Below are positions 1-64,000 of a stretch of 64,000 bases of DNA, piece by piece. How positions within the stretch are numbered: the first letter of the stretch is position 1; every line of letters starts with the position of its first letter. The position numbers were made by a program, and so were the translations under genes. The stretch comes from Tomitella gaofuii. GTDB taxonomy: Bacteria > Actinomycetota > Actinomycetes > Mycobacteriales > Mycobacteriaceae. Location of the stretch: assembly GCF_014126825.1 (NCBI RefSeq), contig NZ_CP059900.1, forward strand, positions 3,052,954 through 3,116,953, in the 5' to 3' direction. The notes beneath the pieces were generated by a model. The model was not told the origin of the DNA, made no database searches, and worked only from the letters and a program-made list of their open reading frames with translations.

Positions 1-376
1 CACAGCACTCAAACGCCTTGTTTCGACCGAGGAGCTCAAGAAGAACCGTGTGGTACTCATGACCAACACCTCCGATCAGCGCGGCACAGTTGGCATTGTT
101 TACCGAGGAGAAGAACCTGGCCACGATGCTGCGGATTTGGCCGATCCGGGAACTTGCTACAGCGCGCTGTGACTCGGTGTATTCGCGCGGGATCAGGTCG
201 TACTCAAGAAACTGCTGAACGTTGTGGAGTTCGAGGATGTCCATGACATCAGTTGGAGCATGCTCTGGGTCAAACTGCTCTACGAGCTCAGCGACGCGTT
301 TGATGTACCAGCCGACGGATAGGTCGTCGACACTGAAGAACCGGACGCGTCGCATGTTGTCGTCCTCGTTGCTCAC
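1..376 (-). CDS. Unknown protein, N-terminal part, fourth gene of the TIR/caspase operon (cut by window edge)
   Basis: I do not recognise this protein. The frame is open on the complementary strand from a GTG at 374-376 to the window edge (125 codons seen). A GGAG about 8 bases before the GTG supports the start. It begins MSNEDDNMRRVRFFSVDDLS and continues with helical, mixed-charge sequence containing FLEYDLIPREYTESQR, then ALIGGVGHEYHTVLLELL; there is no signal peptide or obvious membrane segment. It starts 16 bases after the stop of the 39-codon gene and runs in the same direction as the TIR and caspase genes, so it is probably co-transcribed with them. Base composition is lower in GC than the core genes to the right, as in the rest of this operon. 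Function unknown; a role in the same defence system is inferred from position only. Confidence 0.6.
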   Translation of the reverse strand, partial: MSNEDDNMRRVRFFSVDDLSVGWYIKRVAELVEQFDPEHAPTDVMDILELHNVQQFLEYDLIPREYTESQRAVASSRIGQIRSIVARFFSSVNNANCAALIGGVGHEYHTVLLELLGRNKAFECC

Positions 377-392
377 CTACACGTCTCCACTT

Positions 393-512
393 TCAGCACC
401 CGCTCAGCACGTACCATTGCCAGTGCGCCCACCGGTCGTGCTCGATCGCGGCGAGCCTGTCGACCGTCTGTTTCCTCTCGAGGACCCCTCGGATCCGGTC
501 AAATGAGGGCAT
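393..512 (-). CDS. 39-residue peptide with EHDRW motif, translationally coupled to the caspase gene
   Basis: The ATG at 510-512 overlaps the caspase stop codon by one base (TAATG), a classic coupling arrangement, and the frame closes at TGA 393-395. The peptide starts [14 protein letters not shown] and ends RLAAIEHDRWAHWQWYVLSGC. The stretch AIEHDRWAHWQ resembles the conserved (E/Q)HxRW core seen in bacterial RyR-like domains and in short phage or defence proteins, but here it is nearly the whole protein. Whether it is a functional small protein, a cut-down domain or the tail of a once longer gene cannot be told from the sequence. The intact overlap with the upstream stop and the following gene 16 bases away favour a maintained small gene. 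Confidence 0.6.
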   Translation of the reverse strand: MPSFDRIRGVLERKQTVDRLAAIEHDRWAHWQWYVLSGC

Positions 513-1492
513 TAGATTAGGTCCTTCTTCACGAGTGCCCAGTAGTGTTGGCCGAGAAAGGTAAGTTCGCATTTCTTCGACTCCATCGCCGCGTGCCACA
601 TGTGGGGCGCCCCGACCGGGCGAACGAGGTTCACCTTCACTAGTGCCTGCAGCACCGCGAAGTCCGCGTTCTTAGCCGGGTCCGGTGGAGGGGTCGAGGC
701 CTGTTCCTTGCCGGACCGTTCGGGTTCGTAACCGGGATCGAGCCGGAGTTGCGTGGACGGCTCCTCAAATAGGACTGTAAGCTTCTGAAGCTGCGTCAGC
801 TCGATCGGCGCGTCTGTCGACCTGAGCGAAACGAACTTCTTGACATTCGTCTTGAACACCGGCCGTTGCGCCCAAGGCCCAAGCGACTGATCGATGTGCG
901 CGTAGACGCTACCTGGCGTCACCTCGCCCATAAGGTTGGCGGCCGCACCGTTGAGCGCGTCGACGAGGAGGCTCGTGAATACACCCGAACCGCCGGTCTC
1001 CATGGCGTACTGATTAGCCGCCGAAGCCGTCAGGATCGTGACGCCCTCCTTGACCTCCGCAATCTGCGGGATGCCCGGATGCCCACCCGCAACTCCGCTG
1101 TGGCAACTGTCGAGAATGATCACTTTGTTCTTCGCAGGCGAGCTATTCGCGTACGTCATCACATCGGTCAGCGATAGCCCGTCATGACCATTCGCGCAGT
1201 CGCTTGCGCACAAGTAGCCCCCCGCTCCGTCGATGTAGCCATGCCCGGAGAAGTAGAACAACGAGATTTCCGCGTCATCCTTGAACAAGTCTTCGACGGC
1301 ATCACGCAGCTGAGTGCGAGTGACGGTTGCTCCTGGGCCAGTGCCGGTCAGCAGTAACGGCTGCGTGAAATTGAGGGTGCCGTCCGCGTGACGGTCCAGC
1401 ACGTTCTTGATGCTGTAGGCATCGTTCACCGCACCATTGAGGGAGCCGATCTGAACATAGTGGTCGATCCCGACGATAAGTGCTTTACGCAT
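512..1492 (-). CDS. Caspase-like (peptidase C14) protein, candidate effector of a type IV Thoeris-like system
   Basis: A 326-residue cytoplasmic protein. The N-terminal ~230 residues have the caspase/metacaspase fold signature: [11 protein letters not shown] at 2-12, the catalytic histidine in FYFSGHG (His84) and the catalytic cysteine in [10 protein letters not shown] (Cys130), then [11 protein letters not shown] and [11 protein letters not shown]. After a Pro-rich linker near 260-275, a C-terminal ~55 residues ([13 protein letters not shown]...[17 protein letters not shown]) looks like a small helical or winged-helix module. Both catalytic residues are present, so it should be proteolytically competent. 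It lies 11 bases downstream of a TIR gene with GAGGTG as ribosome site. In type IV Thoeris a TIR protein makes a cyclic nucleotide that activates a caspase-like protease which then damages the host cell; that role here is inferred from the gene pair. The C-terminal module would be the place for signal binding. Confidence 0.85.
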
Positions 1493-1503
1493 GTCGGCGC
1501 ACC

Positions 1504-1875
1504 TCAGAGCGAGTCGATGAAGCCGGAGATGTTCGCATCACTCCACACGACCGTCCGGACCCCAGAAAGGGAAGTCCGATCGTTCGAGTAGGCCCATACA
1601 CCCAGGAGTGGCTTGCCCTCTTCCTTGGCGCACTGGATCTCCCACTTCTGCCCAGAAGACGTGAGCGAGTTCTTGCTCACGAGAGCGATCACGCCATGGG
1701 AGCGACGGATGCGTGTGCAGACTTTGTCCTTCCAGCCCGAGTCATAGGGTTCCTTCACCGACATGTCCGTGAACTCGTACGGTGATCGCGGGCCCAAGGA
1801 CTGTCCCTTGAGGAAGTCTCTCTGCCGTTCGTCTTCGATGGCGAATGCGACGAATACGACCTTCTTCTCAGCCAT
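1504..1875 (-). CDS. TIR-like (MTH538/ThsB-type, DUF1863) protein, candidate signal-producing sensor
   Basis: A 123-residue single-domain protein matching the MTH538/DUF1863 TIR-like family that includes ThsB. Visible family marks: the first strand [19 protein letters not shown] (4-22), the [15 protein letters not shown] segment around residues 35-50, the helix-strand [14 protein letters not shown], and [19 protein letters not shown], whose glutamate in WE is the likely NAD-cleaving residue. No other domain is fused. The start is the ATG preceded by AGGAGG with good spacing. It is the first gene of a leftward operon and precedes the caspase-like gene by 11 bases. Inferred role: senses infection and makes a cyclic ADP-ribose-type messenger that activates the caspase-like protein. 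Confidence 0.85.
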
Positions 1876-2103
1876 GTCTGGGCCTCCTCATGTGTTCGAG
1901 CCGCGACACAGGCTGGTCGCACCCAAGCTCACCCCGACCTTAGCGAAGAGCACTGACACTTTGGCGTCCCCGACCGGAGTGCATCGAACGTTCGACCGTC
2001 GATGCATCCTCATCGCGCGGTGCAATAGGCTGCACGCAAGCACCACCCCCGTGACCGCATTTCAAAGGATTTACTTGCGAGGGCTCACGATGCGACCCTG
2101 AGG
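1876..2103. other. Upstream region of the TIR operon
   Basis: No convincing gene on either strand. It must carry the promoter for the leftward TIR-caspase operon. The clearest structure is an inverted repeat TGCATCGA / TCGATGCA at 1980-2006 with an 11-base spacer, about 105 bases upstream of the TIR start; it could be an operator or a hairpin terminating something further right. GC is lower than in the core chromosome. Confidence 0.4.
1980..2006. repeat. Inverted repeat (8-bp arms) upstream of the TIR operon
   Basis: TGCATCGA at 1980-1987 is perfectly complementary to TCGATGCA at 1999-2006, with 11 bases between. Position about 105 bases from the TIR start codon suits a regulator binding site; no function is shown. 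Confidence 0.4.
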
Positions 2104-2193
2104 TCACCTCATAGCGTAGAACGCCAAAGCTGCTGCCGCTGTCACGTTCAACGAGTCGGCTCCGCCCATCATCGGGATCGTCGTCTGCGCTGG
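2104..2193 (-). pseudogene. 3' stump of a SpoU/TrmH-family RNA methyltransferase gene
   Basis: On the complementary strand the last 29 codons read PAQTTIPMMGG then ADSLNVTAAAALAFYAMR and a TGA at 2104-2106. IPMxGGxDSLNVxxAAAxAFY is the C-terminal knot motif that closes the AdoMet-binding site of SpoU/TrmH methyltransferases. An in-frame TGA directly upstream (2194-2196) and the absence of the rest of the gene show that only the 3' end remains. It probably marks a junction where accessory DNA replaced older chromosome. Confidence 0.6.
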
Positions 2194-2241
2194 TCAGCGG
2201 CGAGTTCCGGATGGGGCATTTTGGGCCCACACATGTTCAGT

Positions 2242-2679
2242 ATGTCGGGGTTCATCGCCCGCCCGAGCGCCGGCGTGTAAGAGTCGGTGGCGGACTCGGA
2301 GCAGCTCTCCCACTACTTCACCACCGGCGGCGCGCGGCCGGCTCGAAGCCGGCGCGCAAGTGAGTTGGGACTTCCATGACTTCCCCGGCGCGTTCCAGGT
2401 CACCGTCGCGGATGCCGAACCTCCGCGAAGCATCGTGATCCGCTGGGACGCCGGCGCGACATCCACCCGGAGGACGGCCACACCACTGTGGTCTTCGGTT
2501 TTGACCCCGTCGACGGCGACACCCGGACCCGGGTCACCATCACGGAGTCGTCATGGCGCCCCACCGCCAACGACGCGCAGCGGGCCTTCGGCAACTGCAT
2601 GAGCTGGACGGGGATGCTCGCCGCGATGAAGGTGTGGCTGGAGCACGGGATCAACCTCAGGGAGAGCTTCTACAGTTAG
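2242..2679 (+). pseudogene. Decayed SRPBCC / AHSA1-family gene
   Basis: Read across three frames this stretch rebuilds most of an AHSA1 (activator of Hsp90 ATPase-like, SRPBCC fold) protein: ESVADSEQLSHYFTTGGAR, then LEAGAQVSWDFHDFPGAF and VTVADAEPPRSIVIRWDAG, then HPEDGHTTVVFGFDPVDGD and finally NCMSWTGMLAAMKVWLEHG, ending INLRESFYS with TAG at 2677-2679. Damage seen: a TAA at 2278-2280 where the family has Trp (V-W-E), a frameshift near 2337 and another near 2457. The IS element lies 3 bases past the TAG, and its target duplication includes the stop codon, so the insertion itself did not break the gene. Confidence 0.75.
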
Positions 2680-2682
2680 CCT
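2673..2682. repeat. Left target-site duplication of the IS element
   Basis: CAGTTAGCCT here corresponds to CAGTTAGCCC at 4190-4199 on the other side of the element: 9 identical bases plus one mismatch. Duplications of 9-12 bp are usual for IS4-family elements. The sequence includes the last codon and TAG stop of the decayed SRPBCC gene. Confidence 0.7.
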
Positions 2683-4189
2683 CAATGCCGCGCAGTTAGT
2701 TGTCGTGTCTGGTGTCAATGATGCCCGGTAGGTGTGTCGTGATGCGGGTCCGATAGTTCGTGCGGTCGACGTTGCCTTTCGCGCGGTGTTTGGAGATGGC
2801 CCGTTTCGTGACTCTGGGGCTCGAGCGTGATCGGCGGGCGGGCATGACCGCTGCCAGTGCTGCTCGCCCGATGCGGCCGGTCAGGTCGGTGCAGGGCCCG
2901 GCGAGGATGAGACCCGCATCGTGGATAGCGTCGCGGGCGGTGGTCAGGGCGATGGTGAAGCTGAGCCGGTCGGGAGCGATGTCGCCGGCGGCCAGGGCGG
3001 TGTCGGCGATCGCGGTGCGCAGCGCCTGGTGGACGATCAGGACGGCGTAGACCTCCTGGGCGACGCCGGCCGGGGTGCGTGCTCGCAGGACCCGGCCCGC
3101 GAGGATCGTCGCTTTGGTCTCCCGGTAGCTGGTCTCGATCTCCCATCGCTGGTGGTAGAGCTGCACGATCTGCCGTGCGGGGTAGCGGTCCGGGTCGGTC
3201 AGCGTGGTGATCAGACGGTAGGTGCCGGTGCGCCGGCCGCCGGCCGGGTCGAGATCGACGGTGATCTGGGCGTCGATCAGGCGCACCCGCAGATCGCCGA
3301 TGGCCACGATCTGGGTGCCGTCGTCCAGGCGCTCGAGGACCTCGAACCTGCGGGCGTTCTTGCACCGTATGAGCAGGTCTGCGCCGGTGGCGGCGAACTG
3401 CTCGATCAGGGCGGCGGCGGCGAAGTTGCGGTCGCCCAGCAGCAGCATGCCGGGGCGCAGACTGTTCGTCAGGGCGGGGGCGTAGGTGGTCTCCCCGGCC
3501 CGGTAGGAGCCGAACACGGCGTCGATGACCGTGCGGGTGCCGCATGCGACGATGCTCACCAGCCGCAGCATCGGGTATCCGGCCGGTGCGTCAGGGCGGC
3601 CGGACTGGCGGCCGAACGCGCCGGTGTTGGCGCCGGTGTCCGCCACGAACATCGTGGTGCCGTCGATCGCGCACACCAGCAGGCCCCGCCAGCGCGAGGA
3701 CCCGGCCGCCGGGCCGCGGACCAGGTCGAACAGTTCGGCAAGCGGGCCGGTGCCGATCCGCCGGAACGCCTGGGACAACGCCGAGCTACCGGGCGTGGTC
3801 AGGCTCAGGCCGGCGCCGCGGGCCAGGCGCGCCAGTACCTGCTGGTAGCCCACGCCAGTGAACAGCACCCCCGCGAGCAGCACGTACATCACCACCCGGG
3901 TGGGCAGGCGGCGCACCCGTTTCTGCGCCGCTCCGGCAGCCTCGATCGCCGCGTCGACCAGATCGAATGACACGATCCGGGTCAACTCGCCGAGATGACC
4001 CGCGGCGAAGGGATCCGCCGGCGCGGGCAGCGGGGCAGGGATGACAGACTGGGACGGCAACGGAACTCCTTTGGTAGCAGGGCGTCTTGTGAGGACACCC
4101 CTTGCCTACCGTGGAGTTCCGTTGCTCTTCGCCCGACACGCCGCAGTCACACTTGCCACACCAGCCACACCACTAACTGCGCGGCATTG
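2683..4189 (-). mobile_element. Complete IS4-family insertion sequence, 1507 bp
   Basis: Both ends carry the perfect 18-bp terminal inverted repeat CAATGCCGCGCAGTTAGT (2683-2700) and its complement (4172-4189); similarity continues more loosely inward. A 9-10-bp direct duplication flanks the ends. A single transposase gene fills the element and its TAA stop lies inside the left inverted repeat. The inner part of the repeat (GCAGTTAG) resembles the duplicated target (CAGTTAG), suggesting a preferred target. Intact reading frame, repeats and duplication suggest a recent and possibly active copy. Confidence 0.88.
2696..4060 (-). CDS. IS4-family DDE transposase
   Basis: A 454-residue transposase of normal length for the family, which excises and reinserts its element by DDE chemistry. 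The N-terminal part (residues ~20-110, TRIVSFDLVDAAIEAAGAAQ onward) is the IS4 N-terminal domain. The catalytic triad is visible as the first Asp in LVCAIDGTTM, the second Asp in LLLGDRNF and the Glu in the YHQRWEIETSYRETK signature (Y-2-R-3-E-6-K). The tail is Arg/Lys-rich. No frameshift is seen. It is the only gene in the element and its stop codon sits in the left terminal repeat. Confidence 0.92.
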   Translation of the reverse strand: MPSQSVIPAPLPAPADPFAAGHLGELTRIVSFDLVDAAIEAAGAAQKRVRRLPTRVVMYVLLAGVLFTGVGYQQVLARLARGAGLSLTTPGSSALSQAFRRIGTGPLAELFDLVRGPAAGSSRWRGLLVCAIDGTTMFVADTGANTGAFGRQSGRPDAPAGYPMLRLVSIVACGTRTVIDAVFGSYRAGETTYAPALTNSLRPGMLLLGDRNFAAAALIEQFAATGADLLIRCKNARRFEVLERLDDGTQIVAIGDLRVRLIDAQITVDLDPAGGRRTGTYRLITTLTDPDRYPARQIVQLYHQRWEIETSYRETKATILAGRVLRARTPAGVAQEVYAVLIVHQALRTAIADTALAAGDIAPDRLSFTIALTTARDAIHDAGLILAGPCTDLTGRIGRAALAAVMPARRSRSSPRVTKRAISKHRAKGNVDRTNYRTRITTHLPGIIDTRHDN

Positions 4190-4199
4190 CAGTTAGCCC
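4190..4199. repeat. Right target-site duplication of the IS element
   Basis: CAGTTAGCCC, matching CAGTTAGCCT at 2673-2682 in 9 of 10 positions, directly abuts the right inverted repeat. Confidence 0.7.
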
Positions 4200-4300
4200 C
4201 CGGCCAGCCGACCGGATCCGAGCACCTCATACCCGCTGCTAGCACCTTGGATTCAAGCGCCGCACGGAGAAAACAGCGCGCGGATCGAGATGTCGGGCCC

Positions 4301-5566
4301 CTACGCCCAACCGGCCTGGTCGGCGCGGCCCTCGCGGTCGATGCGCTCGAGCCGGCTCTCGGTGTACGAGGCGATCTGGTCCACCACCACCCGCACGCGG
4401 CGCGCGTCGTCCGGGGCGCGTTCCCAGTCGGCGCGCAGCATCGGATCCAGCGACCCCGGCGCGGTGCTCAACAGCCACTGCGCGGCCCTGTGGATCCGCT
4501 CACGCTCCCGGTCCTGCCGCTTGCGGTGACCGGGATCCGACATCACGTACCGCAGTGCCACCGTCTTGAGCAGCAGCACCTCCGCCGCCACCACGGCCGG
4601 CACCTGCAGGTCGGCGTCGTAGCGCCGCAGGCGGCCCTTGCCCGCGACGGACCGCGTGCCGGCGATCGCCGCGGAGGTGAACCGGCCGACGAGTTCGCTG
4701 GTCATCCGCTTGAGCGCCACCGAGGAGGGCAGGGAGCCGTCGTAGACGCCCACCGATTGCACCACCGGCAGCACGGACAGCCGCTGCGCGGCCTCGATCA
4801 GCTCGTTCTCCCCCACCGCGGAGAACTCGGACCAGCCCATCGTCGCGAGGGCCCGCTGTTCGGCGGGGTCGGCCAGGGCGCGCAGGTCGATGCGCCCGGA
4901 GATCACCCCGTCCTCGACGTCGTGCACCGAGTAGGCGACGTCGTCCGCCCAGTCCATCGCCTGCGTCTCCAGGCTCTGCCGCCCCTGCGGCGCGCCCTGG
5001 CGGACCCAGGCGAGGATCGCGGCGTCGTCGTCGTAGGCGCCGAACTTGGCGCCGGGGGCCTGCCGCAGCCACGGGTACTTCATCGCCGCGTCGAGCGACG
5101 CCCGCGTGAGGTTGAGGCCCAGTCCCTCCCCCTGCGGGCCCAGGACCTTCGGTTCGAGGCGGGTGAGGATGCGCAGGTTCTGCGCGTTGCCCTCGAACCC
5201 GCCGCACTGCGCGGCCACCTCGTCGAGCGCCCGTTCGCCGTTGTGGCCGTAGGGCGGGTGGCCGATGTCGTGGGCCAGCCCGGCCAGGTCCACCAGGTCC
5301 GGGTCGCAGCCGAGTCCGTCGGCGATGCCCCTGCCGATCTGCGCCACCTCGATGGAATGGGTGAGGCGCGTGCGCGGGGTGTCGCCCTCACGCGGTCCCA
5401 CCACCTGGGTCTTGTCCGCCAGGCGGCGCAGGGCCGCGCTGTGCAGGACGCGGGCGCGGTCGCGTGAGAACGCGCTCCGATGCTCGGCGTCCGCCCCGGT
5501 GAGGCCGGCCGTCTTGGGCGCCTCGTCCCCGATGCGCTCGAGGTCTGCGGGTGTGTATCCGCTCAC
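4301..5566 (-). CDS. dgt: Deoxyguanosinetriphosphate triphosphohydrolase (dGTPase)
   Basis: A 421-residue HD-superfamily enzyme cleaving dGTP (and often other dNTPs) to the nucleoside and triphosphate, tuning the dNTP pool. It shows the dGTPase N-terminus [22 protein letters not shown] (residues ~34-54), the metal-binding His70 in RTRLTHS, the HD pair His99-Asp100 in [17 protein letters not shown], and a later conserved Asp in [14 protein letters not shown]. Length equals the mycobacterial enzyme. GTG start with AGG about 9 bases upstream. In M. tuberculosis dgt is followed by dnaG; here the IS and accessory region follow instead. Confidence 0.93.
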
Positions 5567-5648
5567 CGGCGTACCTGGCCTTCCCTCGTCTGCGTCCCGC
5601 GTGCACCGCTCGCGGTGTCGTGTTCCGACGCCCGCGCGTCCGGCGCCG

Positions 5649-6299
5649 TCACTCCTTGATCACATCAGGAAAGTCGGCCTGATAGTGGGTGAGCTGGTAC
5701 CACAGCAGCGCGCCCGTCTCCCGCACGATGCCCTTGATCTGCGCAGACCTCGTGGTCACTGCCGGCCCGCTGCGGGTGGGGGCGACTGTCGCCTCCAGCC
5801 CGGAATCGCGTGCCATGGTGCGCGCCCGCAACGAATGCCACGGGTCGGAGGTGATCACGATGGAGCCGACGCGCCGACTCTGCAGCATGGCCGACACCGC
5901 GTCGATGCTGCCGAGGGTGTCGGACCCGACCGCCACTGCGAGCACACTGTCGGCGGGCACGCCCTGCTCGATCAGATACTGCCGCCCCGCCTCCGCCTCG
6001 GTGGTGGAATCACCCTGGATCTTTCCCCCCACGGTGACGATCGTGGGCGCGACGCCCTCGTCGAACAGCTCCGCGGCCATGTCCAGCCGCGCCTGGAACA
6101 CCGGCGACGGCGTGCCGTTGTACTGCGCGGCGCCCAGAACGAGGATCGCCCCCGTCGGCGTCCGGTCGTCGATTCGGGCCACCTGCCACACGCGGAATGC
6201 GGTGCCGGCCACCAGCAGCACGCCGACGATCAACACGCCCGCGACTCCGCGACGCAGCCACCGTGCCAGCGTGCCGCCGACCCCCAATCCAGTGTTCAT
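5649..6299 (-). CDS. DUF218 (SanA/YdcF-like) membrane-anchored protein
   Basis: A 216-residue protein with one N-terminal transmembrane anchor (about 18-37, [17 protein letters not shown]) and a DUF218 domain (about 48-200). The family marks are [32 protein letters not shown] and the [17 protein letters not shown] segment, followed by [17 protein letters not shown]. SanA-type proteins are linked to cell-envelope permeability; the reaction is not established. It lies between dgt and the divergent TPM-domain gene with its own upstream region. Confidence 0.82.
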
Positions 6300-6377
6300 C
6301 GCCGACCAGTCTGCCAGCGCACCCGCGCGCGCCGCGACGCCGCACCCCGGGCCGTTACCTCACCCTGGCCTTACAGC

Positions 6378-6383
6378 TAGGTT
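6378..6383 (+). promoter_or_regulatory. -10 element of a leaderless promoter for the TPM-domain gene
   Basis: TAGGTT (TANNNT) ends exactly 6 bases before the ATG at 6390, so transcription should begin at or next to the start codon. No ribosome-binding site is seen, which fits a leaderless mRNA as is common in mycobacteria. Confidence 0.5.
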
Positions 6384-6389
6384 CTGGGT

Positions 6390-8477
6390 ATGCGTCTCGC
6401 CCGCCCCCGCACACCCGGACCCGCCCCCTGCGCACCCGCCGTGACGTGTCCCCGCACCGCCGCGCGGGTCGTTTCGGCATCCCGCCGGGTGGTCACCGCC
6501 GCGGCCGCGCTCGCCGTGGCGTTCCTGCTGGCCTGCGCCGGGCTGCTCGCCCAGCCCGCCACCGCGGAGGCGGAGGCCCCGTTCCGCCTCCCGCAGCAGA
6601 TCACCGACCATGCCGGCGCACTCGGGGATCGCGCCGGCGATGTCCAGAACGCGGTCGACGACCTCTTCGCGCAGCACCACGTGCAGCTCTGGGTGGTCTA
6701 CACCGATTCCTTCGACGGCATGGACGGCGAGCAGTGGGCCCGACAGACCGCGGCGGCGAGCGGCCTCGGATCCGACACCATGCTGCTCGCCGTCGACACG
6801 GGCGACGGCGCGTTCGGTTTCACCGGCTCGGTGACCGGCCTGAGCGACGCGCAACTGTCCTCCGTCATGAACGACGACATCGTCCCGAAGCTCCGCGAGC
6901 ACGACTGGGCGGGGGCGGCGATCGCCGGGGCGGGCGGCCTGTCCTCGGCGCTCGACGGGCCCAGCTCTGCGCCGCTGATCGTGGGCGTGGTGATCCTCGT
7001 GCTCATCATCGGCGGTGCGCTCGTGTGGGTGCAGCTCCGCAAGCGCCGTCGCCGGCGGGCGGAGGCCGCCGCGGCACGCGACACCGACCTCACCGACCCG
7101 CGGAACCTCGCCGGGCTGTCCACCGAGGCGCTGGACACGCGCTCGCGGGAACTGCTGGTGGAGACCGACAATGCGCTGCGCACCAGCTCCGAGGAGCTGC
7201 GGGCGGCCACCGACGAGTTCGGCACCCGCGCCACGGAGCCGTTCCAGTCCGCGCTCACCGCCGCGCAACGGGCGCTGTCCGAAGCGTTCGGCATCCGCCA
7301 GCGGCTCGACGACGCCATTCCCGAGACTCCGGACCAGCGGCGCAGCATGCTCACCGATCTGCTCGTACACACCGGCCGCGCCAATGCGGCACTGAACGAG
7401 CAGGTCGAGAACTTCGACACGATGCGCGATCTGGTGATCACAGCTCCGGTCCGGTTGGACGCGCTGACCGAACGGCTCGTCGCCCTCAAGGCGCGCCTGC
7501 CGAAGGCCCGGTCCACCTTCGCAGACCTGCAGTCGCGGTTCGACGCCTCCGCTCTCGCCGCCATCGCACCGAACATCGGCATCGCCGAGCAGCAGGCAGA
7601 CTACGCCGACGAGGGCATCGCGGACGCGCGCACGGCGGTGTCCGGCCCGGGCGGCGCCCCCACCGACGCGGTACGCGGCATCCGGGCCGCCGAGCGCGCG
7701 CTGGATCAGGCGGGAGCGCTGCTCGACGCCATCGGCACCGCGGAATCCGATATCCGGCACGCCGTCGCCGAGATGGCGGCGACCATCGCGGACGCGCAGC
7801 AGGGCGCGGACGTCGCCCGGAGCCTGTCGGATTCGGGTGCGATCCGTGTCGAGGCCAACCGTGCCCGGCTCGACGAGGCGCGTGCACGCGTCGAGGCGGC
7901 ACTGGCCGACGCGGAGAAGCACAAAGAGTCCGACCCGCTGGGCACCTACGAGGCGGTCGTCGAGGCCGACGCGGAGCTCGACACCGTCTACGCGGACACC
8001 ACCGATCGGGTGCACGCCCACGCGCGCGCCCGGGACCTGGTGGATCAGACCCTCCACAGCGCCCGGGCGCGGCTGGACGCGGCGGAGGACTTCATCGGCC
8101 CCCGGCGCGGCGGCATCGGACCGGAACCGCGCACCCGCCTGTCCGAGGCGCACCGCCGGTTCGACGAGGCCCGCCGCCTGCGCGACACGGACCAGCAGGC
8201 GGCCCAGCGCGAGGCACACGCCGCGGCCTCCATGGCCCAGCAGGCGCTCGACCTCGCGCAGCGGGACTTCACCCACTGGTCCGGACCGGGCGGGTTCGGC
8301 GGCTACGGCGGCTATCGGGGCCGGCGTTCGTCCGGCGCGGGCATGATGCTCGGCGGGATCCTCATCGGCTCGATCCTCGGCGGCGGGCGCGGCGGGGGCT
8401 TCGGCGGCGGCGGTTTCGGCGGCGGGGGCTTCGGCGGCGGCGGGGGCGGCGGTTTCGGCGGCGGGGGCCGGTTCTGA
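6390..8477 (+). CDS. TPM-domain membrane protein with long coiled region and Gly-rich tail
   Basis: A 695-residue envelope protein, counterpart of M. tuberculosis Rv2345 beside dgt. It has an N-terminal signal sequence (hydrophobic about 36-55, likely cut after PATAEA), a TPM domain (about 68-188: QQITDHAGALGDRAGDVQNA, VQLWVVYTDSF, MLLAVDTGDGAFGF), one transmembrane helix (about 194-214) followed by basic KRRRRR, then a ~400-residue Ala/Glu-rich helical region, and a Gly-Phe-rich tail (last ~60 residues, GGGFGGGG repeats). TPM domains occur in thylakoid/photosystem repair phosphatases and bacterial membrane proteins; the bacterial role is unclear. The tail is coded by a GC-rich repeat, so a length change or assembly error there would be easy to miss. 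Confidence 0.85.
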   Translation: MRLARPRTPGPAPCAPAVTCPRTAARVVSASRRVVTAAAALAVAFLLACAGLLAQPATAEAEAPFRLPQQITDHAGALGDRAGDVQNAVDDLFAQHHVQLWVVYTDSFDGMDGEQWARQTAAASGLGSDTMLLAVDTGDGAFGFTGSVTGLSDAQLSSVMNDDIVPKLREHDWAGAAIAGAGGLSSALDGPSSAPLIVGVVILVLIIGGALVWVQLRKRRRRRAEAAAARDTDLTDPRNLAGLSTEALDTRSRELLVETDNALRTSSEELRAATDEFGTRATEPFQSALTAAQRALSEAFGIRQRLDDAIPETPDQRRSMLTDLLVHTGRANAALNEQVENFDTMRDLVITAPVRLDALTERLVALKARLPKARSTFADLQSRFDASALAAIAPNIGIAEQQADYADEGIADARTAVSGPGGAPTDAVRGIRAAERALDQAGALLDAIGTAESDIRHAVAEMAATIADAQQGADVARSLSDSGAIRVEANRARLDEARARVEAALADAEKHKESDPLGTYEAVVEADAELDTVYADTTDRVHAHARARDLVDQTLHSARARLDAAEDFIGPRRGGIGPEPRTRLSEAHRRFDEARRLRDTDQQAAQREAHAAASMAQQALDLAQRDFTHWSGPGGFGGYGGYRGRRSSGAGMMLGGILIGSILGGGRGGGFGGGGFGGGGFGGGGGGGFGGGGRF

Positions 8478-9304
8478 CCGACACGGACGGCGACCGTCCG
8501 CGGCCGGCCGGGGACGACGGCGACGGGTTCGGCGGAGCACCAGCAAACGTTGCGCACGCCGCGACGGCCGCGTTCCGGGACACCATCGCCGTCGGCTTCG
8601 GGCTCTTTCCGCTGGGGCTGGCCTTCGGCGTGCTGCTCTCCCAGTCGGGGCTGGCGTGGTGGTGGGCGCCGGTGTTCTCGATGATGATCTACGCGGGGTC
8701 GCTGGAGTTCCTGGCCATCGGGCTGCTGCTCGCCATCACGCCGCTGGCGCAGGTGGCGTTGACGGCGTTCATGGTGAACTTCCGGCACGTCTTCTACGCC
8801 CTGTCGTTCCCGTTGCACAAGGTCCGCGGTCCGCTCGCCCGGACATACAGCATGTACGCGCTCACAGACGAGTCGTACGCCGTGACCGCGACCCGTCCGG
8901 AGGCGGAGCTCACCGGCGGGCGGGTGCTGGGCATCCAGATGTTCTGCCAGCTCTACTGGGTGGGCGGCGGTCTCGCCGGGGCCCTGGTGGGATTGGCGAT
9001 CCCCGGCCGGGTGGAGGGGCTCGACTTCGCACTGACCGCGCTGTTCGCGGTGCTCGCCGTCGACGCCTTCCGGGTGCGCCGAGACATCCCCACACCGGTG
9101 CTGGCGCTCGCCTGCGCGATCGGCGCGCTGTTCGTCCCCTCCGGCGCGTTCCTGGTCGTCGCGATGGGCGCGTTCACCGTCGTCCTTCTCGCCCGGTACG
9201 GCGTGCGGCGCACTAGGCTGCGGCGCAGTGCGCCACGGGTCAGGCCGTCGACGCAGGACGCCGGGAGTCCCGACGGGCCGGACGCCCGGAAGGGGGACGC
9301 GTGA
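8474..9304 (+). CDS. azlC: AzlC-family branched-chain amino-acid exporter, large subunit
   Basis: Integral membrane protein of the AzlC/YgaZ/BrnF family, which with AzlD exports branched-chain amino acids or analogues. AFRDTIAVGFGLFPLGLAFG and YAGSLEFLAIGLLLAITPLAQ, then VNFRHVFYALSFPLHK, are family signatures; about seven helices are visible, with a short charged tail. The start is unusual: there is no ATG, GTG or TTG between the TPM stop and the first helix. The best candidate is CTG at 8474, which overlaps the upstream TGA in the same 4-base fashion as the other coupled genes here. Overlaps azlD by 4 bases. Confidence 0.8.
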   Translation: MTDTDGDRPRPAGDDGDGFGGAPANVAHAATAAFRDTIAVGFGLFPLGLAFGVLLSQSGLAWWWAPVFSMMIYAGSLEFLAIGLLLAITPLAQVALTAFMVNFRHVFYALSFPLHKVRGPLARTYSMYALTDESYAVTATRPEAELTGGRVLGIQMFCQLYWVGGGLAGALVGLAIPGRVEGLDFALTALFAVLAVDAFRVRRDIPTPVLALACAIGALFVPSGAFLVVAMGAFTVVLLARYGVRRTRLRRSAPRVRPSTQDAGSPDGPDARKGDA

Positions 9305-9630
9305 CCATGCCGTCCACCGGATACCTCCTCGGCGCACTCACGGTGATCCTCGTGGTGACGTTCGGTCTGCGCGCGCTGCCGTTCGCCTTCGTCGCGCCGG
9401 TGCGCTCGTCGTCGCTGCTGCGGTTTCTCGGAGCGCACATGCCCGTGGGCATCATGGTGATCCTCACCGTGTACACGCTGGCGGGCACCCCGCTCACCGT
9501 CGCGGGCGCGGCGCCCGCGGCTGCGGCGCTGGCGGCGAGCATCGGACTGCACCTGTGGCGCTCGCATGCGCTCGTCAGCATCATCGGTGGGACGGGCCTG
9601 TACGTGCTGCTGGTGCAGCTGTGGGGCTGA
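9301..9630 (+). CDS. azlD: AzlD-family small subunit of branched-chain amino-acid exporter
   Basis: A 109-residue protein with four predicted membrane helices, matching AzlD/YgaH/BrnE (TFGLRALPFAFVAPVRSSSL and FLGAHMPVGIMVILTVYTL are typical). GTG start overlapping the azlC stop (GTGA), so translation is coupled. Forms the exporter with AzlC. Confidence 0.85.
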   Translation: MTMPSTGYLLGALTVILVVTFGLRALPFAFVAPVRSSSLLRFLGAHMPVGIMVILTVYTLAGTPLTVAGAAPAAAALAASIGLHLWRSHALVSIIGGTGLYVLLVQLWG

Positions 9631-9671
9631 CGGGCCCCATCACCCGCAGGGCCCGCCGCTTGCGGGGCCCG
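9631..9671. terminator. Inverted repeat between convergent azlD and response-regulator genes
   Basis: CGGGCCCC (9631-9638) pairs with GGGGCCCG (9664-9671) and fills the whole gap between the azlD stop and the stop of the convergent gene. No T-tract on either side; a bidirectional intrinsic terminator of the actinobacterial kind is likely. Confidence 0.45.
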
Positions 9672-10319
9672 TCACAGCCAGCCGTTGCCGTCCGCCAGCA
9701 GCACCGCCTCCGCACGCGTGCGCGCACCGGTCTTGCCGATGGCCGACGACAGGTGGTTGCGCACCGTCCCCTCCGACAGGTGCACCCGCCGGGCGATGTC
9801 CGCGACGGTGCCCCCGGTGCGTGCCGCGCGGAGCGTGTCGGCCTCGCGCGGGGTCAGCGGCGAGTCGCCCAGCACCAGCGACTCCGCCGCCAGCGCCGGA
9901 TCCACGACCCGCAGGCCCGCGTGCACCCGGCGCACGGAGTCGGCCAGTTGCCGCGCCGGCGTGTCCTTGACGACGAAGCCGGCCGCCCCCGCCGCCATCG
10001 CCCGCCGCAGATAGCCGGCACGCCCGAAGGTGGTGACGATGAGCACGCGGCACCACGGCGCCTCGTCGCGGATCGCCGCCGCCACGGCGATGCCGTCGGC
10101 CCCGGGCATCTCCACGTCGAGCAGGGCCACGTCCGGCCGGTGCGCGTGCACCGCGTCCAGCACCTCGTCGCCGCGGCCGACGTCGGCGACCACCGCCATG
10201 TCCGGCTCCATCTCCAGCAGTGCGCTGAGGGCGCCGCGCACCAGCGCCTGATCGTCGGCCAGGACGAGTTGGATGGCGGCCGCACCGCCGGCCGCGTGTT
10301 CCGATGGCCCGCTGGTCAC
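9672..10319 (-). CDS. NarL/LuxR-family response regulator
   Basis: A 215-residue two-component regulator. Receiver domain about 16-130 with acidic pair Asp22-Asp23, phospho-acceptor Asp68 in VALLDVEMPG, and the conserved Lys in GFVVKDTPARQL; LuxR-type HTH about 150-210 (LTPREADTLRAARTG, DIARRVHLSEGTVRNHLSSA). The GTG at 10317-10319 overlaps the kinase stop (GTGA), fixing the start. Last gene of the ABC exporter/kinase/regulator operon, so it probably controls that operon in response to a substrate or envelope stress. Confidence 0.88.
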   Translation of the reverse strand: MTSGPSEHAAGGAAAIQLVLADDQALVRGALSALLEMEPDMAVVADVGRGDEVLDAVHAHRPDVALLDVEMPGADGIAVAAAIRDEAPWCRVLIVTTFGRAGYLRRAMAAGAAGFVVKDTPARQLADSVRRVHAGLRVVDPALAAESLVLGDSPLTPREADTLRAARTGGTVADIARRVHLSEGTVRNHLSSAIGKTGARTRAEAVLLADGNGWL

Positions 10320-11584
10320 ATGACCTCCAGTTCCAGCCGCATGCCGCCGAGGGGCCCGCGCCCCAGCCGCAGGACGGCGCCCGCCGCCTCGGCCCGCGCG
10401 CGCAGTCCGCGCAGCCCCGAACCGCCCGGCCCGACTCCGTCGCCGCGCGGCCCCACGGGAAACGTGCCGTCGTCGTCGACGGTGATCCGGCGCGGGCCGA
10501 GAGTGACCGCACACCGGCCGGCGCCGCTGTGGCGGACCACGTTGGTCACCGCCTCGCGCAACGCCCAGGCGAACAGTTCGCGGCGCACCGCCGGAACGAT
10601 GTCCCCGCTCCCGGGAAGGTCCGCCTCGATTCCGGCCGCCGCGAGCGCCGTACGCGCGGAGGCCAGCTCCCCGTCGAGGATGACCGAGCGCATCTGCGCC
10701 ACTGTGCGACGGACGTCGGCGAGCGATTCCCGCGCCAGGTCCTCGATGTCGGACACCTCGGCCCGGGCCCTGGCACCGTCGCGCGCGCCGATCGGCCCCT
10801 CGCCCTGCAACAATCGGCCTGCCAGCTCGGCCTTGATCGCAACCACCGACAGCGAGTGGCCCAGGATGTCATGCAGGTCACGCGAGACCCGTTCGCGTTC
10901 CGCGACCACGGCCAGTTCCGAAAGGCTCTCCCGCGCCGCCCGCAGTTCGTCGTTGCGCGTGATCAACTGGCCCACCCCCCACGCCGCCACGGCGCCCAGG
11001 ACCAACTGTGCCAGGAACATGTCCTCGCTCTCCCACCCCGGCACGGTGTGCGTGAGCACGGCCGCCGCGACGATCACCGCCCCGGCGACGGACCAGCCGA
11101 GCCGCGAGGGCAGCACCATCACCGCCAGGACGACGATGTACATCATCGCCCCCACGACGTCCTCCCCCACGACCGGCGCGACGGCGGCGAGCAGCACCGC
11201 CATCATCGCCAGCCCCGTGGCCGATTCGGAGATCGACACGGACGGCGGGCGTCCTTCTCGGTTCCAGGTGCGCGCGCGCATGAACGTCCCGACGAACACG
11301 GCCGCGAACAGCGCGAGCCCCACGAGCGCGGCGATCCGCGCCCACAGCTCCGGATAGCGCCACGCCTCCACCGCGGGATAGATCAGGTAGAGGAGCCACA
11401 CCACCGCGAAGATCCAGGGACGCCGCCCCCACGCCCGCCCCACCGGGGCGGGTACGGGCATTTCCGCACCACCGGCCGGGCCGTGCGCAGCAGCCTGCGC
11501 GCGGCCCGATCCGGTCGCATCCCGGCGGACGGTGTTCACCGTCATCACGCTATCCGGTGCGGCGCCCCGAACCACACCGTGCAC
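10316..11584 (-). CDS. Membrane sensor histidine kinase (HisKA_3 / DesK-like)
   Basis: About 409-422 residues. Several transmembrane helices in the first half (WIFAVVWLLYLIYPAVEA, IAALVGLALFAAVFVGTFM and further pairs), then an HisKA_3 domain with the phospho-accepting His in RVSRDLHDILGHSLSVVAIK and an HATPase domain with ALREAVTNVVRHSGAG (N box) and GGSGLRGLRARAEAAGA (G box). GTG at 11584 follows the permease stop by one base; an ATG at 11545 is an alternative start. Partner of the response regulator with which it overlaps by 4 bases. Confidence 0.87.
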   Translation of the reverse strand: MHGVVRGAAPDSVMTVNTVRRDATGSGRAQAAAHGPAGGAEMPVPAPVGRAWGRRPWIFAVVWLLYLIYPAVEAWRYPELWARIAALVGLALFAAVFVGTFMRARTWNREGRPPSVSISESATGLAMMAVLLAAVAPVVGEDVVGAMMYIVVLAVMVLPSRLGWSVAGAVIVAAAVLTHTVPGWESEDMFLAQLVLGAVAAWGVGQLITRNDELRAARESLSELAVVAERERVSRDLHDILGHSLSVVAIKAELAGRLLQGEGPIGARDGARARAEVSDIEDLARESLADVRRTVAQMRSVILDGELASARTALAAAGIEADLPGSGDIVPAVRRELFAWALREAVTNVVRHSGAGRCAVTLGPRRITVDDDGTFPVGPRGDGVGPGGSGLRGLRARAEAAGAVLRLGRGPLGGMRLELEVM

Positions 11585-11585
11585 C

Positions 11586-12407
11586 TCACACCCGGCGGGT
11601 GTCGCGACGGAACAAGTACGCAGCGCCCACGATGAACACCGCGGCCCACACCACCAGGTTCAGCACCGCCAAGGCAATACTCGCGCCGTCGCCGCCCGTC
11701 AACGGGTAGCGGGCCAGCTCGGCCAGGCCGTAGGTGGGCATGAACGCGGCGATCGTGCCGAACACCCCGCCGTCGATCGGCACGAACAGCCCACCGGCGA
11801 ACGAGAGCAGCGCCAGGCCCGGGCCCAGTATCTGCATGACGTTCTCCGACGGAAGCAGATAGCCCATGAACAGGCCGAAGGCGGCGAACACCAGCGATCC
11901 CAGCCACGCGATGAGGGGCGCGGCGATCCACACGGCGCCGGAAGCCTGAGCGCCGGTGAACGCCCCGACGATGAACACCACGACGACCGACGCCAACCCG
12001 AGCGTCATCGCCACGAGCGCCTTGGTCGCGATGTACGCCACGGGCCGCAACGGGGTCAGCCGCAGCTGGCGGCTCCACCCCAGTTCCCGCTCCACCGAGA
12101 CCATCGCCCCGCCGCTCGTCGTCGCCAGCATGGCGCCGTAGACCGCCATGCTGATGAGCACGTACATCGTCACGTTGCCGCCGCCCGGCCAGTCGTCGGG
12201 AAAGTCGGTGCTGTAACTCTGCGTCAGCCCGAAGATCAGGTAGAAAACCGGGGGCATGGCGATCGCGAAGATCAGCACGCGCCGGTTGCGCAGCAGCCGG
12301 CGCAGTTCCAGCCGCAGGAAACCGAGGCTGAATCCGCCCCGCGCGGGCACTGCCCGCGGCGCCCGGCCCGCGACCGCCGTCCCGAATGCGTGCTCTTCCG
12401 TTGTCAT
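11586..12407 (-). CDS. ABC-2 type transporter permease
   Basis: A 273-residue integral membrane protein with six predicted helices, of the ABC-2 (drug/lipid exporter) type: FLRLELRRLLRNRRVLIFA at the first helix and the SGGAMVSVERELGWSRQLRL segment before a conserved loop. Overlaps the upstream ATPase gene by 4 bases (ATGA). Together they form an exporter whose substrate is unknown; the coupled kinase and regulator suggest self-protection against a membrane-active compound. Confidence 0.87.
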   Translation of the reverse strand: MTTEEHAFGTAVAGRAPRAVPARGGFSLGFLRLELRRLLRNRRVLIFAIAMPPVFYLIFGLTQSYSTDFPDDWPGGGNVTMYVLISMAVYGAMLATTSGGAMVSVERELGWSRQLRLTPLRPVAYIATKALVAMTLGLASVVVVFIVGAFTGAQASGAVWIAAPLIAWLGSLVFAAFGLFMGYLLPSENVMQILGPGLALLSFAGGLFVPIDGGVFGTIAAFMPTYGLAELARYPLTGGDGASIALAVLNLVVWAAVFIVGAAYLFRRDTRRV

Positions 12408-13387
12408 CGCCCGCTCCTGATCGTCTGGTCGGCCCGTTCCGCTTCCGCGTCGGCGCCTGCGCTCACCGGGTCCGCGCTCCCGGGGTCCGCGCCGGTCGTC
12501 AGCGCAAGGAAGGCGTCCTCGAGGTTCCGGGACGTCACCTCCAGGTCGTGCGCCGCGGTCTGTGTGAGCAGGTACCGTGCCACCGCATCGGAGTCGGCGG
12601 TGTGCACCAGCACCTTGTCGCCCCGCAGTTCCACGTGGTCGAATCCCGGGGCGGTCGTCAGTCGTGCCGGGTCGGCGCCCGGGAGGGTGGCGGACACCGT
12701 TCTGCCCGCCGCCAGATTCTTGATCTCCGCCGCACTGCCGTCCGCGACGATCCGGCCCGCGCGGACGAGCATGATCCGGTCCGCGTAGGCGTCGGCCTCG
12801 TCGAGGTAGTGGGTGGCGAACAGCACCGTCCTGCCGCGGCGGGAGTCCTCACGCATCGCCGACCAGAAGTCGCGGCGCCCCTCGACGTCCATGCCGGTGG
12901 TCGGCTCGTCGAGCACCATCAGGTCCGGATCCGGCAGCAGCGCCATCGCAAACCGCAGCCGCTGCTGCTGCCCGCCGGAGCACTTGTGCACCGGCCTGGC
13001 GCCGATCCCGTCGATGCCGGCCCGCGCCATCACCTCGTCGACCGGGCGCGACGACGCGAAGAGCGACGCGAAAAGGTCGACGGTCTCCCGCACGGTGACG
13101 TCTCGCAGCAGGCCGCCGTTCTGCAGGACCGCGGCCACCCGCCCCGCCGCCACTGCCGCGGACGGGTCCCCGCCGAACAGCCGTACCTCTCCCGCATCGG
13201 GTGTCAGCAGGCCCAGCAGCATATCGATCGTGGTGGACTTGCCCGCCCCGTTCGGGCCGAGGAAAGCGACGATCTCGCCGGGCCGCACCGTCATGCTCAA
13301 CCCGTCCACGGCGGCCACCGGGGGCGCGCCGCGGACGGTGAATTGTTTGCGCAGATCGTGCAACTCTATTGCCGGTGCGGTGTCCAT
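12404..13387 (-). CDS. ABC transporter ATP-binding protein
   Basis: About 327 residues. Walker A FLGPNGAGKST, Q-loop in AVLQNGGLLRD, signature CSGGQQQRLRF and Walker B LMVLDEPTTGMD are all intact. A C-terminal extension of ~110 residues (AGRTVSATLPGADP onward) is typical of drug-exporter (DrrA-like) ATPases. I chose the ATG at 13385-13387 (MDTAPAIELHDLRK); an upstream in-frame start would add 11 residues. First gene of the four-gene operon. Confidence 0.88.
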   Translation of the reverse strand: MDTAPAIELHDLRKQFTVRGAPPVAAVDGLSMTVRPGEIVAFLGPNGAGKSTTIDMLLGLLTPDAGEVRLFGGDPSAAVAAGRVAAVLQNGGLLRDVTVRETVDLFASLFASSRPVDEVMARAGIDGIGARPVHKCSGGQQQRLRFAMALLPDPDLMVLDEPTTGMDVEGRRDFWSAMREDSRRGRTVLFATHYLDEADAYADRIMLVRAGRIVADGSAAEIKNLAAGRTVSATLPGADPARLTTAPGFDHVELRGDKVLVHTADSDAVARYLLTQTAAHDLEVTSRNLEDAFLALTTGADPGSADPVSAGADAEAERADQTIRSGR

Positions 13388-13446
13388 GTTCCGATCATGC
13401 CGCCCGCGCCCGGCGGACACCCCGTCCGTCGGTCACGGATCAGGCG

Positions 13447-13458
13447 TGACAGATGTCA
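13447..13458. promoter_or_regulatory. Short dyad TGACA-GA-TGTCA between divergent operons
   Basis: TGACA (13447-13451) and TGTCA (13454-13458) form a dyad 60 bases upstream of the ABC operon and about 94 bases upstream of the nitroreductase gene. The size suits a NarL-type regulator, so it is a candidate site for the regulator encoded in the operon. Short, so it could be chance. Confidence 0.3.
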
Positions 13459-13551
13459 TGATCACAGCGGTGGCCGTGCGCGCCCCGGCGTCCGCCGGTC
13501 CGCCCGTACCAGCCCACACCGACCCGCCCGCAGTCCAGACGAAGGCCTCAG

Positions 13552-14301
13552 ATGACGCTTCCCAGCGAACCCCTGCCCCGCACCCGCCGGCCGCGCAATC
13601 CGCTCTCGGCGCTCGCCCGCCGCCTGGGCCGGCACGAGTGGTTGATGCGGCTGGCGCCGGCGATCATCCTGGTCGAGTCGTTCCTGCGCCGCTGGAGCGG
13701 AAACCGGATGAGCCTCGTGGGCATCGCGGGACTGCCGTCGGTGCAGATCACGGTGCCGGGCAGGCGCACGGGCATCCCGCGTACGACGGCGCTGCTGGCG
13801 GTGCCGCTGGACGACGGCTTCATCGTCACCGGGTCCAATTGGGGCCGCGCCGAGGCGCCCGCCTGGGCGTGGAACGTCGGCGCTGTCGAGCATGCCGAGG
13901 TGCACGTCGGCGCGCGCGCGGTGACCATGCGGGTGCATCGCGTCCGCGAGGCCGAACGCCCGCAGTACTGGGCGGACATCGTGCACTATTGGCCCGGCTA
14001 TGCGATGGAGCAGCGGCTCGCGCCGGACCGGCTGTTCCCGATGTTCCACCTGCGTCAGTGTGGCGGTACCGCGCCGCCGGGCCCGGCGACGCACGGCGCC
14101 GCCCCCGCCGACGACGAAGCGGCGGGGGCGGCGGCCGGACGGCGCGGAAGCGGCCGGCCTGACACGCGGACGCGCTGCGCGGTCAGCTCAGCCCGGAGAT
14201 CGAGTCGAACAACCCGGAGCTGCCCAAGCCGGAGCTGCCCAGCCCGAGATCGGTGCTGCCGAGCCCCGACTGCGCGAGCGCGGTGCTGCTGCCGGCGCTG
14301 A
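13552..14301 (+). CDS. Deazaflavin (F420)-dependent nitroreductase/quinone reductase family protein with abnormal C-terminus
   Basis: Residues ~40-168 match the DDN/FGD nitroreductase family (split beta-barrel): LPSVQITVPGRRTGIPRTTA, then GGFIV-like GFIVTGSNWGRAEAPAW, NVGAVEHAEVHVGARA and the C-terminal YWPGYAMEQRLAPDRLFPMF. Members reduce quinones or nitro compounds with F420H2. Family proteins end just after the FxxFHLR-like strand (here near 14055); this frame instead runs on ~80 residues of Ala/Arg/Ser-rich sequence, across a strong hairpin at 14098-14132 and antisense to a small-peptide gene. A lost stop or frameshift near 14050 is likely. ATG with GAAGG 6 bases upstream. Confidence 0.75.
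   Translation: MTLPSEPLPRTRRPRNPLSALARRLGRHEWLMRLAPAIILVESFLRRWSGNRMSLVGIAGLPSVQITVPGRRTGIPRTTALLAVPLDDGFIVTGSNWGRAEAPAWAWNVGAVEHAEVHVGARAVTMRVHRVREAERPQYWADIVHYWPGYAMEQRLAPDRLFPMFHLRQCGGTAPPGPATHGAAPADDEAAGAAAGRRGSGRPDTRTRCAVSSARRSSRTTRSCPSRSCPARDRCCRAPTARARCCCRR
14098..14132. terminator. Perfect 12-bp GC-rich hairpin between convergent genes
   Basis: GCCGCCCCCGCC (14098-14109) pairs with GGCGGGGGCGGC (14121-14132), 11-base loop. It lies just past the conserved end of the nitroreductase-family protein and past the stop of the leftward peptide genes, where a bidirectional terminator is expected. Confidence 0.5.
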
Positions 14302-14362
14302 AGAGTTGGAAGATCACGTTGATGGTGACCGGCGTGTCCCCCGAGACGACGTTGTTGGGCAC
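14183..14362 (-). CDS. Small acidic hydrophobic peptide, third of three tandem paralogues (59 aa)
   Basis: GTG at 14360-14362 preceded by GCAGGA; stop TGA at 14183-14185. The peptide starts MPNNVVSGDTPVTINVIFQL and continues FSAGSSTALAQ, then a Gly/Ser/Leu-rich tail with repeats of the type LGSSG, ending LFDSISGLS. It contains no Lys or Arg, only three Asp. Its first 29 residues align without gaps with the two upstream small genes, sharing an (I/V/L)xxQLF(N/S)(A/M)GSS core with Q-L-F at positions 19-21. No signal peptide. It lies antisense to the odd 3' extension of the nitroreductase-family frame. I do not recognise the family; size, acidity and lack of signal recall PorA/PorH-type peptides of Corynebacterium. 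Confidence 0.6.
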   Translation of the reverse strand: MPNNVVSGDTPVTINVIFQLFSAGSSTALAQSGLGSTDLGLGSSGLGSSGLFDSISGLS

Positions 14363-14425
14363 GATGTCCTGCTTTCTTGTGGTGTGACTGGTGGTGCAGC
14401 GGGGACCGGGCGCCGTTCCGGGACT

Positions 14426-14449
14426 CCGGCGGCGGCCCGGGCCGGGGCC
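14426..14449. repeat. GC-rich inverted repeat after the second small-peptide gene
   Basis: Within this stretch CCGGGCC and GGCCCGG face each other across two bases, just downstream (leftward) of the TAA at 14458-14460. A similar hairpin follows the first peptide gene, so partial termination or RNA stabilisation between the cistrons is possible. Confidence 0.35.
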
Positions 14450-14457
14450 CGGCAGCC

Positions 14458-14616
14458 TTAGACGAGGCCCGCCGGGGTGACGCCGTCGACCGGGCCGGTG
14501 TCTCCCGGCGTCGTCGCGGCGTTGCCGTTGCCCACCGAGCTGCTTCCCATGTTGAACAGCTGAAGGATGACGTTCGAGACCGCGGCGATCGCGCCGCTGG
14601 TAGGGCCGTTGATCAC
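14458..14616 (-). CDS. Small acidic hydrophobic peptide, second of three tandem paralogues (52 aa)
   Basis: GTG at 14614-14616 with AGGAG five bases upstream, a strong ribosome site; stop TAA at 14458-14460. Starts MINGPTSGAIAAVSNVILQL then FNMGSSSVGNGNAATT and a Pro/Gly/Asp tail ending TPAGLV. No basic residue, two Asp. Ungapped similarity to both neighbours over the first 29 residues, with the QLFNMGSS core. Unknown function. Confidence 0.65.
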   Translation of the reverse strand: MINGPTSGAIAAVSNVILQLFNMGSSSVGNGNAATTPGDTGPVDGVTPAGLV

Positions 14617-14710
14617 GGATACTCCTGAACTGTGTGAGGCGGACGCCGGGCCGGGCGGGCGGTCGTCGGAGAACTGCGAATCCGGCGACGACGCGCTGCC
14701 CCGGCCCGGC

Positions 14711-14729
14711 GCTTCCGCTCGGGAGCGGA
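14711..14729. repeat. Hairpin directly after the first small-peptide gene
   Basis: CCGCT and AGCGG pair around a CGGG loop, beginning 3-5 bases beyond the TGA at 14732-14734 in the direction of transcription. Confidence 0.4.
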
Positions 14730-14731
14730 GG

Positions 14732-14851
14732 TCAGCTGGCGAACAGGCCTCCGCCGTCCTGCGAACCCGTTCCACTGCTGCCGGCGTTGAAGAGCTGGAG
14801 CAGGGTGTCGAGCATGACGGCGATGACGCCGTTGTTCTGGCCGTTGTTCAC
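14732..14851 (-). CDS. Small acidic hydrophobic peptide, first of three tandem paralogues (39 aa)
   Basis: GTG at 14849-14851 preceded by AAAGG (7 bases); stop TGA at 14732-14734. Starts MNNGQNNGVIAVMLDTLLQL then FNAGSSGTGSQDGGGLFAS. No basic residue, two Asp. It is the first of three same-strand paralogues spaced by 115 and 95 bases. A possible promoter lies upstream on this strand (TTACGC at 14927-14932, 18-base spacer, TAGAAC at 14903-14908). Conservation of the QLFNAGSS core between the three, each with its own ribosome site and GTG start, is the main evidence that they are genes. Confidence 0.6.
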   Translation of the reverse strand: MNNGQNNGVIAVMLDTLLQLFNAGSSGTGSQDGGGLFAS

Positions 14852-15225
14852 GTTGTTGCCTTTCGTAGCGGAAATGTGTCGTGGTGCTTGGCACCGCGGT
14901 CAGTTCTATCCGCCCGCCCGGCCGCAGCGTAAGCCCCACGGACGCTCGTTCAGATATCTCTTAAAACACGATGTGACGGCTCACAGCAGGGCTTGCTCGT
15001 CCGACGCGGCGGTGCATATGCAAGGACGAGAACACGTTCTGGCCATCAGGACGTACGTCCTATACAATGGACTGGACATTGTGATGTGAGTCACTTCTCG
15101 TAACGTTCGCGCAACAGGGCACGATGCGCCCCGTCCGGGCCGCAGCAAGGCCGTCCCCGGAGCCGGGCGCGGCCCGGTGCCGCCGTCACGGAAGCCTCAC
15201 GGACTACCGACCACGGGGGGTCGAG
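14852..15225. other. Divergent regulatory region between the small-peptide cluster and the PucR-type gene
   Basis: Contains no gene that I can support. It is richer in A/T than its surroundings and carries the weak leftward promoter for the peptide genes (14903-14932) and a better rightward promoter with palindromes (15040-15081). The ~150 bases before the PucR start would be an untranslated leader. Confidence 0.5.
15040..15068 (+). promoter_or_regulatory. Promoter for the PucR-type gene with palindromic operator in the spacer
   Basis: TGGCCA (15040-15045) and TACAAT (15063-15068) are 17 bases apart, 4/6 and 5/6 matches to the consensus hexamers. The perfect 14-bp palindrome AGGACGTACGTCCT (15048-15061) fills the spacer, and a second dyad CAATG/CATTG (15065-15081) overlaps the start region. 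A repressor on the palindrome would block polymerase; autoregulation by the PucR-type protein is a reasonable guess. Confidence 0.55.
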
Positions 15226-16527
15226 ATGACACGAACCGCAATGGACCGCGGCCGCACCATGATGCTGAACGGCACGCCCGCCTCGCATGCCCTGGCGGAT
15301 TCCACCGCCCTCGCCGAGGAGGTTCTGCAGCACCACGCGGCCACCAGCACCGACTACCGCCTTTACCGGATGGCGGACGTGCACACGGACATCGTCCGCT
15401 CGCTCGCCGCCGGCTTCCGCCTGGCCGCGCGCCTGCTGGACGGCGGCCCGCTGCCGACGGAGGACGAGCTCTCCGGGATCCTCACGTTGATCGCGGAGAA
15501 GGCGTTGGTGGGCGTCCCCCTCAGCGCCATGATGGCGCTGACCGACGAGACCGTCGGCAAGCTGCGCGCCACCGTCCTCGCCCCGGCGCACGCGAGCGAC
15601 AACGAGGACCTGCGCGAGATCAACGACCGCATTTTCGCGTTCGCCCAGCACATCCACACGACGATCCCGATCTGCTACGTCAACGCCGCACGCCGCCCCG
15701 GAGGCCCCGGCACGGCGTCATCGCTCGCGGAGGCCTTGCTGGCGGGACGGGCGCCGACGGGGGACGTCCCCCGCGGCTACCTGGTGGTGCGGCTGGTGGT
15801 GGATCCGTGGTCTTCGGCCGACCCCGGCCTGCCCGCCGCGACCGGGCCGGCGCGCACGCGCGTGAACAGCACCCGGACGGTCCCGCCGCATCTCGCGATC
15901 AAGGCCGGTCACGACCTCGACGAGGCCGGCCGCCAGCTCAGCGCCGCATTCCCCGGCACGCTCATCGCGCCCGCGCCGCACCGGGGGCTGCTTCTCGCGC
16001 AGGCGCCGGTGGAGGCGCTGCGCGAGGCACTGCGCGAGATCGGCACGGTCCTGGGCGCGGAGATCACCGCGGTGACCGACACTGTGGCGACGGCCCAGAT
16101 CCCCCGCGCGGCGGAGGACACCCGGGAGCTCGCGCGGATCGTCACCCGCCTGCGCTACCCGGCCGGCGTCTACACGTTCGGCGACCTCGCGGTGGAGTAC
16201 CAGCTCACCCGCCCGGGTCCGGGTCGCGACCGGCTCGCAGCGGCGCTCGACCCGCTCACCGCCAATGCGGGGCTGATCGAGACGCTCGGCGTGCACATCG
16301 GCAACAACCTGGACCGGAGGCGCACCGCCACCGCTCTGGGCCTGCACCCGAACACCGTCGACCATCGGCTCAAGCGCATCGCCAAGCTCACCGGGCACGA
16401 CCCGACGCGACCGCACGGCCTGCGGCACCTGCACGCTGCCACCGTGATCGACAGGTTCCTGCGCGCACCGATGCCCCGCGCCGCCCACCTGGAACAGGCG
16501 GGCGGCACCCGCTTCAGCAGCCGATGA
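15226..16527 (+). CDS. PucR-family (CdaR-like) transcriptional regulator
   Basis: About 433 residues. The C-terminal ~60 residues carry the PucR-type helix-turn-helix: [20 protein letters not shown] then [20 protein letters not shown]. The central part (about 190-330) resembles the GGDEF-like linker of this family, and the N-terminal ~150 residues are helical and may bind a ligand. I chose the ATG at 15226 (GGGGGG five to ten bases upstream) instead of an earlier in-frame ATG. The 3' end overlaps the convergent glyS by 14 bases. Target unknown; the divergent small-peptide cluster is the obvious candidate. Confidence 0.82.
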
Positions 16528-17923
16528 GACGCTGGGCCAGGTAGCCCTCCACCTGGTCCAGCGCGATGCGCTCCTGCGCCATCGAATCACGCTCGCGGAT
16601 GGTCACCGCCTGGTCCTCGAGCGTGTCGAAGTCGACCGTGATGCAGAACGGCGTGCCCACCTCGTCCTGGCGGCGGTAGCGGCGGCCGATGGCCCCCGCA
16701 TCGTCGAAGTCGACGTTCCAGTTGCGGCGCAGCTGCTGCGCGAGGTCCTTGGCCTTGGGCGTGAGATCCGCGTTGCGGCTCAGCGGCAGCACCGCGGCCT
16801 TCACCGGCGCGAGCCTGCGGTCCAGTCGCAGCACCGTGCGCGTGTCCACGCCGCCCTTGGCGTTGGGCGCCTCGTCCTCCGTGTACGCGTCGACGAGGAA
16901 GGCCATCAGCGACCTGCCCAGCCCCGCCGCCGGCTCGATGACGTACGGCGTGTAGCGCTCGCCGGCCGCCTGGTCGTAGAAGCTCAGGTCCGCACCCGAG
17001 TGCTCGCTGTGCGTCGAGAGGTCGAAATCCGTCCGGTTGGCGATGCCCTCGAGCTCGCCCCACTCGCTGCCGGCGAACTCGAACCGGTACTCGATGTCGA
17101 TGGTGCTCTTGGAGTAGTGCGAGAGCTTCTCGGCCGGGTGCTCGTAGAGCCGCAGGTTGTCCTTGTTGATGCCGAGGTCGGTGTACCAGCCGAACCGCTG
17201 GTCGATCCAGTACTTGTGCCAGGTCTCGTCCTCGCCGGGCTTGACGAAGAACTCCATCTCCATCTGCTCGAACTCACGGGTCCGGAAGATGAAGTTGCCG
17301 GGCGTGATCTCGTTGCGGAAACTCTTGCCGATCTGGCCGATGCCGAACGGCGGCTTCTTGCGCGCGGTGTTGAGCACGTTCGCGAAGTTGACGAAGATCC
17401 CCTGGGCGGTCTCGGGGCGCAGGTAGTGCAACCCCTCCTCGCTCTCCACCGGCCCGAGGAAGGTCTTGAGCATCATGTTGAAGTCGCGCGGCTCGGTCCA
17501 CTGCCCCTTGGTGCCGCAGTCCGGGCAGCCGAGCAGGTCCATGGCCACGGTGTCCGGGTCGTCGATCCCGTGCTTGGCGGCGTACGCCTCCTGCAGGTGG
17601 TCCTGCCGGTGCCGCTTGTGGCAGTTGAGGCACTCCACGAGCGGATCGTTGAACACCGCGAGGTGACCGGAGGCCACCCACACCTGGCGCGGCAGGATCA
17701 CCGACGAGTCGATGCCGACGGTGTCGTCGCGGCCGGTGATCATGCTCCGCCACCACTGCCGCTTGATGTTCTCTTTGAGCTCCACGCCGAGGGGGCCGTA
17801 GTCCCAGGCAGAGCGGGTTCCGCCGTAGATCTCGCCGCTCGGGAACACCAGGCCGCGACGCTTGGCCAGGTTGACGACGGTGTCGATACGGTTGGACTTG
17901 CCTGCCACTGACTTACCTGCCAA
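16514..17923 (-). CDS. glyS: Glycyl-tRNA synthetase (class II, alpha2 type)
   Basis: A 469-residue homodimer-type enzyme that charges tRNA-Gly. Visible marks: [20 protein letters not shown] near the N-terminus, zinc-type cysteines (CLNCHKRH and CPDCGTKG), class II motif 2 around [11 protein letters not shown]...[14 protein letters not shown], motif 3 [18 protein letters not shown], and a C-terminal anticodon-binding domain ([14 protein letters not shown] onward). Normal length. The order glyS, divergent ArsR/SmtB, zur matches mycobacteria (Rv2357c-Rv2359). Confidence 0.96.
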
Positions 17924-18036
17924 TCGGGGTGAGCTGAGAGGTGCGGGGCCGCGGCGCGGGCGCGCTCGCGATACCCGGTCAGCCTATCGGGTGGCGCCGC
18001 CTCTCCGGGGACCACCCGCCGCGGGACACCGCCGCG

Positions 18037-18074
18037 TTGACATGCGTGAGACTGCATATGAGAATGATTTGCAT
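18037..18074 (+). promoter_or_regulatory. Leaderless smtB-zur promoter with metalloregulator-like dyad
   Basis: TTGACA (18037-18042), a 17-base spacer and GAGAAT (18060-18065) form a good promoter whose start point falls on the ATG at 18073. The dyad ATGxxAATGATTxxCAT (18058-18074) overlaps the -10 and start codon; its AATGATT core resembles Zur/Fur-type sites. Zinc-dependent autorepression by SmtB or Zur is inferred. Confidence 0.6.
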
Positions 18075-18477
18075 GACGACGGCGCAGTTGCACGACGACC
18101 GACCCCCTCGGCACGACCCGGGCCGCACCGACCACCGACGGTCGGCCGAGGCTCCGGATGCGGCGCTGCTCGATGCGGCCGGTGCCCTGCTCCGTGCGCT
18201 GTCCGCACCAGCCAGGATGGCCATCGTCCTGCGGCTGCGCGAGAACGATTGCTGCGTCCACGATCTTGTCGACGCGCTCGGGCTGCCGCAGCCGCTCGTG
18301 AGCCAGCACCTGCGCGTACTGAAGTCGTCGGGCGTGGTCACGGGCGAACGCGCCGGCCGGGAAGTGCGCTACCACCTGATGGACGAGCACCTCGCGCACA
18401 TCGTGACCGACGCGCTCGAGCACGCCGACGAGCTGCAATCGCAGCCGGTGGACGCCGAGGACGGGGGCGCATCGTGA
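18073..18477 (+). CDS. smtB: ArsR/SmtB-family metal-sensing repressor
   Basis: A 134-residue winged-helix repressor. ALLRALSAPARMAIVLRLRE and DCCVHDLVDALGLPQPLVSQ, then HLRVLKSSGVVTGERAGREV, give the typical ArsR fold; the Cys-Cys-Val-His beside helix 3 and the histidines in the last helix (DEHLAHIVTDALEHADE) are the usual alpha5-type zinc ligands. Co-transcribed with zur (4-base overlap), as in M. tuberculosis where zinc releases SmtB and lets zur be expressed. The ATG at 18073 was chosen because the promoter places the transcript start there; in-frame upstream ATGs lack ribosome sites. Confidence 0.87.
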   Translation: MTTAQLHDDRPPRHDPGRTDHRRSAEAPDAALLDAAGALLRALSAPARMAIVLRLRENDCCVHDLVDALGLPQPLVSQHLRVLKSSGVVTGERAGREVRYHLMDEHLAHIVTDALEHADELQSQPVDAEDGGAS

Positions 18478-18887
18478 CCACCGCCGGCCGCCCCGCCGTC
18501 GGCGTGCGGGCCACCAAGCAGCGCAGCGCGATCACCGCGATGCTCGAGGAGATCACGGACTTCCGGTCCGCGCAGGATCTGCACGACGAGCTGCGGCGCC
18601 GCGGCGCGGCGATCTCGCTGACCACCGTGTACCGGACGATGCAGTCGCTGGTCGACTCCGGCGAGGTCGACGTGCTGCGCACCGACACCGGCGAATCCGT
18701 CTACCGCCGTTGCTCGTCAGGGCACCACCACCACCTGGTGTGCCGGCGCTGCGGCTACACCGTGGAGATCGACGGCCCCACTGTGGAGGCGTGGACACGC
18801 ACGGTGGCCGCCGAACACGGATTCACCGAGCCGGGGCACACCCTGGAGGTGTTCGGTGTCTGCTCCGAGTGCGCCGGCGCCGGCTGA
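18474..18887 (+). CDS. zur: Zinc uptake regulator (Fur family)
   Basis: A 137-residue Fur-family repressor. N-terminal winged helix about 10-80 (RATKQRSAITAMLEEITDFR, ISLTTVYRTMQSLVDSGEVD), then the metal domain with RCSSGHHHHLVCRRCGYTVE and a C-terminal VFGVCSEC: two CxxC pairs for a structural zinc and a His-rich regulatory site. The GTG overlaps the smtB stop (GTGA). Represses zinc uptake and alternative ribosomal-protein genes when zinc is ample (family knowledge). Confidence 0.92.
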   Translation: MTTAGRPAVGVRATKQRSAITAMLEEITDFRSAQDLHDELRRRGAAISLTTVYRTMQSLVDSGEVDVLRTDTGESVYRRCSSGHHHHLVCRRCGYTVEIDGPTVEAWTRTVAAEHGFTEPGHTLEVFGVCSECAGAG

Positions 18888-18921
18888 CCCGCGCACCGGC
18901 GGGATCACAGCATCGGCCGGG

Positions 18922-20556
18922 TCACTCCCCTGCTCCCGCAGGATCAGGGATCTCGTGCGGCCGGTACCGCGGCAGGCGCGACGCCGGCAGGATCGCGGTG
19001 GCGCTGAGGATGGCGAGCACCAGCAGCCCGTACTTGAGCGTCCGCAGCCGCACGTCCTCATTGACCTCCACAGCTCGGTCGATCTGCTGCGGCGAGGCGT
19101 CGGTGGTCGATTCCAGGTGCTCGCGCAGCTGGTCGTTGCGGACGAAGTCGACCTTGTCCAGGTCCACCTGCGCCACGAGTGAATCGGGAACACCCGTCTG
19201 ATGCGCGACAGCGTTGCCGATGCCGATCGACAGCAGCGACACCAGGATGGCGCCGATGACCGCCGTCCCCACCGCCGAGGCGAGGTTCTGCGTGGTGCCG
19301 CGGATGGAGCCGACGTCGCCCGCGAGCTCCTTGGGGGCGCTCGTGACCAGCACGTTGAACACGAGCGTCACCAAGGCGCCTTGACCGATGCCGAAAACGA
19401 TCAGTCCGATGATCGTCGGCGCGGTCTCCCAGTTGTTGCTCACCACGTATGCCAGCCACACCAGCGCAGCGGTGGTGAGGACGAACGACGCCACGCCGAT
19501 CACGCGCGGGCTGTACCGCTTGTAGAAGCGCACGACCAGCGTGGCGGTGATGAAGACGGTGAGGTTGAACGGCAGCATCGCCAGCGACGTGTCGAACGCG
19601 CTGCGCCCCTGCACGATCTGGATGTACAGCGGCACGGTGAAGTTGAGGGCGGCCTCCATGGCCACGACGATGAACATCGCGTAGACGGCGGCGCGCTCGC
19701 TGGACGAGCCGAGGACCGACAGGTCCACCAGCGGGGTCCTGCCGGCCCGCACCCGCGCGCGCGTCCACAGGAAGAACCCTTGGCCGACGACGAGACCGAC
19801 GAGCACGAGAAGCGGGGCGGGCGACACGCCGACGATGTCGAAGGGCGCGTCCGGCGATGCGAACCACACGCCCCACGCGTTGAGGTTCTGGAATCCGACG
19901 GTGATGAGCACGATCGCCGCGCCGATGAGCGCCGCGGCGACGAAGTCGATCTCGATGCCCGCGTCGCCCTCGTCGCCGCGCAGCGTGAAGCTGAGCAGGA
20001 AGACGACGACGGCGATGCCCAGCACGATGGCGAACGACGGGCGCCAGCCGACGGTGCTGGCGAGCGCGCCGCCGATGAGGAACGCGCTCACCCCGGACAA
20101 CGCGCGCGCCGAACCGAGCGAACCGACCGCCGTGGCCTGCTGGCTTCCGCGGTAGTTCTCGGCGATGAGCGCCACCAGCGCAGGGACGATGATCGCCGCC
20201 GAGGCGCCCGCGAGGCCCTGGCCCGCGATAGCCCATCCCACGCTGGGCGCGACGAGCATGACCACCGACGACACGGCGAACAGCACGATCACCGCGCGGA
20301 ACACCCGCAGCCAGCCGAGCTTCTGGCCGATCTTGGCGCCCACCATCACCAGCGCTGCGACGACCAGCCCGTAGACGACGATGGTCCCGGCGACCGTCGT
20401 CGGCGAGGCGCCGAACGAGTCGACCATGCCGCCCAGCGACACCGGCAGCACCGCCACATTGAACGACATGAGCATCTGGGCCAGGAAGAGGCCGATCATC
20501 GGCGTCCACGGGGCGCGTTCTGCAGTCACCTCCGGTACCGCGGTCGACGAACTCAT
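18922..20556 (-). CDS. MFS transporter (EmrB/QacA-like, 14 TM)
   Basis: A 544-residue drug:H+ antiporter-type permease with about 14 helices: PMIGLFLAQMLMSFNVAVLP at the first, WAIAGQGLAGASAAIIVPAL, a GxLxxR-like IGQKLGWLRVFRAV loop, and a C-terminal extracytoplasmic loop (PDSLVAQVDLDKVDFVRNDQ) before the last helix. ATG with GGAAGG upstream, overlapping the glutaminase stop by ATGA, so the two are coupled. Substrate unknown; the pairing with glutaminase could mean export of an amino acid or analogue. Confidence 0.85.
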   Translation of the reverse strand: MSSSTAVPEVTAERAPWTPMIGLFLAQMLMSFNVAVLPVSLGGMVDSFGASPTTVAGTIVVYGLVVAALVMVGAKIGQKLGWLRVFRAVIVLFAVSSVVMLVAPSVGWAIAGQGLAGASAAIIVPALVALIAENYRGSQQATAVGSLGSARALSGVSAFLIGGALASTVGWRPSFAIVLGIAVVVFLLSFTLRGDEGDAGIEIDFVAAALIGAAIVLITVGFQNLNAWGVWFASPDAPFDIVGVSPAPLLVLVGLVVGQGFFLWTRARVRAGRTPLVDLSVLGSSSERAAVYAMFIVVAMEAALNFTVPLYIQIVQGRSAFDTSLAMLPFNLTVFITATLVVRFYKRYSPRVIGVASFVLTTAALVWLAYVVSNNWETAPTIIGLIVFGIGQGALVTLVFNVLVTSAPKELAGDVGSIRGTTQNLASAVGTAVIGAILVSLLSIGIGNAVAHQTGVPDSLVAQVDLDKVDFVRNDQLREHLESTTDASPQQIDRAVEVNEDVRLRTLKYGLLVLAILSATAILPASRLPRYRPHEIPDPAGAGE

Positions 20557-21584
20557 ACCGTGCCTTCCTTCCCCAAGCTGTTTTCGGCCGCACCGTGCGC
20601 CGCCGACGCGAACAGGTTGAGCCCCAGCGCCCGCGAAAGGTAGGCCGTGGCCCGCTGGCCCCGGACACTGTTCCCCGCACTGTCGAGGCGGGGCGAGAAG
20701 GTCCCGATGGCGCCCTTGCCCGGCGCGATCGCGACGATGCCGCCGGCCACCCCGGACTTGGCGGGGAGCCCCACCTCGAACATCCACGTGCCCGAACGTT
20801 CATACATCCCCGTCGATGCGAGCACGGCGAGCGTGTCGCGCGCGGTCTGCCCCGACACCACGCGCTCGCCGGTCACCGGGTTCACGCCGCCGTCCGCCAG
20901 CGTGGCGCCCATGACGGCGAGGTCGTGCGCGGTGACGCGCAGGGAACACTGCCGGGTGTAGACGTCCACGAGCGAGACGGGATCGACCTCGACGCGGCCG
21001 TAGCTTTCCAGCAGTTGCGCGAGGGCCCGATTGCGGTGGTTGGTGAGCATCTCGGAGTGGTAGGCCTCGCCGTCGAGTTCCAGGCTGCGGCCCGCGAAGC
21101 GCGAGAGCCCGGTGCGCACGCGCTCCCACTGCTCGGCGGGCGTCGCCCCCGGCACGAGCCCGGTGGTCGCGAGGGCGCCGGCGTTCACCATGGGGTTGCG
21201 CGGGTGCCCGTCGCCCAGTTCCATCGCGATGACCGAGTTGAACGGCAGCCCCGTGTTGTCGACGCCGACCCGCTCCCGCAGCACCATGTGTCCGTGCGCC
21301 TCGCAGGCGAGCGCGAAGACGAAGGCCTTCGAGATCGACTGGATCGTGAACCGGTCGCCGACGTCGCCGACCTCGTGGACGTCGCCGTCGGTCTCGGTGA
21401 CCGCGACGGCGAACAGGTCCGGGTCGGCCGCGGCGAGTACGGGGATGTAGTCCGCGACGGCGCCGTCCTCGAGCGGCAGGTATCTGCTGTGCGCCGCCTC
21501 GACGATCCGGTCGATCCGCGCCGGCGGCGGCAGCGCGCCGGTGGACACCGCCTGTGGGACGTCGCGTAATTCTCTGTGCACCAC
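20553..21584 (-). CDS. glsA: Glutaminase (serine beta-lactamase-like fold)
   Basis: About 343 residues, converting glutamine to glutamate and ammonia. Active-site Ser-x-x-Lys is seen in FTIQSISKAFVFALACE; GLPFNSVIAMELGDGHPRNP, NPMVNAGALATTGL and LTNHRNRALAQLLESYG are family signatures, as is the late SGVAGGIVAIAPGKGAIGTF. Two consecutive GTG codons follow GGAGAGG; the first (21582-21584) is used here, the second would remove one residue. Upstream of and coupled to the MFS gene. Confidence 0.92.
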   Translation of the reverse strand: MVHRELRDVPQAVSTGALPPPARIDRIVEAAHSRYLPLEDGAVADYIPVLAAADPDLFAVAVTETDGDVHEVGDVGDRFTIQSISKAFVFALACEAHGHMVLRERVGVDNTGLPFNSVIAMELGDGHPRNPMVNAGALATTGLVPGATPAEQWERVRTGLSRFAGRSLELDGEAYHSEMLTNHRNRALAQLLESYGRVEVDPVSLVDVYTRQCSLRVTAHDLAVMGATLADGGVNPVTGERVVSGQTARDTLAVLASTGMYERSGTWMFEVGLPAKSGVAGGIVAIAPGKGAIGTFSPRLDSAGNSVRGQRATAYLSRALGLNLFASAAHGAAENSLGKEGTV

Positions 21585-21699
21585 TACCTCTCCGCAGTCG
21601 GATATACCGGTAGAATCGTCGCATAAAAGTGCCGTGCAGGACGAGGGAAACCGGCATGAGGCGCGCACCGGCGCCCGGCTCCCCCCCGATCGGGGTGGA

Positions 21700-22185
21700 C
21701 TACTCCCCGAGTGCGGCGAACACGGCGCGGGCTTCCGCGGCGCCGCCCAGCACCAGCAGCAGCAGGGTCCGCAGGGGCTCGTCGGCCAGGCCGGAACCCG
21801 GAAACGCGTACTGCAGCACCACATCAGCGCTGTCGCCGCCTCCCTGCGCCACCGCGCGCAGGGTGCCGAACTGGGCGCGTTCCCGCGCAGCGGCCAGCAG
21901 CGCACCGAGGCGCTCGTCATCGGGCACGTCCCAGGCCACCACGCAGGTCACCGAGACCATCTCGAGTCCGTCCGCGATCTGCGCCACGTGCACTGCGCAC
22001 GGTGCGCCGCCGAAGTGGAAGCTCACCGAACCGTCCCCGTTGGATTCCCGTGCCGGCGACTGCACCTCCGCGTCGTCGGCCACCGAGGCGAGCGCGCGCG
22101 CGACCCGTCCGCGCAGCCGTGCCACCGCGTCGACGTGGCCCCCGCCGTCCTCGCTGCCCTCGGGATCCCCTGGCAGGCGGCTCAC
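21700..22185 (-). CDS. Conserved hypothetical protein (Rv2360c-like)
   Basis: A 161-residue cytoplasmic protein found between uppS and downstream genes in Mycobacteriales. Structure seen: [51 protein letters not shown] and [20 protein letters not shown], ending [17 protein letters not shown]. The alternation resembles YbjN/secretion-chaperone-like folds but this is weak. GTG overlapping the uppS stop (GTGA). Function unknown. Confidence 0.78.
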
Positions 22186-23021
22186 TTGACACCCCCGAAC
22201 CGGCGGTCGCGCCGCGCGTACTCGAGGCAGGCCGCCCACAGGTCGCGTCTGTCGAAGTCGGGGAACAGCGTGTCCTGGAAGACCAGCTCGGCGTAGGCGG
22301 ACTGCCACGGCAGGAAGTTGGACGTGCGCAGTTCGCCGGACGGTCGCAGGAACAGGTCCACGTCGGGCATGTCCGGTTCGTCAAGGTACCGCGCGAACGT
22401 CTTCTCGGTGATCTTCTCCGGGTCGATGCGCCCGGCCGCCGCCTCGCGGGCGAGGGCTCGGGCCGCGTCCGCGATCTCGGCACGCCCGCCATAGTTGACG
22501 CACATGGTCAGCGTCATCACGGAGTTGCCCGCGGTGAGCTCCTCGGCGGCTTCGAGCTCGGTGATCACCGACTTCCACAGCCGGGGCCTGCGCCCGGCCC
22601 AGCGCACGCGCACGCCCATCTCGTTCATCTCGTCGCGGCGCCGGCGGATGACATCGCGGTTGAAGCCCATCAGGAAGCGGACCTCCTCCGGGCTGCGCTT
22701 CCAATTCTCCGTGGAGAAGGCGTAGGCGGACAGGTGCGATACGCCCATGTCGATGCACCCGCACACCGTGTCCATCAGGACCGCCTCGCCGCGCTCGTGC
22801 CCGGCCGTGCGCGGCAGGCCGCGTTCCTGCGCCCACCGCCCGTTGCCGTCCATCACCAAGGCCACGTGGCGGGGCACGAGCGCGGCGGGGATGTCGGGCG
22901 GCGTCGCGCCGGAGGGGTGCGGGTCCGGTGGCCGTGGCGCCGCGGCTGGGCCCGGCCCCGCGGCGGCCGCCGCGTCAGCGCCGGTCCGCCGCGTTCGTCG
23001 TCGCTGGATCACGCACCTCAT
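22182..23021 (-). CDS. uppS: Cis-prenyl (decaprenyl/undecaprenyl) diphosphate synthase
   Basis: About 279 residues. Extends allylic diphosphates by Z-isoprene units to make the lipid carrier for peptidoglycan and arabinogalactan. Conserved blocks: [20 protein letters not shown] (catalytic Asp), [27 protein letters not shown], then [15 protein letters not shown], and [20 protein letters not shown], ending [19 protein letters not shown]. Closest in layout to the long-chain Rv2361c enzyme, with a ~45-residue Pro/Ala-rich N-terminus. The start is uncertain (ATG 23021 or GTG 23012); either overlaps recO. Confidence 0.93.
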
Positions 23022-23820
23022 CCTGCCCTGACACCGCGCCCGCGCGCACGTCCACCCCGCGCGCCGCCGGGTGCGGCGCGCCACGCTCGATCATCGGCAA
23101 CGTCCGCAACTGGCGCTCCAGGTGCCACTGCAGATGTGCGGCGACCAGGCCGCTGGCCTGGGACCGGGCCTGTGCGGGTGCGGCCTCGGCGACGTCCCAG
23201 ACGCCGCGCTCGAGCGCCAGCATGAGCTCGAGCACCCCCTCCGCCGGGGTCGCCGATCCGGGCGGGCGGCAGTGCACGCACACCGCCCCGCCGGCGGCGA
23301 CGTGGAAGGCGCGGTGCGGCCCGCTCTGCCCGCACCGCGCGCATTCGGTGAGCGCCGGCGCCCACCCGGCGACGGACATCGCCCGCAGCAGGTACGAGTC
23401 GAGGATCAGCCCGGCCGGCCGGCGGGCCGACGCCAGCGCCCGCAGCGCACCGACGGCGAGGAGGTACTGGTCGCGGACCGGGGCGTGCTCCTCGCCCGCC
23501 AGCCGTTCAGAGGTCTCCAGCACCGCCGAGGCCGTGGTGTAGAGGGCGTAGTCGGCCACGATGGGGTCGGTGAACGCGTCGAGGATCTGCACCTGCGTGA
23601 CGGTGGCGAGCCCGCGTCCGGGATTGCGTCCCGGATAGAGCTGCACGTCGATGTGCCCGAAGGGCTCGAGCCGCCCGCCGAAGCGCGAACGGGTGCGCCG
23701 CACGCCCTTGGCCACCGCGCGGACCAGGCCGTGGTCGCGCGTGAGCAACGTGATGATGCGATCCGCCTCGCCCAGCTTGTGCCGGCGCAGCACCACCGCC
23801 CGATCCCGGTACAGCCTCAC
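22975..23820 (-). CDS. recO: DNA repair protein RecO
   Basis: A 281-residue recombination mediator that with RecR loads RecA on gaps. N-terminal OB fold ([59 protein letters not shown]), helical domain, and the C4 zinc site CARCGQSG...CVHC. GTG at 23818-23820 preceded by GGAGG. The C-terminus is ~40 residues longer than usual and overlaps uppS. Confidence 0.92.
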
Positions 23821-23879
23821 CGATCGACCTCCACCGGACCATCCTAGGCCGCCCGGCGCGCGGCCATGCACTTCCTCCC

Positions 23880-23906
23880 GTTCGTTCGAACGAACAGTGC
23901 TAGCGT
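23880..23906 (+). promoter_or_regulatory. Palindromic operator and -10 of the amidase/TetR operon
   Basis: GTTCGTTCGAACGAAC (23880-23895) is a perfect 16-bp palindrome; TAGCGT (23901-23906) suits a -10 element 30 bases before the amidase ATG. A TetR-type gene follows the amidase, and 16-bp palindromes over the core promoter are typical of TetR operators. Confidence 0.6.
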
Positions 23907-23936
23907 CGGGTGTGGAGAACCGATGACGGAGGTGCC

Positions 23937-25388
23937 ATGACCGAACCCCCCGCAGCAGCCGCATCCCCCGCGGACGGCGGCTCCGCCCGTGCCGGGTCCC
24001 CGACGATCGGCGACCTGCGTGCGGAGCTCGACGCCGGCACCGTCTCGTCGGTGGACCTGGTCGCCCGCGCGCTCGACGCCGCGGAGGAGGCCCGGCCCAC
24101 GCTCAACGCGTTCCGCTATCTGCGGCGTGCGCAGGCCCTGGCAGAGGCGGCGGAGGCCGACGCCCGCCGCGCGCGGGGCGACTGCTCCCCGCTGCTCGGC
24201 GTCCCCGTGGCGATGAAGGACGACGTCGACATCGCAGGGCTGCCCACCGCCTTCGGCTGCGACGACTCCGGCCGGGCCCCCGCCGCCGCCGACGCGGAGA
24301 TGGTCCGCAGGCTCAAAGCCTCCGGCGCGATCATCATCGGCAAGACCAATTCGCCCGAGCTCGGTCAATGGCCGTTCACCACCGGCCGGTTCGGGGTCAC
24401 CCGCAACCCGTGGAGTCCCGTGCACACGCCGGGCGGGTCCTCCGGCGGAAGCTCCGCCGCCGTCGCCGCCGGCATCGTGCCCGCGGCGATGGGGTCGGAC
24501 GGCGCCGGTTCGGTGCGCATCCCCGCCGCGTGCACCAACCTCGTGGGCATCAAACCGCAGCGCGGCCGGATCCCCTCCTACCCCGAGGCGGAGCAGTTCC
24601 ACGGGCTCACCGTCATGGGACCGCTGGCGCACACCGTCGCCGACGCCGCCCTGCTGCTGGACACGCTGTCCGGCGGCCACCCCGGCGACAGGCATCGCCC
24701 GCCACCGGTGTCCGCCTCCGAGTGGGTGGGCCGCGACCCGGGCCGCCTGCGCATCGGGCTGTCGTTCGATTCCCCCTTCACCGCCACCCCCGTCACCCTG
24801 GACCCGGACGTCGTCGCCGCGACCGAGCGCGTCGCCAACGCCCTCGTCCGGCTCGGGCACGACGTGGTGCTCGACGGGCCCCGCTACGGCCGGCTGCTGG
24901 GCCTGAACTTCCTGCCCCGTTCGATGGCGGGCCTCGAGCAGTGGCGCCGCCGGTTCCCGGACCCGTCCGTCCTCGATCCGAGGACGCTCGGCAATGCCAG
25001 GAACGGGCGCCTCCTCGGGGGCGTCCCGCTGGCCGCCGCGCGCAAGGCCGAGCCGCGCATCCGCCGGCGCATCGGGAAGGTTTTCGACCGGGTCGACGTG
25101 GTGCTGGCCCCCACCACCGCGACGCCGCCCCGCCCGGCGGACGCCATCGACGGCCTCGGCGGCTGGGACACCGACAAGGCCATCACCGCCTTCTGCCCGA
25201 TGACCTGGCCGTGGAACGTCCTCGGCTGGCCGGCGGTGAACGTGCCCGCCGGGTTCACCGGCGACGGACTGCCCTTGGGGACCCAGCTCATGGGCCACGC
25301 GGGCAGCGAACCGCTGCTGGTGAGCGTCGCCGCGCAGCTGGAGGCGGAACTGCAGTGGCACCGCGTCACCCCGGACCGATGGTGGTGA
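23937..25388 (+). CDS. Amidase-signature family amidase (AmiA2-like)
   Basis: A 483-residue hydrolase of the amidase-signature family. The Ser-cisSer-Lys triad is visible: Lys in VPVAMKDDVDIAGLPT, and the serines in PGGSSGGSSAAVAAG followed by GSDGAGSVRIPAACTNLVGI. C-terminal GWPAVNVPAGFTGDGLPLGT and QLMG are typical. Acts on an unidentified amide. ATG with GGAGG upstream. Located as amiA2 (Rv2363) in M. tuberculosis, divergent from recO. The downstream TetR gene overlaps by 4 bases. Confidence 0.9.
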   Translation: MTEPPAAAASPADGGSARAGSPTIGDLRAELDAGTVSSVDLVARALDAAEEARPTLNAFRYLRRAQALAEAAEADARRARGDCSPLLGVPVAMKDDVDIAGLPTAFGCDDSGRAPAAADAEMVRRLKASGAIIIGKTNSPELGQWPFTTGRFGVTRNPWSPVHTPGGSSGGSSAAVAAGIVPAAMGSDGAGSVRIPAACTNLVGIKPQRGRIPSYPEAEQFHGLTVMGPLAHTVADAALLLDTLSGGHPGDRHRPPPVSASEWVGRDPGRLRIGLSFDSPFTATPVTLDPDVVAATERVANALVRLGHDVVLDGPRYGRLLGLNFLPRSMAGLEQWRRRFPDPSVLDPRTLGNARNGRLLGGVPLAAARKAEPRIRRRIGKVFDRVDVVLAPTTATPPRPADAIDGLGGWDTDKAITAFCPMTWPWNVLGWPAVNVPAGFTGDGLPLGTQLMGHAGSEPLLVSVAAQLEAELQWHRVTPDRWW

Positions 25389-25965
25389 CCGGCCGCGGCC
25401 CGGCCGGCGCGTCCGCCCGGGACCGCATACTCGCCGCGGTGCTCGACGTGGTCGGCGCCGCCGGGATCCCGGCGGTGACCAACCGGCGGATAGCGGAGGA
25501 CGCCGGCGTGTCTCTCGGGTCGATCACCTACCACTTCGCCACCCGGACCGACATGCTGCGCGCCGCCCTGCTGCAGTTCGTCGACGCGGAGTCCCGCCGC
25601 CTGGCGGACCTGGCGCACGCCTCCCGCCGGCGTGTCCCCGACGGCGCGGCGCCGGACCTCGCCGCGGCGGCGGCGCTGGTCTCCGAAGTGGCGAGGGCCT
25701 GGCCTTCACTGCCGAGCAGGTGGCCTCATTCGAGCTGTACGTGCAGGCCGGACGCGATCCCGCGCTGCGCGACGCCGCCGCCGCGTGCTTCGCCGCCTAC
25801 GACGACCTCGCGGTGACGGTGCTGACCGCGCTGGGCCTCCCGGACCCGGACGCCCTCGCCCCCGCCGTCGTCGGCATGATCACCGGCCTGCAGTTGCGGC
25901 GGCTGGCGACCGGCGAGCCCGGGCGCCGCGTGGGCGAGGCGCTCATGATGCTGCTGGCCACGTGA
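25385..25965 (+). pseudogene. TetR-family regulator gene with a frameshift
   Basis: The GTG overlaps the amidase stop (GTGA). The first frame gives an intact TetR DNA-binding domain (ARDRILAAVLDVVGAAGIPA, NRRIAEDAGVSLGSITYHFA) and the start of the ligand domain up to ALVSEVAR near 25697. The family sequence then continues in another frame as GLAFTAEQVASFELYVQAGR through DDLAVTVLTALGLPD to EALMMLLAT, ending at TGA 25963-25965. A one-base indel around 25690-25700 (in GCGAGGGCC) explains it: real inactivation or a sequencing error. If whole, it would repress the amidase operon through the palindrome at 23880. Confidence 0.72.
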
Positions 25966-26007
25966 CCGGCCACGCGGTCCGCCGGCACTGCGTCGGACGC
26001 CGCGGCG

Positions 26008-26952
26008 TCAGAACCCCAGCCGGCTGAGCTGCTTGGGATCGCGCTGCCAGTCCTTGGCCACCTTCACGTGCAGGTCCAAGTAGATCTTCGTGCCCAGCAG
26101 GGCCTCGATCTGGGTGCGCGCGGCGGTGCCCACCTCGCGCAGCCGCGCACCGCCGCGCCCGATGACGATGCCCTTCTGGCTCTGCCGCTCCACGAAGAGG
26201 ATGGCGTGGACGTCGAGCAGCTCCCCTTGCTCGGGCCGGCGGCCCTCTCGCGGGATGATCTCCTCGATCACCACCGCCAGCGAGTGCGGAAGCTCGTCGC
26301 GCACGCCCTCGAGCGCGGCCTCCCGGATGAGCTCCGCCATCAGTGTGGTCTCGGGCTCGTCGGTCAGCTCGCCGTCCGGATAGAACGCGGGCCCCGGCTC
26401 CATGGCGCCGACGAGCACGTCACGCAGCACCCCCACCTGCTCGCCGGAGGACGCCGACACGGGGACCACGTCGGCGTCGCCGCCGAGCAACTCCGACAGC
26501 GCCACCAGTTGCGCGGCCACCTGGTCGCGTCCCACCTTGTCGATCTTCGTGACGATGCCGATGAGGCGCGTGCGCGGCGCGGACGCGCGGACCTGCTCGA
26601 GGATCCAGCGGTCGCCGGGGCCGATCTTCTCGTCGGCGGGCACGCACACGCCGATGACGTCCACCTCGGCGTAGGTCTCGTGCACCAGGTCGTTGAGCCG
26701 CTTGCCCAGCAGCGTCCGCGGCCGGTGCAGGCCGGGGGTGTCCACGAGGACCAGCTGGGCGCCCGGGGTGTTGACGATCCCGCGGATGGTGTGCCGGGTG
26801 GTCTGCGGGCGGTTCGAGGTGATCGCCACCTTCGTCCCCACCAGCGCGTTGGTCAGCGTCGATTTGCCCGTATTCGGCCGTCCCACGAAGCACACGAACC
26901 CCGAGCGGAACTCCTCCGCGCCGTCGCCGTGCCGCCGAGCGTCATCGCCCAT
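26008..26952 (-). CDS. era: GTPase Era
   Basis: A 314-residue ribosome-maturation GTPase binding the 3' end of 16S rRNA. G1 [10 protein letters not shown]3 VDTPGLH, G4 VTKIDK, and the C-terminal KH domain with [15 protein letters not shown]. Normal length. Starts within the 3' end of the CorC-like gene (11-base overlap) in the ybeY-CorC-era series. Confidence 0.95.
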
Positions 26953-28309
26953 CGCCTGAACCCTCCGTCGTGTCGTCGGATGCGGCGCGGCCGCCGCCGT
27001 TGTCGTGGTCCCCGCCGACGTGTTCGGCGGGGCGGGCGTCCGGGTCCCGCGCCGCCAGCACGGTGGAGATCCGGATGCGCCCGCGCGGATCGGTGCCGCC
27101 CTCCGCGGTGAGGACCAGCCCGCCGGTGCGCACCGTCGAACCGGGCAGCGGGACGCGGCCGAGCGCGTGCGCCAGCAGCCCGCCCGCGGTATCCACCTCC
27201 GGGTCGTCGAGGTCGGTGCCGAACAGCTCGCCCAGGTCGTCCAGCGGCAACCGCGCCGACACCCGGAAACCCCCGTCGTCCAGCTCCGTCACCGGCGGGG
27301 TTTCCGCCTGGTCGTATTCGTCGGCGATCTCGCCGACGATCTCTTCGAGCACGTCCTCGATGGTGACGAGACCGGAGATCCCGCCGTACTCGTCCACCAG
27401 CATCGTCATGTGGTTGCGGGTGCGCTGCATGTCGTCCAGCAGCCCGTCGAGCCGCTTGGAGTCGGGGGCGAAGACGGCGGGGCGCATGAGCTCGCCCACC
27501 GTGACGCTGCGGCCGCCGTCCACGGAGTAGTAAGTGCGGGTGACGAGGTCCTTGAGGTAGACGACGCCCAGCACGTCGTCGGCGCTGTCGCCGATCACCG
27601 GAATCCGCGAGTGCCCGCTGCGCACCGCAAGCGACGTCGCCTGGCCTGCCGATTTGAACTGCTCTATCCACACCATCTCCGTGCGCGGCACCATGACCTC
27701 GCGCGCCGGCGTATCGCCCAGGTCGAACACGGACTGGATCATCCGGCGCTCCTCGTCCGCCACCACGCCGCGCTCCTGGGCCATGTCCACCAGCTCGCGC
27801 AGCTCGATCTCGGTGGCGAACGGCCCTTGCCGGAACCCGCCGCCCGGCGTGATGGCGTTGCCGAGCACGATGAGCAGCCGGCTGATGGGGTGCAGCAGCG
27901 TGCCCAGCCACTGCAGCGGCAACGACGACGCGAGGGCGATGGCGTAGGCGTGCTGGCGCCCCAGCGTGCGCGGGCCCACGCCGATCACGACGTAGCTGAG
28001 CACCACCATCACTGCGGCCGCCGTCACCAGCGCCCACACCTGCGGCAGCGCGTCGAACAGCACCGCCGCGAGCATGACCGTCGCCGCGATCTCGCAGACG
28101 ATGCGCAGCAGCACCAGCAGGTTGATGTAGCGGGGGCGGACGGCCACGACCCGCCGCAGCCGCACCGCGCCCGGACGCTCCTCCTTGACGAGTTCGTCCA
28201 GGCGCGCCGGCGAGATGGACATGATCGCGGCGTCGAGCGCCGTGAACACGCCGCCCAGCGGGATGAGCGCGATGACGCAGACGACGAGGACGATGCTGTC
28301 GACGGCCAC
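26942..28309 (-). CDS. CNNM/CorC-type hemolysin-family membrane protein
   Basis: A 455-residue protein with an N-terminal CNNM (DUF21) domain of about four helices ([19 protein letters not shown] onward), two CBS motifs (about 205-325: [54 protein letters not shown]) and a C-terminal CorC_HlyC domain (about 345-425). Family members are linked to Mg2+/Co2+ export. The last ~40 residues are acidic and disordered. Equivalent of Rv2366c, three bases after ybeY. Confidence 0.9.
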
Positions 28310-28311
28310 CG

Positions 28312-28917
28312 TCAGGCCCGGCCCCGCGCCCCGCCGCCGCCGGCGGGACCCATGCCGTCCGATCCTCTACCGCCGTCGGACTCGTCGGCGGCGAGGAATC
28401 CCATGCGGCCCAGCAGACGGCTGTCCCGTTCCGCCAGGGCGACGCGGCGCGCAGAGTCCTCCTGCTCCCGGTACCAGCCGGAGAGCAGCTCGGCCTGCAG
28501 GGCGAACATCTCGCGCTCCTCCTCCGGCTCCGCATGGTCGTAGCCCAGCAGGTGCAGGACCCCGTGCACGGTGAGCAGCGCCAGCTCGTGTTCCACCGGA
28601 TGACCGGCCTCGCGCGCCTGGCCGTCGGCGAACTCCGGGCACAGGACGATGTCGCCCAGCACCACGGGGCCGGGCTCGGTGGCGTCGGGCCGCCCGCCCG
28701 GAGTCATCTCGTCCATGGGGAAAGACATGACATCGGTGGGCCCGGGAAGGTCCATCCACCGCACGTGCAGGTCCGCCATCGTGGCGATGTCCACCATCGT
28801 CATCGACAGCTCCGCCGCGGGATGCACGTCCATGCGCGCCAGCGCATATCCGGCCACGTCGATCAGCCCGGCCTCATCGACTTCCCAGCCGGACTCGTTG
28901 GCCACCTCGATACTCAC
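28312..28917 (-). CDS. ybeY: Endoribonuclease YbeY
   Basis: A 201-residue zinc-dependent RNase for 16S rRNA 3' maturation and ribosome quality control. The metal motif H-x3-H-x5-H is in [28 protein letters not shown] and LGDIVLCPE are conserved. The last ~30 residues are a Gly/Arg/Asp tail. Between phoH and the CorC-like gene, the normal order. Confidence 0.93.
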
Positions 28918-28998
28918 CGTCGGCTACTCACTTCTGCCGTCCACCTGTCCTTCCGGCGTCCACCGGTCGCTGTCCGTTCTCCGCAGTCCACGCGGGAC

Positions 28999-30087
28999 TC
29001 ACCGCCGCGGCGAGGCGTGGCGCCCCTGGCCCGCCCGCCGCTGTGCCCTGGTGCCGGCGAAGTCGGCGGCGTGGGCGACGCCGCCCTCCGCCGCGTCGTT
29101 CTCGAAGCGTTCGTAGGCGTCGACGATGTCCGACACCAGCCGGTGACGCACCACATCCTGGCTGGTCAGCTGGGTGAAGTGGATGTCATCGATGCCGCCG
29201 AGGATCTGTTCGGCCGCCCGCAGGCCCGAACGCGCGCCGCCGGGGAGGTCCACCTGCGTCACGTCGCCGGTCACCACCACCTTGGAGCCGAAACCCAGGC
29301 GGGTCAGGAACATCTTCATCTGTTCGGCGGTGGTGTTCTGCGCTTCGTCGAGGATGATGAAGGCGTCGTTGAGCGTGCGTCCACGCATGTAGGCCAGCGG
29401 CGCCACCTCGATGATCCCGGCCTCCATGAGCTTGGGGATCGCCTCCGGCGCCATCATGTCGTGCAGCGCGTCGTACAGCGGCCGCAGGTATGGGTCGATC
29501 TTCTCGTTGAGCGTGCCCGGCAGGAAACCGAGCCGCTCGCCGGCCTCCACGGCCGGCCGCGTCAGGATGATGCGGTTGACCTGCTTGGACTGCAGCGCGC
29601 TGACGGCCTTCGCCATGGCCAGGTACGTCTTGCCCGTGCCCGCGGGGCCGATACCGAAGACGATGGTGTTCGCGTCGATCGCGTCGACGTAGCGCTTCTG
29701 CCCCAGCGTCTTGGGGCGGATGGTCTTGCCGCGCCGCGACAGGATGTCGAGGCTGAGGACCTCCGCCGGCGACTCCGGCGCACCCTCGGTGAGCATGCCG
29801 ACGGTCCGCCGCACCGTCTCCGGGGTGATCTGCTGGCCCGCACGGCCGATGCGCACCAGCTCGGAGACTGCGCGCTGCGCGAGGGCCACCGCCTGGTCCG
29901 TGCCGGTCAGGGTGATGTCCGTGCCCCGTACGTGGACATCCGCCTCCAGCCCCTCCTCGAGGACCCGCAGATTGCGGTCCGCCGTGCCCAGAAGCGGGCG
30001 GACGGCATCCGGATGCAACGTCATCGTGGTCTGCACCGGCTCCGTTGCGGCCGGCTGCTCTGGCACGGTGTTGATCTTGTCGGTCAC
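28999..30087 (-). CDS. phoH: PhoH-like ATPase
   Basis: A 362-residue PhoH family protein: N-terminal KH-like part, then P-loop NTPase with Walker [19 protein letters not shown], Walker [12 protein letters not shown], and the PhoH marks [17 protein letters not shown] and [13 protein letters not shown]. Probably an RNA-handling ATPase acting with YbeY and Era. A gap of 81 bases separates it from ybeY. Confidence 0.93.
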
Positions 30088-30198
30088 GGAGTTGATGCGT
30101 CCTGCTTTCGATCGGAAGGGTGCCGGTGCCGGAAGAGTCTCGCGCTGTCAGCAATGCAAGAACTGTCATCGGTACCGGCGCACCGCCAGTCTACCGCC

Positions 30199-30972
30199 TC
30201 ACCCGCCGTGTTCGAGCGGAGAGCCGTCCCACCGGCTGCTCAGCACGCCGATCGCCCCCAACGCCACGGCCGCCGCGGCGGATGTGCGCAACACCTCCGG
30301 TCCCAGGCGCACCGGCCGCGCGCCCGCCTCGGTGAGCGCGGCGATCTCCGCGCCGTCCACCCCGCCCTCGGGGCCGACGATCAGCATCACGTCGCCCGCG
30401 GCGGCGATCGCATCCCGCGGCAACGTGCCGGTGGCCGACTCGTGCAGCACCAGCACGAGCCCGCCCGCCTCGGCGGCGGCCCGCACCCGGTCCACCAGCA
30501 CAGGAGTGTCATGCAGGGGCTCGATCCGCGGCACGCGCGGCCGCCGGGCCTGCTTGGCCGCGGCCCGGGCCGTCGTCGCCCACTTGGCCAGCGCCTTGCG
30601 CGCCTTGTCCTCCGTCTTCCACCGCGCCACGCACCGTGCGGCCGCCCAGGGCACGAGCACGTCGGCGCCCGCCTCGGTGGCCAGGTCGACGGCGAGCTCA
30701 GCGCGCTCGGACTTGGGCAGCGCCTGCACCACCGTCACGCACGGGCGCGGCGGGTCGACGGTGCGCACGCGTTCGCAGCGGACGTCGAGCGAGTCGCGGG
30801 CGGCACCCTCCACGACGCACTGCGCGACCGTGCCGCGGGTGTCCGACAGCAGCAGCCGGTCCCCCGGGCCGAACCGCCGCACCGTGGCCGCATGCCGGCC
30901 TTCAGGCCCGTCGAGGGTCAGCAGCCCGCCCTCGGCGGGCAGCCCCTCGACGTAGAAGACCGCGAGCGCCAC
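30199..30972 (-). CDS. rsmE: 16S rRNA (uracil-1498-N3)-methyltransferase
   Basis: A 257-residue SPOUT methyltransferase. N-terminal PUA-like part (GRHAATVRRFGPGDRLLLSD), then VVQALPKSERAELAVDLATE, ARCVARWK, and the C-terminal knot MLIVGPEGGVDGAEIAALTE ... VRLGPEVLRTSAAAAVALGA, which forms the AdoMet site. Four bases after dnaJ; same order as Rv2372c-Rv2373c. Confidence 0.93.
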   Translation of the reverse strand: MALAVFYVEGLPAEGGLLTLDGPEGRHAATVRRFGPGDRLLLSDTRGTVAQCVVEGAARDSLDVRCERVRTVDPPRPCVTVVQALPKSERAELAVDLATEAGADVLVPWAAARCVARWKTEDKARKALAKWATTARAAAKQARRPRVPRIEPLHDTPVLVDRVRAAAEAGGLVLVLHESATGTLPRDAIAAAGDVMLIVGPEGGVDGAEIAALTEAGARPVRLGPEVLRTSAAAAVALGAIGVLSSRWDGSPLEHGG

Positions 30973-30975
30973 GGA

Positions 30976-32136
30976 TCAGCGGCCCGAGAACACGTCGCGG
31001 AGCCGGGAGAACAGGCCCGCACCATTCTGGCTGCGGGAGCTGACGACCTCCGGCCCGTCGGCGCCCGCCGCCTCGCGGAACGCCGCGAGGGCCTCCGTCT
31101 GCTTGCCGTCCAGGTGCGAGGGGACGACGACCTCCAGGTGCACGACCAGGTCGCCACGCTGGCTCGAGCGCAGCCGCGGCATGCCCAGCCCCTGCATGCG
31201 CACGGTCTGGCCCGGCTGCGTCCCGGCCGCGATGTCCATCTCGACGGGGCCGTCGATCAGCGTCTCCAGCTGCATCGTGGTGCCCAGCGCCGCGTCGGCC
31301 ATGGGCACGCGCACCGTGCAGTGCAGGTGCTCGTCCTCGCGCACGAAGATGTCGTGCGGTTTCTCGTCGACCTCCACGTACAGGTCGCCCGCCGGGCCGC
31401 CGCCGGGGCCCACCTCGCCCTGGGCCGCGAGGCGGATGCGCATGCCGTCGCCGACCCCCGCAGGCACCTTGATGGTGATCTCGCGCCGCGTGCGGACGCG
31501 CCCGTCGCCGCTGCACTTGCGGCACGGGTCGGCGATGATCTCGCCGACGCCGCGGCAGCTGGGGCACGTGCGCATCGTCACCATCTGGCCCAGGAACGAG
31601 CGCTGCACCGACTGCACCTGGCCCGCACCGCCACAGGTGCCGCAGCGGGTGGGCTTGCTGTCTCCGTTCGTGCCCTTGCCGCTGCACAGGTCGCACAGCA
31701 CCGCGGTGTCCACGGTGATCTCGCGGGTGAGCCCGGTGGCGCACTCCTCGAGGGTCAACGACATGTTTAGCAGCGCATCCGAACCGGGCTGGACACGGCT
31801 GCGCGGGCCCTGCGCACCGCCGCCCGCGGCCCCGCCGAAGAACGCCTCGAAGACGTCGCCGAGCCCGCCGCCGCCGAATCCTCCGAAACCCCCGCCGCCG
31901 AAGCCGCCCGCGCCCGCGGACTCCATCGGATCGCCGCCCATGTCGACGATGCGCCGCTTCTCCGGGTCGGTGAGGACCTCGTAGGCCGCGGTCACCTCGC
32001 GGAACCGCGCCTGCGCGGCCTCGTCCGGGTTGACATCCGGGTGCAGTTCGCGCGCGAGCTTGCGGTAGGCCCGCTTGAGCTCCTGGTCGCTCGCGTTCTT
32101 GTCCACGCCCAGAATCGCGTAGTAGTCCCGTGCCAC
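30976..32136 (-). CDS. dnaJ: Chaperone DnaJ (DnaJ2 type)
   Basis: About 386 residues. J domain 1-70 with the HPD motif ([15 protein letters not shown]), Gly/Phe-rich linker ([15 protein letters not shown]), four CxxCxGxG zinc repeats ([32 protein letters not shown]) and C-terminal substrate domain ending [12 protein letters not shown]. Start placed at the GTG ([13 protein letters not shown]), matching family N-termini. Downstream of hrcA. Confidence 0.94.
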
Positions 32137-32214
32137 GTCCAGTCCAGTCCTCACCTGATCGAAACCCATGTCATGCGCCGGCCCGCATCGGCCGGCCCGC
32201 ATCGGGGCCGGCCG

Positions 32215-33258
32215 TCACCGTCCGGCGATGGCCTCGCCCACATACCGGGCGACCGCGGCCACCGCAGCCATTGTCCCCGGATAGTCCATGCGGGTCGGAC
32301 CCAGGACCCCCATTCCGCCGAACGTCGTGCCGGCGGCGCCGTATCCGGTGGTCACGACGGAGGTGCCGCGGATCTCCTCGGCGTTGGTCTCGTCGCCGAT
32401 CCGCACCAGCACCCGGCCGTTGTCATGCGCCGATTCCAGCAGGCGCAACATGACCACTTGTTCCTCCAGCGCCTCGAGCACCGACCGCAGCGAGCCCGGG
32501 AACCCCACCCCGGGGGCGAAGTCCTGCACATTGCGGGTGAGGTTGGCGGTGCCGCCGAGCAACAGGCGCTCACGCGGATCGTCGACGAGCGTCTCGATGA
32601 GCGTCGTCGCCGCCCGCACGACGGCATTGCGCAGGTGCGGCGGGGCGGTGTCCGGCAGCTCCGCCACGGCGGTGGAGGCGTCGGTGAGCTTCTTGTCCGC
32701 CAGCGCCCCCACGAACATGTCGCGCAGCGTCGCCAGGTCGTCGTCCGTGACGACGTCGCCGAGTTCGACGATGCGCTGGTCCACCCGCCCCGAGTCGGTG
32801 ATGAGCACGAGCAGCAGCCGCACGGGGGTCAATTGCACCACCTCGAGGTGCCGCACCGACGAGGCGTTGAGCGTGGGGTACTGGACGACGGCCACCTGAT
32901 GCGTCAGCTGCGCCAGCAACCGGACGGCGCGCCGCAGGACGTCGTCCAGGTCCACCGCGCCGTCGAGGAACTGCGCGATCCCCCGCCGCTCGGCCTGCGA
33001 CAGCGGCTTGATCGACGAGAGCCTGTCGACGAACTGCCGATAGCCCTTGTCCGTGGGCACGCGCCCGGAGCTCGTGTGCGGCTGGGTGATGTAGCCCTCG
33101 GCCTCCAGCACTGCCATGTCGTTGCGCACCGTCGCGCTGGACACTCCGAGATTGTGGCGGTCCACCAGGGCCTTCGATCCCACCGGCTCCTGGGTGGCCA
33201 CGAAGTCCGCGACGATCGCCCGCAGGACCTCGAACCGTCGATCCTCGGTGCTGGACAC
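32215..33258 (-). CDS. hrcA: Heat-inducible transcription repressor HrcA
   Basis: A 347-residue repressor of chaperone genes. N-terminal winged helix ([59 protein letters not shown]), GAF-like middle, and C-terminal [23 protein letters not shown] at 33256-33258 with GGAGG nine bases upstream. An upstream in-frame start would read through the tandem repeat (repeated RGHSFV), which is unlikely to be translated. No CIRCE operator was found nearby. Confidence 0.93.
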
Positions 33259-33291
33259 CGGACTTCCACCTCCTGGCTGCGACCGTGCAGA

Positions 33292-33361
33292 ATGTCCCCG
33301 CACGAAGCTATGTCCCCGCACGAAGCTATGTCCCCGCACGAAGCTATGTCCCCGCACGAAG
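33292..33361. repeat. Four-copy 18-bp tandem repeat upstream of hrcA
   Basis: ATGTCCCCGCACGAAG starts at 33292, 33310, 33328 and 33346, with CT between copies; the full period is CACGAAGCTATGTCCCCG. Copies are identical. It begins 34 bases upstream of the hrcA start codon, in its leader or promoter, so copy number could affect hrcA expression. Confidence 0.9.
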
Positions 33362-33656
33362 TTCCCGAGTGCACGCCCACCCGTCAGGCGCGCGGAATCG
33401 TGCGTCGTACGGCCAGTCTAGTCGGAACGCACCGGCAGGCGGCCGGGCCGGATGGCGCGCCGCCCGCCGCGGTTCCCCCGCCGCCGTGCGCAGGCCCTGT
33501 GCGGCGAGACCTGTTCGTGACTATCCTGCGACATGGCTGTTGCATCCCCGGCGGGGCGTCCTGCGCCCGGCCGGTCGGGGAGGACGGGACAACCGATACG
33601 AGCAGGCGCGGCACGAGCTGACGCGGACTGCTGAGGCGACCAGCGAGGACGGCGCG
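33362..33656. other. Divergent region between hrcA and the Rv2375-like gene
   Basis: No gene supported. TATCCT at 33522-33527 is a fair -10 for rightward transcription, giving a leader of about 125 bases before the ATG at 33657. The leftward hrcA promoter should lie just right of the tandem repeat. Confidence 0.35.
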
Positions 33657-34016
33657 ATGATCTTCAAGGGAGTCCGGGAAGGCAAGCCCTACCCCGAGCA
33701 CGGCATGTCCACACGGGACTGGTCGAAGATCCCGCCACGACAGGTCCGGCTGGACGAGCTCGTCACCGTCACCACGGTGCTCGCCCTGGACAGGCTGCTG
33801 TCCGAGGACTCCACCTTCTACGGCGACTTGTTCCCGCACGTGGTCCAGTGGCAGGGGACGCTGTACCTGGAGGACGGGCTGCACCGTGCGGTCCGCTCCG
33901 CGCTGCGCGGGCGTCCCGTGCTGCATGCGCGGCTGTTCGACTACGACCAGCTCGCGCCCGCGCCCGCGCAGCATGGCGGGGCGCCCCGGTTCGCCCTCGA
34001 GGACCTCGCCGAGTAG
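33657..34016 (+). CDS. Conserved hypothetical protein (Rv2375-like)
   Basis: A 119-residue cytoplasmic protein conserved next to hrcA in Mycobacteriales. It starts MIFKGVREGKPYPEHGMSTR and has WSKIPPRQVRLDELVTVTTV, then HVVQWQGTLYLEDGLHRAVR, and ends acidic after a short Ala/Pro stretch. The LEDGLHRAxRxAL segment recalls ParB/Srx-like nuclease or antitoxin folds, but that is only a resemblance. GAGGAC 7 bases upstream of the ATG. Function unknown. Confidence 0.8.
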   Translation: MIFKGVREGKPYPEHGMSTRDWSKIPPRQVRLDELVTVTTVLALDRLLSEDSTFYGDLFPHVVQWQGTLYLEDGLHRAVRSALRGRPVLHARLFDYDQLAPAPAQHGGAPRFALEDLAE

Positions 34017-34053
34017 CCGGCGCGCACCGGCGCCGCGACGGCACGCCCGTCGC

Positions 34054-35319
34054 TCACTCCAGGATGTCGCGCACCACCGCATCGGCCAGGAGACGCCCGC
34101 GGTCGGTGAGCACCAGACGGCCGCCGGTCAGGACCGCGAGTCCGTCCTCCGCCGCCCGCGCCGCGGCCGTCCGCTCGGGCCCGGTCAGCTCCGCCAGCGG
34201 CAGGCCCGAGGCCAGCCGGATTGTGAGCAGCACGCGTTCCACGTGGCGGTCGTGCGCCTCGAGGACCTCGGTGCCCGCCACGGGCAGCACCCCCTCCGCC
34301 AGCGCCGCCGAATACGAGGCCGGGTGCTTGACGTTCCACCAGCGCACCCCACCGATGTGGCTGTGCGCGCCGGGGCCGGCGCCCCACCAGTCGCCGCCGT
34401 CCCAGTAGCCGATGTTGTGCCGGCACTCGCCACCGGTCCGCGCCCAGTTCGACACCTCGTACCAGGCCATGCCGGCATCCCGCAGCCGGCTGTCGACCAT
34501 CTCGTAGCGGGCCGCGAGCACATCGTCGTCGGGCTCCGGCAGCTCACCGCGCCGCACCTTGCGCGCCATCGCCGTGCCCTCCTCGACGATCAGCGAATAC
34601 GCCGAGACGTGGTCCACCCCGGCGTCCAGCACGGCGTCGAGAGAGGCCGCCAGGTCCTCGTCACGCTCGCCCGGGGTGCCGTAGATCAGGTCCAGGTTGA
34701 CGTGCTCGAAGCCCGCGGCGAACGCCTCGCGGGCGGCGTCGACGGGGCGCCCCGGAGTGTGCACCCTGTCGAGCGCGGCCAGAACGTGCCGCGCCGAGGA
34801 CTGCATGCCCATCGAGATGCGCGTGAAGCCGCCGTCGCGCAACCGCTCGAAGAATCGCGGGGACGTGGACTCCGGGTTCGACTCCGTGGTCACCTCGGCG
34901 TCCGGAGCGAGGCCGAAGGTGTCGCGCACCACGTCGAGCACCTCGACCAGGCGGTCCGCCCCCAGCAGCGACGGGGTGCCGCCGCCGACGAACACCGTCT
35001 GCGCGGCGGGCGCATCGACGCCGCGCCCCGCGAGCAGCTCGACCGCCGCGTGCATCTCCCTGCGGTACGCCTCCGCCCAGGACTCCGGCGACGCGGACGT
35101 GCCCAGCTCGCCGGGGGTGTAGGTGTTGAAATCGCAGTACCCGCAGCGCGTCGCGCAGAAGGGCACGTGGATGTACACGCCGAACGGGCGCCCCGCGCCC
35201 CAGCCGGCGCCCGGCCCCGCCGGCCCCGGCAGCGCGGAGTCCGGCAGTTCCAACGGCACCGTCCGCGCGCGCCTCATGCTCGTGTCCACCCGCGCACCCG
35301 CTCCTTCATCCGCCCGCAT
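34054..35319 (-). CDS. hemW: Radical SAM protein HemW (coproporphyrinogen III oxidase-like)
   Basis: A 421-residue radical-SAM protein. CxxxCxxC iron-sulfur motif in VPFCATRCGYCDFNTYTPGE; VFVGGGTPSLL and TTESNPEST follow, then ISMGMQSSARHVLAALDR and YGTPGERDEDLAASLDAVL; a C-terminal HemW-type winged domain ends the protein. HemW proteins insert haem into respiratory enzymes, not true HemN oxidases (the extra HemN cysteine region is absent). ATG at 35319 preceded by GGAGAG. In M. tuberculosis the mycobactin genes lie between Rv2375 and hemW; here only 37 bases do. Confidence 0.92.
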   Translation of the reverse strand: MRADEGAGARVDTSMRRARTVPLELPDSALPGPAGPGAGWGAGRPFGVYIHVPFCATRCGYCDFNTYTPGELGTSASPESWAEAYRREMHAAVELLAGRGVDAPAAQTVFVGGGTPSLLGADRLVEVLDVVRDTFGLAPDAEVTTESNPESTSPRFFERLRDGGFTRISMGMQSSARHVLAALDRVHTPGRPVDAAREAFAAGFEHVNLDLIYGTPGERDEDLAASLDAVLDAGVDHVSAYSLIVEEGTAMARKVRRGELPEPDDDVLAARYEMVDSRLRDAGMAWYEVSNWARTGGECRHNIGYWDGGDWWGAGPGAHSHIGGVRWWNVKHPASYSAALAEGVLPVAGTEVLEAHDRHVERVLLTIRLASGLPLAELTGPERTAAARAAEDGLAVLTGGRLVLTDRGRLLADAVVRDILE

Positions 35320-35495
35320 ACTTCACTCTCCAGTGTCCCGGTGCCGGGGCGGCTCCGCACATCCGGGCACCCGGTGCGCAGGCACGACTGCGGCCTGCAC
35401 TGTGCCGTGCATCACGTGACCATGATCATGTGTGACCGGACTCTCCTGGCCTGGAACATTCGGAGATCGGCCGCATCCATGGCAGACTGTCCCCC
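35320..35495. other. Promoter region between hemW and the sulfur operon
   Basis: No gene seen. The rightward promoter for the leader peptide lies at its right end: CAGACT (35483-35488) sits seven bases before the GTG at 35496, keeping the key A and T of a -10 element and implying a leaderless start. Confidence 0.4.
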
Positions 35496-35612
35496 GTGAT
35501 CGGAAACGGAGTGTTGCTGGCGGCCCGTCGCCACGTCGACCTCAAGCGCACCTGCAGCGGCATGTGTATGCCCTGCGGCATGTGTCGCATGCACATGCCC
35601 TCGATGCACTGA
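35496..35612 (+). CDS. Cys/Met-rich leader peptide of the sulfate-assimilation operon (38 aa)
   Basis: GTG to TGA. Starts MIGNGVLLAARRHVDLKR, matching the actinobacterial attenuator-peptide pattern RRHVDLxR, then TCSGMCMPCGMCRMHMPSMH: in residues 20-38 there are four Cys and six Met. In mycobacteria, leaderless Cys-rich small ORFs upstream of the sulfite reductase operon act as cysteine-responsive attenuators; the same gene follows here. The coding sequence itself forms competing hairpins (see the regulatory entry). Inferred: ribosome stalling on Cys/Met codons under sulfur starvation raises expression of the genes downstream. Confidence 0.75.
   Translation: MIGNGVLLAARRHVDLKRTCSGMCMPCGMCRMHMPSMH
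35559..35599 (+). promoter_or_regulatory. Competing hairpins inside the leader peptide gene (attenuator candidate)
   Basis: GGCATGTG occurs at 35559-35566 and again at 35577-35584; CACATGCC at 35592-35599 can pair perfectly with either (8 bp). The first copy can also pair locally with ATGCC at 35568-35572. These pairings exclude each other and lie over the Cys/Met codons, so ribosome position would choose between them. The classic terminator element is not obvious downstream; a perfect GCACCGGTGC palindrome at 35821-35830 sits just upstream of the sir ribosome site. Confidence 0.6.
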
Positions 35613-35851
35613 TCCGTTCTTTCCTCTTTTCTGAACGATTCATTTTCTGCATCTGTGCGCAATCCACGGTCACGTGCTCTGCAGCGCCGTCCCGTGAGTG
35701 ATGCCGTACGCCGCCGGCCACACCAGGGTCCCGCCCCGCCGGTCGCGCTCCCATCGCCGCGAACGCCACGCATCGCCGTCGTCCCGGCGCCCCTTCGCGG
35801 CCGCCGCTCCCCAGGATTCCGCACCGGTGCAGTGGAACCGGGAGCCCCACC
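35613..35851 (+). other. Leader between the attenuator peptide and sir
   Basis: 239 bases without a supported gene. It begins with a T-rich stretch (TTCTTTCCTCTTTTCTG), unusual here and possibly Rho-related or a U-rich unstructured site, and ends with the palindrome at 35821-35830 followed by GGGAG before the sir ATG. Confidence 0.45.
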
Positions 35852-37588
35852 ATGTCACCGAAACCCCCTGCCGCCGGCGCCACCGCGGTGTCCGGCACCT
35901 CCGGCTCCGCAGCGCCCCAGGCCAAGCGCCCGCGCCCCAAGAAGACCCGCTCGGAAGGCCAGTGGGCCAAGGGATACCGCGAACCGCTCAACCCGGTGGA
36001 GCGGTTCAAACGCGACGACGCGCCGCTGAACGTACGCGACCGCATCACCGACCTGTACGCCGAACTCGGCCACGGCAGCATCGACGCGAACGACCTGCGC
36101 GGGCGCTTCCGCTGGATGGGTCTGTACACCCAGCGCGCCGCCGGCTACGACGGCACCTTCACCGGCGACGATAACGCGGACCTGCTCGAGTCGCAGTACT
36201 TCATGATGCGGGTGCGCGCCGACGGCCAGAAGCTCGACCTGGACCGGATGCGCACGATCGCCGGCATCTCGAAGGATTTCGCGCGCGACACGCTCGACAT
36301 CACCAACCGGCAGAACTTCCAGTACCACTGGATCGAGGTCGAGAGCGTCCCGGAGATCTGGCGGCGCCTCGGCGAGGTCGGCATGCAGACCACCTCGGCG
36401 TGCGGCGACTGCCCCCGCGGCATGCTCGGCTCGCCGCTGGCGGGCCTGGCCGTCGACGAGGTGCTCGACGCCAGCCCCGCGCTGGACGAGATCGTCCGCC
36501 GCTACATCGGCGACCCCGAGTTCGCGAACCTGCCGCGCAAGTACAAGACCGCGGTCTCGGGCCTGCAGGACCTGCCGCACGAGATCAACGACATCGCGTT
36601 CGTCGGCGTGCACCACCCCGAGCACGGGCCGGGCCTGGACCTGTGGGTGGGCGGCGGACTGTCGACGGTGCCGCACTTCGCGCAACGCCTGGGCGCGTGG
36701 GTTCCGCTCGACGAGGTGCCCGACGTGTGGGAGGCCGTGACGAAGCTGTTCCGCGACTACGGCTACCGGCGCCTGCGCAGCAAGAACCGGCTGAAGTTCC
36801 TGGTCAAGGACTGGGGCCCCGAGAAGATCCGCGAGGTGCTCGAGACCGAGTATCTGCACCGCGAGCTCATCGACGGCCCGGCACCCACGCCGCTGACGAA
36901 GGTCCGCGACCACGTGGGCGTGCAGAAGCTCAAGAACGGACTCAACGCGGTGGGCGGCGCGCCGGTGTCCGGCCGCATCTCCGGCACGCAGCTGGCAGAG
37001 CTGGCCGACGCCGTCGAACGGGCCGGCGGCACCGAGGTGCGCACCACGCCGTACCAGAAGCTGGTCGCGCTGGACATCGCCGACGACAAGGTCGACCAGC
37101 TCGTCGCCGACATGGAGCGTATCGGGCTGCCCACCGACCCTACGCCGTGGCGCCGCAGCATCATGACCTGCACCGGCCTGGAGTACTGCAAGCTGGCCTT
37201 CGTCGAGACCCGGCGCCGCGCCATTTCGCTGCTGCCGGAGCTCGAGGAGCGCATGGCCGACCTCAACTCCCAGCTCGACGTCCCGGTGACGGTGCACCTC
37301 AACGGCTGCCCCAACTCGTGCGCGCGCATCCAGACCGCGGACATCGGCTTCAAGGGCCAGCTCATCGAGCAGCCCGACGGCACCAAGGCCGAGGGATTCC
37401 AGGTGCACCTGGGCGGCAGCCTCGGCGAAGACCTCGGCTTCGGTCGCAAGGTGCGCCAGCACAAGGTGCTCTCGAGCGAACTGGGCGACTACATCGAACG
37501 CGTCGTGCGCAACTTCATCGCACAGCGCGCCGAGGGCGAACGCTTCGCGCAGTGGGTGGCGCGGGCCGACGAGGAGGACCTGCGATGA
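35852..37588 (+). CDS. sir: Ferredoxin-dependent sulfite reductase (SirA/NirA type)
   Basis: A 578-residue siroheme/[4Fe-4S] enzyme reducing sulfite to sulfide for cysteine synthesis. Two ferredoxin-like halves: RWMGLYTQRAAGYDGTF and QTTSACGDCPRGMLGSPLAG in the first (the Tyr and Cys that cross-link in the M. tuberculosis enzyme are present), and TCTGLEYCKLAFVETRRRA with HLNGCPNSCARIQTADIGF, the four cluster cysteines, in the second. Length is normal. ATG with GGGAG. First enzyme gene of the operon; equivalent of Rv2391. Confidence 0.94.
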   Translation: MSPKPPAAGATAVSGTSGSAAPQAKRPRPKKTRSEGQWAKGYREPLNPVERFKRDDAPLNVRDRITDLYAELGHGSIDANDLRGRFRWMGLYTQRAAGYDGTFTGDDNADLLESQYFMMRVRADGQKLDLDRMRTIAGISKDFARDTLDITNRQNFQYHWIEVESVPEIWRRLGEVGMQTTSACGDCPRGMLGSPLAGLAVDEVLDASPALDEIVRRYIGDPEFANLPRKYKTAVSGLQDLPHEINDIAFVGVHHPEHGPGLDLWVGGGLSTVPHFAQRLGAWVPLDEVPDVWEAVTKLFRDYGYRRLRSKNRLKFLVKDWGPEKIREVLETEYLHRELIDGPAPTPLTKVRDHVGVQKLKNGLNAVGGAPVSGRISGTQLAELADAVERAGGTEVRTTPYQKLVALDIADDKVDQLVADMERIGLPTDPTPWRRSIMTCTGLEYCKLAFVETRRRAISLLPELEERMADLNSQLDVPVTVHLNGCPNSCARIQTADIGFKGQLIEQPDGTKAEGFQVHLGGSLGEDLGFGRKVRQHKVLSSELGDYIERVVRNFIAQRAEGERFAQWVARADEEDLR

Positions 37589-38319
37589 GCACGGCTGTGC
37601 GGAGAAGGCTCCTGGGCTCCGACGAGCTGCGGCGCATCGCCGAACAGGGCGCGGCCCTGGTGGCGGCCGGCGAGCTCGACGAGACCGACCCCGCGGCGCT
37701 GCTCGCCTGGACGGTGGAGCAGTTCGGCGACGGGTTCCTCGTCGCCTCCAACATGCAGGACGCCGTCCTCGTGGACCTGGCGGCGCGCGCCAAGCCGGGC
37801 GTGGACGTGCTCTTCCTCGAGACCGGGTACCACTTCGCCGAAACGCTGGGCACGCGCGACGCCGTCGTCTCCACCTACGAGGTGAACCTGGTGGAGGCCA
37901 AGGCGGAGGCGTCGGTGGCCGAGCAGGACGCCGCCGAGGGCAAGGACCTGTTCGCCCGCGACCCCGGCCGCTGCTGCCACCTGCGCAAGGTGGTGCCGCT
38001 CACGAGGACGCTGTCCGGCTACGACGCCTGGGTCACCGGCATCCGGCGCGTCGAATCGCCGACGCGGGCGCAGGCCCCGGCGATCTCGTTCGACGAGGGC
38101 TTCGGGCTGGTCAAGATCAACCCGATCGTCGCGTGGGACGACGACAGGTTCCAGCAGTACATCGACGACCGCGGGGTGCTGGTCAATCCGCTCGTGTCCG
38201 ACGGGTACCCGTCGATCGGGTGCGCGCCGTGCACCGCGAAGCCACTCCCCGGATCCGACCCGCGCAGCGGGCGGTGGGCCGGTTCGACCAAGACAGAATG
38301 CGGGTTGCACTCATCATGA
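37585..38319 (+). CDS. cysH: Adenylylsulfate (APS) reductase
   Basis: A 244-residue reductase making sulfite from APS. PP-loop-type N-terminus, FLETGYHFAETLGTRD, and the iron-sulfur cysteines of the APS type: RCCHLRKV, IGCAPCTAK and the redox Cys in the C-terminal KTECGLH. The paired CC and CxxC show it uses APS directly, which fits the absence of an APS kinase gene. Overlaps sir and cysD by 4 bases each. Confidence 0.95.
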   Translation: MSTAVRRRLLGSDELRRIAEQGAALVAAGELDETDPAALLAWTVEQFGDGFLVASNMQDAVLVDLAARAKPGVDVLFLETGYHFAETLGTRDAVVSTYEVNLVEAKAEASVAEQDAAEGKDLFARDPGRCCHLRKVVPLTRTLSGYDAWVTGIRRVESPTRAQAPAISFDEGFGLVKINPIVAWDDDRFQQYIDDRGVLVNPLVSDGYPSIGCAPCTAKPLPGSDPRSGRWAGSTKTECGLHSS

Positions 38320-39290
38320 CCATCGATCTGACAGACCAGTTCACCACCGAGACCGCCTCGGACATCGACGCACTGTTCGCCGGGCGGACGGCGCCGGAGG
38401 ACTTCGACACGCTCACCGCGCTCGAATCCGAGGCGATCCACATTTTCCGCGAGGTGGCCGGCGAGTTCGAGCGCCCCGTCATCATGTTCTCCGGCGGCAA
38501 GGACTCCACGGTGCTGCTGCACCTGGCCATCAAGGCCTTCTGGCCGGCGCCGATGCCGTTCCCGGTGCTGCACGTGGACACCGGACACAACCTGCCGGAG
38601 GTGCTCGAGTTCCGGGACCGCCTCGTGGAGAAGCACGGCCTGCGCCTCGTCGTCGCCAGCGTGGAGGACTACCTGGCCGACGGCAGGCTGCAGGAACGTC
38701 CGGACGGCATCCGCAACCCCCTGCAGATCCAGCCGCTGCTGGATGCGATCGCCGACAACCGGTTCGACGCGGTGTTCGGCGGCGCCCGGCGCGACGAGGA
38801 ACGGGCCCGCGCCAAGGAGCGGATCTTCAGCCTGCGCGACGCCTTCGGCCAGTGGGACCCCAAGCGCCAGCGCCCGGAGCTGTGGAACCTCTACAACGGC
38901 CGGCACGCCCCCGGGGAGCACGTGCGCGTGTTCCCGTTGAGCAACTTCACCGAGCTGGACATCTGGCGCTACATCGCACGCGAGGATATCGCGCTGGCGT
39001 CGCTGTACTACGCGCACGAGCGCGAGGTGTTCCACCGGGACGGCATGTGGATGACGCCCGGCCCGTGGGGCGGCCCCGACGAGGGCAGCCCCCTGCAGAC
39101 CAAGTCGGTGCGCTACCGCACCGTGGGCGACGGCTCCACCACCGGCGCCGTGCTCTCCGACGCGGCGGACAACCAGGCCATCCTCGACGAGCTCACCGTC
39201 AGCCGCCTCACCGAGCGGGGCGCCACGCGCGGGGACGACCGGGTCTCCGAGGCCGCGATGGAAGACCGCAAACGCCAAGGCTACTTCTGA
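38316..39290 (+). CDS. cysD: Sulfate adenylyltransferase subunit 2
   Basis: A 324-residue ATP-sulfurylase small subunit activating sulfate to APS. PP-loop FSGGKDSTVLLHLA, LHVDTGHNLPEVLEFRD, FDAVFGGARRDEERARAKER and the C-terminal EDRKRQGYF are all standard. The ATG overlaps the cysH stop (ATGA). Works with the GTPase CysN. Confidence 0.95.
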   Translation: MTIDLTDQFTTETASDIDALFAGRTAPEDFDTLTALESEAIHIFREVAGEFERPVIMFSGGKDSTVLLHLAIKAFWPAPMPFPVLHVDTGHNLPEVLEFRDRLVEKHGLRLVVASVEDYLADGRLQERPDGIRNPLQIQPLLDAIADNRFDAVFGGARRDEERARAKERIFSLRDAFGQWDPKRQRPELWNLYNGRHAPGEHVRVFPLSNFTELDIWRYIAREDIALASLYYAHEREVFHRDGMWMTPGPWGGPDEGSPLQTKSVRYRTVGDGSTTGAVLSDAADNQAILDELTVSRLTERGATRGDDRVSEAAMEDRKRQGYF

Positions 39291-39309
39291 ACCGATGGGG
39301 ACACCTCTG

Positions 39310-40623
39310 ATGAGTACTGAAACGACCGCGCAGCCGGACCTGCTGCGCCTGGCCACCGCGGGCAGTGTGGACGACGGCAAGTCCACGCTGGTCGGACGGC
39401 TGCTGTACGACACGAAATCGGTGCTGGCCGACCAGATCGACGCGGTCACCCGCGCCTCGGTGGACCGCGGCCTCGCCACACCGGACCTCTCGCTGCTCGT
39501 GGACGGGCTGCGCGCCGAACGCGAGCAGGGCATCACGATCGACGTCGCCTACCGCTACTTCGCGACGCCCAGCCGCACCTTCGTGCTCGCGGACACCCCG
39601 GGGCACGTGCAGTACACGCGCAACACCGTCTCCGGCGCCTCCACCGCACAGCTGGTGGTGCTGCTGGTGGACGCGCGCAACGGGGTGGTCGCGCAGACGC
39701 GCCGCCACGCCGCGGTGCTCGCGCTGCTCGGCGTGCCGCGGCTCGTCCTGGCGGTGAACAAGATCGACCTCGTCGACGACGCGGCGGCCGTGTACCGGGA
39801 CATCGCGGCGGAGTTCGCCGAGCTCACCGCGAGCCTCGGCTGGGACCCGTCCGCGGTGCAGTCCATTCCGGTGTCCGCACTGCACGGCGACAACGTGGCC
39901 GTCCGCTCGGAGAACACCCCTTACTACTCCGGCCCGACGCTCATCGAGCACCTGGAGTCGGTGCCGGTGGACGCCGAGCCGGACACCGTGGGCCTGCGCT
40001 TCCCCGTGCAGTACGTCATCCGTCCGCGCACCCCCGAGCACCCCGACTACCGCGGCTACGCCGGTCAGGTGGCGGTGGGCACCGCGCGGGTGGGAGACCC
40101 GGTGGTGGCGTTGCCGTCCGGCGTGCGCAGCACCATCGGGCGCATCGACACCGCGGACGGACCGCTCGACGCAGCGCAGCCGGGGCGCAGCGTCACGATC
40201 GTGCTCGCCGACGACATCGACGTCTCGAGGGGTGACGTCATCTCGTCCGTCGGCGATGCACCCACTCCGGTGCGGGAGTTCGCCGCCACCGTCTGCTGGC
40301 TGGCCGAGCGCCCGCTGCGGACCGGCGCGCGTGTGCTCGTCAAGCACGGCACGCAGACGGTCCAGGCCATCGTCGACACCGTGGAATCACGGTTCGACGA
40401 GCAGGCGCTGGCCGTGGCTCCCGCACCGGAGGAGTTGGGGCTCAACGATATCGGACTGGTGCACCTGCGCACCGCGGGCGAGCTGCCGGTGGACGACTAC
40501 CGGGCGAGCCGGCGCAGCGGATCGTTCCTCCTCATCGACCCCGCCAGCGGCAACACGTTGTCCGCCGGGCTCGTGGGAAACGCGCTCGAGGCGGTCCGCA
40601 CCGTCGCGGGCCAGCCGGCATGA
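39310..40623 (+). CDS. cysN: Sulfate adenylyltransferase subunit 1 (GTPase)
   Basis: About 437 residues. G motifs: AGSVDDGKSTLVGRLL, VLADTPGHVQYTRNT, LAVNKIDL; two beta-barrel domains follow. It stops after the elongation-factor-like part: no APS kinase (CysC) domain is fused as in the mycobacterial CysNC. Drives APS formation with CysD by GTP hydrolysis. ATG at 39310 has GGGGA about 8 bases upstream and is preferred to the ATG at 39295. Confidence 0.93.
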   Translation: MSTETTAQPDLLRLATAGSVDDGKSTLVGRLLYDTKSVLADQIDAVTRASVDRGLATPDLSLLVDGLRAEREQGITIDVAYRYFATPSRTFVLADTPGHVQYTRNTVSGASTAQLVVLLVDARNGVVAQTRRHAAVLALLGVPRLVLAVNKIDLVDDAAAVYRDIAAEFAELTASLGWDPSAVQSIPVSALHGDNVAVRSENTPYYSGPTLIEHLESVPVDAEPDTVGLRFPVQYVIRPRTPEHPDYRGYAGQVAVGTARVGDPVVALPSGVRSTIGRIDTADGPLDAAQPGRSVTIVLADDIDVSRGDVISSVGDAPTPVREFAATVCWLAERPLRTGARVLVKHGTQTVQAIVDTVESRFDEQALAVAPAPEELGLNDIGLVHLRTAGELPVDDYRASRRSGSFLLIDPASGNTLSAGLVGNALEAVRTVAGQPA

Positions 40624-41420
40624 ACGGCGCCGGGCCCGCCGGCGGACCCGCGCCGGACGGACCGCCGCTGATCGCCGTGGCGCACGGCAGCCGGGACCCG
40701 CGGTCCGCGCAGACGGTCCACGCGATCGTCGACGCGCTGCGTGCCACCGCCCCGGGGATCGCAGTCCACGTGGCGTTCCTGGACCTGTCCGTGCCCTCCC
40801 TCGGCGACGTGGTGGAGACGGTGGCGCGCGCCGGCCACCGTCGCGCCGTGGTGGTCCCGCTGCTGCTGGGCAGCGCCTACCACTCGCGGGTGGATCTTCC
40901 TGCGCTGCTCGCCGCGGCGTCCGCGCGGCGGCCGGGGATGGAGTTGATCCAGGCTCCTGTCCTCGGCGACGACGAGCGTCTCGTCGCGGCGGTACGCGAC
41001 CGCATCGTCGGCGCCGGGGCACCGGCGGACGATCCGTCGGTGGGCGTGGCGCTGTCGGCCGTCGGCTCGTCGTCGGCCGAGGCCAACGCCGTGACGCGTG
41101 CCCTTGCCGCCCGGGTGTGCGCGGGCACCGCGTGGCACGGCGCCCGCGCATGCTTCGCGGCCGCGACGGAACCCACCGTCGAGTCGGCGATCACGGACCT
41201 GCGGGCGCGCGGCGCGCGGCGGATCGTGGTGGGCTCGTGGTTCCTCGCGCCGGGCCTGCTCACCGACCGGGTCCGGCGCCGTGCGCTCGCGGCCGACCCC
41301 TCGGCGCTGATCGCCGACCCCATCGGGCCGCATGCGCTCGTGCCGCAGGTGATCGTGGACCGGTACCGGCGGGCGGCTGCGGCGGCGGCCGCCCGTACGT
41401 CGCGCACCGCCGCAGCGTGA
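40620..41420 (+). CDS. Sirohydrochlorin chelatase / CbiX family protein
   Basis: A 266-residue class II chelatase with two CbiX half-domains. LIAVAHGSRDPRSAQTVHAI carries the metal His, AVVVPLLLGSAYHSRVDLPA the second site, and IVVGSWFLAPGLLTDRVRRR the partner half. Inserts iron into sirohydrochlorin to make the siroheme needed by Sir, so it belongs functionally in this operon; equivalent of Rv2393. ATGA overlap with cysN. Confidence 0.9.
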   Translation: MNGAGPAGGPAPDGPPLIAVAHGSRDPRSAQTVHAIVDALRATAPGIAVHVAFLDLSVPSLGDVVETVARAGHRRAVVVPLLLGSAYHSRVDLPALLAAASARRPGMELIQAPVLGDDERLVAAVRDRIVGAGAPADDPSVGVALSAVGSSSAEANAVTRALAARVCAGTAWHGARACFAAATEPTVESAITDLRARGARRIVVGSWFLAPGLLTDRVRRRALAADPSALIADPIGPHALVPQVIVDRYRRAAAAAAARTSRTAAA

Positions 41421-41427
41421 CCGTCCC

Positions 41428-42423
41428 CTACAGGTCCTCGGCCCGCAGCTGCTCGGGGGTCTTCGGCGAGAGCAGGCCGGGCGCCACGTCGTACAGCGTC
41501 TTGGCGCCGACCTCGCCGCGCACGTTCATCCGGTGCGCGGCGCGTGCGTAGGCCACGAGCACGCTGGACGTGAAGCCGGGGTTGCTGCCGAGCTTGAGGC
41601 TGAATTCGTAGACCTGCCCGGAGGAGTCGTCCGCCGGGCCGGTCTCGCCGCTGCGGATAACGAAGCCGCCGTGCGGGATTCCGGCGTGATCGCGGGCAAG
41701 CTCTTCCGCCGTGATGAAGTGCACCGTGGTGTCGTAGGGCTCGAAGTAGTGCGGCATGGTCACGATCGCCTCGCGGACCGTCTCCGCGTCGGCGCCGTCC
41801 TCGAGCACCACGAAGCACTCGCGCACGTGCTTGTCCCGCGTGGACAGCTCCGGCCGGTCGCCGCGCCGCACCGCCTCGACCGCCTGCTCCGACGGGATCG
41901 TGTACTGCACGCCCGCGGCCACGCCGGGAACCTTCCGCACCGCGTCCGAGTGGCCCTGGCTCACCCCGCGCCCCCAGAAGGTGTACGTCTCCCCGGATGG
42001 CAGGATCGACTCGCCCAGAACACGGTTGAGCGAGAACAGTCCCGGGTCCCAGCCGGTGGAGATCACCGCCGTCGTCCCGGCCGCCCGCGCGGGGCCGTCC
42101 ACCGAGGCGAAGTACTCGGGGATGCGCGCGTGCGTGTCGAAGCTGTCCACGGTGGTGAACCGCGCCGCCAGCGCAGGCCCCTGCTGCGGCAGGTCCTCCT
42201 TGGACCCCCCGCACAGGATGAGCACGTCCACCGCGTCCTCGAACCGTGCGAGCGCGTCCCACCCGTACACGCGGGTCCCGTCCGCCTGCGGCGTCACCGC
42301 AGCGGGATCGCGCCGGGTGAATACGCCCACCAGTTCCATGTCGGGCGTGCGCGCCACGGCGGCCTCCACCCCGCGCCCCAGGTTCCCGTACCCCGCGATG
42401 CCGATCCGGATCTTCTCGCCCAC
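41428..42423 (-). CDS. ddh: meso-Diaminopimelate D-dehydrogenase
   Basis: A 331-residue NADPH enzyme that aminates tetrahydrodipicolinate in one step to meso-DAP. IRIGIAGYGNLGRGVEAAV (nucleotide fold), LVGVFTRRDP, STGWDPGLFSLNRVL, YTFWGRGVSQGHSDAVRKVP, MPHYFEPYDTTVHFI and IPHGGFVIRSGETG match the Corynebacterium Ddh along the whole length. GTG at 42423 with AGGAGGAG upstream. This route is uncommon in Mycobacteriales outside Corynebacterium, which normally rely on the succinylase pathway; presence here next to sulfur genes suggests transfer or lineage-specific retention. Confidence 0.93.
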   Translation of the reverse strand: MGEKIRIGIAGYGNLGRGVEAAVARTPDMELVGVFTRRDPAAVTPQADGTRVYGWDALARFEDAVDVLILCGGSKEDLPQQGPALAARFTTVDSFDTHARIPEYFASVDGPARAAGTTAVISTGWDPGLFSLNRVLGESILPSGETYTFWGRGVSQGHSDAVRKVPGVAAGVQYTIPSEQAVEAVRRGDRPELSTRDKHVRECFVVLEDGADAETVREAIVTMPHYFEPYDTTVHFITAEELARDHAGIPHGGFVIRSGETGPADDSSGQVYEFSLKLGSNPGFTSSVLVAYARAAHRMNVRGEVGAKTLYDVAPGLLSPKTPEQLRAEDL

Positions 42424-42575
42424 TGCCCCGTTCTCCTCCTGACGTACGTCGTGGCGCACGCCCGCCGGCGGCCCGCCACACTGCGCCGGGGTCCCGGCAC
42501 ATCGACGATCGAGGCTACCTCCCGCCGCGCTACCTCACGCCGCGCCACCTCCCCCGCGCCCGGCTCCCCGGACCG

Positions 42576-44162
42576 TCAGGGTGCCGGCATGACCCCTGTC
42601 TCCCGCGCCGCCTCGAGCAGCCGCAGCCAGGCCTCGGAGACGGTGGGGAATACGGGCACCGCGTGCCAGAGCGTCTCCAGTGGCACCTCCGCCGCCACCG
42701 CGATCGTCGCGGCATGCAGAAGCTCGGCCACCTCCGGCCCCACGAACGTCGCACCGACCAGGACGCCGCGGACCCGGTCCACCACCCACTGCGCACGCCC
42801 GGTGTAGCCGTCGCGCTGGAGTGCCGCCCCCGCCACGGCGCCCAGGTCCACCGCCACACTGTGCGCATCGATCCCGGCCGCGCGGGCACGGGCCACCGTG
42901 AGGCCGGTCCACGCCGCCTGCGGGTCGGTGAACACCACCTGCGGCACCGCCGAATGCCCTGGGCCGGCCTGGAAGCGCGGCGCCTCCGTCGGCCGGCCCT
43001 CCGCCCGTGCCGCGGTGACATCCCCGCACACCCGCGCCTGATACTTGCCCATGTGGGTGAGCGGCGCGCGGCCCGTCACGTCGCCCACCGCGTAGAGCCC
43101 CGGCACCCCGGGCACCGCCATGTGCGCGTCCGTGGGGGGCGCCCGGTGCGGGTCGAGCCCCACGGCGTCCAGCCCCAACCCGTCCACCGCCGGCCGCCGG
43201 CCGGCCGCGACCACCAGCTCGTCGACGGACACGGTCCCCGCCGAGCCGCCGTCGCCGCCGTGCCCGGACGGCTCGATGCGCAGCGTCACCGGCACGCCGC
43301 CGGCCACGCCCGGCGCGTGCGCCGCCACCGCGTCACGCTCCACCTCGTACGCCTGCGTGCCGAACAGGATCCGCACCGGCCGGCGCCCCGGCCCGCCCTG
43401 TTGCAGTGCATCGGCCACCAGCGCCCCCGCGAACGGCTCCGCCCCGCCGAGCAGCGCACGCCCCCGCACGATGAGCGTCACCTCGGCCCCGAGGGCGCTC
43501 AACCACGTCGCCGCCTCGCACGCCACCACCCCGCCGCCGATGATCGCCACCGACCCCGGCACCGCCGTCATCGCGGTGACGTCCCGCGAGGTCCACGGCC
43601 GCGCCTCCGCGAGCCCCGGGATCGAGGGAAGCGTGGCGGCCGAACCGGTCGCCAGCACCACCGCCTGCCGCGCCGTGAGCGTCGCCGCGCTGCCGTCGGC
43701 TCCGTCGGCCGGCGACACCGCGACCGTGCGCTCTCCGGTCAGCCGTCCGCTGCCGCGCACCACGTCGATCCCGGCGCCGCGCGCCCACCGCACCTGGCCG
43801 GAGTCGTCCGGCAAGGGCGACCCGCCGTCGCGGCCGATGAAGGTGTCGCGGCGCGCCAGGACCGCCTCCGCGTCCAGCGGCCGGTCTCCGACGAGCTCCG
43901 CCGTGCCGGGCAGCGCGGACGCCGCGCCGCGGACGGCGGCCGGATGCAGCAGCGCCTTGCTGGGGATGCACGCCCAGTACGAGCACTCGCCGCCGACCAG
44001 CTCCGGTTCGACGATGATCGCAGTCCGGTCGCTGCCGGCGATCGCGTAGGCGGCGGCGTTCTCACCGGCCGGCCCGCCGCCGAGGACGACCACGTCGTAT
44101 TCGCGGACGGCGGGCCCCTCGGCCGCATGGCCCCCGGTGGCGCGTCGAGGTTCTGACCACAT
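42576..44162 (-). CDS. Class I pyridine nucleotide-disulfide oxidoreductase (Lpd/MerA-like)
   Basis: A 528-residue flavoprotein. FAD fold YDVVVLGGGPAGENAAAYAI, redox-active disulfide in GGECSYWACIPSKALL, NAD fold GSVAIIGGGVVACEAATWLS, second FAD motif GLYAVGDVTGRAPLTHMGK, and dimerisation domain with the His-Glu pair in HAVPVFPTVSEAWL. All catalytic parts are present. The substrate is unknown; it is not linked to a 2-oxo acid dehydrogenase or mer gene here. Between ddh and a sulfate-binding lipoprotein gene on the same strand. Confidence 0.88.
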   Translation of the reverse strand: MWSEPRRATGGHAAEGPAVREYDVVVLGGGPAGENAAAYAIAGSDRTAIIVEPELVGGECSYWACIPSKALLHPAAVRGAASALPGTAELVGDRPLDAEAVLARRDTFIGRDGGSPLPDDSGQVRWARGAGIDVVRGSGRLTGERTVAVSPADGADGSAATLTARQAVVLATGSAATLPSIPGLAEARPWTSRDVTAMTAVPGSVAIIGGGVVACEAATWLSALGAEVTLIVRGRALLGGAEPFAGALVADALQQGGPGRRPVRILFGTQAYEVERDAVAAHAPGVAGGVPVTLRIEPSGHGGDGGSAGTVSVDELVVAAGRRPAVDGLGLDAVGLDPHRAPPTDAHMAVPGVPGLYAVGDVTGRAPLTHMGKYQARVCGDVTAARAEGRPTEAPRFQAGPGHSAVPQVVFTDPQAAWTGLTVARARAAGIDAHSVAVDLGAVAGAALQRDGYTGRAQWVVDRVRGVLVGATFVGPEVAELLHAATIAVAAEVPLETLWHAVPVFPTVSEAWLRLLEAARETGVMPAP

Positions 44163-44239
44163 GCACTCAGACTAGGTGCTGCACGTCGCTCCGGATGCCG
44201 TTCCGGCCCCACGGCTGCACGCGCCGCCCCACCGGTCCG

Positions 44240-45283
44240 CTACTCGTCGGCCTCGTCGAAGATCGTCGTGATCGCCCCGTCGTCGCCGTCGAACAGCTCC
44301 TCCTCCACCGACTCCCATCCGCCCAGGTCTTCGATGGTGTGCAGTCCCGCGGGCCGCGGGAACTCCCCGGCGAACTCCGCCGCCACCCCCGGGTCGACGG
44401 GCCGGAACCCGCTGCGCGCCCAGAGCCGTTGCCCCTCGGTGGAGTACAGGTAGTTCATGAACGTCCGCGCGGCGCCGGGATGCCCGCTCCGCGCGGAGAC
44501 GGCGAACGGGTACGCGACCCTCATGCTGCCCTCCGGGACCGCGTAGTGCACCGGGGCGCCCTCCGCCGCAAGACGCTTCGCCTCGCTCTCCACGGTGAGG
44601 AGCACGTCGCCGGTGCCGTCGAGGAACTCCTCGGACGCGGCGCGGACCGTGGCCGGGACGGCGGCCAGGTGCCCCGCGACGAGCGCACGCACGAAGCCCA
44701 GGCCCGCCGCCGGGTCGCCGTCGGCCCCGCCGGCGGCCGCGTAGGGCGCCAGCAGACTCCACCTGCCCGCGCCGGAGGTGCGCGGATCGGGGACGACCGC
44801 GTCGACGCCCGCGCGCAGCAGATCGTCCCAGCCGTCGATGCCCGGCGGATCGCCCTCGCGCACCACGAGGACCACCACGGACCCTGCCGGCACCCCGCGC
44901 GTGGCGTCCTCATCCCACGTCGGATCCACGACGCCCGCGCGCACCACCCGTTCCATCCCGGGCCGCGCCGCGAAGGCGACCGCATCGGCCGGAAGCCCGG
45001 CGGCCACCTTTCTGGACTGGTCGCCGGACGCACCGTACTCCGGGGTCACCGCCAGATCCGCGCCCTCCTCGCCGTCACCGAAGCCCTCGATGACGGCGTC
45101 GAAGCCGGGTTCCATCAGCGACGCGGCGACCAGCACCAGCTCCGTCGGCCCGTCGGGCGCCCGGACCCCCGGTGCGCCGTCTCCGTCCCCCACACCGCAA
45201 GCGGTCGTCGTCAACGCCGCGGCCACCACCATGACCAGCGCCTTCGATGCGACCGTGCGGCGGCGCCCGGCATCGGCCGTCAC
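44240..45283 (-). CDS. subI: Sulfate-binding lipoprotein (SubI-like)
   Basis: A 347-residue periplasmic binding protein anchored as a lipoprotein: basic N-terminus, hydrophobic LVMVVAAALTTTAC with the lipobox Cys at 29. Family marks: LVLVAASLMEPGFDAVIEGF, EYGASGDQSRKVAAGLPADAV, VVLVVREGDPPGIDGWDDLL, DPRTSGAGRWSLLAPYAAAG. M. tuberculosis Rv2400c is followed by cysT-cysW-cysA; no permease or ATPase gene follows here, so its transporter must be encoded elsewhere. GTG start at 45283. Confidence 0.85.
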   Translation of the reverse strand: MTADAGRRRTVASKALVMVVAAALTTTACGVGDGDGAPGVRAPDGPTELVLVAASLMEPGFDAVIEGFGDGEEGADLAVTPEYGASGDQSRKVAAGLPADAVAFAARPGMERVVRAGVVDPTWDEDATRGVPAGSVVVLVVREGDPPGIDGWDDLLRAGVDAVVPDPRTSGAGRWSLLAPYAAAGGADGDPAAGLGFVRALVAGHLAAVPATVRAASEEFLDGTGDVLLTVESEAKRLAAEGAPVHYAVPEGSMRVAYPFAVSARSGHPGAARTFMNYLYSTEGQRLWARSGFRPVDPGVAAEFAGEFPRPAGLHTIEDLGGWESVEEELFDGDDGAITTIFDEADE

Positions 45284-45320
45284 CGCCGGGAGCCCTCACG
45301 CGCAGGCGCGGCCACCGCCG

Positions 45321-45401
45321 TCACAGCAGGCTGACCAGCCAGGCCACGACGACCAGGACCAGCAGCAGCAATAGCACCAACGTCACGCGTGACCTGGGCA
45401 T
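45321..45401 (-). CDS. 26-residue single-helix membrane peptide
   Basis: The ATG at 45399-45401 overlaps the upstream stop by one base (TGATG) and the frame closes at TGA 45321-45323. Basic start MPRSRVTLV followed by an unbroken run of Leu/Val ending WLVSLL: one transmembrane helix and nothing else. Coupled to the 92-residue membrane protein and 37 bases before subI. Likely a small membrane partner; function unknown. Confidence 0.6.
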   Translation of the reverse strand: MPRSRVTLVLLLLLVLVVVAWLVSLL

Positions 45402-45679
45402 CAGTCCTCACTCTCGGTGGTGTGCGGGTGCCGGCCGGCGACCGGATCCGCACTGTCGTCGTCCTGGCCGCGTGGGCCGTCGCCGCCGTCGCCGCGCTCG
45501 TCGGGCGGGTCGCCGCGGCCGACGAGGGCGAAACACTTGGTCACGACGACGTCGAGGGCCACGGCCACGAGCCCGGCCAGCGGGACGAGCACGACCATCA
45601 CCACGAGGACCTGCAGGGCGAACGGCAGCCCCGTCACCCACAGTTCCACGCCGTCCCACCAGCGCCCGATCGCCTCCAC
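45401..45679 (-). CDS. Small membrane protein (Rv2401A-like)
   Basis: A 92-residue protein starting MEAIGRWWDGVELWVTGLPF, then a strong helix ALQVLVVMVVLVPLAGLVAV ending LDVVVTKCFALVGRG, and an acidic Gly/Asp/Arg tail. The WWDGVELWxxGLPFxLQ start resembles M. tuberculosis Rv2401A at the same place. GTG at 45679; TACCCT lies six bases upstream, so the mRNA is probably leaderless. Function unknown. Confidence 0.7.
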   Translation of the reverse strand: MEAIGRWWDGVELWVTGLPFALQVLVVMVVLVPLAGLVAVALDVVVTKCFALVGRGDPPDERGDGGDGPRGQDDDSADPVAGRHPHTTESED

Positions 45680-45691
45680 GGGACCAGGGTA
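45680..45691 (-). promoter_or_regulatory. Leaderless -10 element for the Rv2401A-like gene
   Basis: On the complementary strand TACCCT (TANNNT) occupies 45686-45691, six bases before the GTG, with no ribosome site. Confidence 0.45.
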
Positions 45692-45804
45692 GACATGTGC
45701 ACCACACGGCCGGTCACCGGTCGCGCACCGGATGGCCGCCGTCTCACCGACGCTGTTCACGCAATCCGTGGACGAGACGGACGCCGCGGGACAGTATGGG
45801 ATGC

Positions 45805-47877
45805 ATGGCACATCAGGACAGCACCTCGCGCACGAAGACCCGCACGGGAGCACCTGGCGTCGAAGGGAACGGCGCCCCCGACGCCCGCGGATCCGCCGGC
45901 GGGGTCGCGGTGCCGCCCGCGGACGTGGCCGCCTTCCCGCCGATCGCCGACTACGCCTTCCTGTCGGACTGCGAGGCGAACTGCCTGGTCGCCCCCAGCG
46001 GCTCCGTCGAATGGATGTGCCTGCCGCGGCCGGACTCCCCCAGCGTCTTCGGCTCGCTCCTCGACCGCAGCGCGGGGCACTTCCGCATCAGCCCCTACGG
46101 CGTCACCGTGCCGGCGGCGCGCCGCTACCTGCCCGGCAGCATGATTCTCGAGACCACTTGGCAGACGGGCACCGGCTGGGTGATCGTGCGTGACGCACTG
46201 GTGATGGGCCCCTGGCACAACCGCACCCGGCGCTCGCGGACCTACCGTCGCACGCCCGACGACTGGGACGCCGAGCATGTGCTGCTGCGCACGATCCGCT
46301 GCGTCAGCGGAACCGTGGAGATGGAGCTGACCTGCGAGCCCGCGTTCGACTACCACCGCAGCTCCGCCCGGTGGTCCTACATCGGGGACGACTACCACCA
46401 GGCGGCGGCGGAGCCGGTGCCCGCCCCACGCGACCGCCCGCGACCGTCGGACCTGCGCACCGACGCCGACGGCGGCGAGCCGCAGCACGACTCCCCCACG
46501 CTGACCCTCACCACCGACATGCGGCTGGGTCTGGAGGGACGGGACGCGCGCGCCCGCACGCGTTTGGTCGAGGGCGACCAGCTCTACGTGGCGCTGTCCT
46601 GGTCCGCGCTCCCCCCTCCCCACACCTACGACGAGGCGGCCGACGCGATGTGGCGGACCGCCGAGTATTGGCGGCAATGGATCAACATCGGCTCGTTCCC
46701 GGACCACCCGTGGCGGGAGTATCTCCAACGCAGCGCGCTGACGCTCAAGGGCCTCACCTACGCCCCCACCGGCGCCCTGATGGCCGCGGCCACGACCTCC
46801 CTGCCGGAGACGCCGGGCGGGTCGCGCAACTGGGACTACCGCTACACCTGGGTGCGCGATTCCACGTTCGCGCTGTGGTCGCTCTACACACTGGGGCTCA
46901 ACCGCGAGGCCGACGATTTCTTCGCCTACATCGCCGAGGCCAGCGGGTCCGACGACGGCTCGGAACGGCCGCTGCAGGTGATGTACGGGATCGGCGGCGA
47001 GCGCACGCTCACCGAGGGGACCCTCGACCATCTCGGCGGCTACGAGGGGGCGCGGCCGGTGCGCATCGGCAACGGCGCCTACGACCAGGCCCAGCACGAC
47101 ATGTGGGGAGCGCTGCTGGATTCGATCTACCTGCACCTGCGCTCGCGCGACCAGATCCCCGAGTTCCTGTGGCCGCTGATCGTCGAGCAGGTGGGCAAGG
47201 CCATCGACAACTGGCGCGAACCCGACCGCGGCATCTGGGAGGTGCGCGGCGAGCCCCAGCACTTCACCGCCTCGAAGGTCATGTGCTGGGTGGCGCTGGA
47301 CCGCGGCGCACGGCTGGCCCGCATGCACGGCGAGTCGGAGTACAGCGCGCAGTGGTCGAAGATCGCCGACGAGATCCGCGACGACGTCCTCGAACACGGG
47401 CTCGACGAGCGCGGCGTGTTCACCCAGTACTACGGCGGCACCAGCCTCGACGCGTCGCTGCTGCTGGTGGTGCTGCGCAGGTTCCTGCCGCCGGACGACC
47501 CGCGCGCCCGCGCCACCGTCCTCGCCATCGCCGACGAGCTGACCGTCAACGGCCTGGTCCTGCGCTACCGCACCGATTCGACCGACGACGGGCTCGACGG
47601 CGAGGAAGGCACCTTCACCATCTGTTCGTTCTGGCTGGTGGCGGCGCTCGTCGAAATCGGCGAGGTCGCCCGCGCACGGCGCCTGTGCGAGCGGCTGCTG
47701 TCCTTCGCGAGCCCGCTGATGCTCTATTCCGAGGAACTCGACCCGCACACCGGCCGGCACCTGGGCAACTTCCCGCAGGCGTTCACCCACCTGTCGCTGA
47801 TCAACGCGATCGTGCACCTGATCCGCGCCGAACGGCGGGTGGCCACCGGACGGTTCCGGCCGGCGCACCGCGGGTGA
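45805..47877 (+). CDS. Glycoside hydrolase family 15 trehalase
   Basis: About 690 residues, hydrolysing trehalose to glucose; equivalent of M. tuberculosis Rv2402 and the phosphate-dependent M. smegmatis trehalase. After a ~40-residue polar start: IADYAFLSDCEANCLVAPSG and SVEWMCLPRPDSPSVFGSLL (N-terminal beta domain), then the (alpha/alpha)6 barrel with ATTSLPETPGGSRNWDYRYT, WVRDSTFALWSLYTLG, and the catalytic GEEGTFTICSFWLVAALVEI and HLGNFPQAFTHLSLINA. An internal acidic insert (about 195-235) is variable. ATG 45805 chosen; an ATG at 45796 is possible. Convergent with the next gene, 9 bases apart. Confidence 0.92.
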   Translation: MAHQDSTSRTKTRTGAPGVEGNGAPDARGSAGGVAVPPADVAAFPPIADYAFLSDCEANCLVAPSGSVEWMCLPRPDSPSVFGSLLDRSAGHFRISPYGVTVPAARRYLPGSMILETTWQTGTGWVIVRDALVMGPWHNRTRRSRTYRRTPDDWDAEHVLLRTIRCVSGTVEMELTCEPAFDYHRSSARWSYIGDDYHQAAAEPVPAPRDRPRPSDLRTDADGGEPQHDSPTLTLTTDMRLGLEGRDARARTRLVEGDQLYVALSWSALPPPHTYDEAADAMWRTAEYWRQWINIGSFPDHPWREYLQRSALTLKGLTYAPTGALMAAATTSLPETPGGSRNWDYRYTWVRDSTFALWSLYTLGLNREADDFFAYIAEASGSDDGSERPLQVMYGIGGERTLTEGTLDHLGGYEGARPVRIGNGAYDQAQHDMWGALLDSIYLHLRSRDQIPEFLWPLIVEQVGKAIDNWREPDRGIWEVRGEPQHFTASKVMCWVALDRGARLARMHGESEYSAQWSKIADEIRDDVLEHGLDERGVFTQYYGGTSLDASLLLVVLRRFLPPDDPRARATVLAIADELTVNGLVLRYRTDSTDDGLDGEEGTFTICSFWLVAALVEIGEVARARRLCERLLSFASPLMLYSEELDPHTGRHLGNFPQAFTHLSLINAIVHLIRAERRVATGRFRPAHRG

Positions 47878-47886
47878 CCGGCACGG

Positions 47887-48822
47887 TCACCCCAACCGTG
47901 CCAGCAGTTCCTCCGCGTCGGCGGCGATGCGCCGGACCACGTCGCCGGCCGGCTCTGCCGCGGCCACCAGGCCCGCGGCCTGGCCCGCATTGACCACGCC
48001 GAGGTCGGGGTCGTCCTTGTCATAGGACTCGGCGAGCTCCTCGTCGGCGACGCCCGTCCGGCCCGCCCACCGCCGGGTGAAGTCGTTGACGATCACCCGC
48101 GCGCCCCACCGCTGCGGCCACGGCTGGCTGCGGGCGCGGTCGAAGACATCGGTGTAGACGGTGTCGGTGCCGCCCGCCGACACCACGCGCCGCCGGGAAT
48201 ACTCAGGGCCGTCGGCCTCCGGGCTCGCCAGCAGCGCGGTGCCCACCAGCGCACCGGCGGCGCCCGCCGCCAGCACGGCTGCCAGGCCGCGGCCCGAGCC
48301 GATTCCGCCGGCGACCACCACGGGCAGGTCCGTCGCCTCGAGCACCATCTGCATCAACGGCAGGGTGGCCACCCGGCCGGTATGGCCACCGGCCTCGCCG
48401 CCCTGCGTCACGACGAAGTCGACGCCCGCCGACTCGACCACGCGCAGATCCTCCAGCGAATTGATCTGGGAGCACACCAGCGCGCCCGCGTCGTGCGCCC
48501 GCCGCACGTACGGCTCCGGGTCGCCGAAGGAGAGCGAGACCAGGTCCGGCCGCTGCTCCAGCGCGGCGGTCAGCAGCGTGTCGTCCGCGTCCAGCGACCA
48601 CGTCATGAGCCCGATCCCGAGGCGCCCGCCGCCGTGCTCGCGTGCCGCGGCCGACTCCTCGGCGATCCACTCGGGCGTGGTGTAGCGCGCGGCGCCGAGC
48701 ATGCCGATCCCGCCGGCCCTGCTCACGGCGCCGGCGAGCCTGCCGCCCGCACGGCCGCCCATCGGCGCCCCCACGAGGGGCACGTCCAGCCCCAGCCGCT
48801 CGGTCAGCCACGTCGAGATCAC
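47887..48822 (-). CDS. Nitronate monooxygenase / 2-nitropropane dioxygenase family protein
   Basis: A 311-residue FMN TIM-barrel enzyme: VPLVGAPMGGRAGGRLAGAV, GGIGMLGAARY, VDFVVTQGGEAGGHTGR (catalytic His), LPVVVAGGIGSGRGLAAVLA, and GAAGALVGTALLASPEADGP. Detoxifies nitronates such as propionate-3-nitronate; the true substrate is unknown. Located between the trehalase and lepA, on the lepA strand. Confidence 0.88.
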   Translation of the reverse strand: MISTWLTERLGLDVPLVGAPMGGRAGGRLAGAVSRAGGIGMLGAARYTTPEWIAEESAAAREHGGGRLGIGLMTWSLDADDTLLTAALEQRPDLVSLSFGDPEPYVRRAHDAGALVCSQINSLEDLRVVESAGVDFVVTQGGEAGGHTGRVATLPLMQMVLEATDLPVVVAGGIGSGRGLAAVLAAGAAGALVGTALLASPEADGPEYSRRRVVSAGGTDTVYTDVFDRARSQPWPQRWGARVIVNDFTRRWAGRTGVADEELAESYDKDDPDLGVVNAGQAAGLVAAAEPAGDVVRRIAADAEELLARLG

Positions 48823-48846
48823 TGGATTCTCCTCACCGGGTAGGCG

Positions 48847-50703
48847 TCACTTTTTGGGCTTGTCCCCGGCTTCGCTCGACAGCGCCGCCACGAAGGCGTC
48901 CTGCGGGATCTCCACGCGCCCGATCGTCTTCATCCGCTTCTTGCCCTCCTTCTGCTTCTCAAGCAGCTTGCGCTTGCGGGAGATGTCGCCGCCGTAGCAC
49001 TTGGCCAGGACGTCCTTGCGGATGGCGCGGATGTTCTCGCGCGCGATGATCCGGGAGCCGATCGCCGCCTGGATCGGCACCTCGAACTGCTGACGGGGGA
49101 TGAGCTCCTTGAGCCGCAGTGCCATCTTGTTGCCGTAGGAGTACGCGGCGTCCTTGTGGACGATGGCGCTGAACGCGTCCACGGCCTCGCCCTGCAGCAG
49201 GATGTCGACCTTGACCAGGTCGGACAGCTGCTCGCCGGCCTCCTCGTAGTCCAGGCTGGCATAGCCGCGGGTGCGCGATTTGAGCGAGTCGAAGAAGTCG
49301 AAGATGATCTCGGCCAGCGGCAGGGTGTAGCGCAGCTCCACGCGCTCCTCGGACAGATAGTCCATCCCGCCCAGCTCGCCGCGCCGGCTCTGACAGAGCT
49401 CCATGATGGAGCCGATGAACTCGCTCGGCGCGATGATCGTCACCTTGACGATGGGCTCGTAGACGGCGCGGAGCTTGCCCTCCGGCCAGAACGACGGGTT
49501 GGTCACCTCCAACTCCGTGCCGTCCTCCTGCTCGACCCGGTAGATCACGTTGGGCGCGGTGGAGATGAGGTTGAGATTGAACTCGCGCTCGAGACGCTCA
49601 CGGGTGATCTCCATGTGCAGCAGGCCCAGGAAACCGCAGCGGAAGCCGAAGCCCAGCGCCACCGACGTCTCCGGCTCGTAGCTGAGCGCGGCGTCGTTGA
49701 GGCGCAGCTTGTCCAGCGCGTCGCGCAGCACCGGATAGTCGGATCCGTCGACCGGGTACAGGCCCGAATAGACCATCGGCTGCGGTTCGCGGTAGCCGGT
49801 GAGCGGCTCCACTGCCCCGCCGCGCGCGGTGGTGACGGTGTCGCCCACCTTCGACTGGCGCACGTCCTTGACGCCGGTGATCAGGTAGCCGACCTCGCCG
49901 ACGCCGAGGCCCTTCGTCGCCTTGGCCTCCGGCGAGACGATGCCCACCTCGAGCAGGTCGTGGGTGGTGCCGTTGGCCATCATCTCGATCTTCGCCCGCG
50001 GTTCGATGCGGCCGTCCACCACGCGCACGTAGGTGACCACGCCGCGGTAGGCGTCGTAGACCGAGTCGAAGATCAACGCGCGGGCGGGCGCGTCCGGGTC
50101 GCCTTCCGGCGGCGGGACGCGTTCGCAGACGCGGTCGATGAGTTCGGCCACGCCCTCACCTGTCTTGCCCGAGACCCGCAGCACGTCCGCCGGATCGCAG
50201 CCGATGATCCTGCCGATCTCGTCGGCGTACCGGTCCGGATCCGCCGCGGGCAGGTCGATCTTGTTGAGCACCGGAATGATCTCGAGGTCCTTGTCCATGG
50301 CCAAGTAGAGGTTGGCCAGGGTCTGCGCCTCGATGCCCTGTGCGGCATCCACGAGCAGCACCGCGCCCTCACAGGCCTCCAAGGCGCGGGAGACCTCGTA
50401 GGTGAAGTCGACGTGGCCGGGGGTGTCGATCAGGTGCAGCACGCGCCGGGCGCCCTCGAACTCGCCTCCGGTCACCGTCCAGGGAAGACGCACGTTCTGC
50501 GCCTTGATCGTGATGCCGCGCTCACGCTCGATGTCCATCTTGTCCAGGTACTGCGCGCGCATCAGGCGTTCCTCGACCACCCCGGTGAGCTGCAGCATCC
50601 GGTCCGCCAGCGTCGACTTGCCGTGGTCGATGTGCGCGATGATGCAGAAGTTCCGGATCATCGACGGATCCGTGAACGTCGTCTCGGCAAAGTTGCTGGT
50701 CAA
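48847..50703 (-). CDS. lepA: Elongation factor 4 (LepA)
   Basis: A 618-residue translational GTPase promoting ribosome back-translocation/30S assembly. G1 [33 protein letters not shown]3 [17 protein letters not shown]4 [12 protein letters not shown], and the LepA-specific C-terminus ending [23 protein letters not shown] start with GGA 8-9 bases upstream. Divergent from rpsT as in mycobacteria (Rv2404c). Confidence 0.96.
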
Positions 50704-51109
50704 ACGCTGTTCCTTCGTCTCATTCGTCCCAGGGGCGGTCGATGGCGGCCGACGAGCGGGACTCCGCCATCGCCGGACCCCGCATCGACGACCCGGGACC
50801 GGTCATGCTCGCCTCCAGTGTGACACCTGCGAGGTTCACCGGGGCTACCGGTCGACGATGCCGGGACCGCCGGGCCGCCCCCGCGCCGTGCACGTCAGCC
50901 CGGGCGGAGGTTCCATCGCCCGCCGTTTGGGTGTGCCGCACGCCGCTGGTACTCTCGACCACTGGCGTAGGCGCGTGCCCACTGCAGGGTGCGCTTCTGC
51001 CGTCGACAGACGTCCCGGCCGGCGTCCTCCCCGGAGGGCCCGGCCAGCAAGCAACCCAGGTCGGCCCCGCCGGTCGGCCGCAGCACAGCCAAGACAGAGG
51101 TAATCACGC
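50704..51109. other. Intergenic region between lepA and rpsT
   Basis: No gene supported on either strand. It holds the rpsT promoter (50927-50955) and a ~148-base untranslated leader; the lepA promoter should lie at the left end. No tRNA or known RNA was recognised. Confidence 0.6.
50927..50955 (+). promoter_or_regulatory. Promoter of rpsT
   Basis: TTGGGT (50927-50932), a 17-base spacer and TACTCT (50950-50955) preceded by TGG (extended -10). The predicted start near 50962 leaves a leader of about 148 bases, room for S20 feedback control. Confidence 0.6.
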
Positions 51110-51376
51110 GTGGCCAACATCAAGTCCCAGAAGAAGCGGATCCTGACGAACGAGCGCGACCGTCTCCGCAACCAGTCGGTGAAGGCATCGCTGCGCACCG
51201 CCATCCGCAAGTTCCGCGGCGCGGTGGCGGCCGGCGACAAGGACGCCGCTCAGACGCTGCTCGTCAGCACCAGCCGTGACCTGGACAAGGCCGCCGCCAA
51301 GGGCGTCATCCACCGCAACCAGGCCGCCAACAAGAAGTCGGCGATGGCGAAGGCCACCCAGCAGCTCGGAGCCTGA
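51110..51376 (+). CDS. rpsT: 30S ribosomal protein S20
   Basis: An 88-residue ribosomal protein: starts [20 protein letters not shown], then [20 protein letters not shown] and ends [23 protein letters not shown] at 51110 with AGAGG upstream. Single gene with a strong terminator 42 bases after the stop. Confidence 0.97.
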
Positions 51377-51417
51377 TCGCCCGCTGTCGACGGACAGGCG
51401 ACCCGCAGCATTTTCCA

Positions 51418-51450
51418 CGAGGGCCACCCCGCACCGCGGGGTGGCCCTCG
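51418..51450. terminator. Strong hairpin terminator after rpsT
   Basis: CGAGGGCCACCCCGC (51418-51432) and its perfect complement (51436-51450) form a 15-bp stem with a 3-base loop between the convergent rpsT and holA genes. No U-tract on either strand, as usual in actinobacteria; could serve both directions. Confidence 0.8.
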
Positions 51451-51489
51451 TCGTGCTCGGGTCCGGCACAGGACGGCCGGGCCGCGCGT

Positions 51490-52503
51490 TCACCCGCCGC
51501 GCAACTCGCAGACACGCAGCACGGCGCGTTCCAGTGCGTAATCCGGCTCCGGCGAACCGCCCTTGACGTCGCCGTTGAGGGTGGCCACCACCTGCAGCGC
51601 ACGCCCGATGGTCTCCGGGCGCCACCCGCGCAGCTGGGCCTGCGCCTTCTTGATCTTCCACGGCGGCATCCCCAACGACCCGGCCATGGAGTACGGGTCG
51701 CCCCGGCCCGCCGCCCCCACCCGGGCGATGGTGTGCACCGCGTCCGCCAGCGCGTCCGCCAGCGGCACGTGCGCGGTCCCCCGCTGCAAGGCCCAGCGCA
51801 ATGCTTCGAGGGCGGCCGCCCGGTCGCCCGCGACGGCCTTGTCCGCCACGTCGAATCCGCTCACCTCGGCCCGGCCCGCGTAATACTTGCGCACGGCCGC
51901 CGCATCCACCCGGCCGCCAGTGTCCGCCACCAGCTGCGAGCACGCCGACGCCAACTCACGCAGGTCGGACCCCACCGCTGCGAGCACCGCCTCGACCACG
52001 TCCGGCGCGGCGCGCACACCGGCGGAACGGAACTCTCCGCGGACGAAGTCCCCGCGCTGCTGAGGCTTGAGCTTGGCGCAGTCGTGCACCTGCGCGCCGG
52101 CCTTCTTGAGCGCGGGCACCATCGACTTGGCGCGGCCACCGCCCGAGTGCAGCACCACCAGGTACACGCCGTCCGGCAGGTCCGCCGCCGTGTCCGCGAC
52201 GAGCTTGGCCGGTTCCTTGCCCGCTTCTCCCGCCGCGTCGAGGACGATGATGCGGTCCTCGGCGAACAGCGACGGACTGAGCATCTCAGCCAGCTCATTG
52301 ACCGCCACCTCGCCGGCGCGCAGCCGGGTGGCCTGCAGGTTCTGCCCCTCCCCCGAGGCTGCACGTACGGCGGCCAGCACCCCGCCCACCGCACGCTCGA
52401 TCAGCAGGTCCTCGTCGCCCAGCACCAGGTGCAGGGTGGCGGGAGCGGCGCCGTCCACGCCGGCTGCGCTGGTATCGACTGCCGTGCGGTTCCGAGTGGT
52501 CAC
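51490..52503 (-). CDS. holA: DNA polymerase III delta subunit
   Basis: About 337 residues, clamp-loader subunit opening the beta clamp. [20 protein letters not shown] at the N-terminus, [58 protein letters not shown] and [19 protein letters not shown] are HolA marks. GTG at 52503 chosen (VTTRNRTAV); an earlier in-frame ATG adds 27 residues. Follows comEC as in Rv2413c-Rv2414c. Confidence 0.92.
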
Positions 52504-52593
52504 GGCACAATGCTGCCACGGCGGTCCGACAGGGAGGCGGGCCGCCTGGCCGCCAGCCGACACGTCCCCGCAACGAGTCGCCATGCCCGGCCG

Positions 52594-54230
52594 TCACCCG
52601 AATCCCGTCCAGTGCGCGGGCAACCACACCGCCTCTGCCGCTGCCGTGGCCACCACCGCGCACCACCGGAATCGGCGGCTGCCGTACCAGCCGCAGACGC
52701 CGACGATCGCCGCCCCGCTCAGCACCGCGCCGGCGGCGCCATCGGGGACCGCGATCCGCGCCCACGGCAGCCCGGCGCACCACTCGGCCACGTGGACCAG
52801 CCACCATGCCGGCGGACCCGCACACGCCACCGCCAGCTCCGCCGCCCACGGCCAGACGCCCGCGAGCGCCGCCGCCACCGCGCCCGCGATCGTCGCCGGC
52901 GCCACCGCGGGCGCCGCCAGCACATTGGCCACGACGGCCACGGTGCTCACCCCGCCGGAGATCGCGGCCACCACCGGAATCGTGACCAGATGGGCCGCCG
53001 ATGCCACCACCACCGCCTGCACGGTGGCGGACGCCCCGCGGCGGCCACGCAGACGGTCCGCCCACACCGGCGCCACCACCACGAGAGCCGCGGTGGCGGC
53101 GACCGACATGGCGAACCCCGCATCCACGGACAACGCCGGTTTCCAAGCCAACAGCGCGAGCATCGCCGCGCCGAGAGCAGGAAGCGCCTGTCTGCGCCGC
53201 CCGGTCACCAGAGCGAGCAGCCCGATCAGCCCCATCGCCGCCGCGCGCAGGACGCTGGGCGACGGGCGGACGAGCACGACGAACCCCACCACCGTGAGCG
53301 CGGTGAGCACCGCGGCGGGCCGCGGGCCCAGCGGACGCACCGCCAGCAGCACCAGCCCGCACACCAACGCGAAGTTGCTTCCGGACACCGCGGTGAGGTG
53401 GGTGAGCCCCGCCGTCGTGAACTGCTGGTCGGCCTGCGGTGACATTCCCGCCGTGTCACCGAGCACCAGGCCGCGCACGAGCCCCGCCTCGCGGGCGCCG
53501 AGCGTATGCGAACAGAGTTCGGCGAAGCGGGATCGGACGCCGGCCGCGACACGCTGCATCCACGACGGCGCGCTGACCGAGCTCGGGGATCCGCGGGCGC
53601 GGATGGCCGCCACGGTGAGGTCACGGCGGTCGGGCGCAGCGACCCGGCCGTAGAAGCCGACCCGCTGTCCCGGAAGCAGACCGCTCCAACCGTCGGCCGG
53701 CGCGAACACCACGACGGCGCCGGTGGCCGCGCGGTCGCGGCCGCCCGCGCGCACCGACACCAGCTCCCCGCGCGCGAGAACCCGCGGCGGCCCGTGGCCG
53801 CCGCCCACCTCCACTCCGATGCGACGCGGGTCAGCGTCGAGGCGCACCGTCACGTGGGCGTTCTCTCCAAACAGACCGGCGATCGGATTGGCCTCCACGG
53901 CGTGCGCGCGCACCGCCGTGGCCGCGGCGAACCCGCACGCCGCGAGCAGGACCGCAGCCAACGTCCATGCTGTCCCCCGGCCCCTGCGGTCGCCCTGCTC
54001 GCCGGCTCCACACGGTGACCGGCCCGCCGTGCGACGGCCGCCGCGCACACGCCGCCCGCGCCGGCGGCCAGGGCAATGGCCCATGCGGCCGCGGCCCCGC
54101 ACCACACTCCGGCCGCCGTCGCGCACCAGCACGCGAACGCCGCCGTCGCCAGGCGCGCGTCCAGGCGCCGATGCCGTTGCTCCCCGGCCCCGCCGCCCCG
54201 GATCCCGCTGGCGACCGGAGGAGGGGTCAC
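52594..54230 (-). pseudogene. comEC: comEC (competence/ComEC-Rec2 membrane protein) with 5' frameshift
   Basis: The gene should start at the GTG 54228-54230, which overlaps the comEA stop (GTGA). That frame gives LDARLATAAFACWCATAAGV and AAAAWAIALAAGAGGVCAAA, the first two helices, to about 54023. The third helix WTLAAVLLAACGFAAATAVR and all of the rest (AHVTVRLDADPRRIG, GLVRGLVLGDTAGM, THLTAVSGSNFALVCGLVLL, the ComEC competence motif) lie in another frame from about 53970. Total length is not a multiple of three, so one indel lies between 53970 and 54023. The protein normally forms the inner-membrane DNA uptake channel. It lacks the C-terminal beta-lactamase domain. Confidence 0.75.
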
Positions 54231-55294
54231 ACGGTCACCGCGTCCCGCAGCCGCTCCAGCGTGGCCGGGCCGATGCCCCGGACCTCGGTGAGCTGATCGA
54301 CCGAGGCGAACCGCCCGTTCTGCTCACGCCACTGCAGGATCGATTCCGCCGTCACCGGCCCCACCCCCGGGAGCGCCTCCAGCGCCGACCGGTTCGCCGT
54401 GTTCAGGTCGACGGGCGCTCCGGCCGCGGCCCCGGAGCCGGACGCGGATGCACTCCCCCCGCCGGAGCCGGCGGCCGCGCCCGCAGGGATGGTGGCGCTG
54501 CCCAGGCGCGGCGCCCCGCCGTCCTCCGGCGCCACGCCCACGAGAACCTGGTCGCCGTCGTCCAGCCGCTGTGCAAGGTTGAGGCTGAGCAGATCGGCGC
54601 CCTCCGTCGGCCCGCCCGCCGCGTTCAGCGCGTCGGCGACACGTGCGCCACGCTCGAGCCGGACCAGGCCGCCGTGGTGCACGAGTCCCTGCACCGATAC
54701 GACGATCTCCTCGGGGACCGCGGCTGCGCGCTCGCCGGCCGGGGCGGTCTTGCCCTGCGCCGACGCGGCCGAGGCACCCGACGACGGCTCGGCTCGGCCG
54801 GCCGCCGTCCCACCCGGCGCGCCGGCGCCCGTCGGGTCCGCGCCGTCGAGCGCCACCGTCGCCGGCGCGATCTCCGGCACCGGTAGCGCCGCGGGCCGGT
54901 CTCGCAGCACGCCCACCCCCGCCGCAGCCGCCGCCAGCAGCCCCACCACCGCGAGCACGACGGCTCCGCGGCGCCCCACCACGAACCGGGTGCCGCGCCA
55001 GCGGTCCGGCACGCGGGCCGCCCACCGCTCCCGGTGGCCGGTGCGTGTCCTGACGGCCGCGCCGGCCGGCAGCGGCGACGGCGGCCGGTCCGCATCGGAA
55101 TCGGCGACTTCCGCACCCGCGACATCCGCACCTGCGACATCCAGGCCGGAAGCGCCGACGGCTCGCGTCCCCGCACCGAAGACCCCGCGACCGTCGCCGT
55201 CCAGCCACGCGGGCCGCGGCGCGCCGCCGGGGCCCCCCGCTGTGACGCCGGAGAGCCGGTCCATGGACGGTTGTGACGAGGTGGAGGTGCGCAT
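54227..55294 (-). CDS. comEA: ComEA-like helix-hairpin-helix DNA-binding protein
   Basis: A 355-residue membrane-anchored protein. Pro/Ala-rich cytoplasmic start, one transmembrane helix (about 108-127, GAVVLAVVGLLAAAAAGVGV), an SLBB domain (about 196-255: VVSVQGLVHHGGLVRLERGA, VADALNAAGG) and C-terminal helix-hairpin-helix pair (VDLNTANRSALEALPGVGPV, SVDQLTEVRGIGPATLERLR). Binds incoming DNA outside the membrane for ComEC. GTGA overlap with comEC. Confidence 0.9.
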   Translation of the reverse strand: MRTSTSSQPSMDRLSGVTAGGPGGAPRPAWLDGDGRGVFGAGTRAVGASGLDVAGADVAGAEVADSDADRPPSPLPAGAAVRTRTGHRERWAARVPDRWRGTRFVVGRRGAVVLAVVGLLAAAAAGVGVLRDRPAALPVPEIAPATVALDGADPTGAGAPGGTAAGRAEPSSGASAASAQGKTAPAGERAAAVPEEIVVSVQGLVHHGGLVRLERGARVADALNAAGGPTEGADLLSLNLAQRLDDGDQVLVGVAPEDGGAPRLGSATIPAGAAAGSGGGSASASGSGAAAGAPVDLNTANRSALEALPGVGPVTAESILQWREQNGRFASVDQLTEVRGIGPATLERLRDAVTV

Positions 55295-55447
55295 GCCCCG
55301 ACGCTAAGCGGCGATGTCACGAGGGCCCGCCGGTCGCGCACCGCCCACCTGAGGATTTGCAGAAACCTGTGGACAATCATCGCCTGTGGATAAGCGGGGT
55401 CGCCGGACGATCGCACGCGGCCGCCGTCGGCTCCTGCCGGGACGCCG

Positions 55448-56296
55448 TCAGTGCACGCCGGGCAGCACCGACACCCCCGCGGCGCCCGGGCCCAGGTGCA
55501 GCCCCAGCACCGGACCGAACGCGCCCCGGTGCACTGTCACCTCGTCGCCCAGCCGCTCCCGCAGCAGGTGCTCGAGCGTGTCCGCACGGTCCGGCGCCTC
55601 CCAATGCTGCACCGCGATCTCGGCGCGCGTCCCCTCCGGCTGCGCGTCGAGTTCGGCGACGACGTGCTCGACGAGCTTGCGCATGCCCTTGCTGGGGATG
55701 CGCAGTTTGTCCCGCAGCTCGAGCGTGCCGCCGCCGATGCGCAGCAGCACCCGCACCGACAGCGCCGATGACACGAACATCGCCGCGCCCCCGACCCGGC
55801 CGCCGCGACGCAGGTCGTCGAGCCGGTGAATGTAGACCACGCCGAACGCGCGCGCACACGCGGCCGTGGCCGTCTCATAGACTTCGTCCAGCGACGCCCC
55901 GCCGGCCGCGGCCCGCGCCGCTTCGAGCACCGGCATGCCGACGGTCATGCCCGCCCCGCCCGAGTCGACCACCCGCACCTTCGGCCCCAACCGGTCCGCG
56001 GCCTGCCGGGCCGCATCCCACGTCCCGGACAGCGCCCGGGACAGGTGCACCGCGACGACTCCGTCGCCCCCGCTCGCGTCGAGCGCCTCCGCGTACACCC
56101 GCTCGAGCTCGCCGGGCGACGGCCCCGCCGAGGTGTAGTCGTCGGGCTTGGGCGGGCGCGGCGGCACCTCGTCGACGCCCTCGCGGTAATCCTCCGCCCC
56201 CACGAGCACGTGCAGCGGGACGATGCGCAGGCCGTCCCCGCCGGCGGGCCCGCCGTGCAGGCCGGCCGTCGAATCGGTCACGACGATCACTGGCAC
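55448..56296 (-). CDS. DegV family fatty-acid-binding protein
   Basis: A 282-residue DegV/FakB-type protein that binds a fatty acid for phosphorylation by a FakA-like kinase. VPVIVVTDSTAGL at the start, VHLSRALSGTWDAARQAADR, VRVVDSGGAGMTVGMPVLEA, IHRLDDLRRGGRVGGAAMFV and GAFGPVLGLHLGPGAAGVSV at the end. GTG at 56296 begins 4 bases after the octT stop. Equivalent of Rv2417c. Confidence 0.9.
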   Translation of the reverse strand: MPVIVVTDSTAGLHGGPAGGDGLRIVPLHVLVGAEDYREGVDEVPPRPPKPDDYTSAGPSPGELERVYAEALDASGGDGVVAVHLSRALSGTWDAARQAADRLGPKVRVVDSGGAGMTVGMPVLEAARAAAGGASLDEVYETATAACARAFGVVYIHRLDDLRRGGRVGGAAMFVSSALSVRVLLRIGGGTLELRDKLRIPSKGMRKLVEHVVAELDAQPEGTRAEIAVQHWEAPDRADTLEHLLRERLGDEVTVHRGAFGPVLGLHLGPGAAGVSVLPGVH

Positions 56297-56300
56297 GGGA

Positions 56301-57083
56301 CTACCGTATGCCCTCGGCCGTCGACGCATCGGCGACAGTCGTGATCCGCCCGAGCGCGGCGAGCATGGCTTCGGCCACGGCCTGGTGGCCCTCGAACCCC
56401 CAATGGATCCCGTCCGGATTGCCCCGGCCGGCCAGCACGTGTGCGCCGGTCGCCTCGCCCAGGTCCACCAGCGGCACGCCATGCTGCCCGGCCCAGCCCT
56501 CGATGGCGCGCACCGTCCCGGCCCGCCCCGCGTGCACCCGTCCGTAGGCGTCGCAGATGTGCCGCGACGGCAGCGTCGCCACCACCGGCAGGCCGGGGCG
56601 CAGGTGCGCCAGCGCGCCACGGCATTTCTCCAGATAGTGCGCCGTCAGCTGCGGCGGCAGCGCGAGCGGCCGTCCCAGGCGCGCCAGCCGCGGCTGCAGA
56701 AACTGGTAGCCGGCGCGCACGGCGCGGCGTACCGGCTCCGGCCGCAGGTAGCGGATCTGCTCGCGCAGGGCGGTCGGCAGCGGGGACGGCAGCGAATCCA
56801 TCCCGGACACGCCGAAGACCACCGCACCGGCGCGGGGCACCGCCGCCCACACCCGCGGGTCCTGGGTCAGCGCCCACCACGCGTCGCGGGTGGTCCAGCC
56901 GACGCGGGCGACCAGCTCGACCCGCCAGCCCAGCCGCGCGGCGACAAGATTGGGCCAGATGCGCGGATCGTCGGCCGCGAGCCCGCCCCGCGGACCGTAG
57001 TAGGACAGCGAATCGGCGAGGACGAGCAGCACCGGCCGCTCATCCCGCCCGTCGTCCACCGTCGTGATCGTCTCAACCGACAT
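56301..57083 (-). CDS. octT: SGNH-type acyltransferase, likely diglucosylglycerate octanoyltransferase
   Basis: About 260 residues of the SGNH hydrolase fold: [20 protein letters not shown] (catalytic Ser, GDS-like), [20 protein letters not shown] and the C-terminal [20 protein letters not shown] (Asp/His). The neighbour gpgP makes glucosylglycerate; the same pair (Rv2418c-Rv2419c) acts in methylglucose lipopolysaccharide priming, where OctT adds octanoate. ATG 57083 chosen; it overlaps gpgP. Confidence 0.85.
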
Positions 57084-57729
57084 CGTCCGCACCGCTCCCC
57101 GCATCCGCGTTCCACACGTTCAACCGCCACGGCGGCGACGACCGCCCTCTCCGCGAAGTCAGTTCGGTCCAGCCGGTGTTGCCGATGCCGCCGATCACCG
57201 GCCAGGTGTCCACCGGCAGCCCCAGCAACGCCGCGGTCACCGCCGCGATCACCCCGCCGTGCGCCACCACCAGCAAGGGCCGGTCCGCCCACGTACCGCT
57301 GCGGTCGATCTGCGCGACGAACTCCTCGATCACCGGCACCGCGCGCGCGGCCACGTGGACCCGCGACTCGCCGCCGGGCGGGGCCCAGGTGGCGTCCGCG
57401 CGCCAGTGGTCCCGCGCGCCCGGGTACACGGCGTCCACCTCGTAGTGGGTGCGCCCCTGCCACTCGCCCAGGTGCGTCTCACGCAACCGGGGATCCGTCT
57501 GCACCGCGACGCCCGTGGCCGCGCCCACCGCGAGCGCGGTGTCGTAGGCCCGGTGCAGGTCGGAAGCGACGATGGCGTGCGGGCGCATCGCCGCGAACGC
57601 CACGCCGGCCGCGCGCGCCTGGCGCCCGCCCAGGTCCGACAGCGCAGTGTCCAGCTGGCCCTGCATGCGGCTTTCGGCGTTGTGCTCGGTCTGGCCGTGA
57701 CGCAGCAGGACCACCCTGCGTTCTGTCAC
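57073..57729 (-). CDS. gpgP: Glucosyl-3-phosphoglycerate phosphatase
   Basis: A 218-residue histidine phosphatase: RHG motif [56 protein letters not shown], and second His in [20 protein letters not shown]. Removes phosphate from glucosyl-3-phosphoglycerate in polymethylated polysaccharide synthesis. GTG overlapping the rsfS stop (GTGA). Confidence 0.9.
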
Positions 57730-58109
57730 CTGGCCGACTCCACCTGCCCGGCAGTCCCGTCGAGGGGCACCTCGGGGCAGTCCTTCCACAGCTTCTCCAG
57801 CGCGTAGTACTCGCGTTCGTCGTCGTGCTGGATGTGCACCACCATGTCGACGTAGTCGAGCAGCGCCCAGCGGCCCTCACGCACGCCCTCGCGGCGCGCC
57901 GGCCGGTGCCCCGCCTCCCGCAGCTTCTCCTCGACGTTGTCGACGATCGCGGAGACCAGCCGCTCGTTGGGGGCCGACGCGATCACGAAGCAGTCGGTGA
58001 TGACGAGGCGCTCGGAGACGTCGAGGATGCGCACGTCGGTGGCCTTCTTGTCCGCGGCGGCGGCTGCGGCGACCCGCGCCATCGAGGCGGCCTCGGCGGT
58101 AGCTGTCAC
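57726..58109 (-). CDS. rsfS: Ribosomal silencing factor RsfS
   Basis: A 127-residue protein that binds L14 and blocks subunit joining in starvation. [40 protein letters not shown] and [20 protein letters not shown], then [16 protein letters not shown], cover the whole DUF143 fold. GTG overlaps the nadD stop (GTGA). Confidence 0.94.
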
Positions 58110-58825
58110 GAGTGGTTCTCCCCTGTGTCGGCGGTGGTGTGCGGCCCGGCAAGGCGCGGTGCCGAGGTGCGGGCGGTGCCGTCCGCGCGGACGGCGTGTG
58201 CGGGACGGTACAGGTTGCGCTTGGCGATGTACTGCACGACACCGTCGGGCACGAGGTACCAGACGGGCCGGGACCGCGCCGCACGCTCCCGGCACTCCGT
58301 CGAGGATATCGCCAAGGCCGGGACCTCGACCACGCTGACCGTGTCTTCGGGCCGACCGCGCAGCATCTCCTCGAGCGGACCCACATCGAGGTCGTAGCCG
58401 GGACGGGTGACGCCGACGAACTTGGCCAGCTCGAACAGTTCCTCCCAACGTTGCCAGGTCAGGATCGTCGAGATCGCGTCGGCCCCGGTGATGAAGTACA
58501 GGTCCGCGTCGCCGTGCTGGGCGCGCAGGTCGCGGAGGGTATCGACCGTGAAGGTGGTGCCCGGGCGGTCGATGTCCACGCGGCTGACCGAGAAGCGGGG
58601 GTTCGACGCGGTGGCGATGACCGTCATCAGGTAGCGGTCCTCCGGCTGGCTGACCCGGCGCGACGCCTTCTGCCACGGGTTGCCGGTGGGCACGAAGACC
58701 ACCTCGTCGAGATCGAACAGGCCGGCCACCTCGCTGGCCGCCACCAGATGGCCGTGGTGGATCGGGTCGAAGGTGCCGCCCATGACGCCCAGCCGTCGCC
58801 TGCGTCCGCCGGGTGAGGATTCCAT
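58106..58825 (-). CDS. nadD: Nicotinate-nucleotide adenylyltransferase
   Basis: A 239-residue NAD synthesis enzyme: [20 protein letters not shown] (GxFxPxHxGH), [36 protein letters not shown] and [20 protein letters not shown] (ISSTxxR). C-terminal ~30 residues are a disordered extension. First gene of the nadD-rsfS-gpgP-octT-DegV-comEA-comEC-holA series, nearly all overlapping. Confidence 0.95.
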
Positions 58826-58846
58826 GGATGACGAGCTTACGGACTG

Positions 58847-60337
58847 CTAGATCGGCAGCAACCGCGAGATCACCCCGGTCAGCTGCTCGGCGGTCCGGCA
58901 CTCGTACATCGGCACGACGGTCCCGTACGCGGTGGCGACCGAATCGCCCGTGCCCCACTGGCCCGCCGGTTCGGGGTTGAGCCAGTGCGTCTGCCGCGCG
59001 GCCTGACGCATCCGCTGCAGCGCGGCCAGGTTGGGGTCCCGGTAGTTGTTGCGGGCGTCGCCGAGGATGAGCAGTGACGACTTGTCGGTGAGCGCGTGAG
59101 CGTACTCCTCGGCGAATCCGCCCAGCGCATTGCCGTAGTCGGAGTGCCCGTCGTAGGTGATCAGCCGGGCCTCGCGCACCATCCGCGACATCGCGACGCC
59201 CAGGTCGGAACCGGCCTCGAAGAATCCGCTCACCTCGTCGGTGGTGTCGATGAACGCGAACACCCGCACGCGCGAGAACTGCTCACGCAACGTGTGCACC
59301 AGCTGCAGCGTGAAATGGCTGAAACCGGCCACCGAGCCGGACACGTCGCACAGCACCACCAGCTCGGGACGCGCGGGCCGCGGCTTGCGCAGCACGAGGT
59401 CGATGGGCACCCCTCCCGTGCTCATCGACTTGCGCAGCGTGCGCCGGACGTCGATCTCGCCTCTGCGCGAGCGCCGCCGGCGGGCCGCCAGCCGGGTGGC
59501 CAGGGCGCGGGCCAACGGCACCATCGTCTTACGCAACGACTGCAGGTCGGCATCCGAGGCCCGCAGGAAGTCCACCTGCTCCGCCAGTTGCGGCACCCCG
59601 TACTGCGCCACGCGGTCACGCCCGAGCCGCTCGGCGCTGCGCCGGCGCGTCTCGCCTTGCACCATCCGGCGCAGCCGGTCCATCCGCTCGAGCGCGGTCC
59701 GCAGCGCCACCTCGTTGCGATGCACCTGACGGTGGCCGGACTCGTCCTGCGACGGGCCGAGCATGCCGTCGAGCATCCGGCGCAGGATGTTGTCGCCGGA
59801 CAAGCCGCGCATCGCCTGGTACGCGGAGAAGGATTCGCCCGAGTAGCCGTCGTAGCGGCCGAGCCGGTCGACGATGTCCGCCACCAGCCGGTCCATCCGC
59901 TCGCGCCCCTCCTCGCTCTCATCGGCGAGCAGGTCCGCCAGCAGCTCCTCGAGCGCCTGCCGGTCGAGGTTCCCGTCCTCGTCGACAGGCAGCTCGGTGG
60001 GCGCCCCATCCGCATTGTCGCCCTCACCCCCGTGGCCGTCGCCCGCTCCGCGCCGCGCACCGATCCCCGACGGAAACCATAGGTCGAACAGCACGTCGAA
60101 GGTGTCGCGGTGCACCGGCCGGCGCAGCAGCGCGCTGGCCAGCCCCTCGCGCACCGCCTCGCGGTCCAGCGGGTCGAGCACGGCGAGCACCCGCCCGGCG
60201 TCCACCGTCTCCGACGTGCCCACCGCGATGCCCTTGCCGCGCAGCGCGCCGATGAATCCCACAAGATGCCCCGGGATGCCGTGCGGGGCAAGCGGTCCGG
60301 ACGGCGGCCGGGACCGCGGGGGGCGGGGGTTCGACAT
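58847..60337 (-). CDS. VWA-domain (CoxE-like) protein
   Basis: A 496-residue protein, partner of the MoxR ATPase next door (Rv2425c-Rv2426c pair). N-terminal helical part with acidic insert (about 105-130), then a von Willebrand A domain from about 320: MIDAS DxSxS in PELVVLCDVSGSVAGFSHFT, Thr/Asp partners in FIDTTDEVSGFF and LLILGDARNNYRDP. MoxR-VWA pairs act in metal insertion or protein assembly; target unknown. Confidence 0.88.
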   Translation of the reverse strand: MSNPRPPRSRPPSGPLAPHGIPGHLVGFIGALRGKGIAVGTSETVDAGRVLAVLDPLDREAVREGLASALLRRPVHRDTFDVLFDLWFPSGIGARRGAGDGHGGEGDNADGAPTELPVDEDGNLDRQALEELLADLLADESEEGRERMDRLVADIVDRLGRYDGYSGESFSAYQAMRGLSGDNILRRMLDGMLGPSQDESGHRQVHRNEVALRTALERMDRLRRMVQGETRRRSAERLGRDRVAQYGVPQLAEQVDFLRASDADLQSLRKTMVPLARALATRLAARRRRSRRGEIDVRRTLRKSMSTGGVPIDLVLRKPRPARPELVVLCDVSGSVAGFSHFTLQLVHTLREQFSRVRVFAFIDTTDEVSGFFEAGSDLGVAMSRMVREARLITYDGHSDYGNALGGFAEEYAHALTDKSSLLILGDARNNYRDPNLAALQRMRQAARQTHWLNPEPAGQWGTGDSVATAYGTVVPMYECRTAEQLTGVISRLLPI

Positions 60338-60358
60338 GACTGCTCTGGTGCCTTTCGG

Positions 60359-61240
60359 TCAGTTCAACCGGAGCTCGGCGGCGGCGCGTTCCTGGTCGCT
60401 GCGGTGCTTGAGGATCACCCCGAGGGTGGCGCGCACCGCGTCGTCGTCGATGGTGTCCAGGCCCAGCGCCAGCAGCGTGCGCCCCCAGTCGATCGTCTCG
60501 GAAACCGACGGCACCTTCTTGAGCTGCATGTCCCGCAGCACGCGGATGGTGCGGACCAGCTGCTCGGCCAGCGCCTCGGGCAGCTCCGGCACCCGGCTGA
60601 GCAGGATACGGCGCTCCAGCTCCTCGTCGGGGAAGTCCAGGTGCAGGAACAGGCAGCGCCGCTTGAGCGCCTCGGAGAGCTCACGGGTGGCATTGCTGGT
60701 GAGCACCGTGAACGGCCGGGCCTCGGCGGTGATGGTGCCCAGCTCCGGGATCGTGATGGCGAAGTCCGCGAGCACCTCCAGCAGCAGGCCCTCGATCTCG
60801 ACGTCCGCCTTGTCGGTCTCGTCGATGAGCAGCACCGTCGGCTCCTCGGCACGGATCGCGGTGAGCAGCGGCCGCGAGAGCAGGAACTCCTCGCCGAAGA
60901 CGTCGTCGCGGGTCGCGTCCCAGGCCTCCGATTCGCCCGCCTGGATGCGCAGGATCTGCTTGGCGTGATTCCACTCGTAGAGCGCCCGGGCCTCGTCGAC
61001 GCCCTCATAGCACTGCAGCCGCACCAGCTGCGAGTCGGTGGTCTGTGCGACGGCACGGGCCAGTTCCGTCTTGCCGACGCCCGCCGGTCCCTCGATGAGC
61101 AGGGGCTTGCCGAGCCGGTCGGCGAGGAACACCGTCGTGGCTGTGGCCTTGTCCGCCAGGTAGCCGGTGTCGGCCAGGCGGTCGACGACGTCGTCGACAC
61201 TGTCGAAGCGGGGCTTGATGGCCGGTGCTGCGCGATCCAC
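60359..61240 (-). CDS. MoxR-type AAA+ ATPase
   Basis: A 293-residue ATPase: Walker A LLIEGPAGVGKTELARAVAQ, LQCYEGVDEARALYEWNHAK, Walker B VLLIDETDKADVEIEGLLLE, sensor ARPFTVLTSNATRELSEALK and arginine-finger region RRCLFLHLDFPD. GTG at 61240 with GAAAGG seven bases upstream. 21 bases before the VWA gene. Confidence 0.9.
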   Translation of the reverse strand: MDRAAPAIKPRFDSVDDVVDRLADTGYLADKATATTVFLADRLGKPLLIEGPAGVGKTELARAVAQTTDSQLVRLQCYEGVDEARALYEWNHAKQILRIQAGESEAWDATRDDVFGEEFLLSRPLLTAIRAEEPTVLLIDETDKADVEIEGLLLEVLADFAITIPELGTITAEARPFTVLTSNATRELSEALKRRCLFLHLDFPDEELERRILLSRVPELPEALAEQLVRTIRVLRDMQLKKVPSVSETIDWGRTLLALGLDTIDDDAVRATLGVILKHRSDQERAAAELRLN

Positions 61241-61302
61241 GCGGACGCCTTTCTCGTTGCTGATCACTGCTGCCTGCGCGCAGGAATGCCTGCGTCGGCG
61301 GC

Positions 61303-62634
61303 TCAGGCGGGACGGGTGTGGCCGTCGCCCCACACGATCCACTTGGTGGAGGTGAGCTCGGGCAGGCCCATCGGGCCGCGGGCGTGCAGCTTCTGCGTGG
61401 AGATGCCGATCTCGGCGCCCATGCCGAACTGCTCGCCGTCGGTGAACGCCGTCGACGTGTTGACCATCACGGCGGCGGCATCGACGCGGGCGGTGAACGC
61501 GCGGGCCGCGGCCAGGTCGGCCGTGACGATGGACTCGGTGTGCTCGGTGCCGAAGCGGTCGATGTGCTCGACCGCCGCGTCGAGACCGTCGACCACCTTC
61601 ACCGCGACGTCGAGGGAGAGGTACTCCGTCGACCAGTCGTCCTCGGTGGCCGGCACCATGCCCGGCCCGTCGCCGTGGACGGTGACGCTGTGCATCTGCA
61701 GGGTCTGCGTGAGCTGCGGGAGGAAGTCGTCGGCGATCGCGCGGTCCACCAGCACCGTCTCCACCGTGTTGCACACGCTGGGGCGCCGGGTCTTGGCGTT
61801 GACCACGATCTTCTCCGCCATCTCCGTGTCGGCCGCGGAATGCACGTAGATGTGCACCACGCCCGAGCCGGTCTCGATGGTGGGCACCTGCGCATCCCGC
61901 ACGACGGCGGCGATGAGGCCGGCCCCGCCGCGCGGAATGACCACGTCGACCAGCCCCCGCGCCTGGATCAGGTGCCGCACGCTCGAGCGGTCCTCGGCGG
62001 GCAGCAACTGGACTGCGTCGGCGGGCAGCCCCTTCGCCGCCAGCGCCTCGCGGATGATCCCGACGAGCACCGCGTTGGAGCTCTTCGCCGACGAGGAGCC
62101 GCGCAGCAGCACCGCGTTGCCGGATTTGAAGGTGAGGCCGAACCCGTCGACCGTGACGTTGGGGCGGGCCTCGTAAACGATGCCGACGACGCCCAGCGGC
62201 ACCCGCACCTGGCGCAGCTCCAGGCCGTTGGGCAGCGTGCTGCCGCGCACCACCTCCCCCACAGGGTCGGGCAGGGCGGCCACCTGCCGCAGCCCGGACG
62301 CGATGCCGGCGATGCGGTCCGCGTCGAGCCGGAGCCGGTCGATCAGGCTCGCCTCGGTGCCGGCGTCCTCCGCCGCGGCGATGTCCTCTGCATTGGCCGC
62401 GAGGATGCGGTCCGCGCCGTCCTCGAGCGCGCCCGCCGCCGCGGACAGGGCCGCGTTCTTGTCCGCCGCGGACAGCAATGCAAGGGTCCGGGACGCAGTC
62501 CGGGCCGCGCGGGCTGCGGAGTGCACGGCCTCGCGCATCGGGTCCGGTACCCCGGCGCCGTCCCGTGCGGCGCCGCCCTGCCCAGTGCCACTCTGCCCAG
62601 TGCCGCCCTCTGCCACCGGTGTGCTGATGCTCAT
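61303..62634 (-). CDS. proA: Gamma-glutamyl phosphate reductase
   Basis: A 443-residue aldehyde-dehydrogenase-fold enzyme of proline synthesis. [60 protein letters not shown], catalytic Cys in [20 protein letters not shown], and C-terminal [20 protein letters not shown]. Normal length with a ~20-residue variable start rich in Gly/Gln. Confidence 0.95.
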
Positions 62635-62665
62635 ACGCTCCAGGGTAGCGAACGCCGTGGCGGCC

Positions 62666-63967
62666 TCAGCGGCGCTCGACGTCCAGTGTGAACCCCCGGG
62701 AACGCAGACGCTCCGCCAGCGGCTGCCCGATCCCGGTCGCGGGGGTCAGGACCCCGGCCGCCTCGGGTGCCGCGGCCCGGTCCAGCGCCAGCGCCAGCGC
62801 GCTCTCGCCGAGCATCACGGCGGTGGCCGCATAGCCCGGGTCACCGTGCGCCGCGACGCGCGAGCGGTAGTGGGCGCCGGTGCTGGTCGTCGCATAGACG
62901 TCGACGGCGAAACGGCCGTTTGCCCGCGCCTTCTCCCCCGGGCCGTCGCCGGGCGCCGGCAGCACGCGATCGAGCAGCGCGCGGGTGGGGCCGAAGCCGA
63001 GCCCTGCGACGAGCCCGCCCATGCCCGCGGTGACCGCGGCGGCGGGCACCAGCGACAGCGACGACGAGCCCACGGCCATGACCTCGCGGTAACGGAAGCG
63101 GCGGCCGTAAGCGTGGCCGAGCAGCGCGGCGGAGCGCCGCACCACCCTGGTGTTGTAGGGGCCCATGAAGAACGGCGCGAGGAAGCCGCCGAGGCCCGGG
63201 GCGATGTCGGTGCCGCGCACGATCGCCGCGTCGGACTGCCGTCCCAGGTCCGGTTCCGTCGCGCTGTCGGGGCTCAGCGAGTAGGGGCTCAGCCCGGTCT
63301 TGCGCGCCTGCTTGTCCTTCTTCATCGCGTCGATCTGCATGCGCAGCGAGTCGACGGTGCCGCCGCTGATCCCGCCGCGCAGGTCCGAGACCACCAGGGT
63401 CGTGTCCGTCAGCTCCCCGGCGCCGTCCTCGGCGACCCGGCGATGGAGCCGGTACACGCCCAGGTCGGAGGGCACCGAGTCGAATCCGCACGAGTGCACG
63501 ATCCGCGCCCCGGTGCGCACCGCCGTCTCGTGGTAGCGGTCGATGCTCTCGCGGTGGAAGAGCACCTCCCCCGTGAGGTCCACGTAGTCGGTCCCGGCCT
63601 CCGCGCACGCGCGCACCAGCGGGAGCCCGTAGCGCGCGTAGGGGCCGACGGTGCTGATCACCACCCGTGCCGAGCGCGCCAGAGCGTCGAGGGACGCGTC
63701 GTCGGCGGCGTCCGCGACGAGGATCGGCCAGTCCGCCGCGCCGGCGCCCAGCCCGTCCCGGATCTCCGCGAGCCTGCCCCGGTTGCGCCCGGCGAGCCCG
63801 AGCCGCACGCCCTCCGGTGCGTGTTCCGCCAGGTGCCCCGCCACGAGCCGCCCGACGAACCCGGTGGCCCCGTAGACGACGAGGTCGACGTCGCGGGACT
63901 TCGCCGTCTCCGGCTCCTCCGTCGTCCCCCCACCTGACTTCGAACGCGGATCGTTGTCGTTGCTCAT
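62666..63967 (-). CDS. Saccharopine dehydrogenase-like / trans-acting enoyl reductase family protein
   Basis: About 433 residues. N-terminal nucleotide fold [20 protein letters not shown] and [15 protein letters not shown], then [40 protein letters not shown] and [18 protein letters not shown], all typical of the mycobacterial Rv2449c/Rv2953 group. Some members reduce a polyketide-bound double bond in phenolic lipid synthesis; the role of this one is unknown. ATG at 63967 ([10 protein letters not shown]). Confidence 0.87.
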
Positions 63968-64000
63968 CGGTCCATGACAGCACACCGCCGGCCGACCGTC

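Follow-up and report, generated by a model that had tools for sequence, protein, structure and literature searches.

PorA, PorH and ProtX of Corynebacterium glutamicum are small, signal-less, helical peptides of the outer membrane that carry mycolic acid (PMC12632848), and in the portions of the papers cited here, Corynebacterium is the source of the signal-less helical mycomembrane peptides described so far. The assembly of PorH at the surface depends on PorA, with a ring of five of each predicted, ProtX is linked to the cell wall, and the way in which such peptides cross the inner membrane is presented as unsolved (PMC12632848). Mapped O-mycoloylation sites are serines, less often threonines, in flexible parts of the chain where the surrounding residues are Ser, Gly and Ala, and the account from which this is taken gives no strict consensus (PMC11066868). 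An AlphaFold model of PorA places Ser15 on a short segment that links helices (PMC11927696).

In the 64,000-nucleotide stretch of the Tomitella gaofuii genome analysed here (the window), three tandem genes encode small peptides that a preliminary description had likened to PorA and PorH in kind, and not in sequence. As an analogy the likeness stands: the peptides are short, signal-less, helical and co-encoded, with a serine in a turn of small residues, and their hosts are mycolic-acid bacteria. In size, scarcity of charges and side-by-side genes, they resemble PorA/PorH of C. glutamicum (PorACj, 40 aa; PorACur, 37 aa) as these are described in the cited passages (PMC12632848, PMC11927696, PMC5944148, PMC3792995). 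Like PorA/PorH, all three are shorter than 70 aa, encoded in tandem and, judged by eye, free of a signal sequence; the amphipathic helix that completes the likeness is found in peptides 1 and 2, but not in peptide 3. Unlike PorA/PorH, the present set has three to four members, and the three peptides have no Lys, whereas PorACur has one. The PorA/PorH genes lie between those for groEL2 and polyphosphate kinase (PMC5944148), whereas the peptide genes lie beside a PucR-type regulator with differing neighbours.

ProtX (Cg2875), whose function is listed as unknown, can be likened to peptide 1 by mass and description, with 3897 Da for its unmodified Na adduct (PMC5310785) against a computed 3857 Da for unmodified peptide 1; counted with Met, the window's peptides 1, 2 and 3 come to 3857.2, 4899.4 and 5690.2 Da. 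ProtX is mycoloylated at Ser37 (PMC5310785), its penultimate residue, which is a point of difference from the peptides. MspA-family porins of Mycobacterium, Nocardia and Rhodococcus, at about 20 kDa and with a signal peptide (PMC9233653), are also unlike the peptides. If the peptides are pores, a channel function in the mycomembrane would be common to both. Lichtinger, Reiss and Benz reportedly described, in 2000, a channel-forming protein of about 8.4 kDa from R. erythropolis, which by description only resembles the peptides in being small and comes from the same species group as carriers of the peptides.

The difference in sequence from PorA/PorH was borne out. At E 1, scans of Pfam and NCBIfam found no family for the three peptides, nor any match to PF09203 (MspA) in the Pfam scan, and in none of 6 genomes did the porH_2 model NF033938 rise above its cut-off, its best value being E 0.66 for a frame of 295 codons; in the control for this model, 1 of 14 control genomes exceeded the cut-off, with C. 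glutamicum one of the 6 that give a signal. The PDB held no relative (the sole match, at E 0.71, is taken as chance), plasmid and phage collections gave no match with peptide 3 as the query, and no description of the peptides was found in openly licensed papers, which is weak evidence of absence. The proposal of an undescribed peptide family therefore holds within the libraries and genome samples searched. By the tests run, of which the one at the level of a model concerned PorH, the peptides are not members of PorA/PorH, and they may nonetheless work like them.

Three conserved peptide genes in Tomitella and Rhodococcus

The genes lie on the minus strand at 14732..14851 (peptide 1, 39 aa), 14458..14616 (peptide 2, 52 aa) and 14183..14362 (peptide 3, 59 aa), all with GTG starts as originally reported, and the gap from gene 2 to gene 3 is 95 bases. 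As had also been claimed, each has its own ribosome site: Shine-Dalgarno-like sequences, read from the sequence on the same strand, occur as AAAGG at 14859..14863, AGGAG at 14622..14626 and AGGA at 14367..14370, and similar sites are conserved in all 14 loci, where gene order is also the same. T. biformata and 10 Rhodococcus use ATG, not GTG, as the start codon of genes 1 and 2. The gapless alignment that had been drawn across the three peptides holds over their N-terminal halves, which are alike and share Q19-L20-F21 and G-S-S at 24–26, and the tails differ. Cys is absent, and so, as the preliminary description had noted for Lys and Arg, are K, R and H, which are missing from the three window peptides and from 42 of 42 peptides when three are counted in each of 14 genomes. 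The term acidic, also used before, is true but mild, with 2, 2 and 3 acidic residues per peptide. From the composition of neighbouring proteins, a single frame of such length would lack K and R by chance with a probability of 0.0014 to 0.014, which is not very rare, so the case rests on conservation.

The triplet was found in 4 of the 5 Tomitella genomes searched, a sample that includes T. biformata and T. cavernea; the fifth (G001, 81% complete) gave no triplet match. Among Rhodococcus it occurs in 10 of 28 genomes; restricting the count to the 24 genomes with completeness of 90% or more and contamination of 5% or less leaves all 10, and the carriers include R. erythropolis, R. qingshengii and R. 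globerulus. A family-wide sample of 401 genomes yielded 21 with matches at E 0.05, comprising 4 Tomitella and 10 Rhodococcus that each match all three peptides (one Rhodococcus adds a weak fourth match) and 7 with weak matches alone, at E 1.1e-4 to 0.05; strong matches are thus confined to 2 of the 31 genera sampled in the family. In an order-wide sample of 298 genomes, the hits were the window's own genome and a single weak one (E 2.7e-4) within a 646-codon frame. Weak matches outside Tomitella and Rhodococcus, including a further set at E 0.02–0.97, lie mostly in long frames, with a few of 32 to 190 codons, and were set aside as chance. When peptide 3 was searched alone in the genus, two extra weak matches appeared, at E 0.37 and 0.88.

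For three Tomitella, the pooled dN/dS values (Nei-Gojobori) of peptides 1, 2 and 3 are 0.07, 0.28 and 0.08; T. biformata and the 10 Rhodococcus together give 0.25, 0.25 and 0.09. The pooled pairs are non-independent, so these values are summaries and not tests. Loss of the frames in relatives and stop codons in orthologous DNA, two of the points on which the preliminary description had staked its proposal, were looked for and neither was found. The three frames are real genes under purifying selection.

Aligned on Q19, the 42 peptides have invariant Q19, G24 and S25, with N, D or E at position 15 and N or S at position 22 in every one, while F21 occurs in 37, A23 in 39 and Ser or Thr at position 26 in 41. 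Peptide 1 runs from an amphipathic helix through an AGSS turn into a Gly/Ser tail, and its residues 9–22 exceed 95% of shuffles in amphipathicity in 14 of 14 genomes, as do those of peptide 2 (14/14); for peptide 3, the same test on the same residues succeeded in 0 of 14. AlphaFold2 predicts a helix over residues 3–28 of peptide 1 (9 sequences; mean pLDDT 71, about 90 at residues 11–20). For peptide 3 the model is of low confidence (mean pLDDT 55), with helices at 12–22 and 27–33 and a break between them at the AGSS turn. The tail of peptide 3, rich in GSS and GLGS, is strongly conserved between orthologues.

The adjacent regulator, the fourth gene and the neighbourhood of the cassette

The PucR-type regulator that had been said to face the peptides is indeed a divergent frame with a PF13556 match (E 1.4e-16), at 15226..16527 on the plus strand with its start chosen from sequence, and 374 bases separate it from peptide 1. 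This intergenic region (14852..15225) has a GC content of 63%, against 72% for the window, and is well conserved in two close relatives. It holds a 14-base palindrome, AGGACGTACGTCCT, at 15048..15061, a candidate site for the regulator that is altered at one or two positions in the pair of aligned relatives. A PucR gene adjoins the peptides in 14 of 14 loci, and in a tree of 26 PucR sequences, these 14 form one clade against 12 unlinked PucRs from related genomes (support 100/99). The 12 are drawn from 26 unlinked loci, which were scanned together with 4 peptide loci for ORFs of 28–70 aa with at most one K or R and an SD-like site, over about 1.5 kb on each side and less at contig ends. At the 4 peptide loci, the scan found the peptides (except T. 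biformata peptide 3, lost to the SD filter), the fourth peptide of T. biformata and two 28-aa ORFs on the opposite strand, and at the 26 unlinked loci, it found one ORF in total, unlike the peptides. The peptide operon is probably switched by the adjacent PucR, which suggests conditional expression, unlike that of a housekeeping porin.

A fourth small gene, of 37–47 aa and with the motif GSLxIDF, lies between genes 2 and 3 in T. biformata and 10 Rhodococcus (11 of 14 loci) and went undetected in the remaining three Tomitella. Its product is Ser/Gly-rich, has a pooled dN/dS of 0.36, and contains K, R or H in 8 of 11 cases. In these 11 loci, which amount to 9 distinct sequences, gene 1 is followed by a hairpin with 16 consensus pairs; 7 of them have both partners changed with pairing preserved, and 97.2% of cells pair. 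Its covariation score was reached by 0 of 500 shuffles and slid versions all score lower, while the count of double-change pairs was reached by 8 of 500 shuffles and the count of pair types by 159 of 500. No T run was seen behind this hairpin, and it may be a processing or stabilising element that favours gene 1. In the window, the same place is taken by a short inverted repeat (14714..14729, minus strand). The earlier description of hairpins after genes 1 and 2 thus holds in part: the letters of this repeat recur in two relatives (G003 and G004) but minimum-energy folds bypass it, and what follows gene 2 lacks conservation in G003.

The PucR of T. biformata is 76–85% identical to those of Rhodococcus and 38–41% identical to its counterparts in the remaining three Tomitella, and it groups with the Rhodococcus PucRs (support 99/99), although the tree does not fix its exact branch position. 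Its glyS, on the other hand, is 89% identical to that of the window. Given a PucR like those of Rhodococcus and a glyS like that of Tomitella in one genome, the simplest reading of these comparisons is that the cassette moved as a unit between T. biformata and Rhodococcus. The site in T. biformata is the same, between an F420H2-type reductase gene and glyS, and there PucR and the peptides are co-directional. In Rhodococcus the neighbours vary, with PEP carboxylase in two and a Glu/Leu-type dehydrogenase in one of the three loci annotated (L060, L063 and L066, respectively; of ten). Across the loci examined, the neighbours are glyS, the F420H2-type reductase, PEP carboxylase, the Glu/Leu-type dehydrogenase and an MFS transporter, in sets that differ by locus, and no exporter is common to these loci. 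A frame at 12404–13420 in the window, named from motifs as an ABC transporter ATPase, has no match in the stretches of two relatives (G002 and G003).

Porins of the MspA family alongside the peptides

PF09203 (MspA) was searched in 28 genomes, namely the 5 Tomitella and 23 of the 28 Rhodococcus (all except G289, G301, G307, G313 and G319). No match came from three peptide-bearing Tomitella, the fourth, the window's genome, has a single member (E 4.6e-50) that is divergent and without similarity to solved MspA, and the peptide-less Tomitella G001 has one match. In Rhodococcus, a canonical MspA-like class, with E 1.2e-22 or better to solved MspA (one member at 3.2e-23 against the PDB), occurs in all 10 peptide-bearing genomes and in 10 of the 13 that lack the peptides. 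A divergent, tandem-paired class with no detectable match to MspA is found in none of the 10 peptide-bearing genomes, and in the peptide-lacking ones, one partner is present in 13 of 13 and the other in 12 of 13 (G275 being without the second). Class counts may be low for G145, G236, G275 and G218, some of whose fragmentary or extra matches (C1; C200; C14, C18 and C49; and C5 near 3.239 Mb, respectively) stood outside the classification, and of the 93 frames that were classified, at least one (L136 m2127) is an overlapping ORF in the wrong frame.

The contrast in the paired class is clear in the sample, and it could reflect few evolutionary events or shared descent. It had been considered that the peptide-bearing Rhodococcus lack their usual porin, and this was rejected, since the class present in all 10 is the one that matches MspA and the missing class is the divergent pair. 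As evidence that the peptides form pores, the distribution of MspA-type porins is mixed. Peptide-bearing Tomitella have no canonical channel of the MspA type, as would suit a pore; in the peptide-bearing Rhodococcus, all 10 with a canonical MspA-like protein, the peptides would not be the sole channel, which does not suit it.

Possible roles of the peptides in the mycomembrane

Our preferred reading, to which we give slightly less than an even chance, is that these are signal-less, helical, lipidated peptides that sit in the mycomembrane, most likely assemble there as hetero-oligomeric pores, and work much as PorA, PorH and ProtX do; we infer envelope location, export, acylation, oligomerisation, a pore and regulation. 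Each peptide would combine a hydrophobic helix at about residues 9–22, polar at 15 (N/D/E), 19 (Q) and 22 (N/S), with an A-G-S-[S/T] turn and a flexible tail without basic residues. It would be exported by a route that the proposal does not specify, a mycoloyltransferase would acylate one or more serines of the AGSS turn and/or the tail, and the lipid would anchor it in the mycomembrane, where the helices of peptides 1, 2 and 3 could pack through their polar stripe to give hetero-oligomers, for which water-filled channels are the likeliest form. PF00756 (Esterase), which we take to be the Pfam family that holds the mycoloyltransferases, is matched seven times in the window's genome at E 1e-20 or better. 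The AGS[ST] turn and the Ser/Gly tails fit the mapped mycoloylation sites and the Ser15 linker of PorA, and given that O-mycoloylation has no strict consensus, the AGSS motif does not demonstrate it. The helical core is short, at about 14–16 residues, and peptide 3 is non-amphipathic and poorly modelled, both of which speak against our reading, as do the missing match to the PorH model, the PucR switch and the one PF09203 member that the window's genome retains.

The same sequence facts would also suit lipidated peptides that form no pore, anchored in the mycomembrane in a structural or adhesive role like that of ProtX, tying it to the wall or altering the surface. ProtX is itself mycoloylated (PMC5310785) and cell-wall-linked (PMC12632848) in the passages cited, peptide 3 is Ser/Gly-rich as well as non-amphipathic, the fourth peptide is Ser/Gly-rich too, and canonical porins coexist with the peptides in Rhodococcus. 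We regard this as possible but on the whole doubtful, as the conserved polar residues 15, 19 and 22 in the helix would suggest helix–helix assembly over plain anchoring. An assembly of several subunits would also be a better fit for a set of three to four peptides conserved together, tails included, than would secretion, in which the peptides act outside the cell as surfactant-like, membrane-active agents or as signals. Short, signal-less, with their own ribosome sites, a linked regulator and amphipathicity in peptides 1 and 2, they have some of the marks of such products; the loci share no exporter, though, and the role as secreted signals or toxins that had been put forward as an alternative found no positive evidence in the sequences and loci examined, so that we consider it improbable.

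Similar N-terminal halves followed by different tails could further be read as the leaders and variable cores of RiPP-type precursors, to be modified and cleaved. This we think very unlikely, in view of the strong conservation of the peptide 3 tail (dN/dS 0.08–0.09), the absence of Cys, a conserved part that is a hydrophobic helix, and the lack of a modification enzyme or peptidase among the proteins scanned (10 from 4 relative loci and 2 from the window). A hydrophobic core in a very small protein is equally what one would see in small inner-membrane proteins or type I toxins. Helices of the inner membrane usually carry a positive flank, whereas basic residues are absent from all 42 peptides, and the Gly/Ser-rich tails and the organisation as an operon, in which three to four genes are conserved together with a regulator, also tell against such proteins, for which we see very little chance.

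Beyond lipidated, pore-forming peptides as such, we can sketch a bolder version, which we hold to be rather unlikely: a separate and independently arisen class of helical mycomembrane porins, in which a lipidated channel of three to four subunits, encoded by a PucR-switched cassette that moved between genera, would be the main channel in Tomitella and the long-known small channel of the R. erythropolis group. The R. erythropolis channel protein from 2000 may be one of these peptides. If peptides of the same kind, without detectable relationship in sequence, occur in Tomitella and Rhodococcus, then the peptide solution would have arisen more than once. Were this true, export and O-mycoloylation would gain a second model system, and the peptide genes would be candidates for the small channel of R. 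erythropolis. Even if they are not pores, they represent a conserved, regulator-linked peptide operon, seemingly moved between genera, for which Pfam and NCBIfam have no family model.

Genes within and beside the cassette

A fourth small peptide gene lies between genes 2 and 3 of the cassette in Tomitella biformata (L021:4399-4542), with equivalents in the Rhodococcus cassettes L060-L069. It is present at 11 of the 14 cassette loci, and at five Rhodococcus loci its peptide is cut down to 37 aa.

On the strand opposite the peptide genes, the window has a gene for a protein resembling F420H(2)-dependent quinone reductases (PF04075; window 13552-14301, plus strand). Its listed frame extends into the peptide 3 region, and relatives match its product over only approximately the first 170 residues.

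One Rhodococcus genome encodes, close to its cassette, a DUF4185 protein (L066:9528-10880; PF13810, E 2.7e-111) that is probably secreted. GSLGS-type repeats in the N-terminal linker of this protein closely resemble the tail of peptide 3.

Distribution of MspA-family genes

The window's genome has a single match to PF09203, the MspA porin family (L112; G000:C1:153954-154451), and a search of three sister species for PF09203 gave no match. The divergent class to which L112 belongs is also found in some relatives of R. erythropolis.

Among the Rhodococcus genomes tested, a divergent, tandem-paired MspA-superfamily class (for example, at loci L149 and L161) occurs in all 13 that lack peptides 1-3, versus none of the 10 that carry them.
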